Part shown: positions 1 through 64,000 of the stretch, piece after piece
Layout: the number at the start of each line of letters is the position of its first letter
Numbering within the stretch: position 1 is the first letter of the stretch
Source of the DNA: Asanoa sp. WMMD1127
GTDB taxonomy: Bacteria; Actinomycetota; Actinomycetes; Mycobacteriales; Micromonosporaceae
Assembly: GCF_029626225.1 (NCBI RefSeq)
Contig: NZ_JARUBP010000001.1
Location: 6,510,001-6,574,000 of the forward strand
Length of the DNA: 64,000 nucleotides
Reading direction: 5' to 3'
The notes under the pieces: generated by a model
The model's database searches: none
What the model saw: only the letters and a program-made list of their open reading frames with translations
What the model was told of the DNA's origin: nothing
Translations under genes and position numbers: made by a program

Positions 1-830
1 TGCTGGCGCTGCTCGGGTTCGTCGGCTTCGAGGCGTCGGTGGTGTTCTCCGAGGAGGCCAAGGACCCGAAGCGGACCGTACGCACGGCCACCTATGTCGC
101 CGTCGCCGCCACCGCCGTGCTCTACACGCTGGCGTCCTGGGCGATGACGGTCGCGACGGGGCCGGAGAACATCGTGGAGCGTTCGCAACAGGAGAGCGTC
201 GGCCTCATCTTCGGCCTCGCGGGCGCCAACCTCGGCGACGCCTGGGTGACGATCGGCGAGGTGCTGTTCGCGACGTCGATCGTGGCGGCGATGATCTCGT
301 TCCACAACACCATCGCGCGTTACATGTTCGCCCTGGGCCGCGAGCGGGTGCTGCCGGCCGCGCTCGGCCGCACCAGTGCCGGCTCGCGGGCGCCGCGCAA
401 CGCGTCGCTGGTGCAGTCGGTGATCGGGCTCGTCGTCATCATCGTGTACGCGATCGGCGGCTGGGAGCCCACCGTCCACCTGTTCTTCTGGGCCGGCACC
501 TCCGGCGGCCTCGGCGTGCTGTTCCTGATCACGCTGACCGCCCTCGCGGTGCTGCTCTTCTTCCGCCGCGACGGCCACGGCGAGTCGGTCTGGTCCCGCC
601 TGATCGCGCCGGCGGTGGCCCTCGTCGTGCTGGTGGTCGTCGTCGTGCTGGCCGTCGCCAACTTCGACGCCCTGCTAGGCGTGGCCCCGGACAGCGCACT
701 GGCGTGGGCCATCCCGGTCGCCTTCGTGGTCATCGGCCTTCTCGGCGCCGCCTACGCGATGCGGCTGAAGACCAGCCAACCCGAGGTGTACGCGTCGATC
801 GGCGCCGGTGGCGAACGAGCGGGGAGCTGA
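1..830 (+). CDS. APC family amino acid permease, 3' part
   Basis: The frame is open from the left edge (first full codon at position 3), so the N-terminal half lies outside the window; about 275 residues are visible. It starts in a transmembrane segment carrying GFEASVVFSEEAKDP, the conserved signature of APC superfamily amino acid/polyamine permeases, and continues through several hydrophobic helices to a short polar tail. The expected role is proton- or sodium-coupled import of an amino acid or amine across the cytoplasmic membrane. It resembles the complete permease at 45109-46593, which has GFESGAIYSEEVKDP at the same place and the same SFHN..AR..FALGRERVLP stretch, so the two are paralogues. 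The substrate cannot be read from the sequence. Confidence 0.85.
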   Translation, partial: LALLGFVGFEASVVFSEEAKDPKRTVRTATYVAVAATAVLYTLASWAMTVATGPENIVERSQQESVGLIFGLAGANLGDAWVTIGEVLFATSIVAAMISFHNTIARYMFALGRERVLPAALGRTSAGSRAPRNASLVQSVIGLVVIIVYAIGGWEPTVHLFFWAGTSGGLGVLFLITLTALAVLLFFRRDGHGESVWSRLIAPAVALVVLVVVVVLAVANFDALLGVAPDSALAWAIPVAFVVIGLLGAAYAMRLKTSQPEVYASIGAGGERAGS

Positions 831-878
831 GCGAAGTCCGGCCGTGAGAAGCCCGCCAGGCCGGGTAGACGCTGGGGC

Positions 879-2012
879 ATGGATCTCCACTACCTGCGGC
901 CGATCTACGCGCAACCGGGGCCCTGGGCGTCGGTCTACCTCGACGCCTCGCGCAGTGACGAGAGTGGCGGGCGGGAGGTCGAGCTCCGCTGGCGGGCGCT
1001 CGCGCAGCAGCTCGCGGAGCTCGGCGCCGACCAGCCGACCATCGAGGTCATCGGTGACACGCTGCTGAACTACCCCACCCAGGAGGGCCGGTACGGCCTG
1101 GCGGCGTTCGCCCGGGCCGGCCGGGTCGCCCTGGTCGAGCCGATGAACGCGCCGCCGCCGGCCGACGAGGCGCGTTACTCGGCGCTTCCGCACGCGATGC
1201 CGCTCGTCGCCCTCCGTGGGGAGGACGTCCCCTATGTCCGGGTCCTGGTCGACCGGTCCGGCGCCGATCTGGAAGGGCTGGCGGTGGCGACCACACCCCG
1301 GCTCCGCGAGGTCGACGAGACGGTACGCGGCCGTGAGCAGTACCCGCTGCACAAGGCGCACGCCGGCGGACAGGACCGGCGGGGCGACGACTACCGGGTC
1401 GACGAGATCTGGAAGCGGAACGCCGGTGACGTCGCCGGCGCCACGGCGGAGCTGGCCGAGGCCGTCGGGGCCGAGGTCGTGGTAGTGGGCGGCGACGTGC
1501 GTACGGTGCCGATGTTCGTGGAGAAACTGCCGAAGCGCTGGCAGGAGCGGACGGTGCGGACCGACGCGGGTTCGCGGGCGCCGGGCGCCGACGAGGACGC
1601 GCTGGACGACGTGACCATCCAGGCGATCGCCGACGTCGCGGACCGGCACACGCAGGCGGCGATCGACCGCTACCAGGTGCAGCGGGGCGAGCACGTGTCG
1701 GCGACCGGGCTGCCCGACGTCGTCGCCGCGCTGCAGCGCCGGCAGGTGGAGACGGTGCTGATGGTCAACGACCTCTCGTCGACCGACACGCTGTTCATCG
1801 GTCGCGACGACCCGTCCTTGATCGCCCTCGACGCCGACACGCTGATCGCCGAGGGGGTCGAGGACCCGCTGCGCGTACGGGCGGACCAGGCGCTGTTGCG
1901 GGCCATCACGGGGACGGACGCGGAGCTGGTGCTGGTGGGGCCGGACGAGGCGCCGCTGGAGCACGGGATCGGTGCGGTCATGCGGTGGGCGGACCAGCCG
2001 GCCGGAGTGTGA
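879..2012 (+). CDS. Rv2629-like bacterial eRF1-family protein (baeRF2 type) with a GGQ loop
   Basis: This 377-residue protein resembles mycobacterial Rv2629 (about 374 aa) and the actinobacterial branch of the bacterial archaeo-eukaryotic release-factor family. The N-terminal part (MDLHYLRPIYAQPGPWASVYLDASR) and the C-terminal Rossmann-like part (TLFIGRDDPSLIALDADTL) fit the family. Residues 162-168 read AGGQDRR, so a GGQ tripeptide like the peptidyl-tRNA hydrolysing loop of class I release factors is present. Family knowledge suggests ribosome rescue, dormancy or stress roles; peptidyl-tRNA hydrolase activity here is inference. The start ATG is 48 bp after the permease stop, so it may be co-transcribed. 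The next gene has its own promoter-like sequence. Confidence 0.75.
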   Translation: MDLHYLRPIYAQPGPWASVYLDASRSDESGGREVELRWRALAQQLAELGADQPTIEVIGDTLLNYPTQEGRYGLAAFARAGRVALVEPMNAPPPADEARYSALPHAMPLVALRGEDVPYVRVLVDRSGADLEGLAVATTPRLREVDETVRGREQYPLHKAHAGGQDRRGDDYRVDEIWKRNAGDVAGATAELAEAVGAEVVVVGGDVRTVPMFVEKLPKRWQERTVRTDAGSRAPGADEDALDDVTIQAIADVADRHTQAAIDRYQVQRGEHVSATGLPDVVAALQRRQVETVLMVNDLSSTDTLFIGRDDPSLIALDADTLIAEGVEDPLRVRADQALLRAITGTDAELVLVGPDEAPLEHGIGAVMRWADQPAGV

Positions 2013-2049
2013 CTTACCAGACTTGTCAGAATCGCGCCGCTCATAGGGC

Positions 2050-2075
2050 GTTTTGCGGTGAGTTGCTAGGGGTAG
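2050..2075 (+). promoter_or_regulatory. Candidate SigB/SigH-type stress promoter for the SPW gene
   Basis: GTTT at 2050-2053 is separated by 16 bp from GGGTAG at 2070-2075. This matches the GTTT-N14-16-GGGTA(T/C) consensus of streptomycete SigB/SigH-like stress sigma factors. Transcription from here would start near 2083, about 35 bp before the SPW start codon. This is a pattern match only. Confidence 0.45.
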
Positions 2076-2117
2076 CCAACCAGGAGCGTTGAGTAACTAC
2101 GCGCACCTGGAGGAATG

Positions 2118-2834
2118 ATGTCCAACCCACGCAGGTCACGGCCGGACGACCCGGTCCGTGACGGGGTCACGGACCGCAACGGCACCTCCGGCAACGGCAT
2201 GCCCATGAACGGCACGACCCGCAACGGAATGCCCGGAAACGGGATGGCCGGCAACGGGATGACCGGCCGGCATGCCGCGGAGCCGATGGCGACCCAGGGC
2301 GGCCAACGGATGGAGTCGCGCTCCTACGCCGACGACGGCGGGACGACCGCGGCCGCCGACGCGGGCTACGCCCCGACGGCCCGAGCGGCGGACCCGGACC
2401 GGGTCCAGCAGAGCGCCATCTCGGCGCCCAACGCCCTGCTCCTGATCGCCGGCGTCTGGCTGATCATCTCGCGCTTCGTCTTCGACTACCCGCTGGCGGG
2501 CTCCACCGCCGGCGGCGTACTCAACGGCGTCGTGATCGGCATCTTCGTCGCCCTGCTGGCGCTGGTCCGCATGTCCGCGTACCGCTCGAACCCGATGATC
2601 AACCTGGTCACCGTCGTGGCCGGCGGCTGGATGATGGCGTCGCCGTGGGCGTTCGGCTACGCGCACTTCGGCAACAACGGCCGACCGGGCTGGAGCGACA
2701 TCATCGTCGGCGGCGCGATCATCCTGTTCGGCCTGCTCGGCTTCGCCGGCCAGGCGGTCCGACGACCGCGCTTCAGCGGCGGCCGAATGGGCATGATGAA
2801 CCGTCGCGGCGGAGGCCGCCTGGCAACCCGCTGA
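2118..2834 (+). CDS. SPW-repeat membrane protein with Asn-Gly-rich N-terminal tail
   Basis: Two ATG codons are adjacent (2115, 2118). The GGAGG at 2109-2113 is only 1 base from the first, so 2118 is preferred (238 aa). Residues about 20-50 are a low-complexity tail of repeated N-G units (GNGMP, GNGMA, GNGMT). Residues 95-225 hold four hydrophobic helices in two SPW repeats, recognised from LLIAGVWLIISRFVFDY and GGWMMASPWAFGY, each followed by a helix. SPW proteins are small integral membrane proteins of unknown function, common in actinobacteria and often linked to stress. A stress-type promoter pattern lies just upstream and a terminator-like hairpin just downstream, so this is probably a single-gene transcription unit. 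Confidence 0.8.
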   Translation: MSNPRRSRPDDPVRDGVTDRNGTSGNGMPMNGTTRNGMPGNGMAGNGMTGRHAAEPMATQGGQRMESRSYADDGGTTAAADAGYAPTARAADPDRVQQSAISAPNALLLIAGVWLIISRFVFDYPLAGSTAGGVLNGVVIGIFVALLALVRMSAYRSNPMINLVTVVAGGWMMASPWAFGYAHFGNNGRPGWSDIIVGGAIILFGLLGFAGQAVRRPRFSGGRMGMMNRRGGGRLATR

Positions 2835-2848
2835 CGCTCGACCCGTCG

Positions 2849-2874
2849 ATGGGGCCGGCCCGCGCCGGCCCCAT
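2849..2874 (+). terminator. Rho-independent-type hairpin after the SPW gene
   Basis: A perfect 11-bp stem (atggggccggc paired with gccggccccat) closes a 4-base loop, 15 bp after the SPW stop codon. There is no long T tract, as is usual in high-GC actinobacteria. Confidence 0.6.
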
Positions 2875-2978
2875 CTTCGGCGCCGTCGGGCGACGGATCT
2901 TCGACCATCGCGCCCGCTTTAGGACGTGGACGGGCGCTCGGGCGCGTCGCGACCGGGTGGCGTGGTGCTTCTGCGACC

Positions 2979-3005
2979 CGACATGTTTCGGCATGTACGC
3001 ACACG
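2979..3005 (+). repeat. Dispersed 27-bp structured repeat, copy A
   Basis: The layout is heptamer cgacatg, 6 bases, its near-complement catgtac, then immediately gcacacg. Copies C (3086) and B (43652) have the same spacing with gcacatg heptamers. Copy A is the most diverged. It also sits inside a longer stem, 2979-2996 pairing with 3001-3018 at all but one position (two as G-U pairs). Confidence 0.5.
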
Positions 3006-3085
3006 CCGAGACGTGTCGGCGAACGACGAGGATGCCGACGCCGACCCGGGGTCGGCCGCGTCAACGCCGGCCGCGTCCCGCCGGT

Positions 3086-3112
3086 GCACATGATTCCGCG
3101 TGTGCGCACATG
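3086..3112 (+). repeat. Dispersed 27-bp structured repeat, copy C
   Basis: The layout is gcacatg, 6 bases, cgtgtgc, then gcacatg. The first 7 and last 12 bases are identical to the copy at 43652-43678, with no gap needed to align them. It contains the palindrome tgtgcgcaca. Confidence 0.6.
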
Positions 3113-3312
3113 TCGCGATCACCGAAGCACCAGGCCGATCCGCGCAATGGAGTGATCGCGGCCCGCCGTCAGGGCCAGCTATCCGGTGACGCCGGTGGCC
3201 GGGGCATCGAGCTGGGCCGTCCACGGCGGCTCCGACAGGTTTGGTGCCATTGCTGCTTTGTGTCGCCCCGGCGGGGCACGGCGCCGGCCGGGTCTGTGGC
3301 AGGCTGCCTCGC

Positions 3313-3798
3313 ATGCAGCAGACCGCTCACCTGGCCGGGTTCTTCGCCGCCCACGGCATCTGGAACGTGTCGGACGGGGGCGCGCTCATCCCGATGCTCG
3401 GCCACGAGGCGGCCGACGGCCAGCGCGGCATGATGCGGTTCGCCGGTGGGGACATCGCGGACGGCGCGCGGGCCGGTCGTGAGGTGCTGGAGTCCAATCC
3501 GGACGGTGCCGCGCGGGCGGTGCTGGTGGTCGACGCCTATCTGCACCTGCCGGCCGGACGGGTGGACGCGCTGATGGTCGACGCGGTGGAATACGGCCCG
3601 CGGCCGGTTTCGCTGAAGATCGCGGTCCCCTACCGTCCACAGTCGAGCGGGTTCGCCGTCCACCGACCCAAGGTGCTCCAGGTCGTCGGGGTGCCCGAGG
3701 GCGACCACCCGGCGTTGTTCGAGGCGTTCTTCGCCGGCGTCGACGCGCACGAGCCGGCCGCGGCCGTCTGGAACGCCTACCTCGACGAGTCGGTCTGA
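3313..3798 (+). CDS. Hypothetical protein
   Basis: This is a 161-residue soluble protein with no signal peptide or membrane helix. The ATG at 3313 is preferred over an earlier in-frame GTG at 3241, because translation upstream of 3313 is low-complexity. I do not recognise a family. Visible features are GGALIPMLGHEAADG near the N-terminus, AVLVVDAYLHLPAGRVDALMV in the middle (a beta-alpha unit), and a C-terminal KVLQVVGVPEGDHPALFEAFF. Codon use and protein-like composition support a real gene. It converges with the next gene, with only 5 bases between stop codons. Confidence 0.6.
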   Translation: MQQTAHLAGFFAAHGIWNVSDGGALIPMLGHEAADGQRGMMRFAGGDIADGARAGREVLESNPDGAARAVLVVDAYLHLPAGRVDALMVDAVEYGPRPVSLKIAVPYRPQSSGFAVHRPKVLQVVGVPEGDHPALFEAFFAGVDAHEPAAAVWNAYLDESV

Positions 3799-3803
3799 GC
3801 GGG

Positions 3804-4232
3804 TCAGCGCTCGTCCGCCCAGGCCTTCCAGGCGTCGAGCCAGGCCATCTCGGTGGCGGGGTCGCGCCGGTGGTGCCAGGCCAGCTGCGCCGGCCGGCTG
3901 CGGACCGCCGTGCGGAGCCGGGTGACATACAGCAGCGTCTCGGCGATCGCCTGTTCGCGCAGGCGATCGTCGGCGCGGAACCAGGCGGCGTTGTGCTGCA
4001 GCGCGCTCAGGTGGCTGGTGAGGGTCGACACCGCCCGCTGCGCCTCGGGTTCGGTCTGGTCCGCCAGGAGCATCTGGCGGGCGACGGCGGCTTCCCACAA
4101 CGCCGCCCACGAGGCGGGCAGGCGCGGCTCCGGGCCGCCGTCGACGAGCCAGGCGGCGCGGGCGGCGCTGTTGCTCAGCACGGCGTCGACGAGCGGCCGG
4201 TGCGGCTCCTCGGGCACGTCCCGCTGTGTCAC
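3804..4232 (-). CDS. Hypothetical protein, helical
   Basis: The GTG at 4232 (VTQRDVPEEP) gives 142 residues. Longer in-frame starts would run into an Arg-rich, non-coding-like stretch and over the end of the upstream gene. The protein is predicted mostly helical, with QHNAAWFRADDRLREQAIAE and a Trp-rich C-terminus (AWHHRR...MAWLDAWKAWADE). It contains no recognisable catalytic motif. It follows the phosphatase gene on the same strand after a 53-bp gap and may share its transcript. Function unknown. Confidence 0.55.
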   Translation of the reverse strand: MTQRDVPEEPHRPLVDAVLSNSAARAAWLVDGGPEPRLPASWAALWEAAVARQMLLADQTEPEAQRAVSTLTSHLSALQHNAAWFRADDRLREQAIAETLLYVTRLRTAVRSRPAQLAWHHRRDPATEMAWLDAWKAWADER

Positions 4233-4285
4233 AGGGCCGAAACTAGTCGACGGAGGCTTCCCCCGGGTGAACGCCGCGTTTCGGG

Positions 4286-4846
4286 TCAGCGGAGTCGCAA
4301 CCGACCGATGGGCACGGCGCCCGAGTCGAGCCACCGCTCGACGCTCTGGGCGTACGCCCGGACCAGCACGGCCTCGGTGCGGTGGTTGGCGATCAGCTCC
4401 GCGGCCTCGTCGGGCTCGCGACCGCGGAGGCGCAACACGGCGTACGTCAGCAGGATCGACCGCCGCCGTCCCTGGTGGCAGTGGATCAGGACGTTGGCCG
4501 ACGACTCCTCGGTGAGCACGCCGGCGACGTAGCTGGCCGCCGCCGACCAGAGCCGCGGGTGCTGTGGCTGGCCGAAGTCCAGCATCGGCGCGTGCACCAC
4601 CCGCGCCGGCCCGAACAGCGCCCGCTCGGCGGCCAGGTCCTGCGAGACCCAGATCTGCGCCCGGGACCGGCAGTTGATGACGTGGGTGACGCCCTCGGCC
4701 CGCAGGAGCGGCAGCGTGACCCCGGTCGGCAGGCTCCCGACGGCGATGCGCTCCTCGCCGATCCAGCTCAGCCAGGAGTTGCGCCGGTTCGGGCCGTAGA
4801 ACCGGGTGCTGTGGCGGTGGTACCAGCTACGCCAGCTGTCCATCAT
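4286..4846 (-). CDS. Dual-specificity / tyrosine phosphatase-like protein
   Basis: The 186-residue protein has the Cys-based phosphatase P-loop HCHQGRRRS at about residues 118-126 (Cys-x5-Arg), in the usual strand-loop-helix setting after VLI. An upstream GVTHVINCRS segment and LDFGQPQHPRLW are also typical of the DUSP fold. The likely reaction is dephosphorylation of Tyr/Ser/Thr or another phosphomonoester, in the cytoplasm. The general-acid Asp would be in MLDFGQ (inference). The start codon lies inside the upstream gene (20-bp overlap, 4827-4846), which implies translational coupling. A second ATG one codon later is equally possible. Confidence 0.75.
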   Translation of the reverse strand: MMDSWRSWYHRHSTRFYGPNRRNSWLSWIGEERIAVGSLPTGVTLPLLRAEGVTHVINCRSRAQIWVSQDLAAERALFGPARVVHAPMLDFGQPQHPRLWSAAASYVAGVLTEESSANVLIHCHQGRRRSILLTYAVLRLRGREPDEAAELIANHRTEAVLVRAYAQSVERWLDSGAVPIGRLRLR

Positions 4847-5429
4847 GGACCTCGGGAAGGTCTTCGGGCCACAGCAGGACCGCGCGGGCCGCCGCGGACT
4901 GGATGACCGCCGCGTCGATGGTGGCGGTCGACTCGCCGATGCCGACCGCGGGCCACTCGCAGACGAAGGTGACCGGGCCGTCGGGCGGCAGCGGCCACAC
5001 CCAGTATTTCAGCTCGTAGCGCCGGACGCCGCCACCGCCGCTGTCCGGCAGCAGGACGGGACCGTCGGGACGGCTCTCGTCGAACGGTGGGATCCGGCCG
5101 CCCACGTTGGAGGCGGCCGTGCCGTCGGCGAACTGGACGCCGAGCCGCAGGAACTCGTCGCGCAGCTCCCGCCCACCCCAGGTGTCGAAGCGATGGATGA
5201 GCTGGTTCTCCTCGCGGAGCACGGCGACGACGGTGAACGCGAAGCCGGCCGGGAAGGCCCGCAGCTCGCTGACCGCCACCGCGCCCTGGTCGTTGTGCGC
5301 GAGCAGCAGCTCGATGCCGACGGACCCGGGCAGCACGTCGTCGGGCCGCATCCACACCGGCGTCGGCAGGCGCGCCGGCGTCGGCTCCGGCTCGGCCGCC
5401 GCGGCGGCGAGGCGCTCGAAGAACCCCAT
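4827..5429 (-). CDS. Hypothetical protein coupled to the phosphatase
   Basis: A 200-residue cytoplasmic protein begins with an amphipathic MGFFERLAAAAAEPEP segment and continues as a beta-rich domain: GSVGIELLLAHNDQGAVAVSE, AGFAFTVVAVLREE, RYELKYWVWPLPPDGPVTFV. It ends with a helix rich in Ala and a WPEDLPEV motif. I do not recognise the family. It overlaps the phosphatase gene by 20 bp, so the two are almost certainly made together and may act on the same process. Confidence 0.65.
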   Translation of the reverse strand: MGFFERLAAAAAEPEPTPARLPTPVWMRPDDVLPGSVGIELLLAHNDQGAVAVSELRAFPAGFAFTVVAVLREENQLIHRFDTWGGRELRDEFLRLGVQFADGTAASNVGGRIPPFDESRPDGPVLLPDSGGGGVRRYELKYWVWPLPPDGPVTFVCEWPAVGIGESTATIDAAVIQSAAARAVLLWPEDLPEVHDGQLA

Positions 5430-5488
5430 GCGTCAATGGTCGCAGATCATCGGCGCGGCTCCGACGAGGTTTGTGCCCGGATGTCCGG

Positions 5489-6142
5489 TCAGCGGTGCAG
5501 CTCCACCCGCCAGCGGAAGATCGGGTCGTCGGGCTCGCGGATCTCCTCGCGCTGGCCGACCGTCAGCCCGTCGATCGCGAACGCGTCGATCTCGTCCGGC
5601 GTCAGGGGCCAGGGCGGCCCGGTGAAGTCGGTCTCGGGATCCCGCCCGGCCGCGATCACCAGCAGCATCCCGCCGGGCGCGACGAACCGGCCGACCTGCC
5701 CGATCGCCGCGCGCCGGGGCGGCTCGGGCAGCGACTGCACGGTCATGCTCTCCACCACGAGGTCGTACGCGCCGAGCCACTCCCCCGGCGGGTCCAGCAG
5801 GTTGGCCACCTCGTAGCGCACCGCCGAACCGGGATGCCGCTCCCGCGCCGAGGCGATCGCGGTGGCGGAGATGTCGAAGGCCACGACGTCGAAGCCGAGC
5901 CCGGCGAGGAACTCGGCGTCACGCCCGAGCCCGGCGCCGACGACCAGCGTCCGCCGCCCGTCACCCCGGACCGCACCGCGCGCCGCCCACTCGGCCAACA
6001 AACCGTGCGGCTCGGCCCGATCCCAGGGCACGACAGCGGCACCATCAGCGGCGGCGCTGTAGAGCCGCTCGAACCACCCCGTCGCGTCCCCGTCGGCGAT
6101 CGCCCGATTGGCCAACTCCCGCGCGTACGTCTCGGCGTCCAT
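5489..6142 (-). CDS. Class I SAM-dependent methyltransferase
   Basis: A 217-residue single-domain protein with the Rossmann SAM-binding motif TLVVGAGLGRDAEFLAGLG (residues about 65-83) and motif II VVAFDIS, where the acidic residue binds the ribose hydroxyls. Post-motif YDLVVES and the APGGMLLVIAAG strand follow, as in thiopurine-methyltransferase-like small-molecule enzymes. An N-terminal helix with WFERLYSAA and PWDRAEPH resembles the cap of that group. The substrate is unknown. Its start is 10 bp after the stop of the DUF6390 gene that ends the hydrogenase operon, so it could be the last cistron of that transcript or a passenger. Confidence 0.8.
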   Translation of the reverse strand: MDAETYARELANRAIADGDATGWFERLYSAAADGAAVVPWDRAEPHGLLAEWAARGAVRGDGRRTLVVGAGLGRDAEFLAGLGFDVVAFDISATAIASARERHPGSAVRYEVANLLDPPGEWLGAYDLVVESMTVQSLPEPPRRAAIGQVGRFVAPGGMLLVIAAGRDPETDFTGPPWPLTPDEIDAFAIDGLTVGQREEIREPDDPIFRWRVELHR

Positions 6143-6152
6143 GTGGCCAACC

Positions 6153-6860
6153 CTACGCAGCGGCGGCGTGGTAGCGGGCCTCGAGGGTTTCGATGCGGGC
6201 CGCCTGGTCCGGGGTGAGGGTGTCGCAGACCCAGTTCCAGTGCAGCGCCACCCGGTCGCCCGGGGTGAGGTTGGAGAGCAGTGACCAACCTTCCACCGAC
6301 CAGCGCACCGTTTCCCGTCGAGGGGCGCCGCGCGACAGCGAGCCGTCCGGGCCCGCCACCAACGGTCGAGACTCGACCGTCGCGGTTTCGCCTGTCACCG
6401 CGACCACCACGCCCGTGCGGATGCGGCACTGGTCCAGCACCGAGAGCGCCTGTTGGTGGCCCGTGCGTCGCAAGAGGCCCGCCCACGGGTAGACCTCGAA
6501 CACCTGGAACGTGTGGTGCGGCAGGGCCCGTTCGCCGGCCGAGCGCCAGCTGCCGCCCGACTGGCCGGCGAAGCGGGTCGTCAGGAACGAGACCAGCGAC
6601 GCCGAGGACACGCCGGCGAGCAGATCGCCACCGACCCAGTAGGCCTCGACGACGCGCTCGTCCAGCGGGTCCGGTATGCCGGCCGTCGAGGCGAGGAACT
6701 CCAGATAGGACCACGCGCCCTCGAAGCGGCGGGCGCGGCGGGCGATGTCGGCCGTGGCGTCGCCGCGCAGCATCGCCTCCGCGCCGGCCGGGCCGCAATA
6801 ACCCAGGGCGTTCGGGGGGTACGCGTACCGCGCGAACATCAGCGCGCCCTCGGCCGACAT
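6153..6860 (-). CDS. DUF6390 family protein of the hydrogenase operon
   Basis: A 235-residue protein with FARYAYPPNALGYCGPAGAE near the N-terminus, a central HHTFQVFEVYPWAGLLR and a C-terminal HWNWVCDTLT. This matches the DUF6390 family, which I know from actinobacterial [NiFe]-hydrogenase clusters. There are no membrane helices. The ATG at 6860 lies one base after the hypE stop codon, so translation is coupled. Two isolated Cys residues (about 22 and 216) and several Trp/His could support a metal or substrate site, but this is not shown. Its constant place next to hyp genes suggests a maturation or assembly role. An internal ATG at 6839 is an alternative start. Confidence 0.75.
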   Translation of the reverse strand: MSAEGALMFARYAYPPNALGYCGPAGAEAMLRGDATADIARRARRFEGAWSYLEFLASTAGIPDPLDERVVEAYWVGGDLLAGVSSASLVSFLTTRFAGQSGGSWRSAGERALPHHTFQVFEVYPWAGLLRRTGHQQALSVLDQCRIRTGVVVAVTGETATVESRPLVAGPDGSLSRGAPRRETVRWSVEGWSLLSNLTPGDRVALHWNWVCDTLTPDQAARIETLEARYHAAAA

Positions 6861-6861
6861 C

Positions 6862-7913
6862 TCAGCAGATCCGGGGCAGCTGCTCGCCGATCGGCAGGCT
6901 GATCACCCGCGTGCCGCCGAGCGCCGTCCGCGCGACCACCATGCCCGGGTGGTCCGCCACGCACTCGCCGATCGCCCGGGCGCCCGCGCCCAGCGGGTGG
7001 GCCCGCATCGCGTCGAGTACCGCGTCCGCAGCCGACCGGTCGACTATCGCGATCAGCTTGCCCTCGTTGGCCACCTGCAGCGGGTCGAGGCCGAGCAGGC
7101 TGCAGGCGTCGCGGACGGCCGGCGGCACCGGCAGGTCCCGCTCGACCAGCGTCACGCCGACCCCGGACGCCCGGGCGATCTCGTTGAGCGTGGCCGCCAC
7201 CCCACCCCGGGTCGGGTCGCGCAGCACCCGCACGTCGCCGCCGGACGCCAGCATCGCCGCGACCAGACCGGCCAGCGGCGCGGTGTCACTGAGCACCGAC
7301 GTGCCGAACGACAGGCCCTCCCGGCAGCTCATCACCGCGATCCCGTGCACGCCGATGTCGCCGCTGACCAGCACCACGTCGCCCGGCCGGGCCTGCCGGG
7401 GGCCGATCGTGACGTCGGCCGCCACCAGGCCGATGCCGGCCGTGGTCACGAACACCCCGTCGCCGCTGGCGCTGTCGACGACCTTGGTGTCGCCGGTGAC
7501 CAGGCGCACCCCTGCCGCCGCGGCCGCGAGCCCCATCGCCTGCGCGATCCGCCCGACCACCGCGAGGTCGGTGCCCTCCTGCAGGATGAACGCGGTCGAC
7601 AGGAACAGCGGCGTCGCGCCCGACATGGCCAGGTCGTTGACCGTCCCGTTGACCGCCAGGTCGCCGATCGAGCCGCCGGGAAAGAACATCGGCTTGACGA
7701 CGTACGAGTCGGTCGAGAACGCCAGCCGCGCACCGCCCGCGGTGACCACCGCCGAGTCACCGAGGTCAGCCGCGGCAGCCGACCCGAACGCCGGCAGGAA
7801 CAGCTGCTCCACCAGCTCCGCCGACATCGCCCCGCCGCCGCCGTGGCCCATCACCACGGCCGGCGTGTCCCGCAACGGCACCGGGCACGACCAGGCCGAG
7901 AAGTCCACAGTGG

Positions 7914-7917
<4 letters not shown>
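6862..7917 (-). CDS. hypE: Hydrogenase maturation factor HypE (carbamoyl dehydratase)
   Basis: The 351-residue protein starts at GTG 7917, overlapping the hypD stop as GTGA. It has the N-terminal MGHGGGG motif, a central ATP-binding region ([23 protein letters not shown]) and the required C-terminal LPRIC. The final Cys receives a carbamoyl group from HypF and is dehydrated with ATP to a thiocyanate, the donor of the active-site CN ligands. All expected motifs are intact and the length is normal for the family. It belongs to the purM/AIR synthetase superfamily and acts in the cytoplasm together with HypC and HypD, encoded just upstream. The open frame continues upstream of 7917, but only as a shadow of hypD. 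Confidence 0.95.
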
Positions 7918-9016
<1,099 letters not shown>

Positions 9017-9020
<4 letters not shown>

Positions 9021-9265
9021 TTCGCCCCGAACTCCTCCTCGAGAATGCCCAGCTGTGCGAAGTTGGCGAGCGTCTGCTTCGCCGAGTCCTCGTCGAGCCG
9101 CTGGATCGCGAACCCGACGTGCACGACGACGTACTCGCCGACGGTTGCGTCGGGGACGTACTGCAGGCAGACGTCCTTGCGCACACCGCCGAAGTCGACG
9201 TCGGCCATCAGCGTCCCGTCGCGTTCGGCGATGCTCATGACCTGTCCGGGTACTGCCAGGCACAC
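9017..9265 (-). CDS. hypC: Hydrogenase assembly chaperone HypC (free-standing copy)
   Basis: An 82-residue protein starting at GTG 9265. It begins (M)CLAVPGQV with the essential Cys2, followed by the beta-barrel core [17 protein letters not shown] and the [17 protein letters not shown] signature. HypC binds the immature large subunit and, with HypD, carries the Fe(CN)2CO moiety. It lies 14 bp after the HypC-HypF fusion gene and overlaps hypD by 4 bp. This is the second HypC domain in the same operon: the other is fused to HypF at 9280-11817. The free one has the more usual length and place. Confidence 0.94.
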
Positions 9266-9279
9266 GGTGGTGGTCCCCT

Positions 9280-11817
9280 CTACGATGCGGCGGCGATCAG
9301 CAGCTGCCCCAGCGCGATGCCGCCGTCGTTGGGCGGCAGCAGGCACGGGCGCAGCACGGTGAAGCCCCGGTCGGCGAGCAGCCGTTCGGCCGCGTCGAGC
9401 AGGACCGCGTTCTGGAACACCCCGCCACCAAGCGCAACGGTCCGCAGGCCCGTGCGGTCGCGGGCCCGGTCGGCCAGGTCCGCGACCAGCGCGGCGACGG
9501 TGGAGTGGAAGACGGCGGCGACCTCGGCCGGGCGCACGCCGGCGCGCAGGTCGGCGACGACGCCCCGGGTCAGCTCGGCCGGGTCGGCCACCAGCGCCCC
9601 GTCGGCGCCGGTCACCACCATGGGGTACGTGCGCCCGGCCGGCCCGTGCGCGCGGGCCAGGCCTTCCAGCACGATGGCGGCCTCGGCCTCGTAGTCGACC
9701 GTGTGGGTGGCCCCGACCAGCGAGGCCACGGCGTCGAAGAGCCGGCCCATGCTGGAGGTCGGCACGCTGCCGAACGCGGTGTCGAGCTGGTGCGCGAGCA
9801 CGTCCCGCTCGGCCTGCGGGCAGGCGGCCACCGCCGGGATGTCGTCGTCCCACTCGACGCCGGCGTGCCGCAGGTGCGCGAGCGCCATCCGGTAGGGCCG
9901 CAGCACGCTCGCGTCCCCACCGGCCAGTGGCACGTAGCCGAGGTGGGCGAAGCGTTCCGCCGACTTGTAGTCGCAGACCAGCACCTCGCCGCCCCAGACC
10001 GCACCGTCGGCGCCGTAGCCCGTGCCGTCGAACGCGACGCCGATCACCTGCTCCCCCGCGCCGATGCCGTGCTCGCCCATGACCGAGGCGATGTGCGCGT
10101 GGTGGTGCTGGACGCGGTGCACGGGCCGGTCGCCGGCGTGCTCCAGCGCCCAGCGGGTGCTGCGGTAGCCGGGGTGGGCATCGGCGACGAGCCGGGTCGG
10201 GCGCACGCCGGTCAGGTCCGAGAGTTGCGCGGCCACCGCGGTCAGCGCGTCCACGGTGCGCAGGTCGTCCATGTCGCCGACGTGCGGGCTCAGCCAGGCG
10301 TAGCGGCCCTCGGCCAGAGCGCAGGTGTTCTTGAGGTCCGCTCCGGCGGCCAGCGTGGGCGGCACCTCGACGGGCAGCGCGACGGGCAGCGGCGCGTAGC
10401 CACGGGACCGCCGCACGGGCAGGGGCGCGCCGCCGACCGTACGCGTGACCGAGTCGTCGCACGGCACGTGGATCGGCCGGTCGTGGCGCAGCCAGGCGTC
10501 GGCGAGCCCGGCCAGCCGCCGCACCGCGTCCGCGTCGTCGGTGACGATGGGCTCGCCGGCCACGTTGCCGGAGGTGAGCACCAGCGCGTCGGTGAACGGC
10601 TCGTCGCCGTCGAGGCCGAAGAGCAGCTCGTGCAGCGGCGTGTAGGGCAGCATGACGCCGAGGTCGGGGTTGCCGGGCGCGACGCCGCCGGCCAGGGCGC
10701 CGCGCGTGGGCGCCAGCACGATCGGCCGCTGCGGGCCGGCCAGCAGCCGCTCCTCGTCGTCGGTCAGCGTGGCGACCCGGCGGGCGGCGGCCAGGTCGGC
10801 GACCATCACCGCGAACGGCTTGCCGCCCCGGCGCTTGCGGCGGCGCAGCTCGGCCACCGCGTGCTCGTCGTGGGCGTCGCAGGCGAGGTGGTAGCCGCCG
10901 AGCCCCTTGACCGCCACGATCCGGCCCTGGGCCAGCAGCTCGCGGGCGGTACGCAGGGCCGTCTCGCCGTGCACCGGCGGCCAGGCGTGCCGCCCGGGGT
11001 CGCCGGTCACCAGCTCGAGCCGCGGCCCGCAGTCGGGGCAGGCGATCGGCTGGGCGTGGAAGCGCCGGTCGGCCGGGTCCTCGTACTCGCGGCGGCAGGC
11101 GTCGCACATCGGGAAGCCGGCCATGGTGGTGGTGGCCCGGTCGTACGGCAGCGCGGTGATGATGGTCAGCCGAGGGCCGCAGTTGACGCAGGTGATGAAC
11201 GGGTGCCGGTAACGGCGGTCGGCCGGGTCGCGGAGCTCGGCGCGGCAGTCGGCGCAGGTGGCCACGTCGGGCGACGCCAGGGTGCGGGCGCGGCCGGTGG
11301 AGCCGGACTCCTCGATGGTGAAACCGGTCCCGCCGCACGGCTCCATGGTGGACTCCGCGACCGCCTCGACCACGGCGAGCGGCGGCGGCTCCGTGCGCAG
11401 GCGGCGCCCGAAGGTGTCCAGCGCCTCGGGCAGCCCCTCGACCTCGATCGTCACGCCCGACGCGGTGTTCGACACGCGTCCGCTCAGGCCGAGCGCGGTG
11501 GCGGTGGCGTAGACGAACGGGCGGAACCCCACGCCCTGCACCACGCCGGTCACGTCGTAGCGGCGGCGGGACCGCTGGCTCTCGTCGCGTCCGCGGCCCA
11601 TCAGCTCCAGGCCCTCCAGGGCGCCCCGGGCCCGGGACTCGTCGATGAGCTCGACGGCGAAACCCATGTGGATGAGCACCCAGTCGCCGGGCGCGGGCGG
11701 CGCGTCCAGCATGCCGACGTTGACCCGGCGGTGCGCGCCCTCGACGTCGACGAGGGCGACCTGGCCCTCGTACCCGGGGACGAGTTCCACGACCTGTCCC
11801 GGGATGCCCAGGCACAT
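9280..11817 (-). CDS. hypF: HypC-HypF fusion, carbamoyltransferase of hydrogenase maturation
   Basis: The 845-residue frame begins [12 protein letters not shown] at ATG 11817. Residues 1-75 form a full HypC domain (Cys2, [15 protein letters not shown]). After a short charged linker (about 75-86) a complete HypF follows. It has an acylphosphatase-like domain ([15 protein letters not shown], 89-103), two zinc-finger pairs CxxC (188-191, 210-213, 238-241, 260-263), a YrdC-like domain ([12 protein letters not shown], from 304) and a Kae1-like C-terminus with VQHHHAH. HypF makes the carbamoyl adenylate and moves it to the HypE Cys. HypF proteins are normally about 750-770 aa, so the extra length equals one HypC. 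Met73 could be an internal start giving a separate HypF. A 1-base gap separates it from the protease gene. Confidence 0.9.
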
Positions 11818-11818
11818 C

Positions 11819-12295
11819 TCAGCTTCCTCCGGTGGTGAGCTTGCCGAGCAGGACGTCGACCGCGGCGACCGCTTCCGGCACCGCGGCGGCGACGGCGGGG
11901 TGCAGACCCATGCCCTCGTCGAGGGTGGCGGGCCGGCAACCGACCACATAGGTGGGTGGCAGCGTGCCGCCGAGCCGGCGCAGGGTGGCCAACACGGTCG
12001 CGGGATCCATGGCGTGGGCATCGACCCCGGCGACCGGGACGTCGGACGGGCCCACCTCGAGCACCGTGACGGTGCCCGGTGGGTCGTCGCCCGGCAGCGC
12101 GTCGACCAGCACCAGCGCGGCCACGCCGTCGAGCAGGTCGTAGGCGAGGTGCAGGCCGCGTACGCCGTAGTCGACGACGCGGACCTGGTCGGGCAGGTCG
12201 CCCCGCTCGACCAGGTGGCGGGCGACGGCCGGGCCGAAGCCGTCGTCGCCCAGGAACACGTTGCCGATGCCGGCGACCAGGACCGCCGTCGTCAC
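11819..12295 (-). CDS. Hydrogenase maturation endopeptidase (HyaD/HycI, M52 family)
   Basis: A 158-residue protein starting at GTG 12295, which overlaps the microprotein stop (GTGA). The N-terminal VLVAGIGNVFLGDDGFGPAVA is the M52 signature with the nickel-sensing acidic residue (GDDGFG). VDYGVRGLHLAYDLLDG carries the second conserved Asp and the conserved G-[IV]-R-G-x-H-L element. The enzyme recognises nickel bound to the large subunit and cuts after the His of DPCxxCxxH. The large subunit in this operon keeps a 22-residue C-terminal extension after that His, which fits a dedicated protease. A C-terminal HPAVAAAVPEAVA helix completes the domain. Confidence 0.92.
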   Translation of the reverse strand: MTTAVLVAGIGNVFLGDDGFGPAVARHLVERGDLPDQVRVVDYGVRGLHLAYDLLDGVAALVLVDALPGDDPPGTVTVLEVGPSDVPVAGVDAHAMDPATVLATLRRLGGTLPPTYVVGCRPATLDEGMGLHPAVAAAVPEAVAAVDVLLGKLTTGGS

Positions 12296-12411
12296 ATCGA
12301 GCGGATCTTCAGGTAGCGGCGGATGTCGGGCACCGACCGGACGGTCAGCACCAGGGCCGCCAGCGCCACCACGACGCCGACGCCCGCGGTCACCATGCCG
12401 AGCCTTCTCAT
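12292..12411 (-). CDS. 39-aa single-helix membrane microprotein (DUF6893-like)
   Basis: A very short gene read as MRRLGMVTAGVGVVVALAAL, continuing VLTVRSVPDIRRYLKIRSM. It has a basic N-terminus, one hydrophobic helix (residues 6-24) and a basic C-terminal tail with VPDIRRYLKIR. Its ATG overlaps the upstream stop as ATGA and its stop overlaps the protease GTG as GTGA, so it is embedded in the coupled operon. The tail matches the small DUF6893 proteins that I recall from actinobacterial hydrogenase loci. A role as a membrane anchor or scaffold for the otherwise soluble hydrogenase is inference. Confidence 0.8.
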   Translation of the reverse strand: MRRLGMVTAGVGVVVALAALVLTVRSVPDIRRYLKIRSM

Positions 12412-13760
12412 GACCTGCTCTCCTCTCTCTCGACGGGTCGTTCCCCCTCGCCGGCGAGCGGTTCGAGCTCGTCCGGCGCGAAGTAGAAGTAGCGGCCGTA
12501 CCAGTCGTGCAGGTCGGCCGCGGGGTCGTCGACGAGCACCAGCGCGACGTGCACGGCGCCGTCCACGTCGGACAGCACGGCGGTCACGCGGGCGACCTGG
12601 CCGGCGAAGAACAGGTCCTGGGCGTCGGCGCGCCGGCGTGGGTGCACCCGCACGAGGCTGCCCTTGCCGACGCGTACGCCGTCAACCAGGACCGTGTCCG
12701 TCTCCGGCGAGACGGCGGCGTCAGCGGCCGGGTCCCACCACGGCGCGCCGGCCGTGTCGAACGACGGCGGCTCGACGTTGCGCAGGTCGGTCGGGTCGCG
12801 CAAGATGCCGTGCAGCCTCTGCAGTTCCTCGGGAGTGAGACCGTCGCAGCGGTCGATGATGGCGGCGACCTGCGGGTCGGTGGCCCGCGCCTCGGCCTTC
12901 TCCGCCTCGGTCATCGTCATGACCCGCAGCACCAGGATCTCGTCGATCTCGGTCGCGTCGAACAGCGCGCCCGGGCTCTGCTCGGCCACCTCAGGGTGGT
13001 CGTAGAGGATGATCGGCGAGCCGAGCACGAGGTCGGTCGAGCCGGGCGGGCCGGCCAGCACCGGCCAGCAGCGGTGCTGCGCGCACCGGGCGGCGGCGGC
13101 CGCGGCCGCGTCGGGCGGGTCGATGACGGAGACGAACCCGGCCCCGACTGCCCGCAGCACCAGGTGGGCACCGAGCAACGAGCTCCGGGTGGCGTCGTCC
13201 TTCGTGGACACCGGTCCGTCGTAGGCGTTCTCCACGGCCACTGTCAGCCGGGTGTGCGCGCCGTCCGCCTCGGAGTTCAGCCGCACGTGCGCCCGGACGG
13301 GCCAGCGCCGGCGGACGACCTGCCCGACCACGGCGCCCGCCTCGTCGCGCAGCGGCTCGGTGTCCTCGCCGCCGGAGATCTCCACCCGCAGCTCGCCGTC
13401 CGGGACGATCGGCTGCGCGGTGAACACCGCCTCCCGTTCGACGGCCTCGTCCCAGGTGAACACCGTGCGACCACCGACCTCCAGGGCCGCCACGTCGGTC
13501 CCGTCCGCGCGTCGGACCTGGCGCGCCTGGAGCTGCAGGAACCGCAGGTGGATGTCGACCGTGGCGTCCGGGCCGTCCAGGAGGCACTGGACGGCCATGC
13601 CGGACTCCTCGCCCAGCCCGCGCTCGGCGGCGCCGGGCGGGCCGAGCACCCCGAACTGCCAGCGCGACCGGTTCTTCTGGGCGCTGGCGCGGTAGGGATA
13701 GAGCAGGTAGCCCTCGTAGAGCACGGCGTCGGCGACCGCGCGGACGGCGTCCAGGTTCAC
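12408..13760 (-). CDS. Conserved hydrogenase-operon protein of unknown function, 450 aa
   Basis: It starts at GTG 13760 (MNLDAVRAVADAVLYEGYLLYPYRA), which overlaps the stop of the DUF6084 gene. There is no signal peptide or membrane helix. The N-terminal LYPYRASAQKNRSRWQFGVL is distinctive. A central beta-rich region carries HLRFLQLQARQVR, and the C-terminus contains an SH3-like stretch (GSLVRVHPRRRADAQDLFFAGQVARV) and DWYGRYFYFAPDELEPL. There are few Cys (53, 277, 284 and 351), so no obvious cluster site. I know proteins of this type only as unnamed members of actinobacterial group 1h hydrogenase operons. Position between DUF6084 and the microprotein with 4-bp overlaps implies a role in assembly or electron transfer. 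Confidence 0.75.
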   Translation of the reverse strand: MNLDAVRAVADAVLYEGYLLYPYRASAQKNRSRWQFGVLGPPGAAERGLGEESGMAVQCLLDGPDATVDIHLRFLQLQARQVRRADGTDVAALEVGGRTVFTWDEAVEREAVFTAQPIVPDGELRVEISGGEDTEPLRDEAGAVVGQVVRRRWPVRAHVRLNSEADGAHTRLTVAVENAYDGPVSTKDDATRSSLLGAHLVLRAVGAGFVSVIDPPDAAAAAAARCAQHRCWPVLAGPPGSTDLVLGSPIILYDHPEVAEQSPGALFDATEIDEILVLRVMTMTEAEKAEARATDPQVAAIIDRCDGLTPEELQRLHGILRDPTDLRNVEPPSFDTAGAPWWDPAADAAVSPETDTVLVDGVRVGKGSLVRVHPRRRADAQDLFFAGQVARVTAVLSDVDGAVHVALVLVDDPAADLHDWYGRYFYFAPDELEPLAGEGERPVEREESRS

Positions 13761-14395
13761 GCGACCACCCCGTCGGGTCGTGGCAACAGCGAACGGATCG
13801 TCTCGTCCCAGCTCACCTGGCCACGCCGGGCCCGCACGGCGGCGAGAGCGTCGAGCACCTCGCGGTCGAGCCGGATCCAGCCGGTGCCGGGGAAGTACTG
13901 CTCGATCAGCTGTCGCCACACGGCCACGGGCAGGCCGTAGTTGGCGGCCCGGTCCCAGGGCACCGGCTCGACCGCGAAGCCGGTGGCGCCGGGCACGAAC
14001 ACGGTGCCGGAGAACAGGAACGTCAGTGGCACGTCGCCGGCGGTGAGCGCGTGCAGGTAGCGGGTGCCGACCACGTCGAGGTCGTACGTGCACGGCAGCG
14101 CGACGTCGACCTCGGTGGCGCCGGCGAAGCCGGGCACGGTGGTGTCGCAGCGCAGCCACGGGAACGGCCGGACGGTGTCGAGCCAGCGTTCCCGGCCGTC
14201 GAACAGCCCGCGCAGCGCCTCGCCCTCGGCGGTGTCGTAGCCGCGCCGCTGTGGCTCGACCCGCACCTGGCAGCGCAGCGTCATGGCGTGCACCCGCCGG
14301 CCCGCGTCGTCGGCGATGCGCAGCTTGGCGGTCAGCTGCGGGGTCACGGCGTACGGTTCGGCGGCGATGTCGAGCACGGTGAAGCCGAGGGTCAT
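13757..14395 (-). CDS. DUF6084 family protein of the hydrogenase operon
   Basis: A 212-residue protein from ATG 14395 (MTLGFTVLDIAAEPYAVTPQL). It is mostly beta-strand, with LRCQVRVEPQRRGYD, WLRCDTTVPGFAGATEVDVALPCTYDLDVVGTRYL and VPLTFLFSGTVF. This immunoglobulin-like pattern and the sequence match DUF6084, a family found next to DUF5947 in actinobacterial hydrogenase clusters. A C-terminal helical part (WRQLIEQYFPGTGWIRLDREVLDALAAVRARRG) follows. No catalytic motif is evident. It overlaps both neighbours by 4 bp. The family's role is unknown. Confidence 0.8.
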   Translation of the reverse strand: MTLGFTVLDIAAEPYAVTPQLTAKLRIADDAGRRVHAMTLRCQVRVEPQRRGYDTAEGEALRGLFDGRERWLDTVRPFPWLRCDTTVPGFAGATEVDVALPCTYDLDVVGTRYLHALTAGDVPLTFLFSGTVFVPGATGFAVEPVPWDRAANYGLPVAVWRQLIEQYFPGTGWIRLDREVLDALAAVRARRGQVSWDETIRSLLPRPDGVVA

Positions 14396-15018
14396 CCGTC
14401 GACGCTCCGCTCGTCGACCGTGGCGAAGAACCCGGCGATCGCGGCCCGCGCCTCGGCGCCGCCGTCGAAGCCGCGCCAGCCCTGGCGCAGCCGCCCGACC
14501 AGCTCGTAGCAGACGTCGATCGGCACCAGGTGGCACGAGCCCGAGTGGGCCGCGCCGGGCGTGGTGCGGCGGACCAGCAGCGCCTCCACGTCGGCGCGCA
14601 GCGTGGCCAGCTCGGGGTGGGCGGCCCGCACGCCGGCCCAGGCGTCCATCGACAGCTCGGACTCGGTGGCGCCGGCCGGGCTCGGGTAGAAGGCGACCAT
14701 CCGCTCCTGGACCGAGTTGTGGAACAGGAAGGCCAGGCCGACCGGAATGTCCAGCGCGTCGAACGCCGGGCCGTCGGCGGAGACGCCCGGGAACCGCAGG
14801 TAGCGGTCCGGGACGGCCCGGTAGCGCTGGTCGGCGTCGCCGGCGAACAGCAGGTAGCAGGGCCGGCAGGCGCACATCAGCGCCCGGCCCTCGAGGTGCA
14901 CGACGTGGCCGTGCGCGCCGGGCACGGGTTGGGCGCACAGGTCGCAGCGCTCCCCCGCCACCCGTGGCGCCGGCCGGTCCCGGCTGATCCGGCGCAGCGC
15001 GCCCAGGGCCGGGCTCAC
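14392..15018 (-). CDS. DUF5947 family protein with Cys knuckles
   Basis: A 208-residue protein from GTG 15018, overlapping the upstream stop by 4 bp. Residues 25-54 hold five Cys arranged C-x2-C ... C-x-C-x2-C (CDLC at 25-28; CACRPC at 49-54), with His37, His39 and His41 between them. This is a probable zinc-ribbon or Fe-S site. The rest has PDRYLRFPGVSADGPAFDAL and VPIDVCYELVGRLRQGWRGFDGG, typical of DUF5947. Longer in-frame starts would run over the NifU-like gene. The family co-occurs with group 1h hydrogenases. A role as metallochaperone or electron carrier is possible but not shown. Confidence 0.82.
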   Translation of the reverse strand: MSPALGALRRISRDRPAPRVAGERCDLCAQPVPGAHGHVVHLEGRALMCACRPCYLLFAGDADQRYRAVPDRYLRFPGVSADGPAFDALDIPVGLAFLFHNSVQERMVAFYPSPAGATESELSMDAWAGVRAAHPELATLRADVEALLVRRTTPGAAHSGSCHLVPIDVCYELVGRLRQGWRGFDGGAEARAAIAGFFATVDERSVDG

Positions 15019-15563
15019 GGCGCCTCCGCGGGCGCCGGCCCGACCCGGCTGAACAACGACCCGACCGGGATGACGGGCGCGGCGTCCGGCTGGACCACCT
15101 CGATGGTGACGACCTCCGGCGCGGCGTCGGCGATCGCGGACTCGACCGCGGCCTTGAGGGGCGCCGAGGAGCAACCGCTCGCCGCCAGGCGCACCCGGGC
15201 GACGCCCTCTGGTGTGATGCCGACCAGCGTCGCCTCGCCGTTGGGCGCGACCGTCGCGAGCGCCTTGGCCACCCGGGTCGAGGCGCTCTCGGGGTGCAGG
15301 CCGTGCACCAGCAGCAGGCTGGCGACCAGCTCGTCGGCGGCGAGGGCGTCGAGCACGTCGTCGCCGAGCGCGCCCCGCTCGTGCAGCAGCTCGAGCAGGC
15401 GTTCGAGGCCGGCGCCGTAGAGGTCCACGACGAGCCGGACGAGCTCCTCGGCGCGTTCCCGGGCCGCCGCGCCGCTGGCCGCGCTCGCGGTGATCAGCGC
15501 CTCGATGCGGTCCCCGGTCGCCTGCCAGGCGGCGGCCGGGGCCGCGGACTCCACTGTGGTCAC
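15015..15563 (-). CDS. NifU-like C-terminal domain protein of the hydrogenase operon
   Basis: A 182-residue protein from GTG 15563, overlapping the large-subunit stop as GTGA. The N-terminal half is helical (AAWQATGDRIEALITASAASG, VDLYGAGLERLLELLHERG). The C-terminal half resembles the NifU scaffold domain, with VRLAASGCSSAPLKAAVESAIADAAPEVVTIEV. Only one Cys is present where NifU has CxxC, so a cluster could be bound only between two subunits or with partners. In related loci a predicted Fe-S protein lies directly after the large subunit and has been proposed to pass electrons towards quinones; that link is inference here. Confidence 0.75.
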   Translation of the reverse strand: MTTVESAAPAAAWQATGDRIEALITASAASGAAARERAEELVRLVVDLYGAGLERLLELLHERGALGDDVLDALAADELVASLLLVHGLHPESASTRVAKALATVAPNGEATLVGITPEGVARVRLAASGCSSAPLKAAVESAIADAAPEVVTIEVVQPDAAPVIPVGSLFSRVGPAPAEAP

Positions 15564-17350
15564 TCGGCGCCGGCCGTCTGCGTCGGCGAGTGCAGCAGTT
15601 CGAGCTTCTTGCCGTTGCCGAGGTACATGTGCACGCCGCAGGGCAGGCACGGGTCGAAGCTGCGTACCGTGCGCATGATGTCGATGCCCTTGAAGTGCTC
15701 CCGGTCGTTCTCCTCGAAGATCGGCTGGCCCTGCACCGCGTCCTCGTAGGGGCCGGGCGTGCCGAGGCTGTCGCGCGGGCTGGCGTTCCAGGGCGTCGGC
15801 GGGTACGGGTGGTAGTTCGCGATCTTCCCGTCCCGGATCACCATGTGGTGCGACAGGACGCCCCGCACGGCCTCGGTGAAGCCCGCGCCGACGCCGTCCT
15901 TCGGCACCTCGAACTTCTCCCACGTCTTGGTGCGGCCGGCGCGGATCTCGACCAGGGCCTGCTCGGCGAAGTGCAGCGCGCAGGCGGCCGCGTACGCCTG
16001 GAAGTAGGTCCTGGCCCGGTTGCGCTCGAGCGTGTTGCTCCACTGGGGAATGTGCCACTCCAGCTCGACCGGGCCCTTGAGCGCGGTCTTCGGAAGGTTG
16101 ATCTTCACGCTGCGGCCGGTCGCCTGCACGTAGCCGATGTCGACCAGGCCGGCCAGCGCCGTCGACCAGAGCCGGGCCAGCGGCCCACCGCCCGTGTCGA
16201 GCGCGAGGTAGTCCTTGCCGTCGAACCAGCGCGGCGACATCACCCAGCTGTAGTTGCCGTCGAGGTCGCGCTTCTGCGGCTGCGGGTTGGTGTGCTGGTT
16301 CCAGGGATGCCGCCGGTCGACCGGGTTGCCCAGCGGGTCCTGCGTCACGAACATCTCCTGCTCTTCCCAGTCCTGGTAGTAGGACGAGCCGAGCAGGATG
16401 CGGATGCCGAGGTTGATCCGGACGAGGTCGGTGGTGACCAGCTTGCCGTCGACGACGACGCCCGGGGTCACGTACATCTTGCGACCCCAGTCCGTCATGT
16501 CCTTGTACTCGAAGTTGCAGTGCTCCGGGTCCTGGAAGGAACCCCAGCAGCCGAGCAGGATCCGCCGGTTGCCCACCATCTCGTAGCCGGGCAGCGCCTG
16601 GTAGAAGAAGTTGAACAGGTCGTCGTGCATCGGCACGACCTTCTTCATGAACTCGACGTAGCGCATGAGCCGGCTCAAATAGTCGGTCATCAGCTGGATG
16701 GTCGCGACCGTGCCGACACCGCCCGGGTACAACGTGGACGGATGGACGTGGCGCCCCTCCATCAGGCAGAACATCTCGCGGGTCATCCGGCTGACCTGCA
16801 GCGCCTCGCGGTAGTGGTCGCCGGTGAACGGGTTGAGCGCCCGCATGATGTCGCCGATGGTGCGGTAGCCGTGGGCGCCGGCGTTGGGCGACTCGGTGCG
16901 GTTGGCCATCTCCAGCACGCCGGGGTTGGTCTCGGCGACCATCTTCTCGCAGTAGTCGACCCCGACCAGGTTCTCCTGGAAGATGTTGTGGTCGAACATG
17001 TACTCGGCGGCCTCGCCGAGGTTGACGATCCACTCGCCGATCGCGGGCGGCTTCACGCCGTACGCCATGTTCTGCGCATAGCAGGAGCAGGTCGCGTGGT
17101 TGTCGCCGCAGATGCCGCAGATCCGGCTGGTGATGAAGTGCGCGTCCCGCGGGTCCTTGCCCTTCATGAAGATGGAGTAACCGCGGAAGATCGAGCTGGT
17201 GCTGTGACACTCGGCCACGACCCGCTGGTTGAAGTCGATCTTCGTGTAGATGCCCAGACTGCCGACGATGCGGGTGATCGGGTCCCAGGCCATGTCGACC
17301 AGGGACTCGGTGCCCGTGCCCGGGGCGCGCTGCGGTTGCGTGACCGTCAT
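15560..17350 (-). CDS. hhyL: [NiFe]-hydrogenase large subunit, group 1h type
   Basis: The 596-residue subunit carries the L1 motif RICGICGDNHATCS (Cys78, Cys81) and L2 motif DPCLPCGVH (Cys568, Cys571, His574). The four Cys bind the Ni-Fe(CN)2CO site. After His574 there is a 22-residue extension (MYLGNGKKLELL...) that must be removed by the operon-encoded endopeptidase. The sequence around both motifs is that of the actinobacterial high-affinity group 1h enzymes, which oxidise H2 at atmospheric levels to feed the respiratory chain during starvation. It lies 19 bp after the small-subunit gene. Neither subunit has a Tat signal, so the enzyme is cytoplasmic, possibly on the inner face of the membrane. 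Confidence 0.95.
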   Translation of the reverse strand: MTVTQPQRAPGTGTESLVDMAWDPITRIVGSLGIYTKIDFNQRVVAECHSTSSIFRGYSIFMKGKDPRDAHFITSRICGICGDNHATCSCYAQNMAYGVKPPAIGEWIVNLGEAAEYMFDHNIFQENLVGVDYCEKMVAETNPGVLEMANRTESPNAGAHGYRTIGDIMRALNPFTGDHYREALQVSRMTREMFCLMEGRHVHPSTLYPGGVGTVATIQLMTDYLSRLMRYVEFMKKVVPMHDDLFNFFYQALPGYEMVGNRRILLGCWGSFQDPEHCNFEYKDMTDWGRKMYVTPGVVVDGKLVTTDLVRINLGIRILLGSSYYQDWEEQEMFVTQDPLGNPVDRRHPWNQHTNPQPQKRDLDGNYSWVMSPRWFDGKDYLALDTGGGPLARLWSTALAGLVDIGYVQATGRSVKINLPKTALKGPVELEWHIPQWSNTLERNRARTYFQAYAAACALHFAEQALVEIRAGRTKTWEKFEVPKDGVGAGFTEAVRGVLSHHMVIRDGKIANYHPYPPTPWNASPRDSLGTPGPYEDAVQGQPIFEENDREHFKGIDIMRTVRSFDPCLPCGVHMYLGNGKKLELLHSPTQTAGAE

Positions 17351-17369
17351 CGGTTCGGCCTCTCTAGTG

Positions 17370-18425
17370 TCACCAGGTGCGCTTCGCGCCGGTGGTCAGT
17401 TCGCGGCCGCGCTTGCGCCACTTGGGCTCGCGGTCGAGCGTGTGGGTCGTGATGTGGCGGAGGCTGCGCATCGTCCTGCCGTAGGCCGCGACCGTGGTCG
17501 AGGAGAGCTTGCCGCCGGGCGGCTCGTCCATGAACGGCATGAACTTGTCGGGGAAGCCGGGCATCGTGCAGCCGATGCAGATGCCGCCGACGTTGGGGCA
17601 GCCGCCGATGCCGTTCATCCAGCCGCGCTTGGGCACGTTGCACTTGACGGCCGGGCCCCAGCAGCCGAGCTTGACGATGCACTTCGGCGAGCCGTACTCG
17701 GTGGCGAAGTCGGCCTGCTCGTAGTAGCCGGCGCGGTCACAGCCCTCGTGCACGGTCTGGCCGAACAGCCAGGTCGGGCGCAGGGCGTCGTCCAAGGGGA
17801 TCATCGGCGCCTGCCCGGTCGCCAGGTAGAGCAGGTAGACGAGTGTCTCCGACATGTTGTCGGGCTGGATCGGGCAGCCGGGCACGTTGACGATCGGGAT
17901 GCCGGCCTTGGACTTCCAGTCCCAGCCGAGGTAGTCGGCAACGCCCATCGCGCCGGTCGGGTTGCCGGCCATCGCGTGGATGCCGCCGTAGGTCGCGCAG
18001 GTGCCGGTCGCGACGATCGCGGTCGCCTTGGGCGCCAGGCGGTCCAGCCAGTTGGTCAGCGTGCGGGGCTGGTCGGTGGCCGGGTCGTTGCCGAAGCCGG
18101 TCCAGTAGCCCTCGCTCTTGAGCTCCTCGTTGGCCACCGAGCCCTCGACGACGAGGACGAAGGGGTCGAGCTCGCCGCGGTCGGCCTTGAAGTACCACTC
18201 GAGGAAGTCGTCGGCGCCGCCGTTGGGGCCGCACTCGAAGTCGATCAGTGGCCAGTGGACGGCCACCTTGGGCAGTCCGGGCAGCGCCCCGAGCGCGATC
18301 TCCTCGATGCTCGGCTGGGAGGCGGCGGTCAGCGACACCGAGTCGCCGTCGCAACTGAGCCCGGCGTTGATCCAGAGGACGTGGATGAGGGTTTCCTCGG
18401 CCTTGATCGCTTCCGCTGTCGGCAT
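17370..18425 (-). CDS. hhyS: [NiFe]-hydrogenase small subunit, group 1h type
   Basis: A 351-residue electron-transfer subunit. It starts MPTAEAIKAEETLIHVLW without a twin-arginine signal peptide. Near the N-terminus the proximal-cluster region reads LSCDGDSVSL (residues 23-32) instead of the usual CTCC. In the solved actinobacterial-type enzyme from Ralstonia the proximal [4Fe-4S] cluster is bound by three Cys and one Asp, and this sequence fits that type. Further cluster ligands are in GTCATYGG, NVPGCPIQPDN, HEGCDRAGYYEQADFA and the C-terminal KLGCWGPAVKCNVPKRGWMNGIGGCPNVGGICIGCTMPGFPDKFMPF region. First gene of the minus-strand operon; its promoter must lie in the 116-bp gap to hypA. Confidence 0.95.
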   Translation of the reverse strand: MPTAEAIKAEETLIHVLWINAGLSCDGDSVSLTAASQPSIEEIALGALPGLPKVAVHWPLIDFECGPNGGADDFLEWYFKADRGELDPFVLVVEGSVANEELKSEGYWTGFGNDPATDQPRTLTNWLDRLAPKATAIVATGTCATYGGIHAMAGNPTGAMGVADYLGWDWKSKAGIPIVNVPGCPIQPDNMSETLVYLLYLATGQAPMIPLDDALRPTWLFGQTVHEGCDRAGYYEQADFATEYGSPKCIVKLGCWGPAVKCNVPKRGWMNGIGGCPNVGGICIGCTMPGFPDKFMPFMDEPPGGKLSSTTVAAYGRTMRSLRHITTHTLDREPKWRKRGRELTTGAKRTW

Positions 18426-18541
18426 CGTGTCCGCCTTCCCGAGCGCGTCCGGCGTCGCTGAACGTAGGTAGCCCGGTGCTCAGCGTAATATCGGACTAAG
18501 GCTGCAAGTGGGTGCAACGCAGACAAATATCAAGGAGTACG
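18426..18541. promoter_or_regulatory. Divergent promoter region between hhyS and hypA
   Basis: This 116-bp gap must drive the minus-strand hydrogenase operon and the plus-strand hypAB pair. Visible elements are an A/T-rich TAATAT at 18486-18491, unusual in this GC-rich DNA, and a pair of tgcaa repeats around gtggg (about 18503-18517). There is also an AAGGAG ribosome site at 18532-18537 for hypA. I cannot assign a sigma factor or a known regulator site. Confidence 0.5.
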
Positions 18542-18871
18542 GTGCACGAACTGTCGATCACCCAGAGCGTCGTGGACGAGGTCCGCGCCCGGGCCGGTGA
18601 TCGCCGGGTGCACGCGGTCCGGCTGCAGGTCGGCGCGCTGACCGCGGTCGTACCGTCCGCTCTGGAGTTCTGCTTCGACCTGGTCACCGCCGGGACCGTC
18701 GCCGAGGGCGCGCGGCTCGACATCGACCTGACCCCGGCCCGCGCGGCGTGTCGCGCCTGCGGCGTGTCGTTCGACCTGCCCGACCCCGTGCTGCTGTGCG
18801 CCTGCGGAAGCGCCGACGTCTCGGTGCTCGCCGGCCGCGAGTTGAAGATCGTCTCGATGGAGGTGGGTTGA
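18542..18871 (+). CDS. hypA: Hydrogenase nickel chaperone HypA
   Basis: A 109-residue protein. The GTG at 18542 is chosen because it gives the obligatory (M)HELSITQSVVDEV start, where His2 binds nickel, and AAGGAG lies 4-9 bases upstream. The zinc-binding part reads CRACG (residues about 75-79) and then CACG, i.e. C-x2-C ... C-x-C, where most family members have CxxC twice. The C-terminal VLAGRELKIVSMEVG is typical. HypA delivers nickel to the large subunit together with HypB, whose gene follows after 3 bases. The shortened second knuckle is the only oddity. Confidence 0.94.
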   Translation: MHELSITQSVVDEVRARAGDRRVHAVRLQVGALTAVVPSALEFCFDLVTAGTVAEGARLDIDLTPARAACRACGVSFDLPDPVLLCACGSADVSVLAGRELKIVSMEVG

Positions 18872-18874
18872 CCG

Positions 18875-19549
18875 GTGTGCGGAACCTGCGGCTGCGCCGA
18901 GCACACGCATGAGCATGTGTCGGTCGAGCAGAACGTGCTCGCCAAGAACGACGCGATCGCCCGCGACAACCGGGCCTGGCTGCGCAAGCGGGACGCGATC
19001 GCGCTCAACCTGATGAGCTCGCCCGGGTCGGGCAAGACCACGCTGCTGGAGCGCACGCTGGTCGCCCTGGCCCGGGTGCGGCCGGCCGCGGTCATCGAGG
19101 GCGATCAGGCGACCTCGCTCGACGCGGAGCGCCTGCGCCGCACGGGCGCGCCGGCGGTCCAGGTCAACACGGGCGCCGGGTGTCACCTCGACGCGGCGCT
19201 GGTGCGGTCGGCACTGTCCAGGTTGGACCCGCCGACGGGCGCGGTGGTCTTCGTGGAGAACGTCGGCAACCTGGTCTGCCCGGCCATGTTCGACCTGGGC
19301 GAGCAACGCAAGGTGGTCGTCATCTCGGTCACCGAGGGCACCGACAAGCCACTGAAGTACCCCTACATGTTCGCGGCGGCCGACCTGGTGCTGATCAACA
19401 AGATCGACCTGCTGCCGTACGTCGACTTCGACCTGGACCTGTGCGCCAAGCACGCGCGGGCCGTGAACCCGGACCTGTCGCTGTTGACCGTCTCCGCCAC
19501 CACCGGCGAGGGCCTGCCGGCCTGGTTGGACTGGATCGCCACCCTCTGA
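18875..19549 (+). CDS. hypB: Hydrogenase nickel incorporation GTPase HypB
   Basis: A 224-residue SIMIBI-class GTPase starting at GTG 18875. The N-terminal MCGTCGC (C-x2-C-x-C) is the high-affinity nickel site also known in E. coli HypB. It is followed by only a short His stretch (AEHTHEH) and not a long polyhistidine store. The P-loop is [10 protein letters not shown], switch residues are in [10 protein letters not shown] and [10 protein letters not shown], a metal-binding Cys is in [12 protein letters not shown], and the base-recognition motif is [11 protein letters not shown] hydrolysis drives nickel transfer from HypA/HypB to the large subunit. It is transcribed with hypA. Confidence 0.95.
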
Positions 19550-19610
19550 CCTGCGTCGTGTTCGCCGTCGGCGTAGTCCTGGTGGTGGCTCGTTGGCCTA
19601 CCGTCGGCGG

Positions 19611-20477
19611 GTGACCATCGAAACCGGGACCGCCACCGTGGGCGACGTCGCCGGCCGGCTCGTCGGCTGGCTGGAGCGGTTGATGCCCGACGGCGCGCGG
19701 CGCGACGCGTTGACGGCCGCCCTGACCGCCGGATTCGGCGGGGACGCTGCCCCGATCAGCGCGGCGGGCTGCGCGGCGATCGAGCGGGTCGCCTGGAAGT
19801 GGGCGCGGCATGTCGCGTTGTTCTGGGAGCCCGGCGGCACCGCGCCCGCCGACACCGAGGCCGGCGCGTGGCCGCCGCCGGATCCCGGCGCGGTGCGGTC
19901 GCGGGCCGCGGGGGTGTCCAACGTGCGGCGGCTCGACGACGGGACCGGCGTCGTGCGGATCGACACGCTCGACGCGATCGGGCTGGCCCAGCCGTTCGTC
20001 GATGCCGCGTTCGGGCTGGTGCGGGGTGCCCGGCGGATCGTGCTCGACCTGCGCGGCAACGGTGGCGGTGATCCGGCGACCGTCGCGCTGATCGCGGGCT
20101 GGCTGCTCGGCGACCGGGCGGTGCGGCTGTCCGACGTGGTCGACCGGGCCGGCACGCGGCAGTGGTGGACGCCCGACCGGGCGCCGGGCACCGCGCTGCG
20201 GCAGGACGCGTTCGTGCTCGTCGGGCCCGGCACGTTCTCGTCCGGCGAGGCGCTCGCCTATCACCTTCAGGCGCGCGAGCGCGTCACCGTCGTCGGCGAG
20301 GCGACCCCTGGGGCGGCCGACCACGTGTTGCCCATCCGGCTGGCGCCGACCGTGCTGGCCCACGTGCCGCGGGCGTACGTCGTCGACGCGGTGACCGGCG
20401 CCAACTGGGAGGGCACCGGGGTAATACCCGATGTGCCTTGCCCGGCCGACGACGCGCTGGAGAAACTACCGGGATAG
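19611..20477 (+). CDS. S41 family peptidase-like protein
   Basis: A 288-residue protein; the GTG at 19611 is preferred over a TTG six codons earlier. It has the S41 (tail-specific protease / IRBP) fold signs: IVLDLRGNGGGDPATVALIAGWLL in the middle, a nucleophile-containing VGPGTFSSGEALAYHL, and GEATPGAADHVLPIRL. The Ser of TFSSGE is the probable nucleophile. No signal peptide or PDZ domain is present, so it is the short N-terminal-helical plus S41 type found in many actinobacteria. The role is probably peptide or C-terminal-tail cleavage; the substrate is unknown. It converges with the esterase gene and overlaps it by 12 bp. Confidence 0.8.
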   Translation: MTIETGTATVGDVAGRLVGWLERLMPDGARRDALTAALTAGFGGDAAPISAAGCAAIERVAWKWARHVALFWEPGGTAPADTEAGAWPPPDPGAVRSRAAGVSNVRRLDDGTGVVRIDTLDAIGLAQPFVDAAFGLVRGARRIVLDLRGNGGGDPATVALIAGWLLGDRAVRLSDVVDRAGTRQWWTPDRAPGTALRQDAFVLVGPGTFSSGEALAYHLQARERVTVVGEATPGAADHVLPIRLAPTVLAHVPRAYVVDAVTGANWEGTGVIPDVPCPADDALEKLPG

Positions 20478-21737
20478 CAGGCGCAGCGGGACCGCCTCGG
20501 CCATCGCCCGCATGCCGGCGTCGTTGGGGTGCAGCCCGTCGCCGCTGTCGTAGGCCGGCAGCATCCGCCCGGGCTGGGCCGGGTCGCGCACCGCCCGGTC
20601 GAAGTCGACCACGCCGTCGTACTCGCCGCTGGTCCGGATCCACGCGTTGAGCGCCTGCCGCTTGGCCTCGTTGGCCGGCGTGTAGTAGCCGGGGATCGCC
20701 GTGCCCTCGAACGGCGTCAGCGTCGCGCCGTGGATCCGCAAACCGCGTTCGTGCGCGCGGGCGATGAGCTGGCGGTGCGCGAAGATCAGGTCTTCGGCGC
20801 TGGCCGCCTCCTCCGCCGGCGCGATCGAGCCGGGCTGCCCGATGTCGTTGATGCCGAGGAGCACGATCACGTGCCGCACGCCGGGCCGGGCGGCCACGTC
20901 GCGGTCGAACCGGGACAGCGCGCTGTCCCCGAAGATCGGGCCCAGGCCGCCGAACACCGGATCCGGCAGGGTGTTGCCGTCGTAGAGCAGGCGGTTGCCG
21001 CCGATGCCCGCGTTGACCACGCCGAGGTCCCGCAGCTTGCGGTCGGCCCGCAAGCGGGCGGCCAGGAAGTCCGGCCAGCGGTGGTTGGCGTCGACGGTGG
21101 TCACCGCGCCGTCGGTGATCGAGTCGCCGAACGCGACCACCGCGCCGGACCGCGCGGAAGCGGCGACGGTGACGCCGGAGAGGAAGTACCAGGAAGTGGT
21201 CTCCTGCGCGCCGGGCAGGTCGGCCGCCCGGGTGACGTCGCCGGCGGCGACGTAGGTGCGCTGGAACGCCGAGCTGTGCAGCGTGGCCGCCGGGGTCGGC
21301 GCGGGCAGGTAGAGGCTGATCACGAGGTCGGCGCCGGCGGCGACCGGCAGCCGCACCGGGTCGCTGACCGCGGGTGCGCCGGGCGGGATCGAGACGGTGC
21401 CGCGGCCCCCGAAGGTGAGCGGGCGGTCGGTGCCGGGAACGATAGCCGAGCCGGTCGCGTGGCGGGCGATGCGGGCGGCGCCGATGGCGAGCGGCCGTGT
21501 CCCGTACTCGTTGGACAGTCGCACGCGGACCGCCGTGCCGCCGGCGCTCACGTGCACCACCTGCCGCAGGGTCTGGTCGTCGAAGGTCGTCGCGGGCTGC
21601 GGCGGCGTCGCCGCGCCGGTCACGGCCGTGCCCCACGTGGCCACCCAGGACTGCCCGCCGCCGGTGGCGCCCGCCGACCCCGTGAGCGTCACCGTGGCCA
21701 GGACCGCCGCGGTGAGCATTGTCAGCAACCGTCGCAT
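20466..21737 (-). CDS. Secreted SGNH/GDSL hydrolase
   Basis: The ATG at 21737 gives 423 residues starting with a signal peptide (MRRLLTMLTAAVLATVTLTG...AGA); an ATG three codons upstream is also possible. An N-terminal beta-rich accessory domain (about 30-190) precedes the SGNH catalytic domain. Block I is AFGDSITDG (Ser nucleophile), block II/III are NAGIGGNRLL and LLGINDIG (oxyanion Gly/Asn), and block V is DGLHPND (Asp and His). Such enzymes are extracellular esterases/lipases acting on acylated polysaccharides or lipids. It is divergent from the GH3 gene, with 87 bp between them. Confidence 0.88.
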   Translation of the reverse strand: MRRLLTMLTAAVLATVTLTGSAGATGGGQSWVATWGTAVTGAATPPQPATTFDDQTLRQVVHVSAGGTAVRVRLSNEYGTRPLAIGAARIARHATGSAIVPGTDRPLTFGGRGTVSIPPGAPAVSDPVRLPVAAGADLVISLYLPAPTPAATLHSSAFQRTYVAAGDVTRAADLPGAQETTSWYFLSGVTVAASARSGAVVAFGDSITDGAVTTVDANHRWPDFLAARLRADRKLRDLGVVNAGIGGNRLLYDGNTLPDPVFGGLGPIFGDSALSRFDRDVAARPGVRHVIVLLGINDIGQPGSIAPAEEAASAEDLIFAHRQLIARAHERGLRIHGATLTPFEGTAIPGYYTPANEAKRQALNAWIRTSGEYDGVVDFDRAVRDPAQPGRMLPAYDSGDGLHPNDAGMRAMAEAVPLRLLSR

Positions 21738-21773
21738 CTGTCCCACCTCCCTCGTCCACCCCAGCGCAGGCAG

Positions 21774-21785
21774 TGACAGTTGTCA
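21774..21785. promoter_or_regulatory. Short palindrome in the esterase/GH3 divergent gap
   Basis: TGACA, two bases, TGTCA forms a small palindrome between the divergent SGNH hydrolase and GH3 genes. It could be an operator half-site pair, but it is short enough to be chance. Confidence 0.2.
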
Positions 21786-21824
21786 ACCTGTGCCCGCTGC
21801 CGAGCCGCGGAGGATCATGAGCTG

Positions 21825-23942
21825 ATGACGACCTTCGAGGACGCCGTGCGCCGGGTCCGCGCCGGATCGCTTTCCTCCGGCGCGGCCGCGGACGGGTTGG
21901 TCGCCGCGCTGACCGACGACGAGCTGCTCTGGCTGCTCGACGGGGACCTGCCGGTGCGCGCCGCCGTCCGGTTGCCGGCGCTGATCAAGGCCGGCCCGGT
22001 CGTCGCGGGCGCGATCCCCCGGCTCGGGATCCCGGGCATCCGGTTCAGCGACGGGCCGCGCGGTGTCGTGATGGGCCGGTCGACCGCGTTCCCGGTGACG
22101 ATGGAGCGGGCCGCCACCTGGGACCCCGCGCTCGAGGAGCGGGTCGGGCTGGCGATGGGCGCGGAGGCGCGGGCGCTGGGCGCGAACTACTCCGGCGCGG
22201 TCTGCGTCAACCTGCTGCGGCATCCGGCCTGGGGCCGGGCGCAGGAGTGCTACGGCGAGGACCCCGTGCTGACCGGCCGGATGGGCGCCGCGCTGACCCG
22301 CGGGCTGCGGCGCAACGTGATGGCCTGCGTCAAACACTTCGCGCTCAACTCGATCGAGAACGCACGGTTCCGGGTCGACGTCGAGGTCGACGCGCACCCG
22401 CTGCACGAGGTCTACCTGCCGCACTTCAAGGCGGTCGTGGACGCGGGGGCCGAGTCGGTGATGAGCGCCTACAACGCGGTCAACGGGGCGCACGCAGACC
22501 AGAACGCGGTGCTGCTGACCGACATCCTGCGCGACGAGTGGGGTTTCACCGGCTTCGTCACGAGCGACTGGGTGTGGGGCACGCATGACGCGGTGACCAG
22601 TCTGGAGGCCGGGCTCGACGTCGAGATGCCGCTGCGGATGCACCGGGCCAGGCACCTGCGCGTCGGACCGGCGACGCGACCGCTCGTGCTCCGGTCGGCC
22701 CGGCGGATCCTGGCGACCACGGTGGGGCACTACGCGGCCCGGGATCCCGACGAACCGGCGGTCGACGCGTCGGCGCACCGGTCGCTGGCGCACGAGGTGG
22801 CCGTCCGCGGCGCCGTCCTGCTGCGCAACGAGCCGGTCGACGGCACGCCCCTGCTGCCGCTGCGGGGACCGATCCGCCGGCTCGCGGTGCTGGGCCGGCT
22901 GGCGACGGCCCCGAACCTCGGCGACCGCGGCTCGTCCATGGTCGACCCGCCGACGACCTCGTCCCCGCTGGCCGGCCTGCGCGCGGCGCTGCCCGCGGCG
23001 GAGGTGAGCCATGTGGACAGTGCCGCGGCGGCCGCGTCGGCCGACGCCGCCGTCGTGGTGGTCGGGATGGGTCCGGCGGACGAGGGCGAACGCATCACCA
23101 ACGACGACCCGGCCAGCTTCGCGTTCCTGGGCTTCCCGTTCACCCTGCGGCCGGTGCAGCGGCTGGCGGCCCGGCTGGCCCGGCGGGCGACCCGGTTCGG
23201 CCCGGGCGGCGACCGCACGTCGTTGACCCTGCACGGCGCCGACGAGGCGCTGATCGCCGCCGTGGCCGCGGCCAACCCGCGTACCGTCGTGGTGGTGATC
23301 GGCGGCAGCGCCATCCTGATGGAGTCGTGGCGCTCACGGGTGCCGGCCATCCTCCTGGCCTGGTATCCCGGCATGGCCGGCGGGGCGGCGATCGCCGACA
23401 TCCTGACCGGCGCGGCCGAACCGGGCGGCCGGCTGCCCTTCGCCGTCCCCACCGACGCGGACCACCTGCCGTTCTTCGACCGCGACGCGAAGACCATCCG
23501 GTACGACGCCTGGTGGGGCCAACGCAAGCTGGACCGCGACGGGCGCCGGGCCGCGTACCCGTTCGGCTTCGGCCTGGGCTACACCACGTTCGAGATCGCC
23601 CTGCGGGAGGTGTCCGATGTGGCCGGAGTGCGGGTCACCAACACTGGCGGGCGGGCCGGCTCGACGGTGGTGCAACTCTACGCGTTCGACGCCGACGCGG
23701 AGCGCCCGGTGCCGCAACTGATCGGCTTCCAGCGGGTCGCTCTCGATCCGGGCGCCGTGACCGACGTCGAGGTGGCGCTGGACCTGACACCCACCCGCCG
23801 CCGCGACCCGGCCACCCGCACCTGGTCACGCCGCCCGGGCCGGTGGCGGGTCGTCGCCGCGGCCCACCACCCCGACTCCTTCGCCGGCGCGGTGGACCTC
23901 ACCAGCTCCAGCGACCGAGGCGGTACGGGCGACGGACGATGA
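21825..23942 (+). CDS. Glycoside hydrolase family 3 beta-glycosidase
   Basis: The ATG at 21825 (MTTFEDAVRRV) gives 705 residues; an upstream in-frame start adds a non-conserved Cys-rich leader. The TIM-barrel domain has IPGIRFSDGPRGV, the KHFALNS substrate-binding motif and the nucleophile Asp in GFVTSDWVWG. The second alpha/beta domain has VVVVGMGPADEGE and IGGSAILMESW. A C-terminal fibronectin-like domain begins near YPFGFGLGYTTF. There is no signal peptide, so it acts on imported oligosaccharides or glycosides in the cytoplasm. Specificity (beta-glucosidase, xylosidase or other) is not readable. It overlaps the convergent DUF1707 gene by 44 bp. Confidence 0.92.
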   Translation: MTTFEDAVRRVRAGSLSSGAAADGLVAALTDDELLWLLDGDLPVRAAVRLPALIKAGPVVAGAIPRLGIPGIRFSDGPRGVVMGRSTAFPVTMERAATWDPALEERVGLAMGAEARALGANYSGAVCVNLLRHPAWGRAQECYGEDPVLTGRMGAALTRGLRRNVMACVKHFALNSIENARFRVDVEVDAHPLHEVYLPHFKAVVDAGAESVMSAYNAVNGAHADQNAVLLTDILRDEWGFTGFVTSDWVWGTHDAVTSLEAGLDVEMPLRMHRARHLRVGPATRPLVLRSARRILATTVGHYAARDPDEPAVDASAHRSLAHEVAVRGAVLLRNEPVDGTPLLPLRGPIRRLAVLGRLATAPNLGDRGSSMVDPPTTSSPLAGLRAALPAAEVSHVDSAAAAASADAAVVVVGMGPADEGERITNDDPASFAFLGFPFTLRPVQRLAARLARRATRFGPGGDRTSLTLHGADEALIAAVAAANPRTVVVVIGGSAILMESWRSRVPAILLAWYPGMAGGAAIADILTGAAEPGGRLPFAVPTDADHLPFFDRDAKTIRYDAWWGQRKLDRDGRRAAYPFGFGLGYTTFEIALREVSDVAGVRVTNTGGRAGSTVVQLYAFDADAERPVPQLIGFQRVALDPGAVTDVEVALDLTPTRRRDPATRTWSRRPGRWRVVAAAHHPDSFAGAVDLTSSSDRGGTGDGR

Positions 23943-24489
23943 CCGTGCCGGCGGCGCTGCTGCCGGAGATGACGATGTGCGGGGCCGTCGAGCCCGGCTC
24001 GGGCAGGGACGGGACCCGGCAGAACGTCATGCCGCCGCTGGTGACCAGCCGGTCGAGGTCGACGGTGGCCCCGCGGGGCACGACCAGCACCGTGGTGCCG
24101 GCCTGGGTGGCCAGCTCGAGCTCCAGCACCCGGTGGCTGAACACGGCGTTCCGGAAGTCGAGCTTGACCGTGCCCGCCTTGCTCTTGACGACCAGCTTGC
24201 GCGGCACCGCCCACCGGCCCACCCGGCGGATCTGACCGGCGTGGCCGCGCAGCTCGACGACGTCGGTGGCGGCGATCGCCGGGACGGCGGCCGCGGTGCT
24301 GGGCAGGTCGGCGACGAACGGCTCCACGTCGCCGAACGTGCGCGAGGCCAGCACGCCGTCGACTCGCTCCTCGAACTCGGCCATGGTCAGGCGGCCCTCG
24401 GACACCGCGGTGTTGAGCCGCGCGAGCACGCTTTCCCGGTCGGCGTCGGACATCCGCATGTCGCGCTGCGAAGGGGGTTCGCCACTCAC
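23899..24489 (-). CDS. DUF1707 / LiaF-like domain protein
   Basis: A 196-residue protein. The N-terminal MRMSDADRESVLARLNTAVSEGRLTMAEFEERVDGVLASRT (residues about 11-51) is the DUF1707 (SHOCT-like) domain of actinobacteria. A variable linker leads to a beta-helical LiaF-type C-terminus with alternating VRLDFRNAVFS-like strands and GTTVLVVPRGATVDLDRL. There is no membrane helix. Such proteins are linked to cell-envelope stress sensing, but this one has no clear partner nearby. Its 3' end overlaps the GH3 gene in the opposite direction. Confidence 0.8.
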   Translation of the reverse strand: MSGEPPSQRDMRMSDADRESVLARLNTAVSEGRLTMAEFEERVDGVLASRTFGDVEPFVADLPSTAAAVPAIAATDVVELRGHAGQIRRVGRWAVPRKLVVKSKAGTVKLDFRNAVFSHRVLELELATQAGTTVLVVPRGATVDLDRLVTSGGMTFCRVPSLPEPGSTAPHIVISGSSAAGTVIVRRPYRLGRWSW

Positions 24490-24528
24490 GCGAGTGACTT
24501 TACGGGTCGGGCGCCACGAATGTCAGCG

Positions 24529-25542
24529 TCAGGCGGCCCGTTCGACGGTCAGCGCCGGCAGCAGCGAGCTCCGGCCGGCCTCCCAGGCGGCGATGACGTG
24601 CCGGGCGAACAGGTCGTCGAGGGCGAGGCCGCAGCGGGCGCCGAAGAGGACGTCGCGGGCGCCGCCCGGGTTCTCGGCCGCATAGCTGCCCGCCAGGTCG
24701 TACGCGGCGACCTGCTCGTGCACGGCGTCGGCCTCGACGTGCTCGTCGAAGAAGCGGGCCGTGACGTCGTCCCCGCCGAGCCGGCGCACGGCCGCGGCCA
24801 GGTGCCGGTTGGGCGCCGTCGAGGTCATCTCGAACGCCGCGAGCTGCCCGACGAGCGCGCCACGCCAGCGTCGGTGCAATCCGAAGAACGACATCTGGTT
24901 GACGATGGCCAACGTGACCGCGGGGACCCGGTCGACGTGGGCGCCGTAGGTGCTGTCGACGCCCATACCGTCCATCGTGGTGCGGAACAGCTCGGCGTGC
25001 ATGCGGGGCAGGCGGCCACCGCCGTACTCGTCGATCTGGATCTCGACCAGCGCCGCCTTCGCCGCGCCGCGCAGCCGCGGGATCGCGAACGTGTGCGGGT
25101 CGGCCTCCTTGAGCTGGTAGATCGAGCGGTGCCGGAGCAGCTCGCGGAACTGCTCGAGGGTGGCGTGCCGGCGGACGTGCTCGGCCAGCGACGGACCGTC
25201 CTGACTGGACACGAGGTCCAGCAACGCCTGCGGTACGTCGTCGCGCTGCGGGCCGAAGCCGGCCAGCACGCGCAGCGCCGACAGGAACGGGCGCTCGGCG
25301 GCGGCGCGCAGGGCGAGCAGGGCCGGCGACCACTCCCAGTCCGGGTCGACGCCGGCGAAACCCTGGAAATGCTGCTCGTAGCAGAGGTAGAGGGTGAGCT
25401 GGAGGTCCTCGTCGTGCAGCGGATCGGGCGCCGAGATCGGCGGGACGGCGAAGTCGGCGGGTGGCCCGGCGAGAGCGGCCAGCAGGGCGGCGGACACGGG
25501 TCCACGCGGGGCCGGCAACAGCGGCGCGGAGGTGATCGTCAC
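24529..25542 (-). CDS. Iron-containing haem-oxygenase-like redox enzyme
   Basis: A 337-residue all-helical protein of the iron-containing redox enzyme / HDO (haem-oxygenase-like di-iron oxygenase) group. Key metal-ligand stretches are LTLYLCYEQHFQGF, VEIQIDEYGGGRLPRMHAELF and FFDEHVEADAVHEQVAAYDLA, giving Glu/His ligands expected for a di-iron site. Related enzymes oxidise or cleave small amino-acid-derived or fatty substrates with O2. It is divergent from a small CDGSH iron-sulphur protein (71 bp between starts), a pairing that I recognise from actinobacteria. That suggests the CDGSH protein supplies electrons or iron. Substrate unknown. Confidence 0.85.
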   Translation of the reverse strand: MTITSAPLLPAPRGPVSAALLAALAGPPADFAVPPISAPDPLHDEDLQLTLYLCYEQHFQGFAGVDPDWEWSPALLALRAAAERPFLSALRVLAGFGPQRDDVPQALLDLVSSQDGPSLAEHVRRHATLEQFRELLRHRSIYQLKEADPHTFAIPRLRGAAKAALVEIQIDEYGGGRLPRMHAELFRTTMDGMGVDSTYGAHVDRVPAVTLAIVNQMSFFGLHRRWRGALVGQLAAFEMTSTAPNRHLAAAVRRLGGDDVTARFFDEHVEADAVHEQVAAYDLAGSYAAENPGGARDVLFGARCGLALDDLFARHVIAAWEAGRSSLLPALTVERAA

Positions 25543-25613
25543 GGCGCCCGGATGCCCCGGTCGGGCGAGATCAAACCTGGTTTCGTCGCGCGTACGCGGG
25601 GAACCGCCTGGTC

Positions 25614-25832
25614 ATGCCACCTGTGGACGAGCCGGCCGCGACCGTGACCCCCTATCCCGACGGCCCGCTGCTGGTCAGGGGCGACTTCCAGCTGTTCACC
25701 GTCGACGGCGAGCGGATCGAGACCGGCCGGTCGACGGTCGCCCTGTGCCGGTGTGGATTGTCCGCGATCAAGCCGTTCTGCGACGGCACGCACCGGGCGA
25801 CCCGTTTCAAGGCATCCAGCGGACGCGACTGA
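25614..25832 (+). CDS. CDGSH iron-sulphur domain protein (mitoNEET-like)
   Basis: A 72-residue protein with the complete motif CRCGLSAIKPFCDGTH (C-x-C-x2-S-x3-P-x-C-D-G-T-H) at about residues 45-60. It binds one [2Fe-2S] cluster with three Cys and one His, and is redox-active. N-terminal TVTPYPDGPLLVRGDFQLF forms the beta-cap typical of bacterial single-CDGSH proteins. There is no membrane anchor. It is divergent from the di-iron oxygenase-like gene and probably serves it. Confidence 0.92.
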   Translation: MPPVDEPAATVTPYPDGPLLVRGDFQLFTVDGERIETGRSTVALCRCGLSAIKPFCDGTHRATRFKASSGRD

Positions 25833-25857
25833 TTCTGCCCCTCGCGCGACCGCCACA

Positions 25858-26577
25858 ATGGCGGGCATGCCGTTCCCTGTGGTGCTGCAGGACAGCGTCG
25901 ACCGGTTCGCCCGCTCGCTGGAGGTGCCGCGGCGGTTGGTGAGCCTGCACCCGCGTACACCCGGCAATGCCGGCAACTTCTCCGCCCTGCCGCCCGCGGT
26001 GGTGCTCGGGGTGATCTCGGCGTTCGAGGGGTTCGTCGAGGACTTCCTGGCGACGGCGTTGCACCAGCGGGGGTACGGGTTGGGCCAGATCGCGCGCCGG
26101 GTGGCCATGAACAACCCGACGGTGGGCGACTTCCACCGTAAGTGCGCGGCCGAGTTTCCCGGGATCGTCGCTCGGTTGGCCGGCGCGCCTGGCGTCGCGG
26201 TCTGGGACGTGCCGCCGATCGGGCGGGCGCCGGCGATCGAGACCATCCCACTGGCCGAGGTCACGCGGCGAGCGGACGGATGGATGCAGGTGCGGCACTG
26301 CCTGACCCACGGGCTCGTCTCGGGGTGGCGGGGCGAGGTCTGGCCGGGACCTCTGCGTGGAGTGACGGCGGCGAGCAGCGTGTTGCGGCCGCGGCCGGGC
26401 GGGCGCCACGCGATCGGGCTGGTCGGGGCCATCTCCTGCGCCCGGATCCACCTGCACGGCGCCCGGGTCGGGGCGGACGCGGTGGCGGCTGAGCTCGCGG
26501 TGACGCTCGACTGGGCGGGGCTGCCAGATTTTCCGTTGGGTGGGGCGGCGATCGGGCTGTCGAAATCCGGCACATGA
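25858..26577 (+). CDS. HEPN-like domain protein
   Basis: A 239-residue protein (ATG 25858; a second ATG at 25867 is possible). The N-terminal half is helical with VVLGVISAFEGFVEDFLATALHQRG, similar to the first helices of MAE_28990/RiboL-PSP-type HEPN proteins. Near residue 146 it reads VRHCLTHG, which gives Arg146-x4-His151, the Rx4-6H catalytic signature of HEPN ribonucleases. RNase activity is inference, since many HEPN proteins are non-catalytic. No obvious toxin-antitoxin partner (MNT, small regulator) lies next to it. It ends 44 bp before the MFS exporter start. Confidence 0.5.
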   Translation: MAGMPFPVVLQDSVDRFARSLEVPRRLVSLHPRTPGNAGNFSALPPAVVLGVISAFEGFVEDFLATALHQRGYGLGQIARRVAMNNPTVGDFHRKCAAEFPGIVARLAGAPGVAVWDVPPIGRAPAIETIPLAEVTRRADGWMQVRHCLTHGLVSGWRGEVWPGPLRGVTAASSVLRPRPGGRHAIGLVGAISCARIHLHGARVGADAVAAELAVTLDWAGLPDFPLGGAAIGLSKSGT

Positions 26578-26584
26578 TTCCGAC

Positions 26585-26613
26585 CTCCGGTCGTGAACCA
26601 TTCACGACCGGAG
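26585..26613. promoter_or_regulatory. Perfect 13-bp inverted repeat directly before the MFS exporter
   Basis: Left arm ctccggtcgtgaa and right arm ttcacgaccggag are exact reverse complements separated by cca. The right arm ends 8 bases before the ATG at 26622 and includes the start of the purine-rich ribosome site (ggagagg). It could be a repressor operator (TetR/MarR style) or an RNA hairpin that hides the ribosome site. No regulator gene is adjacent. Confidence 0.65.
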
Positions 26614-26621
26614 AGGTACTC

Positions 26622-28118
26622 ATGAACGTGAACAACCAGCGGGCGGGTCGCAAGGAGTGGGTGGGGCTGGCGGTGCTGGCCCTGCCGTCCCTGCTCGTGT
26701 CGATCGACCTGTTCGTGCTGCTGCTCGCCGTGCCGAAGCTGAGCGGTGACCTCGGCGCCGGCAGCACCGAGCAGCTCTGGATCATCGACATTTACGGGTT
26801 CCTGCTGTCCGGCTTCCTGATCACGATGGGCGCGGTCGGCGACCGGCTCGGCCGGCGACGGCTGCTGTTCGGTGGCGCGGCCGTGTTCGGGGCCGCGTCG
26901 GTGGTGGCGGCCTACGCGTCCGACCCGGTCATGCTGATCGCGGCGCGGGCCGTGCTGGGCATCGCCGGGGCCGCCATGGGTCCGGCGACCCTCGCCCTGA
27001 TCACGGGCATGTTCCGCGACCCGAAGCAGCGTGCCACCGCGATCGGGGTCTGGCTGATGTCGCTGATGGGCGGCAGTGCGATCGGGCCGGTCGTCGGCGG
27101 CGTCCTGCTCGGTCACTTCTGGTGGGGGTCGGTGTTCCTCATCGCCGTGCCCGCGATGGTCCTGCTCCTCGCCCTCGGCCCGGCGCTGCTACCCAAGGAC
27201 CGGCCGGCCGGCACGTCGGCGGCGCCGCTCGACCTGGTCAGCGTCGGGCTGTCACTGGCCGCGATCCTGCCGGCGGTCTACGGCATCAAGGAGGTCGCGC
27301 GGCACGGCGCCGCGCCGGGCGCGGTGGTCGCGCTGGTCGTCGGGCTGGGCTTCGCCGTCGCCTTCGTCAGGCGGCAACGGGCCCTGGCCGACCCGCTGGT
27401 CGACCTGCGCCCGTTCGGCGCGGCCACGTTCCGCACCGCCCTCGGCGCGATGTTCCTCAACACCATGCTCCCGGGCGCGACGATGGTGCTGATCACGCAA
27501 TATCTCCAACTGGTCTCCGGCTACGAGCCACTGGGTGCGGGCCTGGCGCTGCTACCGGCGGTCGCGGCCGGCATCATCGCCACGCAGGTCGCGCCGCTGG
27601 CCGCCCGCCGGATCCGGCCGGCGCCGCTGATCGCGGGCGGTCTGGTCGTCTCGGTCGCCGGGCTGCTGCTGCTCACGGGGGCCGACAGCGCGGTCGCGGC
27701 CGTGACCGGGCTCGCGCTGTTCAACGTCGGCGCGGGGCCGCTGGTCACCCTCGGCACCGGCATCGTCGTGGGCGCGGTCCCGCCGGAGAAGGCCGGCTCG
27801 GCGGCCTCGCTGGCACAGACCGCCAACGAGTTCGGCTTCGCGCTCGGGGTCGCGGTGCTGGGCAGCGTGGCGGCGGCGGTCTACCGCCACGGCGTCCCCG
27901 CGGGCGCCGGGGACTCGCTCGCGACGGCGCCGCCGGCGCTGCTCGACCAGGCACGCGGCGCCTTCACCGACGGGCTGCACGTCGTTGCCGCGATCAGCGC
28001 GGTCGCCATGGCGGTCGCGGCCGTGGTCTGCCTCCGGGTGCTGCGCCATTTGCCGCCGGTCGGCCAGGAACAGCCGACCGCCGCGCCGGAACGGGAGCCG
28101 GCCCCGCAGATGCCGTGA
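26622..28118 (+). CDS. DHA2-family MFS multidrug exporter
   Basis: The ATG at 26622 gives 498 residues with 14 predicted helices, the DHA2 (SmvA/QacA-like) layout. Motif A is GDRLGRRRLLFGGA, and motif C-like GPATLALITGMF and SAIGPVVGGVLLG are present. The N-terminal helix LPSLLVSIDLFVLLLAVPKLS with an Asp in the membrane (SIDLF) is typical of SmvA-type exporters of quaternary ammonium and dye compounds. It would act as a proton antiporter in the cytoplasmic membrane. A perfect inverted repeat sits right at its translation start, suggesting tight induction. The gene ends in a repeat-rich stretch and a strong hairpin. Confidence 0.88.
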   Translation: MNVNNQRAGRKEWVGLAVLALPSLLVSIDLFVLLLAVPKLSGDLGAGSTEQLWIIDIYGFLLSGFLITMGAVGDRLGRRRLLFGGAAVFGAASVVAAYASDPVMLIAARAVLGIAGAAMGPATLALITGMFRDPKQRATAIGVWLMSLMGGSAIGPVVGGVLLGHFWWGSVFLIAVPAMVLLLALGPALLPKDRPAGTSAAPLDLVSVGLSLAAILPAVYGIKEVARHGAAPGAVVALVVGLGFAVAFVRRQRALADPLVDLRPFGAATFRTALGAMFLNTMLPGATMVLITQYLQLVSGYEPLGAGLALLPAVAAGIIATQVAPLAARRIRPAPLIAGGLVVSVAGLLLLTGADSAVAAVTGLALFNVGAGPLVTLGTGIVVGAVPPEKAGSAASLAQTANEFGFALGVAVLGSVAAAVYRHGVPAGAGDSLATAPPALLDQARGAFTDGLHVVAAISAVAMAVAAVVCLRVLRHLPPVGQEQPTAAPEREPAPQMP

Positions 28119-28178
28119 GGAGGAGCCATCGTGCAGCGCCGAAGCGGTTGGGCGGCAGAGCCGCCGGGCCTTCAAGCG

Positions 28179-28244
28179 GAGGCCGCCCGAATCGCGAGCC
28201 GAGGCCGCCCGAATCGCGAGCTGACGCCGCCTGGGCCGCGAGCA
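28179..28244 (+). repeat. Three tandem 22-bp units after the MFS gene
   Basis: Units 28179-28200 and 28201-28222 are identical except for the last base (gaggccgcccgaatcgcgag then cc or ct). Unit 28223-28244 is diverged (gacgccgcctgggccgcgag). The unit length is not a multiple of 3, so the tract is not coding. The gaggccgcccg part is complementary to the right arm of the hairpin at 28321. Confidence 0.6.
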
Positions 28245-28320
28245 GCCGGGGCCGCGGAGCGCTTGCATGGCGGAGGCCCCCGGGCCGCCAGCGGCGCCGG
28301 CCGCGAAGCTCTTTAACGGG

Positions 28321-28354
28321 GGAGGCCGCCTGGGCAACTGCCCGGGCGGCCTCC
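28321..28354 (+). terminator. Strong hairpin between MFS exporter and convergent peptidase-like gene
   Basis: A 16-bp stem (ggaggccgcctgggca with tgcccgggcggcctcc, one G-T pair) has a 2-base minimal loop. It lies between two convergent genes and can end transcription in both directions. Confidence 0.7.
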
Positions 28355-28360
28355 GCGTCG

Positions 28361-29380
28361 TCAAAGCATCGACATGTGCACGTGGTCCGTATGGTCGCTG
28401 TCCCCGCTGTAGGACTTCCAGCCCGTGGCGGGGAACCAGATGCGTTTGTACCAGATCACGTAGAGGATCCCGAGCGCGTCGGCGTTTCTGATGAGGAACG
28501 CGGCCAGGTTGTTGCCGTACATCTTCTCGTCGCGGTTCGAGGCTCTGGCGAAGCCGCTGGTGCGCAGCGACCAGTCGCAGGCGCGGCCCTTCGGATGCTC
28601 GTAGGGTCCGCCCGACCGGTAGCAGCCGACGAACCGTTTGAAGCCGGCCCGCTTGACCTCTTTGTAGGCGTGCAGCGTGCGCGGGGTGACGCAACCGCCG
28701 GTGGTCGGGTCCTCCTGGTTGCACGACTCGTCCGGCCAGCCGCCGTCGGCCGACCGCGGCGCCGGGCGGGCCTTGGGCGACGTCGCCACCACGTCGCCGC
28801 CGGTCAGGGAGAGGCCGCCGACCCGGTCGAGCTCCCGCTCGGCGGTGCGCTTCTGCTTGGCCATCGAGTCGGCCGCGGCCTTCTGCTCGGCCACCGCGGC
28901 GTCGATCTTGGCCTTGGTCGCCGCAACCTCCTCCTCCGCCGCGATGAGTGCGTTGAGCCGGGCCGCGTTGTACTGGTTGAGCCGCTCGAGCGCGGTCGCC
29001 TTCTCCAGAAAGCCGCTCTGGTCCGACGCGCCGAGCATGGCCACCATCGGGGTGAGACGGCCGGCGCGGTAGGACTCCGTGGCGAACTCCGTCACCTGGG
29101 GGCGCAGCTCCTCGACCCGCCGCTCGGCCGCCTGGAGCCGGATGTTCATCTGGAGCTGGCGCTGCCGCGACTTGTCCAGCACGGCTTTCGCCTTCGCGTA
29201 CTGGCGGCCGGTCGACTCGAGCACGTCACCCAGGAGCGGCACTTCCTTCTCCTTGGGCGCGCCCGGTGACGGCGAGGGGTTGGGTGCGGCGTAGCCAGCG
29301 CTGCCTGGCGCGACGGCGACCGTGACGGCGGCGACCAGGGCCAGGACAGTTGCGAGCCAGCGTCGTCGCGCGGCGGTCAT
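28361..29380 (-). CDS. Secreted coiled-coil protein with M15-like C-terminal domain
   Basis: The ATG at 29380 gives 339 residues with a signal peptide (MTAARRRWLATVLALVAAVTVAVA...YAAP). Residues 45-200 are a long coiled coil (AKAVLDKSRQRQLQMNIRLQ, AATKAKIDAAVAEQKAAADS), like the NlpC-type and RipA/EnvC-type cell-wall factors. The C-terminal domain (about 230-339) has the ARB_07466-like / D-Ala-D-Ala carboxypeptidase-like pattern HPKGRACDWS and SDHTDHVHMSML, with the His/Asp metal ligands. It probably acts in peptidoglycan remodelling outside the membrane. A strong hairpin follows the stop codon. Confidence 0.8.
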   Translation of the reverse strand: MTAARRRWLATVLALVAAVTVAVAPGSAGYAAPNPSPSPGAPKEKEVPLLGDVLESTGRQYAKAKAVLDKSRQRQLQMNIRLQAAERRVEELRPQVTEFATESYRAGRLTPMVAMLGASDQSGFLEKATALERLNQYNAARLNALIAAEEEVAATKAKIDAAVAEQKAAADSMAKQKRTAERELDRVGGLSLTGGDVVATSPKARPAPRSADGGWPDESCNQEDPTTGGCVTPRTLHAYKEVKRAGFKRFVGCYRSGGPYEHPKGRACDWSLRTSGFARASNRDEKMYGNNLAAFLIRNADALGILYVIWYKRIWFPATGWKSYSGDSDHTDHVHMSML

Positions 29381-29478
29381 TCTTGTCGTTTCCCCTCCGT
29401 TAAACCGCGCACGAGCATACCCAAGGGTGATCCCGTCGCAACTGGTGCACAAAGCGACAGGGCCGTGGCAACACGTAA

Positions 29479-31206
29479 TCAGTGCGAGTCACGTGGTACG
29501 CGGTCGCCGCTGCCGCCGACCAGAAAGTCCAGATCCGCCCCAGTTTCGGCGCCGCGGACGGTGTCCACGTAGAGCTTCTCCCAGCCCCGGGTCGGCCGGG
29601 CCAGCGCGTCGAGCATCGCCGGCGCGGGCTCGCGGGCCGCGAACTCGGCCGCCGGCAGGTCGACGTCGATCCGCCGCGCCTCGACGTCGAGCACGATCGG
29701 GTCGCCGTCGCGCACCTTCGACAGCGGTCCGCCGGCCGCGCCCTCGGGGGCGACGTGCAGCACGACAGTCCCGTACGCCGTGCCGCTCATCCGCCCGTCG
29801 CAGACCCGCACCATGTCGCGGACGCCCTGCTGCAGCAGCTTGCGCGGCAGCGGCAGGTTGGCCACCTCCGGCATGCCCGGGTAACCCTTGGGACCACACC
29901 CGCGCAGCACGAGCACCGAATCGGCGTCCACGTCGAGCGCCGGATCGTCGATCCGGTGGTGCAGGTCCTCGACGGAGTCGAAGACGACCGCCCGGCCACG
30001 GTGCTGCAGCAGGGCCGCGGTCGCGGCCGCCGGCTTGATGATCGCGCCGTCGGGCGCCAGGTCGCCGCGGAGCACCGCGATGCCGGCGTCGGCCATCAGC
30101 GGCGTCGCCCGCGGCCGGATCACCTCGGGGTCGTGGATCGCCCCGTCCGCCAGGTAGTCGCCCAGCGGCCGCCCCGTCACCGTCAACGCGTCGAGGTCGA
30201 GCAGGTCGGCGACCTCCCGCAGCACGGCGGTCAGGCCGCCGGCCCGGTGGAAGTCCTCCATCAGGTGCCGACCGGCGGGCTGCAGGTCGACCAGCAACGG
30301 GATGCCGTGGCCGGCGCGGTCGATCTCGTCGAGGGTCAGCGGCACGCCGAGCCGCCCGGCGATCGCCAGCAGGTGCACGACCGCGTTGGTCGAGCCGCCC
30401 AGCGCGCCCAACGCCACGATCGCGTTGTGGAACGACGCCTTCGAGACGACCTGGCTCGGCCGCCGGCCCTCCCGGACCATCTCGACCGCCAGCCGCCCGG
30501 ACTCGTGGGCCTGCGCGGCCAGGCGGCTGTCGGGCGCGGGGATCCCGGCCGTGCCCGGCAACGTCGTGCCCAGCACCTCGGCCAGCAGGCCCATCGTGGA
30601 CGCGGTGCCCATCGTGTTGCAGTGGCCCTTGCTCCGGATCATGGCGGACTGCGACGCCTGGAAGTCGCGGTTCGAGAGCGTGCCGGCGCGGACCTCCTCG
30701 GAGAGCCGCCACACGTCGGTGCCGCAGCCCAGCGGCACGCCGCGGAACGTGCCGGTGAGCATCGGCCCGCCCGGCACGACCAGCGCCGGCAGGTCGACCG
30801 AGGCCGCGCCCATCAGCAGCGACGGGATGGTCTTGTCACAGCCGCCGAGCAGCACCACGCCGTCGATCGGGTTGGCCCGGATCATCTCCTCGATGGCCAT
30901 CGCGGCCATGTTGCGCCAGAGCATCGCGGTCGGCCGGACCTGGGTCTCACCGAGGGACACCACGGGCAGTTCCAGCGGTACGCCGCCCGCCTCCCACACC
31001 CCGTTGGCGACGCTGCGGGCCACCTCCGTCAGGTGCATGTTGCACGGTGTCAGGTCGGAGGCGGTGTTGGCGATGGCGATCTGGGGCCGGCCGTCGAACG
31101 CCGAGTCAGGCGCGCCGCGGCGCATCCACGCCCGGTGGATGTAGGAGTTGCGGTCCTGGCCGGCATACCACGCGTCGGAGCGGAGGGGGGCAGGCATACT
31201 GCCCAT
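29479..31206 (-). CDS. IlvD/Edd family dehydratase, probably sugar-acid dehydratase
   Basis: The ATG at 31206 (MGSMPAPLRSDAWYAGQDR) gives 575 residues; the ATG at 31197 is the alternative. Cluster ligands are in TPCNMH, LLGGCDKTIPS and KGHCNTMGTAS, and GCGPKGYPGMPE and CDGRMSGTAYGTVVLHVAPE complete the family motifs. ELPVVSLGETQVRPTAMLWRN places it with arabonate/xylonate-type dehydratases and not with biosynthetic dihydroxy-acid dehydratase (inference from local similarity). It would remove water from an aldonic acid to a 2-keto-3-deoxy acid. The divergent neighbour is a zinc sugar/alcohol dehydrogenase, which supports a sugar oxidation pathway. Confidence 0.85.
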   Translation of the reverse strand: MGSMPAPLRSDAWYAGQDRNSYIHRAWMRRGAPDSAFDGRPQIAIANTASDLTPCNMHLTEVARSVANGVWEAGGVPLELPVVSLGETQVRPTAMLWRNMAAMAIEEMIRANPIDGVVLLGGCDKTIPSLLMGAASVDLPALVVPGGPMLTGTFRGVPLGCGTDVWRLSEEVRAGTLSNRDFQASQSAMIRSKGHCNTMGTASTMGLLAEVLGTTLPGTAGIPAPDSRLAAQAHESGRLAVEMVREGRRPSQVVSKASFHNAIVALGALGGSTNAVVHLLAIAGRLGVPLTLDEIDRAGHGIPLLVDLQPAGRHLMEDFHRAGGLTAVLREVADLLDLDALTVTGRPLGDYLADGAIHDPEVIRPRATPLMADAGIAVLRGDLAPDGAIIKPAAATAALLQHRGRAVVFDSVEDLHHRIDDPALDVDADSVLVLRGCGPKGYPGMPEVANLPLPRKLLQQGVRDMVRVCDGRMSGTAYGTVVLHVAPEGAAGGPLSKVRDGDPIVLDVEARRIDVDLPAAEFAAREPAPAMLDALARPTRGWEKLYVDTVRGAETGADLDFLVGGSGDRVPRDSH

Positions 31207-31243
31207 TATCAAGATTCGCCTGATCGGGTGGCAGGGGGTGGCG

Positions 31244-32260
31244 GTGCGGGCTTTCGTCGTCGTCGGGCCGGGCCGGGCCGAGGTGCGGGACGTGGCGCCG
31301 CCGGTGCCCCGGATCGGCGAGGTCGTCGTCGACGTCGAGCGGGCCGGCGTGTGCGGCACGGACGCCGAGTTCTACTCGGGGCACATGGCCTACCTGCGCA
31401 GCGGCGACGCGGCGTACCCGATCAGGATCGGGCACGAGTGGTGCGGCGTGGTCTCCGAGGTCGGCGCCGACGTCGACCGCGAATGGTTGGGCCGGCGGGT
31501 CACGGGCGACACGATGCTCGGCTGCGGCGACTGCTACCGCTGCCTGAGCGGCCGGCAGCACCTGTGCGCGGACCGCTTCGAGATCGGCATCCGGGGCGGC
31601 TGGCCGGGGGCGCTGGCCGAGCGGCTGCCCGTGCCGGTGCGCGCGTTGCACCCGCTGCCCGACTCGGTCGACGCGACGCTCGGCGCCCTGGTGGAGCCCG
31701 GCGGCAACGCGCTGCGGGTCGTCGAGGCGGCCGGCGTGACGCCGACGACCCGGCTGCTGGTGCTCGGCCCCGGCACGATCGGGCTGCTGGCCGCCCAGAT
31801 CGCCGCGGCCCGGGGCGCCGAGGTGCATCTGCTGGGCCGCGACGAGCCGTCCCTGGCGTACGCCCGCGGTCTGGGTTTCACCCACACCTGGAGGCGGTCG
31901 AACCTGCCCGCCGACCTGGCCTTCGACGCGGTGGTCGACGCCACCAACGCGGCCGAGCTGCCCGGCTTCGCGGTGGGCCGGGTCGAGCCGGGCGGGCGGG
32001 TCGTCTACATCGGCATCGCCGAGGAACCGTCCCTGGTGGACTCCCGCGAGCTCGTGCTCAAGGACGTGACCGCCGTCGGCGTGCTGAGCGCGTCGGGCGG
32101 CCTGTCGGGCACGATCGAGCTGTACGCGACCGGCGCCGTCGACCCGCGCCCGTTGGTAGCGGCCACCGTCGGCCTGTCCGAGGCCGCCGACGTGCTCGCC
32201 GGCCGCCGGCTACCCGAATGGGGCGCGGCACCGAAAGTTCATGTCGACCCACGCCGGTGA
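31244..32260 (+). CDS. Zinc-dependent alcohol/sugar dehydrogenase (MDR family)
   Basis: The GTG at 31244 (MRAFVVVGPGRAEV) gives 338 residues; a GTG two codons earlier is possible. Catalytic zinc ligands are in AGVCGTD and GHEW, and structural zinc in GCGDCYRCLSGRQHLC (four Cys). VLGPGTIGLLAAQIAAARGAEV is the Rossmann nucleotide-binding motif, and LGRD after the second strand suggests an Arg-type NADP preference. ALVEPGGNALR has the conserved Glu. The start is 37 bp from the divergent dehydratase start, so the two probably share control and act in sequence on a sugar or polyol. Confidence 0.88.
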   Translation: MRAFVVVGPGRAEVRDVAPPVPRIGEVVVDVERAGVCGTDAEFYSGHMAYLRSGDAAYPIRIGHEWCGVVSEVGADVDREWLGRRVTGDTMLGCGDCYRCLSGRQHLCADRFEIGIRGGWPGALAERLPVPVRALHPLPDSVDATLGALVEPGGNALRVVEAAGVTPTTRLLVLGPGTIGLLAAQIAAARGAEVHLLGRDEPSLAYARGLGFTHTWRRSNLPADLAFDAVVDATNAAELPGFAVGRVEPGGRVVYIGIAEEPSLVDSRELVLKDVTAVGVLSASGGLSGTIELYATGAVDPRPLVAATVGLSEAADVLAGRRLPEWGAAPKVHVDPRR

Positions 32261-32289
32261 TCCCAGGTTGCGGGACTAGGGTGTCCCGC

Positions 32290-32760
32290 GTGGGTCAGGC
32301 CGAGCGGATCTTGCGACTCGCCTACCGCCATTCGCTGACCCGGTTCCTCGCCCTGGCCGGCCTCGGTTTCGGCTTCGACCTGGCCCTGCTGGCCCTGCTC
32401 GACGCCGTCACCCCCCTGCCGTCGGCGGCCACGGTCAGCATCGCCTTCTGGGTCACGTACGCGCTGAACTTCGCCCTCAACCGCACGTTCGCCTTCCACG
32501 CCGACGGCCACGGCGTACGCGGTCAGTTTGCCCGGTTCGCCCCCCAGGTGCTGGGCGACTACGTGCTGACCCTGGTCGGCGTCACGGCCCTCGGCGCGCT
32601 CGGCGTCGGCCTGGTCCCGGCCCGGATCATCGCGGGCGGCACCAACCTGGTGTTCAACTACGTGCTCTACCGCTGGTGGACGTTCCGCCGTCGCCCCGAG
32701 CGCGCCGACGTGGCGGCCCCTAAGCTCGCGCTGGCGGCCTCCGGGGTGGAGGGACCATGA
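32290..32760 (+). CDS. GtrA family membrane protein
   Basis: A 156-residue protein with four hydrophobic helices. FLALAGLGFGFDLALLALLD is the first, SIAFWVTYALNFALNRTFAF the second with the typical N-R-x-[FW]-x-F motif, and VFNYVLYRWWTFRR the last. GtrA-type proteins are thought to help move undecaprenyl-linked sugars across the membrane for wall or O-antigen glycosylation. GTG 32290 is preferred; GTG 32281 is three codons upstream. It follows the dehydrogenase gene by 29 bp. No glycosyltransferase lies next to it. Confidence 0.85.
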   Translation: MGQAERILRLAYRHSLTRFLALAGLGFGFDLALLALLDAVTPLPSAATVSIAFWVTYALNFALNRTFAFHADGHGVRGQFARFAPQVLGDYVLTLVGVTALGALGVGLVPARIIAGGTNLVFNYVLYRWWTFRRRPERADVAAPKLALAASGVEGP

Positions 32761-32806
32761 CCAGCGATGTCCACCCGGTTTGCAGCTTCCCGGGCGACCG
32801 CCTGCC

Positions 32807-33409
32807 CTAGCGGAGCAGGGCCTCGAGGTCGGCGATGACCTGGTCGGTGGTCCGGAACAGGACGGCCGTCATGCCGTGCGCCGCCGCGGCGGTCACGTTG
32901 CCCGGGAAGTCGTCGACGAAGACCATCTCGGTCGGCGCCACGTCCATGCGCCGGCAGATCAGCTCCCACGCGGCCGGGTCCGGCTTGCTCAGCCCGACCT
33001 CGTGCGAGTAGACGCAGTCGTCGACCAGGTCGGTCAGCCCGTAGGCGGCCTGCTCCCGCTCGCGCGCCCCGACGAAGCTGTTGCTCAGGATGCCGGTCCG
33101 ATAGGCGGGACGCAGCCCGCGGGCGTACGCGATGAGGTCGGTGTTCGGGGTGCCCAAGTATTGCCGCCACATGTCGGCCAGCACCGCGTCGACCTGGTCG
33201 GCGGAGAGCCCCAGCCGCTCCCGGATCGCCGCGTGCACCTCCGCCTCGGTCACCGTGCCGACGGCGCCGCCGGCCCAGACGTCCGCCAGCGCGGCGTCGA
33301 ACGCGCCGTCGGCCAGGCCGAGCGCCGCCTCCCAGCGCCGGTCGAAGTCCATGGGCTCGCAGAACTCCAGCACGCCACCGATGTCGAAAACCACCGCTCG
33401 AATAACCAT
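32807..33409 (-). CDS. HAD-superfamily hydrolase
   Basis: A 200-residue protein from ATG 33409. Motif I is VVFDIGGVLEF (Asp nucleophile; the second Asp of DxD is replaced by Gly, as in the epoxide-hydrolase-N / YihX-like subgroup). Motif II is GILSNSFVG, motif III K in LSKPDP, motif IV FVDDFPGNV. The cap is helical (residues about 17-85). The likely reaction is dephosphorylation of a small phosphometabolite in the cytoplasm; the substrate is unknown. Convergent with the gtrA-like gene. The acetyltransferase gene lies upstream on the same strand. Confidence 0.85.
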   Translation of the reverse strand: MVIRAVVFDIGGVLEFCEPMDFDRRWEAALGLADGAFDAALADVWAGGAVGTVTEAEVHAAIRERLGLSADQVDAVLADMWRQYLGTPNTDLIAYARGLRPAYRTGILSNSFVGAREREQAAYGLTDLVDDCVYSHEVGLSKPDPAAWELICRRMDVAPTEMVFVDDFPGNVTAAAAHGMTAVLFRTTDQVIADLEALLR

Positions 33410-33459
33410 GATCGAGACGGTACGGAGCGCCGCGCGTCCCACTCCATACGTAATCGGTC

Positions 33460-33951
33460 CTAGTACACGAGCGGGCTGCGGCGTTCGATCAGGACGGTGT
33501 CGCGCCAGGTGCCGTGCAGGCGGGCGATGCGTTCGCGGGTGCCGACGACGCGGAAGCCCGCGGCCTCGTGCAGGCGGAGGCTGGCCGTGTTGGTCGGGAA
33601 GACGGCCGACTGGATGGTCCAGACGCCGGCCCGCTCCGTCGACTCGATCAGCGCGCCCAACAGGGCCCCGCCCACTCCGCGGCCGTGGGCCGCCGCGTCG
33701 ACGTAGACGCTGTGCTCCACCACCCCCGCATAGGCCGGCCGGGTCGAGACCGGGGAGGCCGCGACCCATCCGACTACACGTCCGTTGAACATTGCGACAA
33801 AGCGGTGTGAAGTCAATCGAGACGCGTCAAAGGCCGGCCATTCCGGCGCGATTGTTTCGAAGCTGGCCTCACCCGTGTCCAGACCCGCCTGGTAGATCCG
33901 GCGGCAGGCCGGCCAGTCCGCGGCCAGCAGCGGCCGGATCTCTGCGTCCAT
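33460..33951 (-). CDS. GNAT acetyltransferase, phosphinothricin/Met-sulphoximine type
   Basis: A 163-residue protein from ATG 33951 (MDAEIRPLLAADWPACRRIY). The pattern IYQAGLDTGEASFET, VVGWVAASPVSTRPAYAGVVEHSVYV, AHGRGVGGALLGALI (acetyl-CoA pyrophosphate loop) and FPTNTASLRLHEAAGFRVVGTRER is that of the YncA/PAT/bar subgroup. Members acetylate glutamate analogues such as methionine sulphoximine, or general amines. A longer upstream start would add a non-conserved Arg-rich leader. The gene ends 50 bp before the HAD hydrolase start, so the two may share a transcript. Confidence 0.85.
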   Translation of the reverse strand: MDAEIRPLLAADWPACRRIYQAGLDTGEASFETIAPEWPAFDASRLTSHRFVAMFNGRVVGWVAASPVSTRPAYAGVVEHSVYVDAAAHGRGVGGALLGALIESTERAGVWTIQSAVFPTNTASLRLHEAAGFRVVGTRERIARLHGTWRDTVLIERRSPLVY

Positions 33952-34094
33952 CGCACCCGAGCGTATCGGGACAAACCGTTTAACCGGTTGTCGCCGGCGA
34001 GTGACGAACCGCACGCTGACCCTTCGGGTGTCCCCGATGACGGGCTCCCGGTGGCAATCTTGAATGTGCGCCATTTTTTCGGAGGGGGGTCCGG

Positions 34095-35267
34095 ATGGCC
34101 ACGATGGCTTCGGCCACGCGGGTGGAGAGGCTTCCGCACGTCGACAACCTGCGGGCCGTGATGGTCGCGTGGATCATCGCCGGGCACGCGCTCCTGGGTT
34201 ATTCAGCCATCGGGGGGTGGCCGTACGACGAAGTCCAGGAGACCACGTTCCATCCACGCTCGGAACTCGCCATGGCCGTCGTCGTCGGACCGACGGCCCT
34301 TTTCGTGATCGGCACCTTCTTCTTCATCGCCGGCCTGTTCGCGCCGGCCGCGATGGCACGCAAGGGCCCGGCCAAGTTCGCCGGCGACCGGGTGGTCCGC
34401 CTCGGCGTACCCTTCCTGCTCTTCGCCCTGCTCGTCTGGCCGCTGTTCATGTGGTTCGCCTACCTGGCCGCCGGCTACCGCGTCTCGTTCTGGTGGGAGT
34501 TCACCCACCGGCACCCGTTCCTCGACTCGGGCCCGCTCTGGTTCGCGGAGATCCTGCTCTACGTCTCCCTCGCGTACGCCGCGCTGGTCTGGGCCAAGGA
34601 CCGCGCCCGCGCCGAGGGCAAGGCCGACGACGTCGACGAGGGCCCGACCGAGATCGGCGGCCGCCAGCTCGCGACGCTGATCGCGCTGGTCGCGGTCGCC
34701 TCGTTCCTCGTCCGGCTGTGGTTCCCGGCGCAGAGCAAGCAGGTGCTCGACCTGCACGTCTGGCAGTGGCCGCAGTGCGTCGCGATGTTCGGCCTCGGTG
34801 TCGCCGCCGCCCGCTTCGGCTGGGCCAAGCGCGTCCCGGAACGCCTGCGCCGCGGCTGCGGGGTCGCGGTGGTCTTCACGATCCTGTCGCTGCCGGTCTA
34901 CGCCTGGACCGTGGGCCTCAGCAACCTGGCCGACGACGCCGCGCCCTACCAGGGCGGCTGGCACTGGGAGGCGCTGCTCCTGGCCACCGTCGAGGCGATC
35001 CTGGTGGTCGCCGGCTCGGTCTGGGTCCTCGGCCTCGCCCAGGACCGCCTCCAGCGCGAAAGCCCCCTCTGGCGCCGCTGCGCCCGCGGCTCCTTCGCCG
35101 CCTTCGTCCTCCAGGCCCCGGTCCTGCTCACCCTCGCGATCCTGCTGCGCCCCTTCGACCTCCCGGCCGAAGCCAAAGCGATCGCCGTCGGCGGCATCGG
35201 CGTCCCGGTCTGCTTCTGGCTGGGCTGGCAACTCATCGAACGCACCCGCGTGGGCCGCTACCTGTGA
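34095..35267 (+). CDS. Membrane acyltransferase 3 family protein
   Basis: A 390-residue protein with about ten hydrophobic helices. The N-terminal RLPHVDNLRAVMVAWIIAGHALLGY has the family's Arg and catalytic His near the first helix. FFFIAGLFAPAAMARKGPAKF and DRVVRLGVPFLLFALLVWPL are typical of acyltransferase 3 (OafA/NodX-like) enzymes, which O-acylate exported or surface glycans and antibiotics. A short charged cytoplasmic loop (RARAEGKADDVDEG) lies in the middle. AGGAG/GGAGG-like purines (ggaggggggt) precede the ATG. No polysaccharide genes are adjacent. Confidence 0.82.
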   Translation: MATMASATRVERLPHVDNLRAVMVAWIIAGHALLGYSAIGGWPYDEVQETTFHPRSELAMAVVVGPTALFVIGTFFFIAGLFAPAAMARKGPAKFAGDRVVRLGVPFLLFALLVWPLFMWFAYLAAGYRVSFWWEFTHRHPFLDSGPLWFAEILLYVSLAYAALVWAKDRARAEGKADDVDEGPTEIGGRQLATLIALVAVASFLVRLWFPAQSKQVLDLHVWQWPQCVAMFGLGVAAARFGWAKRVPERLRRGCGVAVVFTILSLPVYAWTVGLSNLADDAAPYQGGWHWEALLLATVEAILVVAGSVWVLGLAQDRLQRESPLWRRCARGSFAAFVLQAPVLLTLAILLRPFDLPAEAKAIAVGGIGVPVCFWLGWQLIERTRVGRYL

Positions 35268-35291
35268 TTCACGATCACCGCTGACTCGGGT

Positions 35292-35361
35292 CCGCGGTGG
35301 GCGCGACCGTCGCTCCCGCCAGGGACCGCTCGCTCCGCTTCGCTGCCAGGCCCGCGGTGGG
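35292..35361 (+). repeat. Repeated ccgcggtggg in the acyltransferase/sigma gap
   Basis: The decamer ccgcggtggg occurs at 35292-35301 and again at 35352-35361, either side of a gctcgctccgcttcgct stretch, in a 100-bp gap between convergent genes. It may be part of an imperfect terminator; no clean stem is visible. Confidence 0.3.
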
Positions 35362-35367
35362 ACGCGG

Positions 35368-35985
35368 TCAGCTGGTGGGGCGGAGGCGGCGGACGTCGCG
35401 ATCGGCCATGGCGGCGACCAGGTCGTCGCGGGCCCGGGCCACCCGGGAGCGGATGGTGCCCACCGGGCAGCCGCAGACCTCGGCCGCCTCGGCATAGCTG
35501 AGGCCCGCGATCTGGGTCGCGACGAACGCCTCGCGACGCTCCGGGTCGAGGGCCCGGACCAGCTCCGTCAGCGCGAACCCCGCCTCGAAGCCGGCCCCGC
35601 CCGGGTCGCGGGCGAGCTCCGCCTCGGCGACCGGCTGCCAGTCGTCGAGAGCGGCCAGCCGCGGGCGGCGGGACACGTAGCGGATGTGGTCGGCGCAGGC
35701 CCGCCGGGCGATGGCGAGCAGCCAGGTGCGCGCCGTCGAGCGGGCGTCGAACGCCGGGAGGGCGCGCATCGCCCGCAGGTAGATCTCCTGCGTCAGGTCG
35801 TCGGCCTCCCCCGGGCCGACCAGGTGCACGACGAACCGGCGCAGCTGGTGCTGGGTCGCCTCGACGAACGCGTGGGCGGCGGCCCGGTCGCCGGCCTTCG
35901 CCGCCAGGGCCCAGCCGGTGACCTCGTCGAGGTCGGCGGCGGGCTCACCCGAGCGGGGGCCGCGCGGCAGTCCGGGGAGACGCAT
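35368..35985 (-). CDS. ECF RNA polymerase sigma factor, SigC-like
   Basis: A 205-residue sigma factor. Region 2 has FVVHLVGPGEADDLTQEIYLRAMRALPAFDARSTARTWLLAIARRACADHIR (promoter melting and -10 contact). Region 4 has LDPERREAFVATQIAGLSYAEAAEVCGCPVGTIRSRVARARDDL (-35 contact helix-turn-helix). The sequence is close to the mycobacterial SigC type. It is divergent from a zinc-finger anti-sigma factor gene at 36072, which very probably inhibits it. The short divergent gap holds a GGGAACC...CGAC promoter pattern facing the anti-sigma gene. Confidence 0.9.
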   Translation of the reverse strand: MRLPGLPRGPRSGEPAADLDEVTGWALAAKAGDRAAAHAFVEATQHQLRRFVVHLVGPGEADDLTQEIYLRAMRALPAFDARSTARTWLLAIARRACADHIRYVSRRPRLAALDDWQPVAEAELARDPGGAGFEAGFALTELVRALDPERREAFVATQIAGLSYAEAAEVCGCPVGTIRSRVARARDDLVAAMADRDVRRLRPTS

Positions 35986-36035
35986 GCCGGCAAGGCTAGC
36001 TTGTCCGGTTTCTCCGGCCTAGCCCGCGGTTGAAC

Positions 36036-36064
36036 GGGAACCAAACGGCGTTCGGCGGCGACTA
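36036..36064 (+). promoter_or_regulatory. ECF-type promoter before the anti-sigma gene
   Basis: GGGAACC at 36036-36042 and CGACTA at 36059-36064 are 16 bp apart, the usual ECF -35/-10 arrangement. Initiation about 7 bases after the -10 element would fall at or next to the GTG at 36072, giving a leaderless transcript. This fits autoregulation by the divergent sigma factor. Confidence 0.5.
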
Positions 36065-36071
36065 TCAAGAC

Positions 36072-36884
36072 GTGGACTGTGAGCGGATCCGGGAAATGCT
36101 GTCGGCGCGCCTCGACGGAGAGGACGCGCCGGGCGAGCGTGAGCTGACCGAGCGGCACCTGGCCGGCTGCGCGCGCTGCGCCGCCTGGCTCGACGCGGCG
36201 GCCGCGGTGACCCGCCTGGCGCGGACCGCGCCCGTGCCGCCGGCGAAGCCGGTCGACCTGACCGCCGTGCCGACCCCGCAGCCGGCCGGAAGCCGGCCGA
36301 GCCGGCCGGACGAGCCGAGCCAGCCCGGCGGGCCGGGCCGGCCAAGCCGGCTGAAGCCGCCCGGGAGCCGGCCCCGGCTGGCGATCGGGCTCCGGCTCGG
36401 TCTGGCCGTCATCGGGCTCGTCCAGTTCCTGCTCGGCGCCGCCCAGGTCGCCGGCCTCGGCCGCGACGACCACGCCCACGACGCCGTGCTCGGCTCGGGC
36501 CACCTCTGGCACGAGTCGGCCGCCTGGAACCTGGCCATCGGCGCCGGGTTCGCCTTCGTCGCCCTGCGCCGCACCCGCCCCACCGGTCTGCTGCCCACCC
36601 TGACCGCGTTCGTGGCCGTGCTCACCCTGCTCTCGGCGGGTGACATCGCCGCCGGCCGGGTCGAGCCCGGCCGCCTGGCCAGCCACGGCTTCCTGATCGC
36701 CGGCTGGTTGCTCACGTTCGCGCTCTCCCGTCCGGCCTTCGACCCGGGCGAGCCACCGGCCCGCGGCACCGGCCGGCGCTGGACCGCCACCTTCGACCCG
36801 GAGCCGGCCGCGACCACCCCGCCGCGCCTGCGCCTGGTCGAGCGCGGCACCGCCACCGCGGCAACTCACCGCAAGGCCGCCTGA
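36072..36884 (+). CDS. Membrane anti-sigma factor with zinc-binding domain
   Basis: The GTG at 36072 gives 270 residues. Residues 1-45 form a zinc-finger anti-sigma domain: DCERIREMLSARLDGE followed by RHLAGCARCAAWLDAAA (H-x3-C-x2-C), which holds the sigma factor. A Pro-rich linker (about 60-105) leads to four hydrophobic helices, e.g. GLAVIGLVQFLLGAAQVAGL and WLLTFALSR. Between helices 1 and 2 a His cluster (DDHAHDAVLGSGHLWHES) could sense metal on the outer face (inference). It is divergent from the SigC-like factor. A TTG 14 codons upstream would put the ECF promoter inside the gene and is rejected. Confidence 0.82.
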   Translation: MDCERIREMLSARLDGEDAPGERELTERHLAGCARCAAWLDAAAAVTRLARTAPVPPAKPVDLTAVPTPQPAGSRPSRPDEPSQPGGPGRPSRLKPPGSRPRLAIGLRLGLAVIGLVQFLLGAAQVAGLGRDDHAHDAVLGSGHLWHESAAWNLAIGAGFAFVALRRTRPTGLLPTLTAFVAVLTLLSAGDIAAGRVEPGRLASHGFLIAGWLLTFALSRPAFDPGEPPARGTGRRWTATFDPEPAATTPPRLRLVERGTATAATHRKAA

Positions 36885-36915
36885 ACGCCGCCGACCAAGC
36901 ACTAGCCTCGGAGGC

Positions 36916-38232
36916 ATGGACCTCGCCGGGCTGGCCGCGGACGCCTACGTCTACGGCTACCCGCTGGTCGCGAGCCTGACCGAGGTCAGCCGGTTCACCC
37001 GCGACGGCATGGGCGCCGTTCCCGCCACCCCGTTCAACGCGTTCGGCCACGCCCACCGGCTCGCCACGCCCGACGACCGGTTCGTCAGCGTCAACAACGA
37101 CACCGTCTACTCCGTCGCGCAGGTCGACGTCGGCGGCGGGCCGGTCCGGCTGAGCGTGCCCGACACCGGCGGCGCCTACTACGTGCTCCAGGTGGTCGAC
37201 GCCTGGACCAACAACATCGCGTACGTGGGCCGCCGCGCGACCGGCACCGCCGCCGGCAGCTTCCTGATCGTGCCGCGCGGCCACACCGGCCCGGTCCCCG
37301 ACGACACCACCGTGCTGCCCGCCTCGACCTCGGTGGTCACGATCGTCGGCCGGCTGGCCTGCGACGGCCCGGCCGACCTGCCCCGGGTCGAGCGCCTCCA
37401 GAAGGGCCTGCGGCTGCACGCCCCCACCCCGTCGGCACGCGCGCCGCTGCCCGCGGTCGCCGCCACCGGCGTACCCACCGATCTGCTGTTCTTCGCGCAC
37501 CTCCGGGCCTGGCTGGCCGCCTTCCCGCCCGCCGTGCCGGACCGGGCCCACCAGGAGCGGTTCCGGCCGCTCGGGCTCCTGGACGCGGGGTCGCCCTATA
37601 CGGACCCGCCGGACGACCTCGCGCAAGCCCTGGTCGACGGGGCCGCACAGGGGCTGGCGAGGATCGAGCACGCGTCGCGCGCCGGGCACAGCGTCAACGG
37701 CTGGCACCTGGCACCGCACGCGTTCGACTACAACGTCGACTTCCTCGGCCCCGGCACCGTCGACAGTCCGCAGTGGAAGATGACCGACCGGACGCACGGC
37801 TACCTGGCCCGGGCGGTGGCGGCGCGGGTCGGGCTGTGGGGCAACCACGGCTACGAGGCGGTGTACGCCCCGGTCTACGTCGACGCCGACGGCGCGCCGC
37901 TCAACGGGGCACACGCGTACGAGATCCGCTTCCCCGCCGAGCCGCCGGTCGACGCCTTCTGGTCGCTGACGATGTACGACATGCCCGACTACTACCTCGT
38001 ACCCAACGCGATCGACCGCTATTCGATCGGTGACCGCACCCCGGGACTCCGTCGCGAACCCGACGGTACGTTCACCCTCCGGGTGAGTCATGCGCCGCCC
38101 GCCGACGGCGACACGGCCAACTGGCTGCCGGCCCCGCCCGGCGCGTTCCGCCCGCTCATGCGCCTCTACCAGCCACGATCCGAGATCCTGCAGGGTTCCT
38201 ACACCCTGCCGCCGGTGGTCCGGGTCGGCTGA
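36916..38232 (+). CDS. DUF1254/DUF1214 domain protein
   Basis: A 438-residue protein. The N-terminal part AADAYVYGYPLVASLTEVSRF and FVSVNNDTVYSVAQVDVGGGPVRLSVPDTGGAYYVLQVVDAWTNN is DUF1254. The C-terminal part DAFWSLTMYDMPDYYLVPNAIDRYSIGDRTPGL and DTANWLPAPPGAFRPLMRLYQP is DUF1214. No signal peptide is evident here, although many relatives are exported. The family is widespread and of unknown function. It has its own start 31 bp after the anti-sigma gene and could be in the same unit, which would make it a possible target of the ECF pathway. Confidence 0.88.
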   Translation: MDLAGLAADAYVYGYPLVASLTEVSRFTRDGMGAVPATPFNAFGHAHRLATPDDRFVSVNNDTVYSVAQVDVGGGPVRLSVPDTGGAYYVLQVVDAWTNNIAYVGRRATGTAAGSFLIVPRGHTGPVPDDTTVLPASTSVVTIVGRLACDGPADLPRVERLQKGLRLHAPTPSARAPLPAVAATGVPTDLLFFAHLRAWLAAFPPAVPDRAHQERFRPLGLLDAGSPYTDPPDDLAQALVDGAAQGLARIEHASRAGHSVNGWHLAPHAFDYNVDFLGPGTVDSPQWKMTDRTHGYLARAVAARVGLWGNHGYEAVYAPVYVDADGAPLNGAHAYEIRFPAEPPVDAFWSLTMYDMPDYYLVPNAIDRYSIGDRTPGLRREPDGTFTLRVSHAPPADGDTANWLPAPPGAFRPLMRLYQPRSEILQGSYTLPPVVRVG

Positions 38233-38261
38233 GCCCGCCGCGGTCCCCCTTTCGCACAGCC

Positions 38262-38298
38262 CACACACAGGTGAAGATGGTGTGTCAATGTGTGTGTC
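38262..38298. repeat. CA/TG-rich inverted tract before the PAS protein
   Basis: cacacacagg is followed by gtgtgtcaatgtgtgtg, so the two sides can pair (cacacac with gtgtgtg). The base composition differs from the surrounding GC-rich DNA. Function unknown; it may lie in the promoter or leader of the PAS gene. Confidence 0.3.
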
Positions 38299-38328
38299 CA
38301 ACCCCGACGCCCCCGGATCGGAGCCGCC

Positions 38329-40413
38329 ATGGCGAGACGCTGGCCGGCGCTCGCCGGCGCCGTCGCCGTGGTGCTCGGCGGCGCGATCGTCGCGTTCCCG
38401 GGCGCGGCCGCCGCGCTCTGGGGCTCGGCCGGCGCGCTGGCCGCGACCGGGATCCTCTGGGGCATCCGGACCCACCAGCCCGCCCGGCGGGCGCCATGGG
38501 TCCTGCTCGCCGCGGCGGCGGCCGCTCTCGGCGCCGGTGACGTCGCCTACGAGCTGAGCACCGGCAGCGGCGACGCGTGGCTGATCGTCGCCGAGATCTG
38601 CTACCTGACCCTGTTCCCCTTGCTGGCGTACGCGCTGCTGGGCCTGACCAGGACGAGCGCCGCCCTGCGCGACCGGTCCACCGTGGTCGACCTGCTGTCC
38701 CTCGTCGTCGCCGCCGGCCTGGTCGGCTGGACGCTGACCGCCGGCCCGCTGACCGCCGCGTCGACCTGGCCGGTGTTCGACCGCTCGCTGGCCGCCGCCC
38801 ACGTGCTCGGCTCCATCGTGGTCGTCGTGGTGACCACGGCGCTGGTCGTGGCGACCCGGGCCCGCAACGTCTCCGCGGTGCTGCTGGCCGCGGGCTCGGC
38901 CGGCCTGCTCCTCGCCGACACCTTGGACGCGGTCGCCGAGATGGGCAGCGGTCTCCCGGGCGGGCGGCTGTGGGAGCTGGGCTACCTCGTCTGTTACGCC
39001 GCCTGGGGCGCCGCCGCGCTGCCACCCTCGATGGCCCGGCTGACCCTGCCGGTCGAGCCGCGGGTCGACTCGGGACGCGGCCTGGGTGTGCTGCCCGTCC
39101 TGCTGATCGCGCTGACCGGCCCGGCCCTGCTGCTCGTCGGCGACATCCGCGACGACGTCGGCGTGGTGACGGTCGTGGCGATCGGCTCCGCCCTGCTGAT
39201 CGTGCTGGTCGCGACCCGGCTCCACGACGCCCTGACCGCACAGCGCCGCGCCGTCGAGCGGGAACGCCTGCTCCGGCACGCCTGCGGCGAGCTCGTCGCG
39301 GCCACCGACGCGGTGACGGTCGCGGAGACGCTGGTGGCCGGCATCGACCGGCTGCTGCCAAAGGCCCAACCGCATCGGGTGATCTTCATCAGCACCGCCG
39401 GACCGGCCGAGGTCGACGAGACGGTGCCCCTGTCCGGTGTGGCCGCCTCGGCCCGGCTCCCCAGCGACTGGGAGCACGCCGGCGAAGCGGACCGGTCCCG
39501 GCGGGTCAAGGCCAGTGAGGAGACCGCCGACCTGCGGCCCGCGGTCGACCGCCGGCTCGACGCCGGGCGGGGTCGGGCCACCGGCAAGGCCGCGGTGCCG
39601 GCCGGGAGTTCCGACGACGCGCCGGCCGGCCCGGTCTTCGGCCGGGTCGACGCGGCCGACGCGCGCGCCTGGCGGCCGTTGGTGCTGCTCGACCACCAGC
39701 CACCCGCGACCGCCGGCGGCCGCCGCAGCCGGCTCAGCGCGACCCGGCTGCTCCACCCCGACCTGCGGGCGCCGCTCGCGGGCCTGCCGGCCACCCTGGT
39801 CGCCTCGCTGGCGGCCGAGCAGCCGGGCCGGCACCGCTCCCCCGTCAGCGCCGTCGCCGTCGCGGGCGACCACGCTGTGCTCGCGGGCCTGCAGGACACC
39901 ATCGAGGTGCTGGCCAGCCAGGCGGCGCTGGCGCTGCGCCGGGTCGGCCACACGGTGGAGACGAGCCGGCGGGAGCGCGACGCCTACCTGAGCGCGGTCA
40001 GCGAGCGCACCGCCGACGTGGTGATCCTGCTCGACGCCGACGAGTGGATCCGCTACGCCAGCCCGTCCATGGCCGAGCTGCTCAACGTCTCGGTGCCGGT
40101 CTTCTCGACCTGGCGCGACATCATCCACCGCGACGACCACGGCCAGGTCGAGAACACGCTCGACCGGGCCCGCTCCGCGCTCGACGGCAGCGGCGTCAAC
40201 ACCGAGTGGACGCTGCGGCGCTCGGACGGCTCCTGGATCCAGGTCGAGGTCAACTGCCGCGACCTGCGCAACCACCCGGCGGTGCAGGGCCTCGTGCTGA
40301 CGTTGCACGACGTGACTCCGGACCGCCGGGTCGACCTGCCCTCCACGCTGCGCCGGCTGGACCGCTCGGCGCCGGGCCGCAACCGCCGCAGCGTCTGGAA
40401 GCGGTTCGGCTGA
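38329..40413 (+). CDS. Membrane sensor with PAS domain and no output domain
   Basis: The ATG at 38329 gives 694 residues. About nine hydrophobic segments fill residues 1-300 (MASE-like region). A helical linker (ERERLLRHACGELVAATDAVTVAETL) leads into a GAF-like domain (about 320-540) with ALRRV at its end. A PAS fold-3 domain follows (ERTADVVILLDADEWIRYASPSMAELLNV ... GSWIQVEVNCRDLRNHPAVQGLVLTLHDVT). Relatives usually continue into GGDEF/EAL domains, but here only a 25-residue basic tail (LRRLDRSAPGRNRRSVWKRFG) remains before the stop. It is therefore either a sensor that acts through a partner or a truncated signalling protein. It ends exactly at the convergent NhaA gene. Confidence 0.75.
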   Translation: MARRWPALAGAVAVVLGGAIVAFPGAAAALWGSAGALAATGILWGIRTHQPARRAPWVLLAAAAAALGAGDVAYELSTGSGDAWLIVAEICYLTLFPLLAYALLGLTRTSAALRDRSTVVDLLSLVVAAGLVGWTLTAGPLTAASTWPVFDRSLAAAHVLGSIVVVVVTTALVVATRARNVSAVLLAAGSAGLLLADTLDAVAEMGSGLPGGRLWELGYLVCYAAWGAAALPPSMARLTLPVEPRVDSGRGLGVLPVLLIALTGPALLLVGDIRDDVGVVTVVAIGSALLIVLVATRLHDALTAQRRAVERERLLRHACGELVAATDAVTVAETLVAGIDRLLPKAQPHRVIFISTAGPAEVDETVPLSGVAASARLPSDWEHAGEADRSRRVKASEETADLRPAVDRRLDAGRGRATGKAAVPAGSSDDAPAGPVFGRVDAADARAWRPLVLLDHQPPATAGGRRSRLSATRLLHPDLRAPLAGLPATLVASLAAEQPGRHRSPVSAVAVAGDHAVLAGLQDTIEVLASQAALALRRVGHTVETSRRERDAYLSAVSERTADVVILLDADEWIRYASPSMAELLNVSVPVFSTWRDIIHRDDHGQVENTLDRARSALDGSGVNTEWTLRRSDGSWIQVEVNCRDLRNHPAVQGLVLTLHDVTPDRRVDLPSTLRRLDRSAPGRNRRSVWKRFG

Positions 40414-41805
40414 TCACGGGTTGGTCGGGTCGCGCCACGGCCCGGTCGGCAGCGCCGGGACCGCGTCGTCGTCCTCCACCATGCACAGCGGCAGCCGCTC
40501 CCCCAGGTAGCGCAGCGCCAGCGAGCCCACCACCGCCGAGACGACCGACGCCACCAGCACGCCGATCTTGGCGTCGTCGGTGATGACCGGGTCGTCGAAG
40601 GCCAGGTCGGTGATGAACAGGCCGATGGTGAAACCGATGCCGGCCAGCGAGGCACCGCCGATCAGGTGGCCGTAGCGGACCCGGCCCGGAAGCTCGCCCA
40701 GCTTCGTCCAGATGGCGATCGCGGTGCCGAGCGAGATCCCGACTATCTTGCCGACCACCAGGCCGACCACGATGCCGATGGTCACCGACGACTGCGCTGC
40801 CCGGGACAGGGTCTCCCCGCTTATCACCACGCCGGCGTTGGCGAGGGCGAAGACAGGCACGATGACGTACGCGCTGAACGGGTGCAGCACGTCCTGCAGC
40901 CGATCGTTGGCCGGCACGGTGGCCCGCGCCGCCTGGACGGTCAGCCGCGCCCGCTCGGCGTCCGCCCGCTCGATCAGCCCGCGGCCGTAGAAGCGCAGGA
41001 AGTCCAGCAGCCTTGGGTCGGTCGGGGTGGCGGGCACGACCAGGCCGAGGATGACGCCGGCCAGGGTGCCGTGCACGCCGGACTCGTAGACCGCGAACCA
41101 GAGGGCGACGCCGACCAGCGCGTACCAGCGGAGTTGCCAGACGCCCAGCCAGCGCATTCCCACCAGCACGGCGACCAGCACGACGGCGATGACCAGCGGC
41201 ACCATGGCGATGTCCGGCGTGTAGAAGACGGCCAGCACCACCACCGCCACGATGTCGTCGACGATGGCCAGGGTCAGGAAGAAGAGCCGGAGCTGGTCCG
41301 GGCAGCGCGGGCCGAAGAGCGCGAGGATGCCCAGCACGAACGCGGTGTCCGTGGAGATCGGGATGCCCCAGCCGTGCTCGGCCGGCGTGCCCGCGTTGAA
41401 CGCGTAGTAGATGAGCGCCGGCACGATGACGCCGCCGGCGGCGCCGAAGATGGGCGCCAACACGTAGCGCCGTCGGCGCAGCTCCCCGACGGTGATCTCG
41501 CGGTTGATCTCCAGCCCGACGGTGAGGAAGAAGATCGCCATGGCGGCGTCGTTGATCCAGTGCCGGAGATCCAGCGAGATGCCGTAGCCGCCGATCTCGA
41601 TCGACGCCTCGGTCTCCCACACCCACTCGTAGCTGCCGCCTGGGACATTGGCCCACACCAACGCCGCGATCGCGGCCGCGAGCAGCAGGAAACCACTGCC
41701 GGCCTCGGTGACGAGGAAGCGGGTGACCGGTTGGGGCACCAGCGGCAACGCGCCGGCCAGCCGGGTCCGTGGCCCTGGCCGGGGCGGCATCGACGCCGTG
41801 CTCAT
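40414..41805 (-). CDS. nhaA: Na+/H+ antiporter NhaA
   Basis: The ATG at 41805 (MSTASMPPRPGPRT) gives 463 residues with about 12 helices. GLEINREITVGELRRRRYVLAPIFGAAGGVIVPALIYYAFN, the STDTAFVLGILALFG segment and the paired Asp in LTLAIVDDIVAVVVLAVFY are the NhaA ion-binding motifs. GGASLAGIGFTIGLFITDLAF near the C-terminus is also conserved. It exports Na+ in exchange for protons and controls pH and salt. It is 7 bp after a DsbA-like gene. In many actinobacteria these two domains are fused in one protein, so the pair is probably a split form of that architecture. Confidence 0.94.
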   Translation of the reverse strand: MSTASMPPRPGPRTRLAGALPLVPQPVTRFLVTEAGSGFLLLAAAIAALVWANVPGGSYEWVWETEASIEIGGYGISLDLRHWINDAAMAIFFLTVGLEINREITVGELRRRRYVLAPIFGAAGGVIVPALIYYAFNAGTPAEHGWGIPISTDTAFVLGILALFGPRCPDQLRLFFLTLAIVDDIVAVVVLAVFYTPDIAMVPLVIAVVLVAVLVGMRWLGVWQLRWYALVGVALWFAVYESGVHGTLAGVILGLVVPATPTDPRLLDFLRFYGRGLIERADAERARLTVQAARATVPANDRLQDVLHPFSAYVIVPVFALANAGVVISGETLSRAAQSSVTIGIVVGLVVGKIVGISLGTAIAIWTKLGELPGRVRYGHLIGGASLAGIGFTIGLFITDLAFDDPVITDDAKIGVLVASVVSAVVGSLALRYLGERLPLCMVEDDDAVPALPTGPWRDPTNP

Positions 41806-41812
41806 CGCGCCC

Positions 41813-42319
41813 TCAGCGGCCGAGGCCGAGCGTACTGCGCAGGGCGCCGAGGTCCACCCGCCCGGTGTAGAGCCGGCCGTCGACGAAGAGGGTCGGTGTG
41901 CCGCGGACGCCGTCGGCCACGCCGGTCGTGTAGTCACGCTCGACGGCCGGCCGGAACGCCTGCGCCGCCTCGCCGACCACCGACTCGGGTTCGGGAACGC
42001 CGGCCTCGGTGGCGTAGGCCATCAGGTCCGGGTCGGTCAGCCGCGCCTGGTGCTTGAACAGCAGGTCGTGCATCGGCCAGAACCGGTCGCCGGCCGCCTC
42101 GGCGGCGAGCGCGGCGGTCAGCGCGTAGGGGTGCACGGTGAAGACCGGGAAGTGGCGGAAGACCAGCCGCACCCGCCCATCGGAGCCGTCGACCAGCTTG
42201 CGCAGCACCGGCTTGGCGGCGCCGCAGTACGGGCACTCGAAGTCGCCGTACTCGATGACGGTGATCGCCGCGCCGGGGTCGCCGTACGCGTGGCGGTCGA
42301 GGTCGATGGCGTCACTCAC
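41813..42319 (-). CDS. DsbA-family thioredoxin-like protein, partner of NhaA
   Basis: The GTG at 42319 (MSDAIDLDRHAYGDPGAAIT) gives 168 residues. The active site FECPYCGAAK (Cys29, Cys32) and the cis-Pro loop GVRGTPTLFVDGRLY are intact. There is no signal peptide or lipobox, so it appears cytoplasmic. It may oxidise, reduce or isomerise disulphides, or regulate the antiporter encoded 7 bp downstream. Longer frames upstream are Arg/Pro-rich and reach into the divergent MFS gene, so they are not used. Confidence 0.85.
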   Translation of the reverse strand: MSDAIDLDRHAYGDPGAAITVIEYGDFECPYCGAAKPVLRKLVDGSDGRVRLVFRHFPVFTVHPYALTAALAAEAAGDRFWPMHDLLFKHQARLTDPDLMAYATEAGVPEPESVVGEAAQAFRPAVERDYTTGVADGVRGTPTLFVDGRLYTGRVDLGALRSTLGLGR

Positions 42320-42387
42320 CCGTTCGATCGTGCCACCCGGACCGGCGCGGGGTGCGAAGATCGGAAATCCTCCGGTACGGTCCGCAA

Positions 42388-43596
42388 ATGGTCGATCGAT
42401 CAGCGGCGTTGGGCGGGGCGTTCTGGCGGTTCTGGGGCGCGTCAGCCCTGGCGAACCTCGGCGACGGCATCCGGGTGGCGGCGTTCCCGCTGCTGGCGGC
42501 GGCGTTGACCGCGTCGCCGGTCGGCGTGGCGGCGGTCGCGGCGGCCCAGTTCCTGCCGTGGCTGGTGACGGGCCTGGCGGCGGGCGCGCTGGCGGACCGG
42601 CGCGGCGCCCGCCAGCTGATAGTCGCCGCTGACGTGGCCCGGGTGCTGGTGCTGCTGACGCTGGTCGTCGCGGTCGCGTCCGGTTGGGCCACGGTGGGGC
42701 TGGTGGTCGCGGCGGCGTTCCTGCTGGGCGTCGGCGAGACGGTTCGCGACACCGCGGCGCAGACGGCGATCCCGCGTCTGGTGCACGACAGCCAGCTCGA
42801 GAAGGCCAACGGCCGCCTGGTCGCCGGCGAGATCGTCGGCAACGAGTTCGTCGGCCCACCGGTCGGCGCGCTGCTCTTCGTCGCGGGCGCGGCGCTGCCG
42901 TTCGCGGTCAACGGCGCGGCCCTGGCGCTGGCCGTGATGCTGGTCCTGTCGCTGCCGCTGAGCCTGGTCCGGGCGGCGCCGGCGACGTCGCCGTCGGCCT
43001 CGCCGGGCGTGCTGTCCGGCATGCGCTGGCTGCTCCGCCACCCCATGATGCGCACGCTGGTCGTGGTCAGCGCGGCGGTGGGCGCGGCTGACAGCGCGTG
43101 GTTCGCCATCTTCGTGCTTTACGCCCGCGACAGCCTGGGCCTCGGCGCGCTCGGCTTCGGTCTGCTCCTGGCCACCGGCGCGGCCGGCGGCCTGCTGGGC
43201 TCGTTCGCCGCGGACCGCCTGATCGCCCGCTTCACCCACCGCCCGGTCCTGGCGTGGTCCCTGGCCGTCACCGCCGGCGCGCCGGCCCTCCTGCTGGTGG
43301 CCCCGGACCGCTGGGCCGCCGCGGTCGTCGTGATCACCACCAGCGGCTCGTTCGCGGTCCTCAACGTGACGGCCCTGGCCATCCGCCAACGCGCGGTCCC
43401 GGCCGACCTCCTGGGCCGGGTGGTGGCGGCGTCCCGCACGATGACCTACGGGTGCGCGGCCCTGGGGGCGCTGCTGGGCGGGACGCTCGCGGGCACGCTG
43501 GGCACCGAGGCCCCCTTCTTCTTCAGCGCCGCGGTAGCGGTCGCCGCCACCGCGGCCTGGCTCTCCGCCTCCCGCCCCGACCCCCACCCGGCCTGA
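42388..43596 (+). CDS. MFS exporter, EntS-like
   Basis: The ATG at 42388 gives 402 residues with 12 helices. FWGASALANLGDGIRVAAFPLLAAAL, TGLAAGALADRRGARQL (motif A variant) and ETVRDTAAQTAIPRLVHDSQLEKANGRLVAGEIVGNEFVGPPVGALLF are the signature of the EntS/TetV-like MFS group that exports siderophores or macrolides. No siderophore synthesis genes are near. It is divergent from the DsbA-like gene with 68 bp between starts. Confidence 0.86.
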   Translation: MVDRSAALGGAFWRFWGASALANLGDGIRVAAFPLLAAALTASPVGVAAVAAAQFLPWLVTGLAAGALADRRGARQLIVAADVARVLVLLTLVVAVASGWATVGLVVAAAFLLGVGETVRDTAAQTAIPRLVHDSQLEKANGRLVAGEIVGNEFVGPPVGALLFVAGAALPFAVNGAALALAVMLVLSLPLSLVRAAPATSPSASPGVLSGMRWLLRHPMMRTLVVVSAAVGAADSAWFAIFVLYARDSLGLGALGFGLLLATGAAGGLLGSFAADRLIARFTHRPVLAWSLAVTAGAPALLLVAPDRWAAAVVVITTSGSFAVLNVTALAIRQRAVPADLLGRVVAASRTMTYGCAALGALLGGTLAGTLGTEAPFFFSAAVAVAATAAWLSASRPDPHPA

Positions 43597-43651
43597 GCCC
43601 AGCCGCCATCACCTCGCGGCAACCACGTGCGGGGCCAGGGCGTCCGGAACC

Positions 43652-43678
43652 GCACATGCTCATCCATGTGCGCACATG
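43652..43678 (+). repeat. Dispersed 27-bp structured repeat, copy B
   Basis: The layout is gcacatg, 6 bases, catgtgc, then gcacatg: a perfect 7-bp hairpin followed directly by a third heptamer. catgtgcgcacatg inside it is a 14-bp palindrome. Copies A and C are at 2979 and 3086. After both C and B, a cac(c/t)gaagc sequence follows within about 30 bp. Confidence 0.6.
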
Positions 43679-43723
43679 CGAAACCATGTCCGGCCACTGA
43701 AGCGACCGTCAGAGAAGACCTGC

Positions 43724-44038
43724 ATGAGCGGACAGGAACGGCTCACCGAGCCGCCAAGGCTGACGATGGCCGTGGCGTTTCCTGATGTGACCGCCCGGGT
43801 CGTGGCCGTTCTCCGCGAGATGGGCTACGGCGACCTCGCCGATTCGCTTCCAGCGCAACGCTTCTACGGCCACTGCCGCTGCAGGGACGGCTGCTCGTTC
43901 CTCCTGACCGCGCCACCAGGCAGCTCCGGCAGTCTCATGATCTGGCTGGAGGTGTCGGGCGAGGCGGTCGGTGAGGTGAGCCTCGACCCGCCGGGCCGGA
44001 TGATCACCGAAATCGAGATCGGCGATGCGCCGCCCTGA
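43724..44038 (+). CDS. Small hypothetical protein
   Basis: The ATG at 43724 (MSGQERLTEPPRLTMAVAF) gives 104 residues. The core is AFPDVTARVVAVLREMGYGDLADSLPAQRFYGHCRCRDGCSFLL, with a C-x-C-x3-C cluster (CRCRDGC) that could bind a metal. It ends with IWLEVSGEAVGEVSLDPPGRMITEIEIGD, a beta-hairpin pattern. I do not recognise the family with certainty. It sits alone between convergent and divergent neighbours, just after copy B of the dispersed repeat. Confidence 0.6.
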   Translation: MSGQERLTEPPRLTMAVAFPDVTARVVAVLREMGYGDLADSLPAQRFYGHCRCRDGCSFLLTAPPGSSGSLMIWLEVSGEAVGEVSLDPPGRMITEIEIGDAPP

Positions 44039-44054
44039 GCAGCAGGCTTGCGGG

Positions 44055-45032
44055 CTAGAAGCCTTCCGGGACGTGGGGGATGTAGTGCTCCTCGAGCATC
44101 GCGGTCTCTTCGTCGGTGAGGGTCAGGTCGAGGGCCGCGAGCGCGTCGGTGAGGTGGTGGTCCTTCGTGACGCCGACGATCGGGGCCGTCACCGCCGCCT
44201 TCGACAGCACCCAGGCCAGCGCCACCACCGCTCGGGACAGGCCGCGGGGCGAGGCGATCTTGCCCACCGCCTCGACGATCTGGCGGTCCGCGTCCTGCGA
44301 CTGGCGGTAGAGGGTCGCGCCGAAGCGGTCCGTGCCGCTGCGGTCCGTCGTGGTGTCCCAGCCGCGGGCCAGGCGGCCGCGGGCCAGTGGGCTCCAGGGG
44401 ATCACGCCGATGTTCTGGTCGAGGCAGTACGGGAGCATCTCCCGTTCCTCCTCGCGCATCAGCAGGTTGTAGTGGTTCTGCATGGCCACGAAGCGGGTCC
44501 AGCCGCCCAGGTCGGCCGCGTGCTGCATGGCGGCGAACTGCCACGTCCACATGGACGACGCGCCGAGGTAGCGAACCTTGCCCGCGCGGACCAGGTCGTG
44601 CAGCGCCTCCATCGTCTCCTCGACCGGGGTGTCCGGGTCGAAGCGGTGGATCTGGTAGAGGTCGATGTAGTCGGTGCGCAGGCGGCGCAGGCTCGCGTCG
44701 ACCTGGGTCATGATGGCGCCGCGGGACAGGCCTGCGCCGTTGGGGCCGTCGGCCATGCGGCCGTGCACCTTCGTCGCGATGACCACCTCGTCGCGCCGGG
44801 CGAGCTCGCCGAGGACCTGGCCGAGGATCTCCTCGCTCGAGCCGTACGCGTAGACGTTGGCGGTGTCGAACGTGGTCACGCCGGCCTCCAGGGCCTGGCG
44901 GATCAGCGGCCGGGAGTGCTCCAGGTCGAGGCTCCAGGCGTGGTGGCCGCGGCTCGGGTCGCCGAAGCCCATGCAGCCGACCACGATCTTCGAGATGACC
45001 AGGCCCGACGAGCCCAGGCGCGTGTATTCCAT
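44055..45032 (-). CDS. Aldo/keto reductase
   Basis: A 325-residue NADPH-dependent reductase. The tetrad is visible: Asp and Tyr in TFDTANVYAYGSSEE, Lys in VVIATKVHG, His in LYQIHRFD. Cofactor contacts are in VIPWSPLARGRL and APIVGVTKDHHL. The best match in type is the AKR11/12-like bacterial group (YhdN/Tas-like). It reduces aldehydes or ketones in the cytoplasm. It follows the permease gene on the same strand but is cut off from it by a strong hairpin at 45060, so it probably has its own promoter. Aldehydes from the nearby amine oxidase are a possible substrate (inference). Confidence 0.9.
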   Translation of the reverse strand: MEYTRLGSSGLVISKIVVGCMGFGDPSRGHHAWSLDLEHSRPLIRQALEAGVTTFDTANVYAYGSSEEILGQVLGELARRDEVVIATKVHGRMADGPNGAGLSRGAIMTQVDASLRRLRTDYIDLYQIHRFDPDTPVEETMEALHDLVRAGKVRYLGASSMWTWQFAAMQHAADLGGWTRFVAMQNHYNLLMREEEREMLPYCLDQNIGVIPWSPLARGRLARGWDTTTDRSGTDRFGATLYRQSQDADRQIVEAVGKIASPRGLSRAVVALAWVLSKAAVTAPIVGVTKDHHLTDALAALDLTLTDEETAMLEEHYIPHVPEGF

Positions 45033-45059
45033 GCCGGGAGGCTACGCCCACGGGACGCG

Positions 45060-45095
45060 GAACGCCCGCGCGGCACAGCGGCCGCGCGGGCGTTC
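45060..45095 (-). terminator. Hairpin terminator after the APC permease
   Basis: A perfect 15-bp stem (gaacgcccgcgcggc with gccgcgcgggcgttc) closes a 6-base loop, 14 bp after the permease stop codon on the minus strand. Confidence 0.75.
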
Positions 45096-45108
45096 GGACC
45101 ACCAGGAG

Positions 45109-46593
45109 TCAGTGCACCGGCACGTATTCCGGGCCGGTCTCGTCGCTCGCGGCGAGCGGCTGGCCGACGGTCCGGCCGATGCCCTCGTAGATCTCGGGCC
45201 GCGACGACCGCAGGATCGCTCCCCAGAGGACGCCGATGACCGCGGCCGCGCCGATCAGGCCCGGCAGCAGCCAGCGCAGGTAGCTCGGCGTCTCCGGACC
45301 GAGCAGGCTGTTGAAGTTGACGACCACCGTGATCAGCAGCGCGGTCAGGAGGATGGTCGCCAGCGCCGGGGCGATGGTGCCCTGCCACACCGACTCGTCG
45401 CCGCGGCGGGTGCGGAAGAAGCCGACGACCGCGGCCGAGGTCGACGCCATCAGCAGCACGACGCCGACGGCCGAGACACCGGACAGCCAGGTGAACAGGT
45501 CGAGGACCGGGTCCCTGCCGGCGATGACGAAGCCGACGAGCACGACGATCGCGATGACCGACTGGGTCAGCGAGCCGGCGACCGGCGCCATGGTGCGGCG
45601 GCTGGTGCGGCCGAGGAACTGCGGCAGCACCCGCTCGCGACCGAGCGCGAACAGGTAGCGCGCAACTCCATTGTGGAACGACAGCAGGGCGGCGAACACG
45701 CTGGTGAAGAACAGCACGACGGCGATGTCCGACACCGTGGTGTTGACCTGCTCCGCCAGGGTGCCGAACACGACGCCCGGGCCGGCCTCGGTGGCCGCCT
45801 GCTGCACGTTGTCGGGACCGACGACGACCGACATCGCCCACGCCGAGATCGCGTAGAACAGACCGGTGAACAGCACCGCGAGGAACGTCGCGCGGGCGAC
45901 CGTGTGGTTGGGGTCCTTGACCTCTTCGCTGTAGATGGCGCCCGACTCGAAGCCCGTGAACGCCGCGATGCCCAGTGCGAAGACGGCGCCGACACCCGAC
46001 GCGAACAGGTTGCCGAAGTCCCAACCGGCCATCGAGACGCTGCCGCCGGCGGGGTTGCTCAGGCCCACGATGTCGAACACCGCGGTCGCGATGATCTCGA
46101 GGATCAGCAGGACCGCCAGGACCGTCGCGTTGAGGTCGACCCGCAGCATGCCCAGCAGGCCGATCAGCAGCCACGCCGCCAGCGACCAGACCCACCACTT
46201 CACGTCGACGTCGAACTTCGTGTTCATGAAGTCGGCGAAGATGAAGCCGAACAGGCCGTAGAGGCCGATCTGGATCGCGTTGTAGGCGGTCAGCGCCACG
46301 AACGAGCCACCGACACCGGCGGGGCGGCCGACACCCTGCGAGATGTAGGAGTAGAAGGCGCCGGCGTTGGCGACGTGGCGGCTCATGGCCGCGTAGCCCA
46401 CCGCGAAGATGCCCAGGATGAGCGCGAGCACCAGGAAGGACAGCGGGACACCCTTGGAGCCGGTGACCGCGAAGGTCGTGGTGACGCCACCACCGAGGAC
46501 CGTCAGCGGCGCGGATGCCGCCACGACGAAGAAGAACAGGTGTACTACGCCGAGGCGTCGCCTGGCGAGAGTTCCTGCGAGCTGTTCGGACAC
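45109..46593 (-). CDS. APC family amino acid/amine permease
   Basis: The GTG at 46593 (MSEQLAGTLARRRLGVVHLFF) gives 494 residues and has a GAGGA ribosome site about 8 bases upstream. There are about 12 helices. VAASAPLTVLGGGV in helix 1, NAGAFYSYISQGVGRPAGV in helix 3 and GFESGAIYSEEVKDP in helix 6 are the APC signatures. Substrate is an amino acid or amine with proton symport. It is a paralogue of the partial permease at 1-830. The neighbouring copper amine oxidase and aldehyde oxidoreductase suggest that an amine is imported (inference). Confidence 0.88.
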   Translation of the reverse strand: MSEQLAGTLARRRLGVVHLFFFVVAASAPLTVLGGGVTTTFAVTGSKGVPLSFLVLALILGIFAVGYAAMSRHVANAGAFYSYISQGVGRPAGVGGSFVALTAYNAIQIGLYGLFGFIFADFMNTKFDVDVKWWVWSLAAWLLIGLLGMLRVDLNATVLAVLLILEIIATAVFDIVGLSNPAGGSVSMAGWDFGNLFASGVGAVFALGIAAFTGFESGAIYSEEVKDPNHTVARATFLAVLFTGLFYAISAWAMSVVVGPDNVQQAATEAGPGVVFGTLAEQVNTTVSDIAVVLFFTSVFAALLSFHNGVARYLFALGRERVLPQFLGRTSRRTMAPVAGSLTQSVIAIVVLVGFVIAGRDPVLDLFTWLSGVSAVGVVLLMASTSAAVVGFFRTRRGDESVWQGTIAPALATILLTALLITVVVNFNSLLGPETPSYLRWLLPGLIGAAAVIGVLWGAILRSSRPEIYEGIGRTVGQPLAASDETGPEYVPVH

Positions 46594-46807
46594 TGGGGGG
46601 TTCCTCGATTCAGAGGGTCTTTGATCGGTTTCGCGACGCCCGATCGTACGACCCTGATCTCCACCACTCAAGACTGTGGAGGGTCCTTATCGAAGGATCA
46701 CAACAGTTGAATGAAGTTCAAGATCGGCGTACGATTTGCCCCGCACAAAATCGGCGCCCCACCCCCCGCCGGTGATCTCCTCGACTCTTCGACTCCCGCC
46801 TGAGGTT

Positions 46808-47452
46808 ATGAGCGACTTAGGGCTTGCCGACGAACTGTTTCTCGCCGGTTACAACGAATACACCGGCAAGACAGTCATCAACGCCGAGATGTTGGACGCC
46901 GGCCTGGCCGGCGCTGCCCTCGGTGAGTTGATCCTGCAGAGACGGATAACCGTGGTCGCCGGAAAGGTGGCCGTGGACGACCCGCGCCCCTGGGGCGACC
47001 CGGTCACCGACGTCGTGCTGCGGGAGATCCACACCAGAGCCAGCGAGTTCGTGCCCCGGGCCTGGGTCGAGCACCTCCGCGGCAACGTCGGCGAGGTGGT
47101 CGCGCAGCGCGTCGTCGCCGCGGGGATGGTCCGTCGCGACGAGCAGCGTGCCGGGCTGTCCAGGAAGCTTACTGTGCGTTATCCCGCGGTCAACGCGCTG
47201 ACGGCGACGCGGCCCCTGGTGCGACTTTCCTACTACCTGCAGCGACCGGCTCAGATCGACGCGCAGACAGCCACGCTGGCCGCCCTGGTCAAGGCCACTG
47301 GCCTCGAACAACGCATCATGCTGGAGTGGACCCGGCAGGAGGTCGCCGACAGCATCTCGGCGATCACCGTGCGCCTGCCCGCACCGCTGCGCGATGTGAT
47401 CCAGGGCGTCGAAGGCGCGGTCGCCGCGATGGCGGTCACTACTCGCCGTTAA
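46808..47452 (+). CDS. GPP34 (GOLPH3-like) family protein
   Basis: The ATG at 46808 (MSDLGLADELFLAGYNEYTGK) gives 214 residues. LADELFLAGYNEYTGK, AGLAGAALGELILQRRITV, DVVLREIHTRASEF and AGMVRRDEQR are typical of actinobacterial GPP34 proteins, relatives of the eukaryotic PI4P-binding Golgi protein GOLPH3. The bacterial role is not established; a peripheral membrane function is likely. It is divergent from the permease with 214 bp between starts. A strong bidirectional hairpin separates it from the convergent amine oxidase gene. Confidence 0.88.
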   Translation: MSDLGLADELFLAGYNEYTGKTVINAEMLDAGLAGAALGELILQRRITVVAGKVAVDDPRPWGDPVTDVVLREIHTRASEFVPRAWVEHLRGNVGEVVAQRVVAAGMVRRDEQRAGLSRKLTVRYPAVNALTATRPLVRLSYYLQRPAQIDAQTATLAALVKATGLEQRIMLEWTRQEVADSISAITVRLPAPLRDVIQGVEGAVAAMAVTTRR

Positions 47453-47467
47453 TTATCAAGGAATTGC

Positions 47468-47501
47468 ATCGGGGGTACGCCCACCCGGGCGTACCCCCGA
47501 T
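47468..47501. terminator. Bidirectional hairpin between GPP34 and amine oxidase genes
   Basis: A perfect 15-bp stem (atcgggggtacgccc with gggcgtacccccgat) with a 4-base loop and a following ttt lies between two convergent stop codons. Confidence 0.8.
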
Positions 47502-47508
47502 TTGATCG

Positions 47509-49404
47509 TCAATGACAGTGTTTCGCCGTGCTGGCCGGAACGTCCAATGTGGGGTTCCGGTCGAAGAATCCGGCCGGCCGCAACGAGAATCCGCAACGGT
47601 CGACGGGCATCACGGGCCAGTCCTCGACCCGCGGGAAATGCGTGCTGCCGAATGTGTGCCACACGACAATGTCCTCGCCGTCGATCGACTGGTCGTCGGC
47701 GATGAACGTCGGCAGGCCGGCCCCGCCCGGGTGCTGGTTGACGTGGTTGCCGGCCGGGTAGCGCTCGTCGGCGTCGTAGCGGGTGACCCACAGGTGCTTG
47801 GTGGCGAACGCCGCCCGCCGGGCGATCGACGAGGAGGCGTCGGCGAGCAGCGCCGGCTGACCCTCGGGCCGCAGCACGTACGCGACGGGCTGCCCGAGCC
47901 GGTTGGTCCTGTCCGGGTTGGAGATCCGCCAGACCCGGCCGACCGCGTTGTCGGCGCTGCGGGCCGCCTCCGACTCCCGGGCCAGCCGGGTCGCGGTGCG
48001 GGTGAACGCGTTGCCGTAGGGGTTGGCCTCGCCGACCGGCACCCGCCGCACGTCGAGCTCGTCGACCGCGTTCCCGACGCCGTCGAGCATCATGTCGAGC
48101 CGGGCGCTGAACAGGTGCTGGTGGTACGGCGCGCCGAGCCCCGGCGCGATCTCCGTGGCATATTCCGCGCCCTCGGCGTACGACGAGGTGAACACGACGC
48201 CGGTCGCCTTGACCTCCATCTCGATGGTGCCGTCGAGGTAGAGGTACCAGAAGAAGCCGTAGTCGTAGTTGCCGACGGTGGCCCAGTAGGAGATGACCAG
48301 GCGGCGCTGGCGGCGGGTCTCGGCGGCCTCGGTGAACAGGTCGCTGTGCTTCCACAGCACGCCGAAGTCCTCTTCGTGCAGGCAGATCGCGTTGCTGACG
48401 GCCCGCGGGTTGCCCTCGCCGTCGGCGAGCACGGCGTCGAAGTAGTAGATCTCACCGAGACAGTCGCAGCCGAGCACCAGCGAGTTGGCCTGCTGGCCGA
48501 GCAGATATTCGCCCGCGTCGAAGTAGTTCTGCCAGAACCGCACCGGGCTCGGGTCGGCGTAGGGCACCACCATCTCGGCGATCGACGCGCGGTAGATCAG
48601 CGGCCGGTCCTGGATGGCCAGCTGGTGCAGCACCAGGCCCTCGCGCGGGTCGAAGCCGACCCGGAACGTCCAGCCCTCCCAGGTCACCTGGTCGCCGTCG
48701 ACCTGGAAGCTGGCGCCGTCTGGCTGGGTGATCTCCAGTGGCTTGAGCGTCTCCCGCGGCGGCCCGGTGTAGGCGGGGTCGTCGTAGTTGCCCTCCTCCT
48801 GCGGCACGGGCAGCAGGGCGTGGTCGATGAGCTGCACGACCTTCTTCTCGATCAGGTCGACGTACGCGACGACGCCGTCGATCGGGTGCGCCCAGCAGTG
48901 GTCCTCGGGCCGGTGCGCCACGAAGGACAGCACGCGCAGCAGGCGCTTGCCGCTCTCGCCCGGGATGTCGAAGTCACCGGCCGACAGCGGGCACGGCCGC
49001 ACCAGGTCGAAGTCGGTGATGCCGCGCCGCTCGATCGCGGCCCGCCACTGCGGGTCGGCCTTGACGATCTCGTCGACCGAGATGAACTCGTCGAGCAGGA
49101 TCGGCGGCTGGCCGTCGACGGCCGGGTCGATGTCGACGACCTCGTCGACCTGTTCGCGGGTCACCGAGGCGATCGCCGAGCGGACCTGCCCGGTGGCCAC
49201 GTCGAGCAGCAGCGCGCGGACACGCCGGTCGAGCGGGTCGCCCGGGCGCCAGGCGAGCACCTCGTGCTTGGCCGGTTCCTCCAGCGCCAGCAGCGCGAAC
49301 CGGGTGGTGGGTGTGAGCAGGTCCTGCTTCTGGAACAACGTGCGCGCCGCGTCGATCTCGGCGGCGCTCAGTCGGTCCAGAGGGTGACCGGCAGGGGCAG
49401 TCAT
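47509..49404 (-). CDS. Copper-containing primary-amine oxidase
   Basis: A 631-residue enzyme of normal length. The topaquinone precursor is Tyr380 in TVGNYDYGF. The catalytic base is Asp296 in YFDAGEYLLG. Copper ligands are His428 and His430 in PYHQHLFSARLD and a third His in GSTHFPRVEDWPVMP near the C-terminus. It has no signal peptide. The enzyme turns primary amines into aldehyde, ammonia and H2O2. The gene starts 58 bp after the stop of a molybdenum aldehyde oxidoreductase operon on the same strand, which would oxidise the aldehyde product further. A 7-bp-arm inverted repeat lies in the gap before its start. Confidence 0.95.
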   Translation of the reverse strand: MTAPAGHPLDRLSAAEIDAARTLFQKQDLLTPTTRFALLALEEPAKHEVLAWRPGDPLDRRVRALLLDVATGQVRSAIASVTREQVDEVVDIDPAVDGQPPILLDEFISVDEIVKADPQWRAAIERRGITDFDLVRPCPLSAGDFDIPGESGKRLLRVLSFVAHRPEDHCWAHPIDGVVAYVDLIEKKVVQLIDHALLPVPQEEGNYDDPAYTGPPRETLKPLEITQPDGASFQVDGDQVTWEGWTFRVGFDPREGLVLHQLAIQDRPLIYRASIAEMVVPYADPSPVRFWQNYFDAGEYLLGQQANSLVLGCDCLGEIYYFDAVLADGEGNPRAVSNAICLHEEDFGVLWKHSDLFTEAAETRRQRRLVISYWATVGNYDYGFFWYLYLDGTIEMEVKATGVVFTSSYAEGAEYATEIAPGLGAPYHQHLFSARLDMMLDGVGNAVDELDVRRVPVGEANPYGNAFTRTATRLARESEAARSADNAVGRVWRISNPDRTNRLGQPVAYVLRPEGQPALLADASSSIARRAAFATKHLWVTRYDADERYPAGNHVNQHPGGAGLPTFIADDQSIDGEDIVVWHTFGSTHFPRVEDWPVMPVDRCGFSLRPAGFFDRNPTLDVPASTAKHCH

Positions 49405-49413
49405 CGGATCACC

Positions 49414-49437
49414 TCGTCGTGAGGGGGGTTACGACGA
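49414..49437. promoter_or_regulatory. Inverted repeat upstream of the amine oxidase
   Basis: tcgtcgt (49414-49420) and acgacga (49431-49437) are exact reverse complements with a 10-base G-rich spacer. They lie 10 bp before the amine oxidase ATG on the minus strand. It is a possible operator for amine- or copper-responsive control. Confidence 0.4.
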
Positions 49438-49462
49438 TCGTCAAGCTAATCCGTGCGTTGAT

Positions 49463-51568
49463 TCACTGTCCACTGATGATCGCGCGGGCCGGGCTGATCG
49501 GCAGCTCACGCTGGCGCACGCCGGTGGCGTGCCAGACCGCGTTGGCGATGGCGGCCGGGACACCGACGATGCCGATCTCGCCGAGCCCCTTGACGCCGGA
49601 CGGGTTCAGCTCGTCGTCCGGGTCGTCGACGAACGCCACCTCGATGGCGCCCACGTCGGCGTTGGTGGCGACGTGGTAGTCGGCCAGGTTGTGGTTGACG
49701 AAGTCGCCGAACCGGCCATCCAGCGTGGACTCTTCGAGCAGCGCGGTCGACAGGCCCATCGTCATCCCGCCGATCAGCTGCGACGTGGCGGTCAGCGGGT
49801 TGACCACGCGCCCGACCGCGTAGACGCCGAGCAGCCGCGGCACCCGCACCTCGCCCGTGGCGACGTCGACGGCGACCTCGGCGAAGTGCGCGCCGAACGC
49901 GTACCGGGAGAACTCGGCGCGGGCGCCGACCGCCTCGGTGGAGTCGAACGTGCTGGTCAGGCCCTCGGGCGGCACCGGCTCGCCCGACGCGATCCGACGG
50001 GCCAGGTCGTGGCAGGCGGTGACCACCGGCCAGCTCCACGAGGCGGTGCCCATCGAGCCCCCGGCGCCCATCGCCGGGCCGAAGTCGCTGTCGCCGATCT
50101 CGACCCGCACCGCGTCGACCGGGACCTCCAGCGCGTCGGCGGCGAGCTGGGTCAGGGCGGTACGCGCGCCGGTGCCGATGTCGGTCGCGGCGACCCGGAC
50201 CACGTAGCGGCCGCCGGGCAGCGCGGTCGCGTGCGCCGTGGTCGGGGCCGTCCGGGCCGGGTAGTGCGCACCAGCCACCCCGGTCCCCCGCCACCAGCGG
50301 GCCTCGCGGCGGGCGGCCGGCCGCGGATCGCGCTCGGCCCAGCCGAACCGGCGCGCCCCTTCCCGCAGGCACTCGGCCAGCCGGCGGCTGCTGAACGGCT
50401 GGCCGGAGGCCGGCTCGTGGCTGGTGTCGTTGCGCAGCCGGAGCTCGACCGGGTCGACGCCGCACGCCTCGGCCAGCTCGTCCATCGCGGACTCCAGCCC
50501 GAACGAGCCGGGCGCCTCGCCGGGCGCCCGCATCCAGCGCGGCGTCGGCACGTCCAGCGCGACCACCCGGTGGTCGGTGCGCAGGTTGTCGGCGGCGTAC
50601 ATGGCCCGCGCGTAGATCGCCGTCTGCTCGGTGAACTCGGCCAGGCGGGACGTCTGCATCGCGGCGGTGTGCTCGACGGCGACCAGGCGCCCGTCGGCGG
50701 TGGCGCCGAGCCGCAGGCGTTGCGCGGTCGGCGTGCGGTAGCCCGTCAGCGGGAACAGCTGCGGCCGGGTGAGGGTGACCCGCACCGGGCGGCCGACCAG
50801 CGTCGCCGCCATCACCGCGAGCACCGCGTCCGGGCGGGCCGGCATGCCCTTGTTGCCGAAGCCCCCGCCGACGTGCTCGGACAGCACCCGCAGCGTCCCG
50901 GGCGCGAGGTCGAAGAGCTTGGTGAGGCTCTGGGCCACGCCGTACGCGTACTGCGTGGAGGTGTGCACGGTGAGCCGGCCGTCGGCCCACTCCGCGGTGG
51001 CCGAGTGCGGCTCCATCGCGTTGTTGTGCTGCGCCGGCGTGCGGTACTCCGCGTCGACGACGACGGCGGCCCCGGCCAGCGCGGCCTCGACGTCGCCCTT
51101 CTCGGTCACCGTCGGGTTGCGCGGGTTGACGTGCTCCGGCCGGTAGAGGCCGGGATGGTCGGGGCGGAACACCGTGTCGGGCGGCTCGGCGAGGTAGTCG
51201 ACCCGCATCCGCTCGGCCGCCTCCCGCGCCCGCTCCGGCGTGTCGGCGATGACCAGCGCGACCGGCGCGCCCCAGTGCGCCACCCGGTCACCCTGGAACA
51301 GGAACAGCGTGCCCTCGCCGATGTCGGTGAGCCGGGGCGCGTTGTCCTGGTGGAGCACGGCCAGCACGCCCGGCATGGCCAGCGTCGCCTCGACGTCGAG
51401 GCTGAGCACCCGGCCGCGCGGGATGGTGGCCGGCACGACCCACCCGTGCACGAGGCCGCGGCGGTCGACGTCGCCGGCGTAGCGGGCCTGCCCGGTGACC
51501 TTGTCGAGGCCCTCGACCCGGGTCAGCGGGTGGCCCACCGACGGCGCGGCCTGCCAGGTGCGGGTCAT
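49463..51568 (-). CDS. Molybdopterin-binding subunit of aldehyde oxidoreductase (PaoC/YagR-like)
   Basis: A 701-residue member of the xanthine dehydrogenase family. VGHPLTRVEGLDKVTGQARYAGD opens the first domain. QHNNAMEPHSATAEW and GGGFGNKGMPARPDAVLAVMAA bind the cofactor. GAGGSMGTASWSW lies in the Moco region, and the catalytic Glu is in VKGLGEIGIVG near the C-terminus. There is no Tat signal on this subunit, as expected for a complex whose Fe-S subunit would carry it. However, the Fe-S subunit here also lacks one, so the enzyme appears cytoplasmic. Expected reaction: aldehyde + H2O to acid. It overlaps the FAD subunit gene by 4 bp. Confidence 0.93.
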   Translation of the reverse strand: MTRTWQAAPSVGHPLTRVEGLDKVTGQARYAGDVDRRGLVHGWVVPATIPRGRVLSLDVEATLAMPGVLAVLHQDNAPRLTDIGEGTLFLFQGDRVAHWGAPVALVIADTPERAREAAERMRVDYLAEPPDTVFRPDHPGLYRPEHVNPRNPTVTEKGDVEAALAGAAVVVDAEYRTPAQHNNAMEPHSATAEWADGRLTVHTSTQYAYGVAQSLTKLFDLAPGTLRVLSEHVGGGFGNKGMPARPDAVLAVMAATLVGRPVRVTLTRPQLFPLTGYRTPTAQRLRLGATADGRLVAVEHTAAMQTSRLAEFTEQTAIYARAMYAADNLRTDHRVVALDVPTPRWMRAPGEAPGSFGLESAMDELAEACGVDPVELRLRNDTSHEPASGQPFSSRRLAECLREGARRFGWAERDPRPAARREARWWRGTGVAGAHYPARTAPTTAHATALPGGRYVVRVAATDIGTGARTALTQLAADALEVPVDAVRVEIGDSDFGPAMGAGGSMGTASWSWPVVTACHDLARRIASGEPVPPEGLTSTFDSTEAVGARAEFSRYAFGAHFAEVAVDVATGEVRVPRLLGVYAVGRVVNPLTATSQLIGGMTMGLSTALLEESTLDGRFGDFVNHNLADYHVATNADVGAIEVAFVDDPDDELNPSGVKGLGEIGIVGVPAAIANAVWHATGVRQRELPISPARAIISGQ

Positions 51569-52548
51569 CGCAGCCCTGCCAGCTCGCTGAGCACCGCGGT
51601 GACCAGGGCCCGCATCAGCGGCACCTTGTAGCCGTTGTCGCGCAGCGGCCGGGCCGCGTCGAGCTCCGCCTCGGCCGCCGCCTCGAACGCCGGCACGGTG
51701 GCCGGCCCGCCGTGCAGGGCACGCTCGGCGACCCGGGCCCGCCACGGGTGCGAGGCCACGGCGCCGAGGGCGATCCGCACGTCGGTCACCAGGCCGCCCT
51801 CGACCGCCAGCACCGCGGCGACCGAGCCGATCGCGAACGCGTACGACGCCCGCTCCCGGACCTTGCGGTAGGCGGACCGCGTGCCGGCCGGCAGCGGTGG
51901 CACCGTCACGCCGGTGACCAGGGCGCCGTCGCTGGTCGTCACCTCCAGGTCGGGCCGGTCGCCGACCGGACGGTAGAAGTCCTCGAGCGGGATCTCGTGC
52001 GGGCCGGCGAGGTCCTGCACGTCGACGCGGGCGTCCAGCGCGCTCAGCGCCACCGCCAGGTCGGACGGATGCGTCGCGACACAGTGGTCGGACGCGCCGA
52101 GGATGGCCAGGTTGTGGTGGGCACCCTCGATGGCCGGGCAGCCGGAGCCCGGCATCCGCTTGTTGCAGGGCTTGGTCGCGTCGGTGAAGTAGACACACCG
52201 GGTGCGCTGCAACAGGTTGCCGCCGGTGGTGGCCACGTTCCGCAGCTGGCCGGAGGCGCCGGCCAGCACCGCCTGGCTGAGCACGGGATAGCGCTCGCGG
52301 ACGACCGGGTGCGCGGCGAGGTCGCTGTTGCGGACGAGCGCGCCGATCCGCAGCGTGCCGCCGTCGTCGGTCACCTCGTGCATCGGCAGCCCGGTCACGT
52401 CGACGAGCAGCTCGGGCCGCTCGACGCCGAGCTTCATCAGGTCGACCAGGTTGGTGCCGCCGCCGAGGTAGCGGGCGCCGGGGTTGTCGGCGACCAGCGC
52501 GACCGCGGCGTCGACGCTGCGGGCCCGGGCGTACGCGAACTCCCGCAT
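51565..52548 (-). CDS. FAD-binding subunit of aldehyde oxidoreductase (PaoB/YagS-like)
   Basis: A 327-residue subunit. YLGGGTNLVDLMKLGVERPELLVDV and GGNLLQRTRC are the FAD-binding motifs of the CO dehydrogenase/xanthine dehydrogenase medium subunit. The insertion CVYFTDATKPCNKRMPGSGCPA carries extra Cys as in E. coli PaoB, where they bind a [4Fe-4S] cluster. This supports the PaoABC subtype over plain xanthine dehydrogenase. The ATG overlaps the Fe-S subunit stop by one base (TGATG). Confidence 0.92.
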   Translation of the reverse strand: MREFAYARARSVDAAVALVADNPGARYLGGGTNLVDLMKLGVERPELLVDVTGLPMHEVTDDGGTLRIGALVRNSDLAAHPVVRERYPVLSQAVLAGASGQLRNVATTGGNLLQRTRCVYFTDATKPCNKRMPGSGCPAIEGAHHNLAILGASDHCVATHPSDLAVALSALDARVDVQDLAGPHEIPLEDFYRPVGDRPDLEVTTSDGALVTGVTVPPLPAGTRSAYRKVRERASYAFAIGSVAAVLAVEGGLVTDVRIALGAVASHPWRARVAERALHGGPATVPAFEAAAEAELDAARPLRDNGYKVPLMRALVTAVLSELAGLR

Positions 52549-53054
52549 CAGTCTCCCCCGGCCACCTCGCGGATCGCGGCCACGATGTGTGGGTACGCGC
52601 CGCAGCGGCAGATGTTGCCGGACATCCGCTCGCGGATCTCGGCGTCGTCGAGGCGCACCTCGCCGTCGGTGACCGCGCTGGGCCAGCCCTCGGCCAGCTC
52701 GTCGAGCATGCCGATGGCGGAGCAGATCTGGCCCGGCGTGCAGTAGCCGCACTGGAAGGCGTCGTGCGCGACGAACGCCGCCTGCATCGGGTGCGGCTCG
52801 TCGTCGGCGAGCCCTTCGACCGTGGTCACCTCGCGGCCGTCGACGGCCACCGCGAACAGCAGGCACGAGTTGACCCGGCGACCGTCGAGCAGCACCGTGC
52901 AGGCGCCGCACTGGCCGTGGTCGCAGCCCTTCTTGGTGCCCGTGTGGTCGAGCCGGTCGCGGAGCAGGTCGAGCAGGGTGGTGCGGTTGTCGACCGTGAC
53001 CTCCCGCGGCGCCCCGTTGAGCATGAGGCGCACGGTGCTCGTCAGCTCGGCCAC
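52548..53054 (-). CDS. [2Fe-2S] subunit of aldehyde oxidoreductase (PaoA/YagT-like)
   Basis: A 168-residue electron-transfer subunit with the plant-type ferredoxin site KKGCDHGQCGACTVLLDGRRVNSC (N-terminal) and the all-helical domain site FQCGYCTPGQICSA plus NICRCGAYPHI. Both clusters have all Cys. It starts MAELTSTVRLMLNG without a signal peptide. It is the first gene of the three-subunit operon; electrons pass from Moco through it to FAD. Its promoter must be in the short gap to the metallophosphoesterase terminator. Confidence 0.94.
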   Translation of the reverse strand: MAELTSTVRLMLNGAPREVTVDNRTTLLDLLRDRLDHTGTKKGCDHGQCGACTVLLDGRRVNSCLLFAVAVDGREVTTVEGLADDEPHPMQAAFVAHDAFQCGYCTPGQICSAIGMLDELAEGWPSAVTDGEVRLDDAEIRERMSGNICRCGAYPHIVAAIREVAGGD

Positions 53055-53064
53055 GAGACGACGT

Positions 53065-53093
53065 TACCCGCCGCGCTGGTGACGCGGCGGGTA
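53065..53093 (-). terminator. Hairpin terminator after the metallophosphoesterase gene
   Basis: A perfect 11-bp stem (tacccgccgcg with cgcggcgggta) has a 7-base loop and lies 15 bp after the stop codon on the minus strand, just before the 2Fe-2S subunit gene. Confidence 0.65.
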
Positions 53094-53107
53094 GTCGGAC
53101 AGCGGGC

Positions 53108-54478
53108 TCAGTGACAGCTGCCGGTCCCGCTGTCGTTGTAGGTCCGGCCGGCCTCGGGCACGAACTGCCAGTCGTACGAGTTGCTGTGCAGCGTGAACTT
53201 GAGGACGCCGAACGTGTCGCTGTTGCGGGCCTGGCTGTTGGGCTGGATCGTGCCGAAGCCGTAGTGGTCGGCGCCGCCCATGCCGGCGACGAACGAGCGC
53301 AGCCCGCGGGCGTTGTCGAGGCCGCCGCTCGGATTCATCGGCGCGAACCGCTCGTACTGGTGGTTGTGTCCCCAGACGACCACGTCCGCGTTGTGGTCGT
53401 AGAGCGCCTGGTAGAGCGGACGGGTCGAGGTGGACGGCGCGTGGTTGGCGCCCGAGGTGTAGAGCGGGTGGTGCCAGTAGGCCAGCGTGCAGGGCCGGGT
53501 GTTGGCAGCCAGGTCGTTGCGCAGCCAGGTGACCTGGGCCGAGCTGGCCGACGTGCTGATGTTGGAGTTGAGCGAGACGATGTGCCAGTTGCCCAGGTTG
53601 TAGGAGTAGTAGCCCTGCCCCGCCGGGCCGGCCTGGGAGCCGAAGTAGCTGTAGTAGCCACTCGCGCCGGACGTGTTGTAGTCGTGGTTGCCCGGCGAGG
53701 GCCGGGTCCGCGACTTGAACGCGCCCCAGGTCGGCTGGTAGTAGCTGGAGAACTGGCCGCTGGTCCCATCGGGATAGACGTTGTCGCCGGTGGTGAACAC
53801 CGTGCCGGAGATGCCGTTCACCAGCGCGGCGGTGGCGCTGTCACCGGATCCCGACGTGGCGATGTCGCCGGCGCCGACCAGCACCGGGTCGCCGCTCGGC
53901 GGCGGGGTCGTCGTGCCGGCGGTGACCTCGAGCTGCGGCGCGTCGGCGCCGCTCTCCCGCGCGTCGTAGTAGGCGCCGTCGGTGCTGCCGGACGTCGCGC
54001 CGAAGCTGAACGTGCCGTTGCCCCGCACGACGCTGGTGACGTCGAGCTCGTACCAGCCGTTGGCGGTGACGCCGCCGATCGAGCCGACCGACGCGCCGTC
54101 GATCGCCGGCTGGTTGTTCCACGTCGTGCCGGTCTCCGACCAGGTGGTGTTGGACATCGCCCGGAACGCGCCGCCGTCGTCGCTGCCGGAGTTGCCGGAG
54201 ATCGTCCGCAGACGCAGCTTGGCGGAGCTGACCGTGCCGCTGACGCCGCTCACCGAGAAGCGCAGGAACATCCGGCGGACCGGGCTGTTGTCGACCGTGA
54301 TCTGGGTCGACGTGCCGTAGTTGGTCGACGCCGTGTCGTTCTGCACGTAGGTGTCGGCGGACGGCCGGAAGGTGCTGGTGGCGGCGGCCGCGGGGCTGGT
54401 CGAGCCGAGTACGGCGGCGATGATGCCGCCGGCCAGGACGGTCGCCGTGGTGGCGCCGGCCAGGATAGGGGTGCGCAT
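53108..54478 (-). CDS. Secreted DNRLRE-domain metallophosphoesterase
   Basis: A 456-residue protein with signal peptide (MRTPILAGATTATVLAGGII...AAAAT). Residues about 36-190 form a DNRLRE-type beta-sandwich (FRPSADTYVQND, STNYGTSTQITVDNSPVRRMFLRF, WSETGTTWNNQPA), a carbohydrate/surface-binding module. After a Thr/Pro linker the calcineurin-like phosphoesterase domain has VGAGDIA, TTGDNVYPDG, SPGNHDYN, YWHHPLYTSG and VWGHNHQYER, all five metal motifs. It probably releases phosphate from organic phosphoesters outside the cell. A GTTCACC inverted pair resembling PHO-box units lies upstream, which fits phosphate control. Confidence 0.9.
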   Translation of the reverse strand: MRTPILAGATTATVLAGGIIAAVLGSTSPAAAATSTFRPSADTYVQNDTASTNYGTSTQITVDNSPVRRMFLRFSVSGVSGTVSSAKLRLRTISGNSGSDDGGAFRAMSNTTWSETGTTWNNQPAIDGASVGSIGGVTANGWYELDVTSVVRGNGTFSFGATSGSTDGAYYDARESGADAPQLEVTAGTTTPPPSGDPVLVGAGDIATSGSGDSATAALVNGISGTVFTTGDNVYPDGTSGQFSSYYQPTWGAFKSRTRPSPGNHDYNTSGASGYYSYFGSQAGPAGQGYYSYNLGNWHIVSLNSNISTSASSAQVTWLRNDLAANTRPCTLAYWHHPLYTSGANHAPSTSTRPLYQALYDHNADVVVWGHNHQYERFAPMNPSGGLDNARGLRSFVAGMGGADHYGFGTIQPNSQARNSDTFGVLKFTLHSNSYDWQFVPEAGRTYNDSGTGSCH

Positions 54479-54522
54479 GGTCCAGGAATCTACGGGCTTG
54501 GATCAACTTGATCGGGTCGTCC

Positions 54523-54553
54523 GGGTGAACGGCGGACACCGATCTGTTCACCC
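54523..54553. promoter_or_regulatory. GTTCACC-containing inverted repeat, PHO-box-like
   Basis: GGGTGAAC (54523-54530) and GTTCACCC (54546-54553) are exact reverse complements 15 bp apart in the divergent gap between the metallophosphoesterase and the MFS/TolB pair. GTTCACC is the repeat unit of streptomycete PhoP boxes, normally direct repeats every 11 bp. Here a second direct unit is at best degenerate on each strand. Confidence 0.4.
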
Positions 54554-54597
54554 CGCGACGGTTGCCTCGGGCCGATCCGACATGGAGGGTTTTCGGC

Positions 54598-55836
54598 GTG
54601 TACCTGTCGACGATCTCTCGGCCCGCCGCGGGGAACGGCCGGGGTCGGCGCGGCGCGGCGTTCGTCGGCGGCAACGTGCTGGCGCTGGGCACCGTCAGCC
54701 TCGTCACCGACGTGTCCGCCGAGATGGTCACCGCCGTCCTCCCGCTCTACCTGGTGCTCGGCCTGCACTTGAGCCCGCTGGCGTACGGCGTCGTCGACGG
54801 CGTCTACACGGGAGCGACCGCCCTGCTGCGGATCGCGGGCGGCTACGTCGCCGACCGGGTGCGGGCCCGCAAGACCCTCGCGGGGTTCGGCTACGCGCTG
54901 TCCGCCGTTGCCAAGCTCGGGCTGCTGGCCGCCGGCCGGTCGCTGGGCGCCATCGGCCTCGTGGTCGCGGTCGACCGGATGGGCAAGGGCCTGCGGACGG
55001 CGCCGCGGGACGCGCTGATCACCCTGTCGACGCCGCCGGGCGAGCTCGGCCGGGCGTTCGGCGTGCACCGCACCATGGACGCGGTGGGCGCGTTCCTGGG
55101 GCCGCTGGTCGCGCTGGCGGTGCTGGCCGCGTCCGGGCAGTCGTACGACGCGGTGTTCGTGACCAGCTTCCTCGTGGCGATCCTCGGGGTGGCCGTCCTG
55201 GTGCTGTTCGTGCGGGAGCGGTCCGCCGCGGTGCCCGCGACGCCGGTGCGGGTGCGGGCCGCGGTCGACCTGCTGCGCTCCGGCGACCTGCGCCGCCTGC
55301 TGCTGGCCGCCACCCTGCTGGGCCTGGCGACCATCGGGGACGGGTTCGTCTACCTGATGCTCCAGCGCCGCACCGAGATCGGGCTGCTCTGGTTCCCACT
55401 GCTGGCGGTGGGCACCAGCCTCGGCTACCTGCTGCTGGCCGCGCCGCTGGGGATGCTCGCCGACCGGATCGGCCGCCGACCGGTGCTGCTGGCCGGGTAC
55501 GCGGCCCTCGCGCTGACCTACCTGCTGCTGGCCGCGCCGGTCGGCGGCTGGGTGCTGCTGGTCGCGGCGCTCGGCGCGTACGGTCTCTACTACGCCGCCA
55601 CCGACGGCGTGCTGATGGCGCTGGCCGGCCCGGTGCTGCCCGACAACCTGCGGGCGACCGGTCTGGCGCTCGTGCAGACCGGGCAGGCGCTGGCCTACCT
55701 GGTGTCGTCGGTGCTGTTCGGGGTGGCCTGGGCCGCCTGGGGGCCGACCGCCGCCGTGCTGGCGGCGGCCCTGGTCGCGGTCGTCGCCGGCGGGGTCACC
55801 GCCGGCCTGCTCTTCCACAAGGGACGGTCGGCGTGA
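54598..55836 (+). CDS. MFS transporter
   Basis: The GTG at 54598 gives 412 residues and has GGAGG about 9 bases upstream; a TTG at 54562 is rejected. There are 12 helices. LALGTVSLVTDVSAEMVTAVLPLYLVLGLHLSPLAYGVVDGVYTG is typical of the YfkF/UhpC-distant MFS group that I mostly see annotated as a nitrate- or drug-like transporter. GGYVADRVRARKTLAGFGYALSAVAK and RMGKGLRTAPRDALI give motif A. The substrate is unknown. It overlaps the next gene by 4 bp (GTGA), so the pair works together. Confidence 0.82.
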   Translation: MYLSTISRPAAGNGRGRRGAAFVGGNVLALGTVSLVTDVSAEMVTAVLPLYLVLGLHLSPLAYGVVDGVYTGATALLRIAGGYVADRVRARKTLAGFGYALSAVAKLGLLAAGRSLGAIGLVVAVDRMGKGLRTAPRDALITLSTPPGELGRAFGVHRTMDAVGAFLGPLVALAVLAASGQSYDAVFVTSFLVAILGVAVLVLFVRERSAAVPATPVRVRAAVDLLRSGDLRRLLLAATLLGLATIGDGFVYLMLQRRTEIGLLWFPLLAVGTSLGYLLLAAPLGMLADRIGRRPVLLAGYAALALTYLLLAAPVGGWVLLVAALGAYGLYYAATDGVLMALAGPVLPDNLRATGLALVQTGQALAYLVSSVLFGVAWAAWGPTAAVLAAALVAVVAGGVTAGLLFHKGRSA

Positions 55837-56804
55837 ACGGCTGGAGTCTGCGGGCCCGGATGCTGTCGGTGCTCGCGTTCGCGGTGGTGCTGGCCGTCAT
55901 GGCGACGGCTTACATCATGGGCGCGCGGGAGCCGTCCGCGGCCGGGCCCACGGCCGCCGTCACGCTCGACCGGGCGCCGGCCCTGCTGACGGTGACCGAC
56001 CGGCACGTCGCGCTGGTGTCCACTTCGGACCCGGCCGGATCGCGGACGGTCTCGGCGGTCGAGTGCGTGCGGGTCTACGCGGCCGCCGGCACCGGGATCT
56101 GCCTGCAGCCGGCGACGCCGTGGACGTACAAGGCGGTGGTCCTCGACCGGAACCTGGCGCCCGTGCGGTCCGTCGACATCCCCGGCCTGCCGAACCGGGC
56201 CCGGGTCTCGCCGTCGGGGCGGTTCGTCGCGTGGACCACGTTCGTCGGCGGGGACTCCTACAACAGCGGCGGCTTCTCGACCCGCACGGGCATCCTCGAC
56301 ACCTCCGGCGGAACGCTGGTCGCCTCGCTCGAGGAGTTCACCGCGCTGCGGGACGGGGCGCCGGTGCGCTCCGTCGACCGCAACTTCTGGGGCGTCACGT
56401 TCGCGGCCGACGACAACACGTTCTACGCGACGATGTCCACGGGCGGCCACCGTTACCTGATGAAGGGCGACCTCGCCGGGCGTACGCTGCGGACCGTCGC
56501 CGACAACGTCGAGTGCCCGTCGCTGTCACCGGACGGGCGCCGGATCGCCTTCAAGCACGCGATCGACGGCGACCCGACCCGCGGCTGGCGGCTGTCCGTG
56601 CTGGACCTCGCGACGCTGGCGGTGACCCCGCTGGCCGAGTCCACGAGCGTCGACGACCAGCCGGCCTGGCTCGACGCCGGGACGATCGGCTACACGGTGC
56701 GGCAGGCCGACGGCCGGCCCGACGTGTGGTCGGTGCCGGCCGACGGGTCGGGCGCGCCGCGGCTGCTGGTGCCCGGCGCGGAGTCGCCCGCCGCCCTGGC
56801 ATAG
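55833..56804 (+). CDS. TolB-like beta-propeller protein with N-terminal anchor
   Basis: A 323-residue protein from GTG 55833. One hydrophobic segment (ARMLSVLAFAVVLAVMATAYIMG, residues 7-29) anchors or exports it. PD40/WD40-like repeats follow: RARVSPSGRFVAWTTFV, CPSLSPDGRRIAFKHAIDG, DQPAWLDAGTIGYTVRQADGRPDVW. Such propellers are usually outside the membrane and bind proteins or ligands. Strict coupling to an MFS gene suggests a periplasmic-side partner of the transporter, an arrangement I do not recognise as named. Confidence 0.8.
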   Translation: MNGWSLRARMLSVLAFAVVLAVMATAYIMGAREPSAAGPTAAVTLDRAPALLTVTDRHVALVSTSDPAGSRTVSAVECVRVYAAAGTGICLQPATPWTYKAVVLDRNLAPVRSVDIPGLPNRARVSPSGRFVAWTTFVGGDSYNSGGFSTRTGILDTSGGTLVASLEEFTALRDGAPVRSVDRNFWGVTFAADDNTFYATMSTGGHRYLMKGDLAGRTLRTVADNVECPSLSPDGRRIAFKHAIDGDPTRGWRLSVLDLATLAVTPLAESTSVDDQPAWLDAGTIGYTVRQADGRPDVWSVPADGSGAPRLLVPGAESPAALA

Positions 56805-56835
56805 CGATCGGCGCGATCGGGTAAACCCTCCCGCC

Positions 56836-57531
56836 ATGCGCCAGGTCCTGCTGAAAGTGCTGCTGCCGCTCGTCGCCCTCTACGGGCTGATGATCGCGAT
56901 CGGGCTGTTCGTCACCAAGGTGGCCGACGGCTGGTGGCCGTTCACCGCCGAGGACGACGTCAACACGTCGTTGGAGGCCGCCCGTTCCGGGCCGCTGACC
57001 GCCGCGTCGCTGGTGTTCAGCACGATCGCCGACACCTGGTCGATCATCGCCGTCTGCACGTTCGCGGTGGTGATCCTGGTGGTCACCCGCCGGCCGTGGC
57101 GCGAGCCGCTGTTCCTCGCCGGCGCCGTCGCCGCGCAGGCCCTCATCTTCCTGCTCACCACCCTCGCCATCGACCGGCACCGGCCCGCGGTCGAGCACAT
57201 GGACGTCTCGCCGCCCACCTCGAGCTTCCCGTCGGGCCACACCTCGGCGGCGACCGCGCTCTACTGCGGACTGGCGCTGCTGTTCGCGCTCCGCTCGACC
57301 AGCGGGCGCTGGGAGGCGGTGGTCTGGACGGTGTTCGTGCTGATCCCGCTCGGGGTCGCGATGACCCGGCTCTATCGCGGCATGCACCACCCGAGCGACG
57401 TGATCGGCTCGTTCATCAACGCCGGCCTCTGCCTCACCATCATGTACCACGGCGTGCTCCGCTGGCGTGGCGCTCCCCCGCCCCGCCCCGTCGACACGCG
57501 TAAGTCGGTATCGCTGGCGCGCTCCCGCTGA
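56836..57531 (+). CDS. PAP2 family membrane phosphatase
   Basis: A 231-residue integral membrane protein with six helices. The three-part catalytic motif is present: IDRHRPAVEHMD (variant of KxxxxxxRP), SFPSGHTSAA (PSGH), and TRLYRGMHHPSDVIGS (SRxxxxxHxxxD with Thr in first place). It dephosphorylates lipid phosphates such as undecaprenyl pyrophosphate or phosphatidic acid at the outer face of the membrane. It starts 31 bp after the TolB-like gene on the same strand and may share its transcript. Confidence 0.9.
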   Translation: MRQVLLKVLLPLVALYGLMIAIGLFVTKVADGWWPFTAEDDVNTSLEAARSGPLTAASLVFSTIADTWSIIAVCTFAVVILVVTRRPWREPLFLAGAVAAQALIFLLTTLAIDRHRPAVEHMDVSPPTSSFPSGHTSAATALYCGLALLFALRSTSGRWEAVVWTVFVLIPLGVAMTRLYRGMHHPSDVIGSFINAGLCLTIMYHGVLRWRGAPPPRPVDTRKSVSLARSR

Positions 57532-57543
57532 TATGCATGGCGC

Positions 57544-58770
57544 ATGGCGCCGCAGCTCTCCCCCGGTCGGGCCACGGCGGCGCTGATCGCGCTCTCGTTG
57601 GCCGCGTTCGCCTACGTGACCACGGAAGTGGCGCCCATCGGGCTGCTCACGGTCATCGCGTCCGACCTGGACCGGTCGCGCTCCGAGGTCGGGCTGCTGG
57701 TCACCGGCTACGCGTTCGTCGTCGTGCTGGCCTCGTTGCCGCTGACGCTGGTGACCAGGCGGATCCCGCGACGCCGGCTGCTGGCCGTGACGTTCGCCGT
57801 GTTCGTCCTGGCCACCGCGGCGGCCGCGCTGGCCACCGACTACTGGGTGCTGGCCGGGGCGCGGCTGGCCACGGCGGCCACCCAGGCCCTGTTCTGGTCG
57901 GTGGTCGGGCCCACGGTGACCGGCCTGTTCCCGCCCGAGGTGCGGGGCCGGATCGTGTCGCGGTTCGCCCTCGGCCCGTCGCTGGCCCCGGTGCTCGGCC
58001 TGCCGCTGGCCACCTGGGTGGGTCAGCAGGCCGGCTGGCGCACCGCGTTCGCCGTGCTGGCCGCGCTCGGGCTGGTCGCCGGCGCGGTGGTCACCGTGCT
58101 GCTGCCGTCGTTCGCGCCGGCCGACGGCGGCGCCGCCCGCGGCACCACGCCCGACCGGGGCCGGTTCCGCGTGCTGCTCGTGGTGACCGCGCTCGGCATC
58201 ACGGGCAACTTCGTCGGGCAGACCTACATCACGCCGTTCCTGCTCGACGTCAGCCGCTTCCCCGACGCCTCGCTGTCGCTGCTGCTGCTCGTGGCGGGCG
58301 TCGCCGGCGTGGTCGGCACGATCGTTATCGGCCGGTTCATCGACAGCCGGCCGGTGGCCGCGCAGATCGTGCCGCTGGCGCTGGTCGGCGGCGGCATGCT
58401 GCTGATGTACGCGCTGGGCCAGTTCCGCCCGGTGGCCGTGGTGCTGCTCGCGCTGTTCGGAATGGCCTTCAGCGCCTTCGCCGCGACGGTGCAGGGCCGC
58501 ACGCTACAACTCGCACCCGGCAACACCGACCTGGCCTCGGCCGCCTCCGGGTCCGCCTTCAACGCGGGCATCGCGAGCGGCTCCCTGCTCGGCGGCGTCG
58601 TGCTCTCCACGGCCGGCGTACGCCCGATCATGTTGTGCGGGGGTCTGATCGTCGCGGTCGCGTTGGTGGTGGCATTGAGCGACGCGCGTCGCCACCGCCC
58701 GGCGCCGGCGGACGTGCCCGCTCGGCGACGGCCAACGGTCACGGTGGAGCCGCGGGCCGGCGCGCGCTAG
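57544..58770 (+). CDS. DHA1-family MFS exporter (AraJ/sugar-efflux type)
   Basis: A 408-residue, 12-helix transporter. LIALSLAAFAYVTTEVAPIGLLTVIASDLDRSRSEVGLLVTGYAFVVVLASLPLTLVTRRIPRR is the signature of the AraJ/SotB-like efflux group. SVVGPTVTGLFPPEVRGRIVSRFALGPSLAPVLGLPLATWVGQQAGWR is also typical. It exports sugars, nucleosides or drugs by proton antiport. The basic C-terminal tail is short. The start is 12 bp after the PAP2 stop. The stop overlaps that of the convergent kinase gene by 4 bp. Confidence 0.86.
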   Translation: MAPQLSPGRATAALIALSLAAFAYVTTEVAPIGLLTVIASDLDRSRSEVGLLVTGYAFVVVLASLPLTLVTRRIPRRRLLAVTFAVFVLATAAAALATDYWVLAGARLATAATQALFWSVVGPTVTGLFPPEVRGRIVSRFALGPSLAPVLGLPLATWVGQQAGWRTAFAVLAALGLVAGAVVTVLLPSFAPADGGAARGTTPDRGRFRVLLVVTALGITGNFVGQTYITPFLLDVSRFPDASLSLLLLVAGVAGVVGTIVIGRFIDSRPVAAQIVPLALVGGGMLLMYALGQFRPVAVVLLALFGMAFSAFAATVQGRTLQLAPGNTDLASAASGSAFNAGIASGSLLGGVVLSTAGVRPIMLCGGLIVAVALVVALSDARRHRPAPADVPARRRPTVTVEPRAGAR

Positions 58771-59315
58771 CCGATCGCCTGCCAGGTTCGGGCGGCCAGC
58801 GTCGCGACCGGAAGCTCGCCGTCGAGGACGAGGTGGGCCGTGTCGCGGGCGGGCTCGGTGTGCCGGGCGTGGGCGGTCCGTCGGTGCCGGACGTAGTTGG
58901 ACAGCAGCCGGTCGAGCGGGACCGTGCCGCGGACACACTGCCGCTCGATCTTGCGCGCGAGGCGCAGGTCGGCGGGGACGTCCACGTACACGTCGAAGCG
59001 GGTGTGCGGCGAGGCCGGGGTCGTGCGGTGAGCGAACATTCCCTCCACGATGACCACGGTGGAGGCGCCCAGGGCCGTGGTCGCGTCGCGGTCGAGAGCG
59101 GCGAGGTCCAGCGAGCGCGGATCGCCGACGTCCAGCCGCGGGATGCCGCCGGCGTCGGGGAGCCAGACGCCGCGGGCCGGGTCGTCGTGGAAATAGAAGT
59201 CGTCCTGGTGCAGGACCGTGATCCCCGCACGGTCGGCGGCCAGGGCCGCTGCCAGGGTGGTCTTGCCCGCGCCGGCGCCGCCGGTCAACGTCAACAACAA
59301 GCCCGGGCGACCCAC
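58767..59315 (-). CDS. Uridine kinase-like P-loop NTPase
   Basis: The GTG at 59315 (MGRPGLLLTLTGGAGAGKTTLA) gives 182 residues, starting just before the P-loop GGAGAGKTT. HQDDFYFHDDPARG matches the uridine kinase DDFY motif that contacts the base and phosphate acceptor. VVIVEGMFAH is the Walker B-like strand, and RLARKIERQCVRGT the lid region. It probably phosphorylates uridine/cytidine or a related small molecule in the cytoplasm. Longer starts overlap the divergent exonuclease gene and are not used. Confidence 0.82.
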   Translation of the reverse strand: MGRPGLLLTLTGGAGAGKTTLAAALAADRAGITVLHQDDFYFHDDPARGVWLPDAGGIPRLDVGDPRSLDLAALDRDATTALGASTVVIVEGMFAHRTTPASPHTRFDVYVDVPADLRLARKIERQCVRGTVPLDRLLSNYVRHRRTAHARHTEPARDTAHLVLDGELPVATLAARTWQAIG

Positions 59316-59379
59316 GTCGCGCAGCCTAGCCGTGCGGGGCCGTCGCGGAAGTGTCGGATCGGCATGGCAGGCTGTGACG

Positions 59380-60306
59380 ATGACCAACCGACCGCTGCTG
59401 CTCGTGGACGCGCCGAGCCTCTATTTCCGGGCCTACTTCGGCATTCCGGAGTCGGCGGCGCAGGCACCCGACGGCAGCCCGGTCAACGCGGTCCGTGGTT
59501 TTCTCGACATGGTCGCCCAGCTCATCCGCACCCGCCGGCCCGACCGGCTGGTCTGCGCGCTCGACTACGACTGGCGGCCGGCGTGGCGGGTCAAGCTGAT
59601 CCCGTCCTACAAGGCGCACCGGCTGGCGCCCGGCGGTGGACCGTCCACCGAGGTCGTGCCGCCCAACCTGGAGACCCAGGTGCCGCTGATCCTCGAGGTG
59701 CTGGCCGCGGTCGGGATCCCGGCGGTCGGCGCCAAGGGCTACGAGGCCGACGACGTGCTCGGCACGCTGGCCACCACGCAGCCGGGCCCGGTCGAGGTGG
59801 CGTCCGGCGACCGCGACCTCTACCAGCTCATCGACGACGCGAAGCCGGTGCGCCTGCTCTACTGCGGACGCGGCGTCAGCAAGCTCGAAGACAGCGACGA
59901 CGCCGCGGTCCAGGCGAAATACGGCGTGCCGGCGTCCGGCTACGCCGACTTCGCGGCGCTGCGCGGCGACCCGAGCGACGGCCTGCCGGGCGTGCCCGGC
60001 GTGGGCGAGAAGACCGCGGCCCGCCTGGTCACCCGCTACGGCACCCTCGACGCGATGCTGGCGGCCCTCGACGACCCGAAGGCGGGCTTCGCCCCGGGCC
60101 TACGCGGCAAGCTCGACGCGGCCCGCGACTATCTGGCGGTCGCGCCCACGGTGGTCAAGGTCGCCCGCGACGTCTCACTGCCCGACCTGGACACCACGTT
60201 GCCGAGCGCCCCGGCCGACGGCGACACCCTGCTCGCCCTGGCGGAGAAGTGGAACCTCGCCGGCCCGTGCCGCCGCCTCGTCGACGCGATCGCCGCTACG
60301 CGTTGA
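59380..60306 (+). CDS. 5'-3' exonuclease (FEN-like, PolA N-domain type)
   Basis: The ATG at 59380 (MTNRPLLLVDAPSLYFRAYFG) gives 308 residues. Metal-binding acidic residues lie in LLLVDAPSL, ALDYDWRPAWR, GYEADDVLGTLA and ASGDRDLYQL. The helix-hairpin-helix is RGDPSDGLPGVPGVGEKTAARL. It is the free-standing actinobacterial homologue of the Pol I 5' nuclease (as mycobacterial Rv2090), which removes RNA primers and flaps. It is convergent with helY with an 11-bp overlap, the same neighbourhood as in mycobacteria. Confidence 0.92.
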   Translation: MTNRPLLLVDAPSLYFRAYFGIPESAAQAPDGSPVNAVRGFLDMVAQLIRTRRPDRLVCALDYDWRPAWRVKLIPSYKAHRLAPGGGPSTEVVPPNLETQVPLILEVLAAVGIPAVGAKGYEADDVLGTLATTQPGPVEVASGDRDLYQLIDDAKPVRLLYCGRGVSKLEDSDDAAVQAKYGVPASGYADFAALRGDPSDGLPGVPGVGEKTAARLVTRYGTLDAMLAALDDPKAGFAPGLRGKLDAARDYLAVAPTVVKVARDVSLPDLDTTLPSAPADGDTLLALAEKWNLAGPCRRLVDAIAATR

Positions 60307-63067
60307 TATAGGCGAGGACGCCGCGGTTGATGCCGTTGATGGCCTGGCGGGCCGTGGTGCGGACCGTCGTCGAGGCGCCGCCGGCGTCCGCGATCTGGCC
60401 CAGCAGGTCGACGACCTGGCGGGCCCAGCGGACGAAGTCGCCGGCCGGCATGTCGCCGTCGAGGTTGTGGCCACTGGCCAGGACCTTGGCCAGCGCCTCG
60501 CCGCGGGTCCAGCGGACGATCGGCCACACGAAGCCCTGGTCGGGCTCGCGGGTGCGGTCGACGCCGCGGGCGGCCTCGTCGGCCTCCAGCTCCGCCCAGA
60601 TCTTCATCGTCTCGTCGATCGCGTCGGCGATCGGGCCCCGCGGGATCGACGCGCGCTCGTCGTTCTCGCGGCGCGCCTCGTAGAGCACCACCGAGACCGC
60701 GCCCGCGAGCTCGTCGGGGGTCAGCGCGTCCCAGACGCCGCGGCGCAGGCACTCGGCGACCAGCAGGTCGGCCTCGGACCAGATGCGGGAGAGCATGCGG
60801 CCGTTGTCGGTGACCTCGCCCGCCTCGGTCAGGTAGCCGCGGGACGTCAGCAGCGCGCACACCCGGTCGAAGGTGCGGGCCAGCGAGCCTGTGCGGCTGG
60901 CCACCCGCTTGCGCAGCTCCTCGGTGTCGAGCAGCAGGCGACGCCGGCGTTCGGCCCAGCGGGCGTGCTCCTCGCGGTCGGGGCAGGCGTGGCACGGGTG
61001 CTTGCGCAGCTTGTCGCGCAGCTCGGTCAGGTGCGCGTCGTCGCCCGTGCCGCGGGCGCGGCGGCCGCGCCGGCTGTGCCGGTCGAGCCCCGTGCCGGTG
61101 ACGGCGGCGGCCAGGTCGCGCCGGGCCGACGGGTTGCGGTGGTTGAAGTGCTTCGGCACCCGGATCCGGGCCAGCACCTCGGCCGGGGAGGTGAAGTCGG
61201 CGGAGGTCACCCGGCCGGCCCAGCGGTCCTGGGTGAGCACCAGCGGGCGTGGGTCGCCGAAGCCGGCCGCGCCCGGGTCGAGGACGACGGCGAGGCCGGC
61301 GCGCCGCCCGGACGGCACCCGGATCACGTCGCCGACCCGCAGCCGCTCCAGCGACGACACCGCCTGGGCGCGGCGCTGGGTCTGCCCCTGCCGGGCCAGG
61401 GCCCGCTCGCGCTCGCCGATCTGCATGCGCAGGTCGAAATACTCTTCGAAGTCGCCGTGGCTGCAGCGCACCTCGCCGGCGTACTGCTCGGCGGTCTCCT
61501 CGTTGCGCTGCACCTGCCGGGCGAGCCCGACCACGGACCGGTCGGCCTGGAACTGCGCGAACGACGCCTCCAGCAGCGCCCGGGAGCGCTCGGCGCCGAC
61601 CGTCCCGACGAGGTTCACGGCCATGTTGTACGAGGGCCGGAAGCTCGACCGGAGCGGATAGGTGCGGGTCGACGCGAGGCCGGCGACGTGCCGCGGGTCG
61701 ACCTCGGGCGACCAGACGACCACCGCGTGGCCCTCGACGTCGATGCCGCGGCGGCCGGCGCGACCCGTCAGCTGCGTGTACTCGCCCGGGGTGAGGTCGA
61801 CGTGCGCCTCGCCGTTGAACTTGACCAGGCGCTCCAGCACCACGCACCGGGCCGGCATGTTGATGCCCAGCGCCAGCGTCTCGGTGGCGAACACCGCCTT
61901 GACCAGGCCGCGTACGAACAGCTCCTCGACGACTTCCTTGAACGCGGGCAGCATGCCGGCGTGGTGGGCGGCCAGCCCGCGCTCGAGCCCGTCGACCCAC
62001 TCCCAGTAGCCGAGCACCGAGAGGTCCTCGCCCGGGATCGCGGTGATCCGCTCCTCGACGATCCGGCGGATCTCGACGCGCTCGTCGGGGGTGGTCAGCC
62101 GTAGCCCGGCCGCGAGGCACTGCTGCACGGCCGCGTCGCAACCGGCCCGGCTGAAGATGAACAGGATCGCCGGCAGCAGATTTTCCCGGTCGAGCCGCTC
62201 GACCACCTCGGCCCGCAGCGGGCCCTTCCAGCGGGGCCCGCGTCCGCCGCGGGCGCCGCCGCCGGCCCAGCCGTCGCGGCCCATCTCGAGCCGGCGCAGC
62301 ATTTCGCGCGAGTAGCGCAGCAGCTCCGGGTGCACGTCGTGCTTGCGGGCGGCGGCCGCGTCGTGGAACAGGTCGAACATCCGCCGGCCGACGAGCATGT
62401 GCTGCCACAGCGGCACGGGCCGGTGCTCGCTGACCACCACGTCCGTGTGACCCCGGACGGTGACGAGCCAGTCGGCGAACTCCTCGGCGTTGGAGACCGT
62501 CGCCGACAGTGAGACCAATGTCACCGACGCCGGGAGGTGGATGATCACTTCTTCCCAGACCGCGCCCCGGAACCGGTCGGCCAGGTAGTGCACCTCGTCC
62601 ATCACCACGTACGCCAGGCCCTGCAGCGCCGGCGAGCCGGCGTAGAGCATGTTGCGCAGCACCTCGGTGGTCATCACGACCACGGGCGCGTCGCCGTTGA
62701 TGGCGTTGTCGCCGGTCAGCAGGCCGACGTTGGCGGTGCCGTGGCGCTCGACCAGGTCGTGGTACTTCTGGTTCGACAGCGCCTTGATCGGCGTGGTGTA
62801 GAAGCACTTTTTGGGCGGGGCGTCCGAATCTCCGGCGCCACCGGCCAGCGCCAGGTGCACCGCGAACTCGCCGACGACGGTCTTGCCGGCGCCGGTCGGC
62901 GCGCAGACCAGCACCCCGCTGCCTCGCTCCAGGGCCTCGCACGCCTCCCGCTGGAAGTCGTCGAGGTCGAAGCCGATGCCCAGGGCGAAGTCTTCGAGGG
63001 CCGGGAACGCGCTGGCCCGGGCGGCCCGGCGGCGCGCCGCGGCGTAGCGCTCGGCGGGGCTCGACAT
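60296..63067 (-). CDS. helY: Ski2/Mtr4-like DEVH helicase HelY
   Basis: A 923-residue helicase. Motifs: VLVCAPTGAGKT (Walker A), YTTPIKALSNQKYHDL (Ia), VVMDEVHYLAD (DEVH, II), LVSLSATVSN (III), FATETLALGINMPARCVVLERLVKFNG (V) and YTQLTGRAGRRGID (VI). A C-terminal DSHCT-type domain (from about 740: SRIWSEADLLVAECLRRGVWDALTPDELAGAVSVVLYE) places it with HelY/Ski2-type RNA helicases. A CxxC pair (HPCHACPDREEHARWAERRR) lies before it. The role is RNA unwinding, probably in RNA turnover or ribosome-related processes. Confidence 0.95.
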   Translation of the reverse strand: MSSPAERYAAARRRAARASAFPALEDFALGIGFDLDDFQREACEALERGSGVLVCAPTGAGKTVVGEFAVHLALAGGAGDSDAPPKKCFYTTPIKALSNQKYHDLVERHGTANVGLLTGDNAINGDAPVVVMTTEVLRNMLYAGSPALQGLAYVVMDEVHYLADRFRGAVWEEVIIHLPASVTLVSLSATVSNAEEFADWLVTVRGHTDVVVSEHRPVPLWQHMLVGRRMFDLFHDAAAARKHDVHPELLRYSREMLRRLEMGRDGWAGGGARGGRGPRWKGPLRAEVVERLDRENLLPAILFIFSRAGCDAAVQQCLAAGLRLTTPDERVEIRRIVEERITAIPGEDLSVLGYWEWVDGLERGLAAHHAGMLPAFKEVVEELFVRGLVKAVFATETLALGINMPARCVVLERLVKFNGEAHVDLTPGEYTQLTGRAGRRGIDVEGHAVVVWSPEVDPRHVAGLASTRTYPLRSSFRPSYNMAVNLVGTVGAERSRALLEASFAQFQADRSVVGLARQVQRNEETAEQYAGEVRCSHGDFEEYFDLRMQIGERERALARQGQTQRRAQAVSSLERLRVGDVIRVPSGRRAGLAVVLDPGAAGFGDPRPLVLTQDRWAGRVTSADFTSPAEVLARIRVPKHFNHRNPSARRDLAAAVTGTGLDRHSRRGRRARGTGDDAHLTELRDKLRKHPCHACPDREEHARWAERRRRLLLDTEELRKRVASRTGSLARTFDRVCALLTSRGYLTEAGEVTDNGRMLSRIWSEADLLVAECLRRGVWDALTPDELAGAVSVVLYEARRENDERASIPRGPIADAIDETMKIWAELEADEAARGVDRTREPDQGFVWPIVRWTRGEALAKVLASGHNLDGDMPAGDFVRWARQVVDLLGQIADAGGASTTVRTTARQAINGINRGVLAYINA

Positions 63068-63152
63068 GCATCCAAGATTACGGCGTGCGCGCCGCGCCGA
63101 CGCGGTAGGCCGTGCCGGACCCGCCCGGTGGGTCCTAGGTAAGGTCCACGGC

Positions 63153-63911
63153 GTGCCATTGCCAGACCACGCGGAACCGCCCAGTCCACGTGTGCCAGAC
63201 GAGTCGGGTCAACCCGCCCGCCGGCCCGTCGAGGCCGTGCTCTTCGACTTCCACGGCACGCTCGCCCAGGTGGAGGACCCGGTCGCGTGGGTGCTCGCCG
63301 CCGCCGTCGCCTGCGGGGCGTCGCTCGACCGGGGCAAGGCGACCGTGCTGGCCGACCGGCTGGTCACCGCGGGCCGGGCCGGTGGGCCGCTGCCCGCCCG
63401 GGTGCCGGTGCACCTGGCCGAGGTGTGGGCCGACCGGGACCTCTACCCGCACGCGCACCGGGCCGCTTTCGTCGGGCTCGCGGCGACCGTGAACACCGAC
63501 ATCGAGGGACTGGCCGACGCCCTCTACGACCGGCTGCTCGGCGCCGACGGCTGGTTGCCCTACGCCGACACCGCCGAGGCGCTCAAGGCGTTGCGGCAGG
63601 CTGGGGTGCCGGTGGCCGTCGTCAGCAACATCGGCTTCGACATCCGGCCCCACTTCGACACCTGGGGCCTCGGCGAGCTGGTGGACGCGTTCGTCCTGTC
63701 GTACGAGGTGGGCCGGTGCAAGCCGGATCCGGCGATCTTCCTGCGGGCCTGCGGCGCGCTGGGGGTCGACCCCGAGCGGGCGCTGATGGTCGGTGACACG
63801 CCCGCCGACGCGGGCGCGGTGCGGGCCGGCCTGTCGGCGCTGGTGCTGCCGGCCGCCGACCCGGGCAAGGTCAACGGCCTGGGCGCCGCCGTGGCCCTCA
63901 CGCGCCCCTGA
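63153..63911 (+). CDS. HAD-superfamily hydrolase (Cof/phosphoglycolate phosphatase-like)
   Basis: The GTG at 63153 gives 252 residues with a Pro-rich N-terminal leader. Motif I is AVLFDFHGTLAQ (Asp-Phe-His, with His replacing the second Asp), motif II VAVVSNIGFD, motif III RCKPDPAIF, motif IV LMVGDTPADAGA. The helical cap is about residues 45-130. It is a small-molecule phosphatase or related HAD enzyme; the second catalytic Asp being His is notable and could lower or change activity. It is divergent from helY, and its 3' end overlaps the convergent lipid kinase by 14 bp. Confidence 0.85.
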   Translation: MPLPDHAEPPSPRVPDESGQPARRPVEAVLFDFHGTLAQVEDPVAWVLAAAVACGASLDRGKATVLADRLVTAGRAGGPLPARVPVHLAEVWADRDLYPHAHRAAFVGLAATVNTDIEGLADALYDRLLGADGWLPYADTAEALKALRQAGVPVAVVSNIGFDIRPHFDTWGLGELVDAFVLSYEVGRCKPDPAIFLRACGALGVDPERALMVGDTPADAGAVRAGLSALVLPAADPGKVNGLGAAVALTRP

Positions 63912-64000
63912 GCAGCCGCAGCGCGCCCGGCACGCATTCGACGGTCACCGGCAGCGGCGCGATCCGCTCGCCGTCGGCGTAGCCGACGATCCCCTCCGCG
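63898..64000 (-). CDS. Diacylglycerol kinase-like protein, C-terminal end
   Basis: Only the last 33 codons are in the window. They read GYADGERIAPLPVTVECVPGALRLL and end RGA. The YADGE...PLP.....PGAL pattern is the C-terminal strand set of the YegS/DgkB diacylglycerol and sphingosine kinase family. The 5' part lies beyond the right edge. Confidence 0.7.
   Translation of the reverse strand, partial: AEGIVGYADGERIAPLPVTVECVPGALRLLRGA

Follow-up and report, generated by a model that had tools for sequence, protein, structure and literature searches.

To our knowledge, proteobacteria have supplied good descriptions of short palindromic mobile repeats, and actinomycetes hardly any. The attC site of integrons offers a different precedent, in which two inverted protein boxes arise round a short centre when a single strand folds, and the sequence is free wherever pairing is kept. 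Among dispersed repeats, the REP/BIME elements are palindromes tagged with GTAG and CGTC (PMC3733652, PMC2817692), and actinobacteria are not named where the phyla with REP-type repeats are given (PMC3733652). Bacterial MITEs, ERIC included, are non-coding intergenic sequences of about 100 bp with inverted-repeat ends, present in tens of copies that differ strongly in number between related species (PMC10969869). Stem-loop sequence families, which are repeated intergenic sequences able to fold as stem-loops, have been surveyed in 40 genomes, and the accessible portion of that survey lists Corynebacterium and Mycobacterium as high-GC members and no Micromonosporaceae (PMC2267715). Here, we describe a palindromic repeat of the soil actinomycete Asanoa (Micromonosporaceae), encountered in a 64-kb stretch of DNA (the window). 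With a probability of roughly 0.7, its sites represent a short dispersed palindromic element of about 118 bp, non-autonomous and MITE/REP-like, which was amplified in Asanoa, would be recognised in trans by a putative protein, and has a diverged ACATC version in two more genera of the family.

The first-pass annotation of the window had described three 27-bp sites, each made of three heptamers, in non-coding gaps. All three are indeed present (at 2979, 3086 and 43652, each with 0 mismatches to that pattern) and lie in non-coding DNA; allowing up to three mismatches, the window holds five pattern matches, against 0.13 expected from shuffles. The three heptamers are real but do not complete the plan, as copies 1 and 3 carry a fourth (CCGAGA-CGTGT and CGAAAC-CATGT after the third), and for this reason their reverse strands match as well, at 2992 and 43665. 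As the unit is palindromic, it is meaningless to ascribe a common orientation to the three sites. Its core is a 36-bp dyad, ACATG-N6-CATGT-N4-ACATG-N6-CATGT, and the 27-bp sites, genuine as far as they go, are only part of a unit that reaches about 42 nt past this core on each side.

The core forms the middle of an inverted-repeat unit of about 118 bp (118-120). Flank k-mers place GGCGTGTCG and its complement at symmetric distances from the core, and the arm consensus reads outward as N-N-GCYC-NN-GAGACACC-NN-CCC-N8-GCGACACGCC. The information in the arms falls to background about 42 nt out, which sets the length of the unit, and the inverted arm consensus ends on both sides in the symmetrically placed GCGACACGCC, so that terminal inverted repeats are present. 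The window copies, located with the pattern and with a covariance model (R1) built from the 25 pattern matches in the host genome, are listed in Table 1 with their neighbours. Copy 2 is a decayed copy: it alone of the three has TCACC in place of a proper fourth box, its folding is lost, and its hairpin is no better than those of shuffles. In copy 3 all four boxes are perfect and the spacers are no longer complementary.

Table 1. Copies of the palindromic unit in the 64-kb window and the genes beside them.
Feature	Positions	Strand	Basis
Copy 1, whole palindromic unit (36-bp core + ~42 nt per side), arms partly decayed	2939..3058		R1 model 55.8 bits, E=1.8e-9; length from arm information profile
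Copy 1 core, ACATG-TTTCGG-CATGT-ACGC-ACACG-CCGAGA-CGTGT	2981..3016		Pattern search; single hairpin fold, 4-nt loop
Copy 2 decayed core, ACATG-ATTCCG-CGTGT-GCGC-ACATG-TCGCGA-TCACC, fourth box lost	3088..3123		Marginal R1 match, E 0.7-1
Copy 3, whole palindromic unit, arms partly decayed	43612..43731		R1 model 57 bits, E=8.8e-10
Copy 3 core, ACATG-CTCATC-CATGT-GCGC-ACATG-CGAAAC-CATGT	43654..43689		Pattern search
SPW-repeat membrane protein, upstream neighbour of copies 1 and 2	2118..2834	+	Pfam PF03779, E=5e-17
Downstream neighbour of copies 1 and 2, without Pfam match	3313..3798	+	Gene prediction, Pfam search
MFS transporter, left neighbour of copy 3 (convergent gap)	42409..43596	+	Pfam PF07690, E=1e-34
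Aldo/keto reductase, right neighbour of copy 3	44055..45032	-	PF00248, E=3.9e-79

A genome-wide search, which the first-pass annotation had proposed as its check, recovered many more intergenic copies. With up to three mismatches, the 36-bp pattern occurs 25 times in the host genome (7.97 Mb), as against none for the reversed-pattern control, and R1 locates 41 separate loci at E<=1, of which the copy at 3086 scores lowest. The host genome thus holds about 40 copies, distributed all round the chromosome. No predicted gene contains any of the 41 loci; 22 occupy convergent, 15 tandem and 3 divergent gaps (one is without a class), as defined by a codon-usage script whose gaps may hide missed small genes. 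Given that convergent and divergent gaps make up 29% and 26% of intergenic base pairs, the former are enriched (p=0.0004) and the latter depleted (p=0.003). The nearest facing 3' end is at a median of 108 bp from the element. The neighbouring genes are a mix of housekeeping and other functions with none in common, and no transposase family is found among the neighbour families listed.

The N6 spacers of the unit vary between copies and species yet remain mutually complementary (for example CTTTGG/CCAAAG, TTTTGT/ACAAAA and TTCTTT/AAAGAA, with both orders occurring). In an unbiased set of 25 copies from the host genome (G000), 99 of 150 spacer positions pair, compared with 69.6 after shuffling and with no value as high in 2000 shuffles; in a second Asanoa genome (G001) the count is 73 of 78. 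The young copies of G001 fall into 11 spacer classes, nearly all perfectly paired and with few intermediates (139/144 Watson-Crick, in a set pre-filtered for overall core pairing, so that the two unfiltered counts are the safer figures). The spacers are also AT-rich (46-78%) in a genome of 73% GC. Pairing and covariation of the stem-loop exceed those of all shuffles and slides, and the hairpins of young copies are far stronger than shuffles (z -5 to -12). An alternative fold into two small hairpins, one for each ACATG-N6-CATGT, covaries less (0.179 vs 0.241) and pairs few positions inside the spacers (37/150), and one long hairpin therefore fits better. Folding of single copies had suggested that this pairing continues, copy by copy, far into the outer arms; in an ungapped test, the outer arms show no per-copy pairing beyond the common consensus.

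How could the spacers change and still match? That half-changed spacers are nearly absent from young copies favours copying of one arm from the other. Such copying could be without function, if quasi-palindrome correction (template switching in replication) simply acted on an ordinary repeat, and the 11 young classes with few intermediates do point to copying rather than to slow compensation. Considering, however, that the same correction should make the adjoining arms symmetric in each copy, while their pairing is just what the consensus predicts, and that it leaves the spread of the repeat unexplained, we regard this account as rather unlikely. That the adjoining arms show no such copying suggests a process that would be centred on the 36-bp core.

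The copies are distributed very unevenly. In Asanoa, R1 detects the unit in five of six genomes, with 0 to about 40 copies, and the generalised pattern ACATS-N6-SATGT-N4-ACATS-N6-SATGT gives 25, 18, 11, 10, 3 and 0 matches. This pattern is found in 12 of 355 genomes of the family and in 3 of its 44 genera, with reversed controls at 0; outside the family there are 0 matches, and among 395 genomes from across the class, searched with the exact pattern, which diverged forms would escape, the host genome alone matches and the other 394 have none. The two further Micromonosporaceae genera have the ACATC/GATGT version, patchily: one g17 genome has 24 matches and one g11 genome 15, while sister genomes have 0-2. 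The sister families recognised there (L173-L178 and L183 in g11, L165-L172 in g17) combine ACATC/GATGT boxes with different arms. At L179 and L180 (genomes G109 and G128 of g17), an ACATC-type unit lies inside a region called as one long open frame on either side, with proteins that are 85% identical, so that these copies are intragenic unless the frame is spurious. Perfect palindromes of the form ACACG..CGTGT in G136 and G124 match the model, may be ordinary hairpins, and are not counted as members, and a match in Nitrospirae (L071) is by eye an unrelated short direct repeat, ACATGTCCNCACATGGCGTT.

The Asanoa species with zero copies (G003) is nested within the genus, as sister to the carrier G005 in a tree from six gene segments. 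Assembly breaks do not account for its zero count, in that several orthologous gaps are fully assembled there and hairpin-free. In the draft G005 genome itself, several units sit no more than about 600 bases from a contig end (contigs C97, C78 and C110), and repeat-rich gaps may break short-read assemblies.

Comparison of orthologous gaps reveals presence/absence variation between species. Four sites occupied in G000, copy 3 among them, lack the element in relatives, where the corresponding convergent genes are 5-30 bp apart; the G000 gaps measure 280-476 bp. At the copy 3 locus of G003, the transporter and reductase genes abut. The blocks absent from relatives (about 280-480 bp) exceed the 118-bp unit. 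The block absent from G003 at copy 3 also contains a small open reading frame (43725-44038, + strand), just downstream of the element and without a Pfam match. One site has the unit in G000, G001 and G004 and is empty in G002 and G003; its spacers differ between the carriers and are still paired at 16 of 16 positions (with two G-U pairs in G000). At another, G000 and G001 have a unit in the same gap at differing distances, and the G003 gap is tight. Since some sites are common to two or three species, copies can persist, and the comparisons taken together indicate that they can also vanish or arise; units at the same site may reflect shared ancestry or repeated insertion, site by site. No target-site duplication was seen by eye at intact G001 copies or in the gaps compared between species. 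At one further G000 gap (L035), the flanking genes are about 11 kb apart in G005 (C78, positions 16413 and 27693) with changed relative orientation, and the gap looks like a rearrangement breakpoint.

How do these repeats relate to the systems described above? Like REP/BIME elements, they are short dispersed palindromes that lie mostly in convergent and unidirectional gaps, form hairpins and are amplified species-specifically. Unlike them, they have far fewer copies, a unit of about 118 bp and a four-box core, with neither a GTAG nor a CGTC tag in the arm or core consensus and no Y1/RAYT protein. The Y1 transposase (PF01797) is absent from the host's own genome and, in total, from five of the six genus genomes, the single match in G004 having a stop codon, and we accordingly reject membership of the REP/RAYT system. 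The size, non-coding intergenic location, inverted-repeat ends, tens of copies and strongly varying copy number are those of MITEs. Neither a target-site duplication nor a parent IS was found for the element; its host is very GC-rich, and the definition of MITEs does not include a perfect dyad core whose spacers are variable and complementary. By exact search in G001, no autonomous IS with its ends was found: pairs of the exact end motif within a few kb occur only in the element itself. The likeness to the surveyed stem-loop families lies in being repeated, intergenic and able to fold. With attC sites, as a lead only, the element shares a folded strand with inverted boxes and a spacer that is free in sequence if pairing is kept; unlike them, its copies are single and dispersed, and no integron boxes or cassette arrays were noticed.

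The REP/MITE-like option, one of three offered by the first-pass annotation, is thus the one borne out: the copies number about 40, lie between genes, are patchily amplified, are gained and lost from one species to another, and have inverted-repeat arms. Because the tag and RAYT expected of a REP element are missing, and the inverted ends and presence/absence variation of a MITE are found, we file the repeats as a new family; the best reading is of short dispersed palindromic elements that are a variant of a known general kind. No earlier description in Asanoa or Micromonosporaceae was found in the open-access literature.

For this new family, we infer both mobility and a trans-acting protein. 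Fixed boxes combined with spacers that are free but complementary would mean that a protein reads the boxes and that the two halves meet, whether through use of a folded strand as substrate or through copying of one arm from the other. This putative protein, encoded elsewhere, would recognise the boxes most likely on the folded-back strand, in which the joined halves would make one ACATS-N6-SATGT duplex with a 4-nt loop, and would then copy or move the element. Copying one arm from the other would keep the spacers complementary, and copies would survive mainly behind gene 3' ends, insertions elsewhere being removed by selection. No candidate for the recognising protein was found. A bolder proposal, which we think unlikely, is that this is minimal mobile DNA of a new class: four ACATS boxes on a folded strand would form the symmetric duplex, to be read by a putative non-Y1 recombinase or transposase of Micromonosporaceae, and each copying event would rewrite one arm from the other, so that the spacer drifts and complementarity is restored. 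The family is small, with a sharply defined core, 0 to about 40 copies among sister species and none of the usual REP transposase, and it is therefore well suited to finding out what moves such elements, and why the arms stay complementary as their sequence drifts. The element may also help to explain the expansion of gaps between convergent genes in these genomes.

Strict spacing of the four boxes implies that some putative protein reads the element, and this protein might be a DNA-binding dimer of dimers, either a regulator or a nucleoid organiser, with two 16-bp operators on one face of the DNA, offset by 20 bp or two helical turns. The register of boxes and spacers is strict in three genera, AT-rich spacers are expected of a bendable or meltable centre, and the copies encircle the entire chromosome, all in line with such a protein. 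It is difficult to see, however, why double-stranded operators would need complementary spacers, or how one nested species could be wholly without them. Moreover, the exact 16-mer ACATG-N6-CATGT occurs 46 times in the genome (control 1), with 45 of the 46 inside units; this count speaks against operators that stand alone, and we reject an operator regulon. With divergent promoter gaps avoided and neighbours of no common function, the multi-subunit regulator site that the first-pass annotation had considered does not hold as a regulon, and the broader proposal is very unlikely.

The first-pass annotation had also raised a structured RNA. In a mismatch test oriented by the nearest facing gene, G-U pairs are not in excess over A-C mismatches (41 vs 52 in the core, 127 vs 136 in the arms), a result that speaks against a sense-strand RNA hairpin being under selection, and no Rfam family matches at the element, two weak sub-threshold matches falling elsewhere in the searched loci. 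RNA hairpins that terminate transcription in both directions or stabilise 3' ends behind convergent genes, kept by compensatory evolution, are therefore very unlikely, even with the convergent-gap excess, the nearby facing 3' ends, the strong folds of young copies and the common sites that keep pairing though their spacers changed, given also that relatives manage without the element at the same gene pairs and that a terminator needs no four fixed ACATS boxes.

A second, unrelated dispersed repeat occurs in about 42 copies in the genome (79-nt probe beginning GGCGGACCCGGCAAGCGCAGCGAAGCGG). Its copy in the window (35285-35355, - strand) occupies the convergent gap of 100 bp that separates the genes at 34095-35267 and 35368-35985, and several other copies are within 100 bp of a palindromic unit (genome positions 4905249, 391160 and 3473369).
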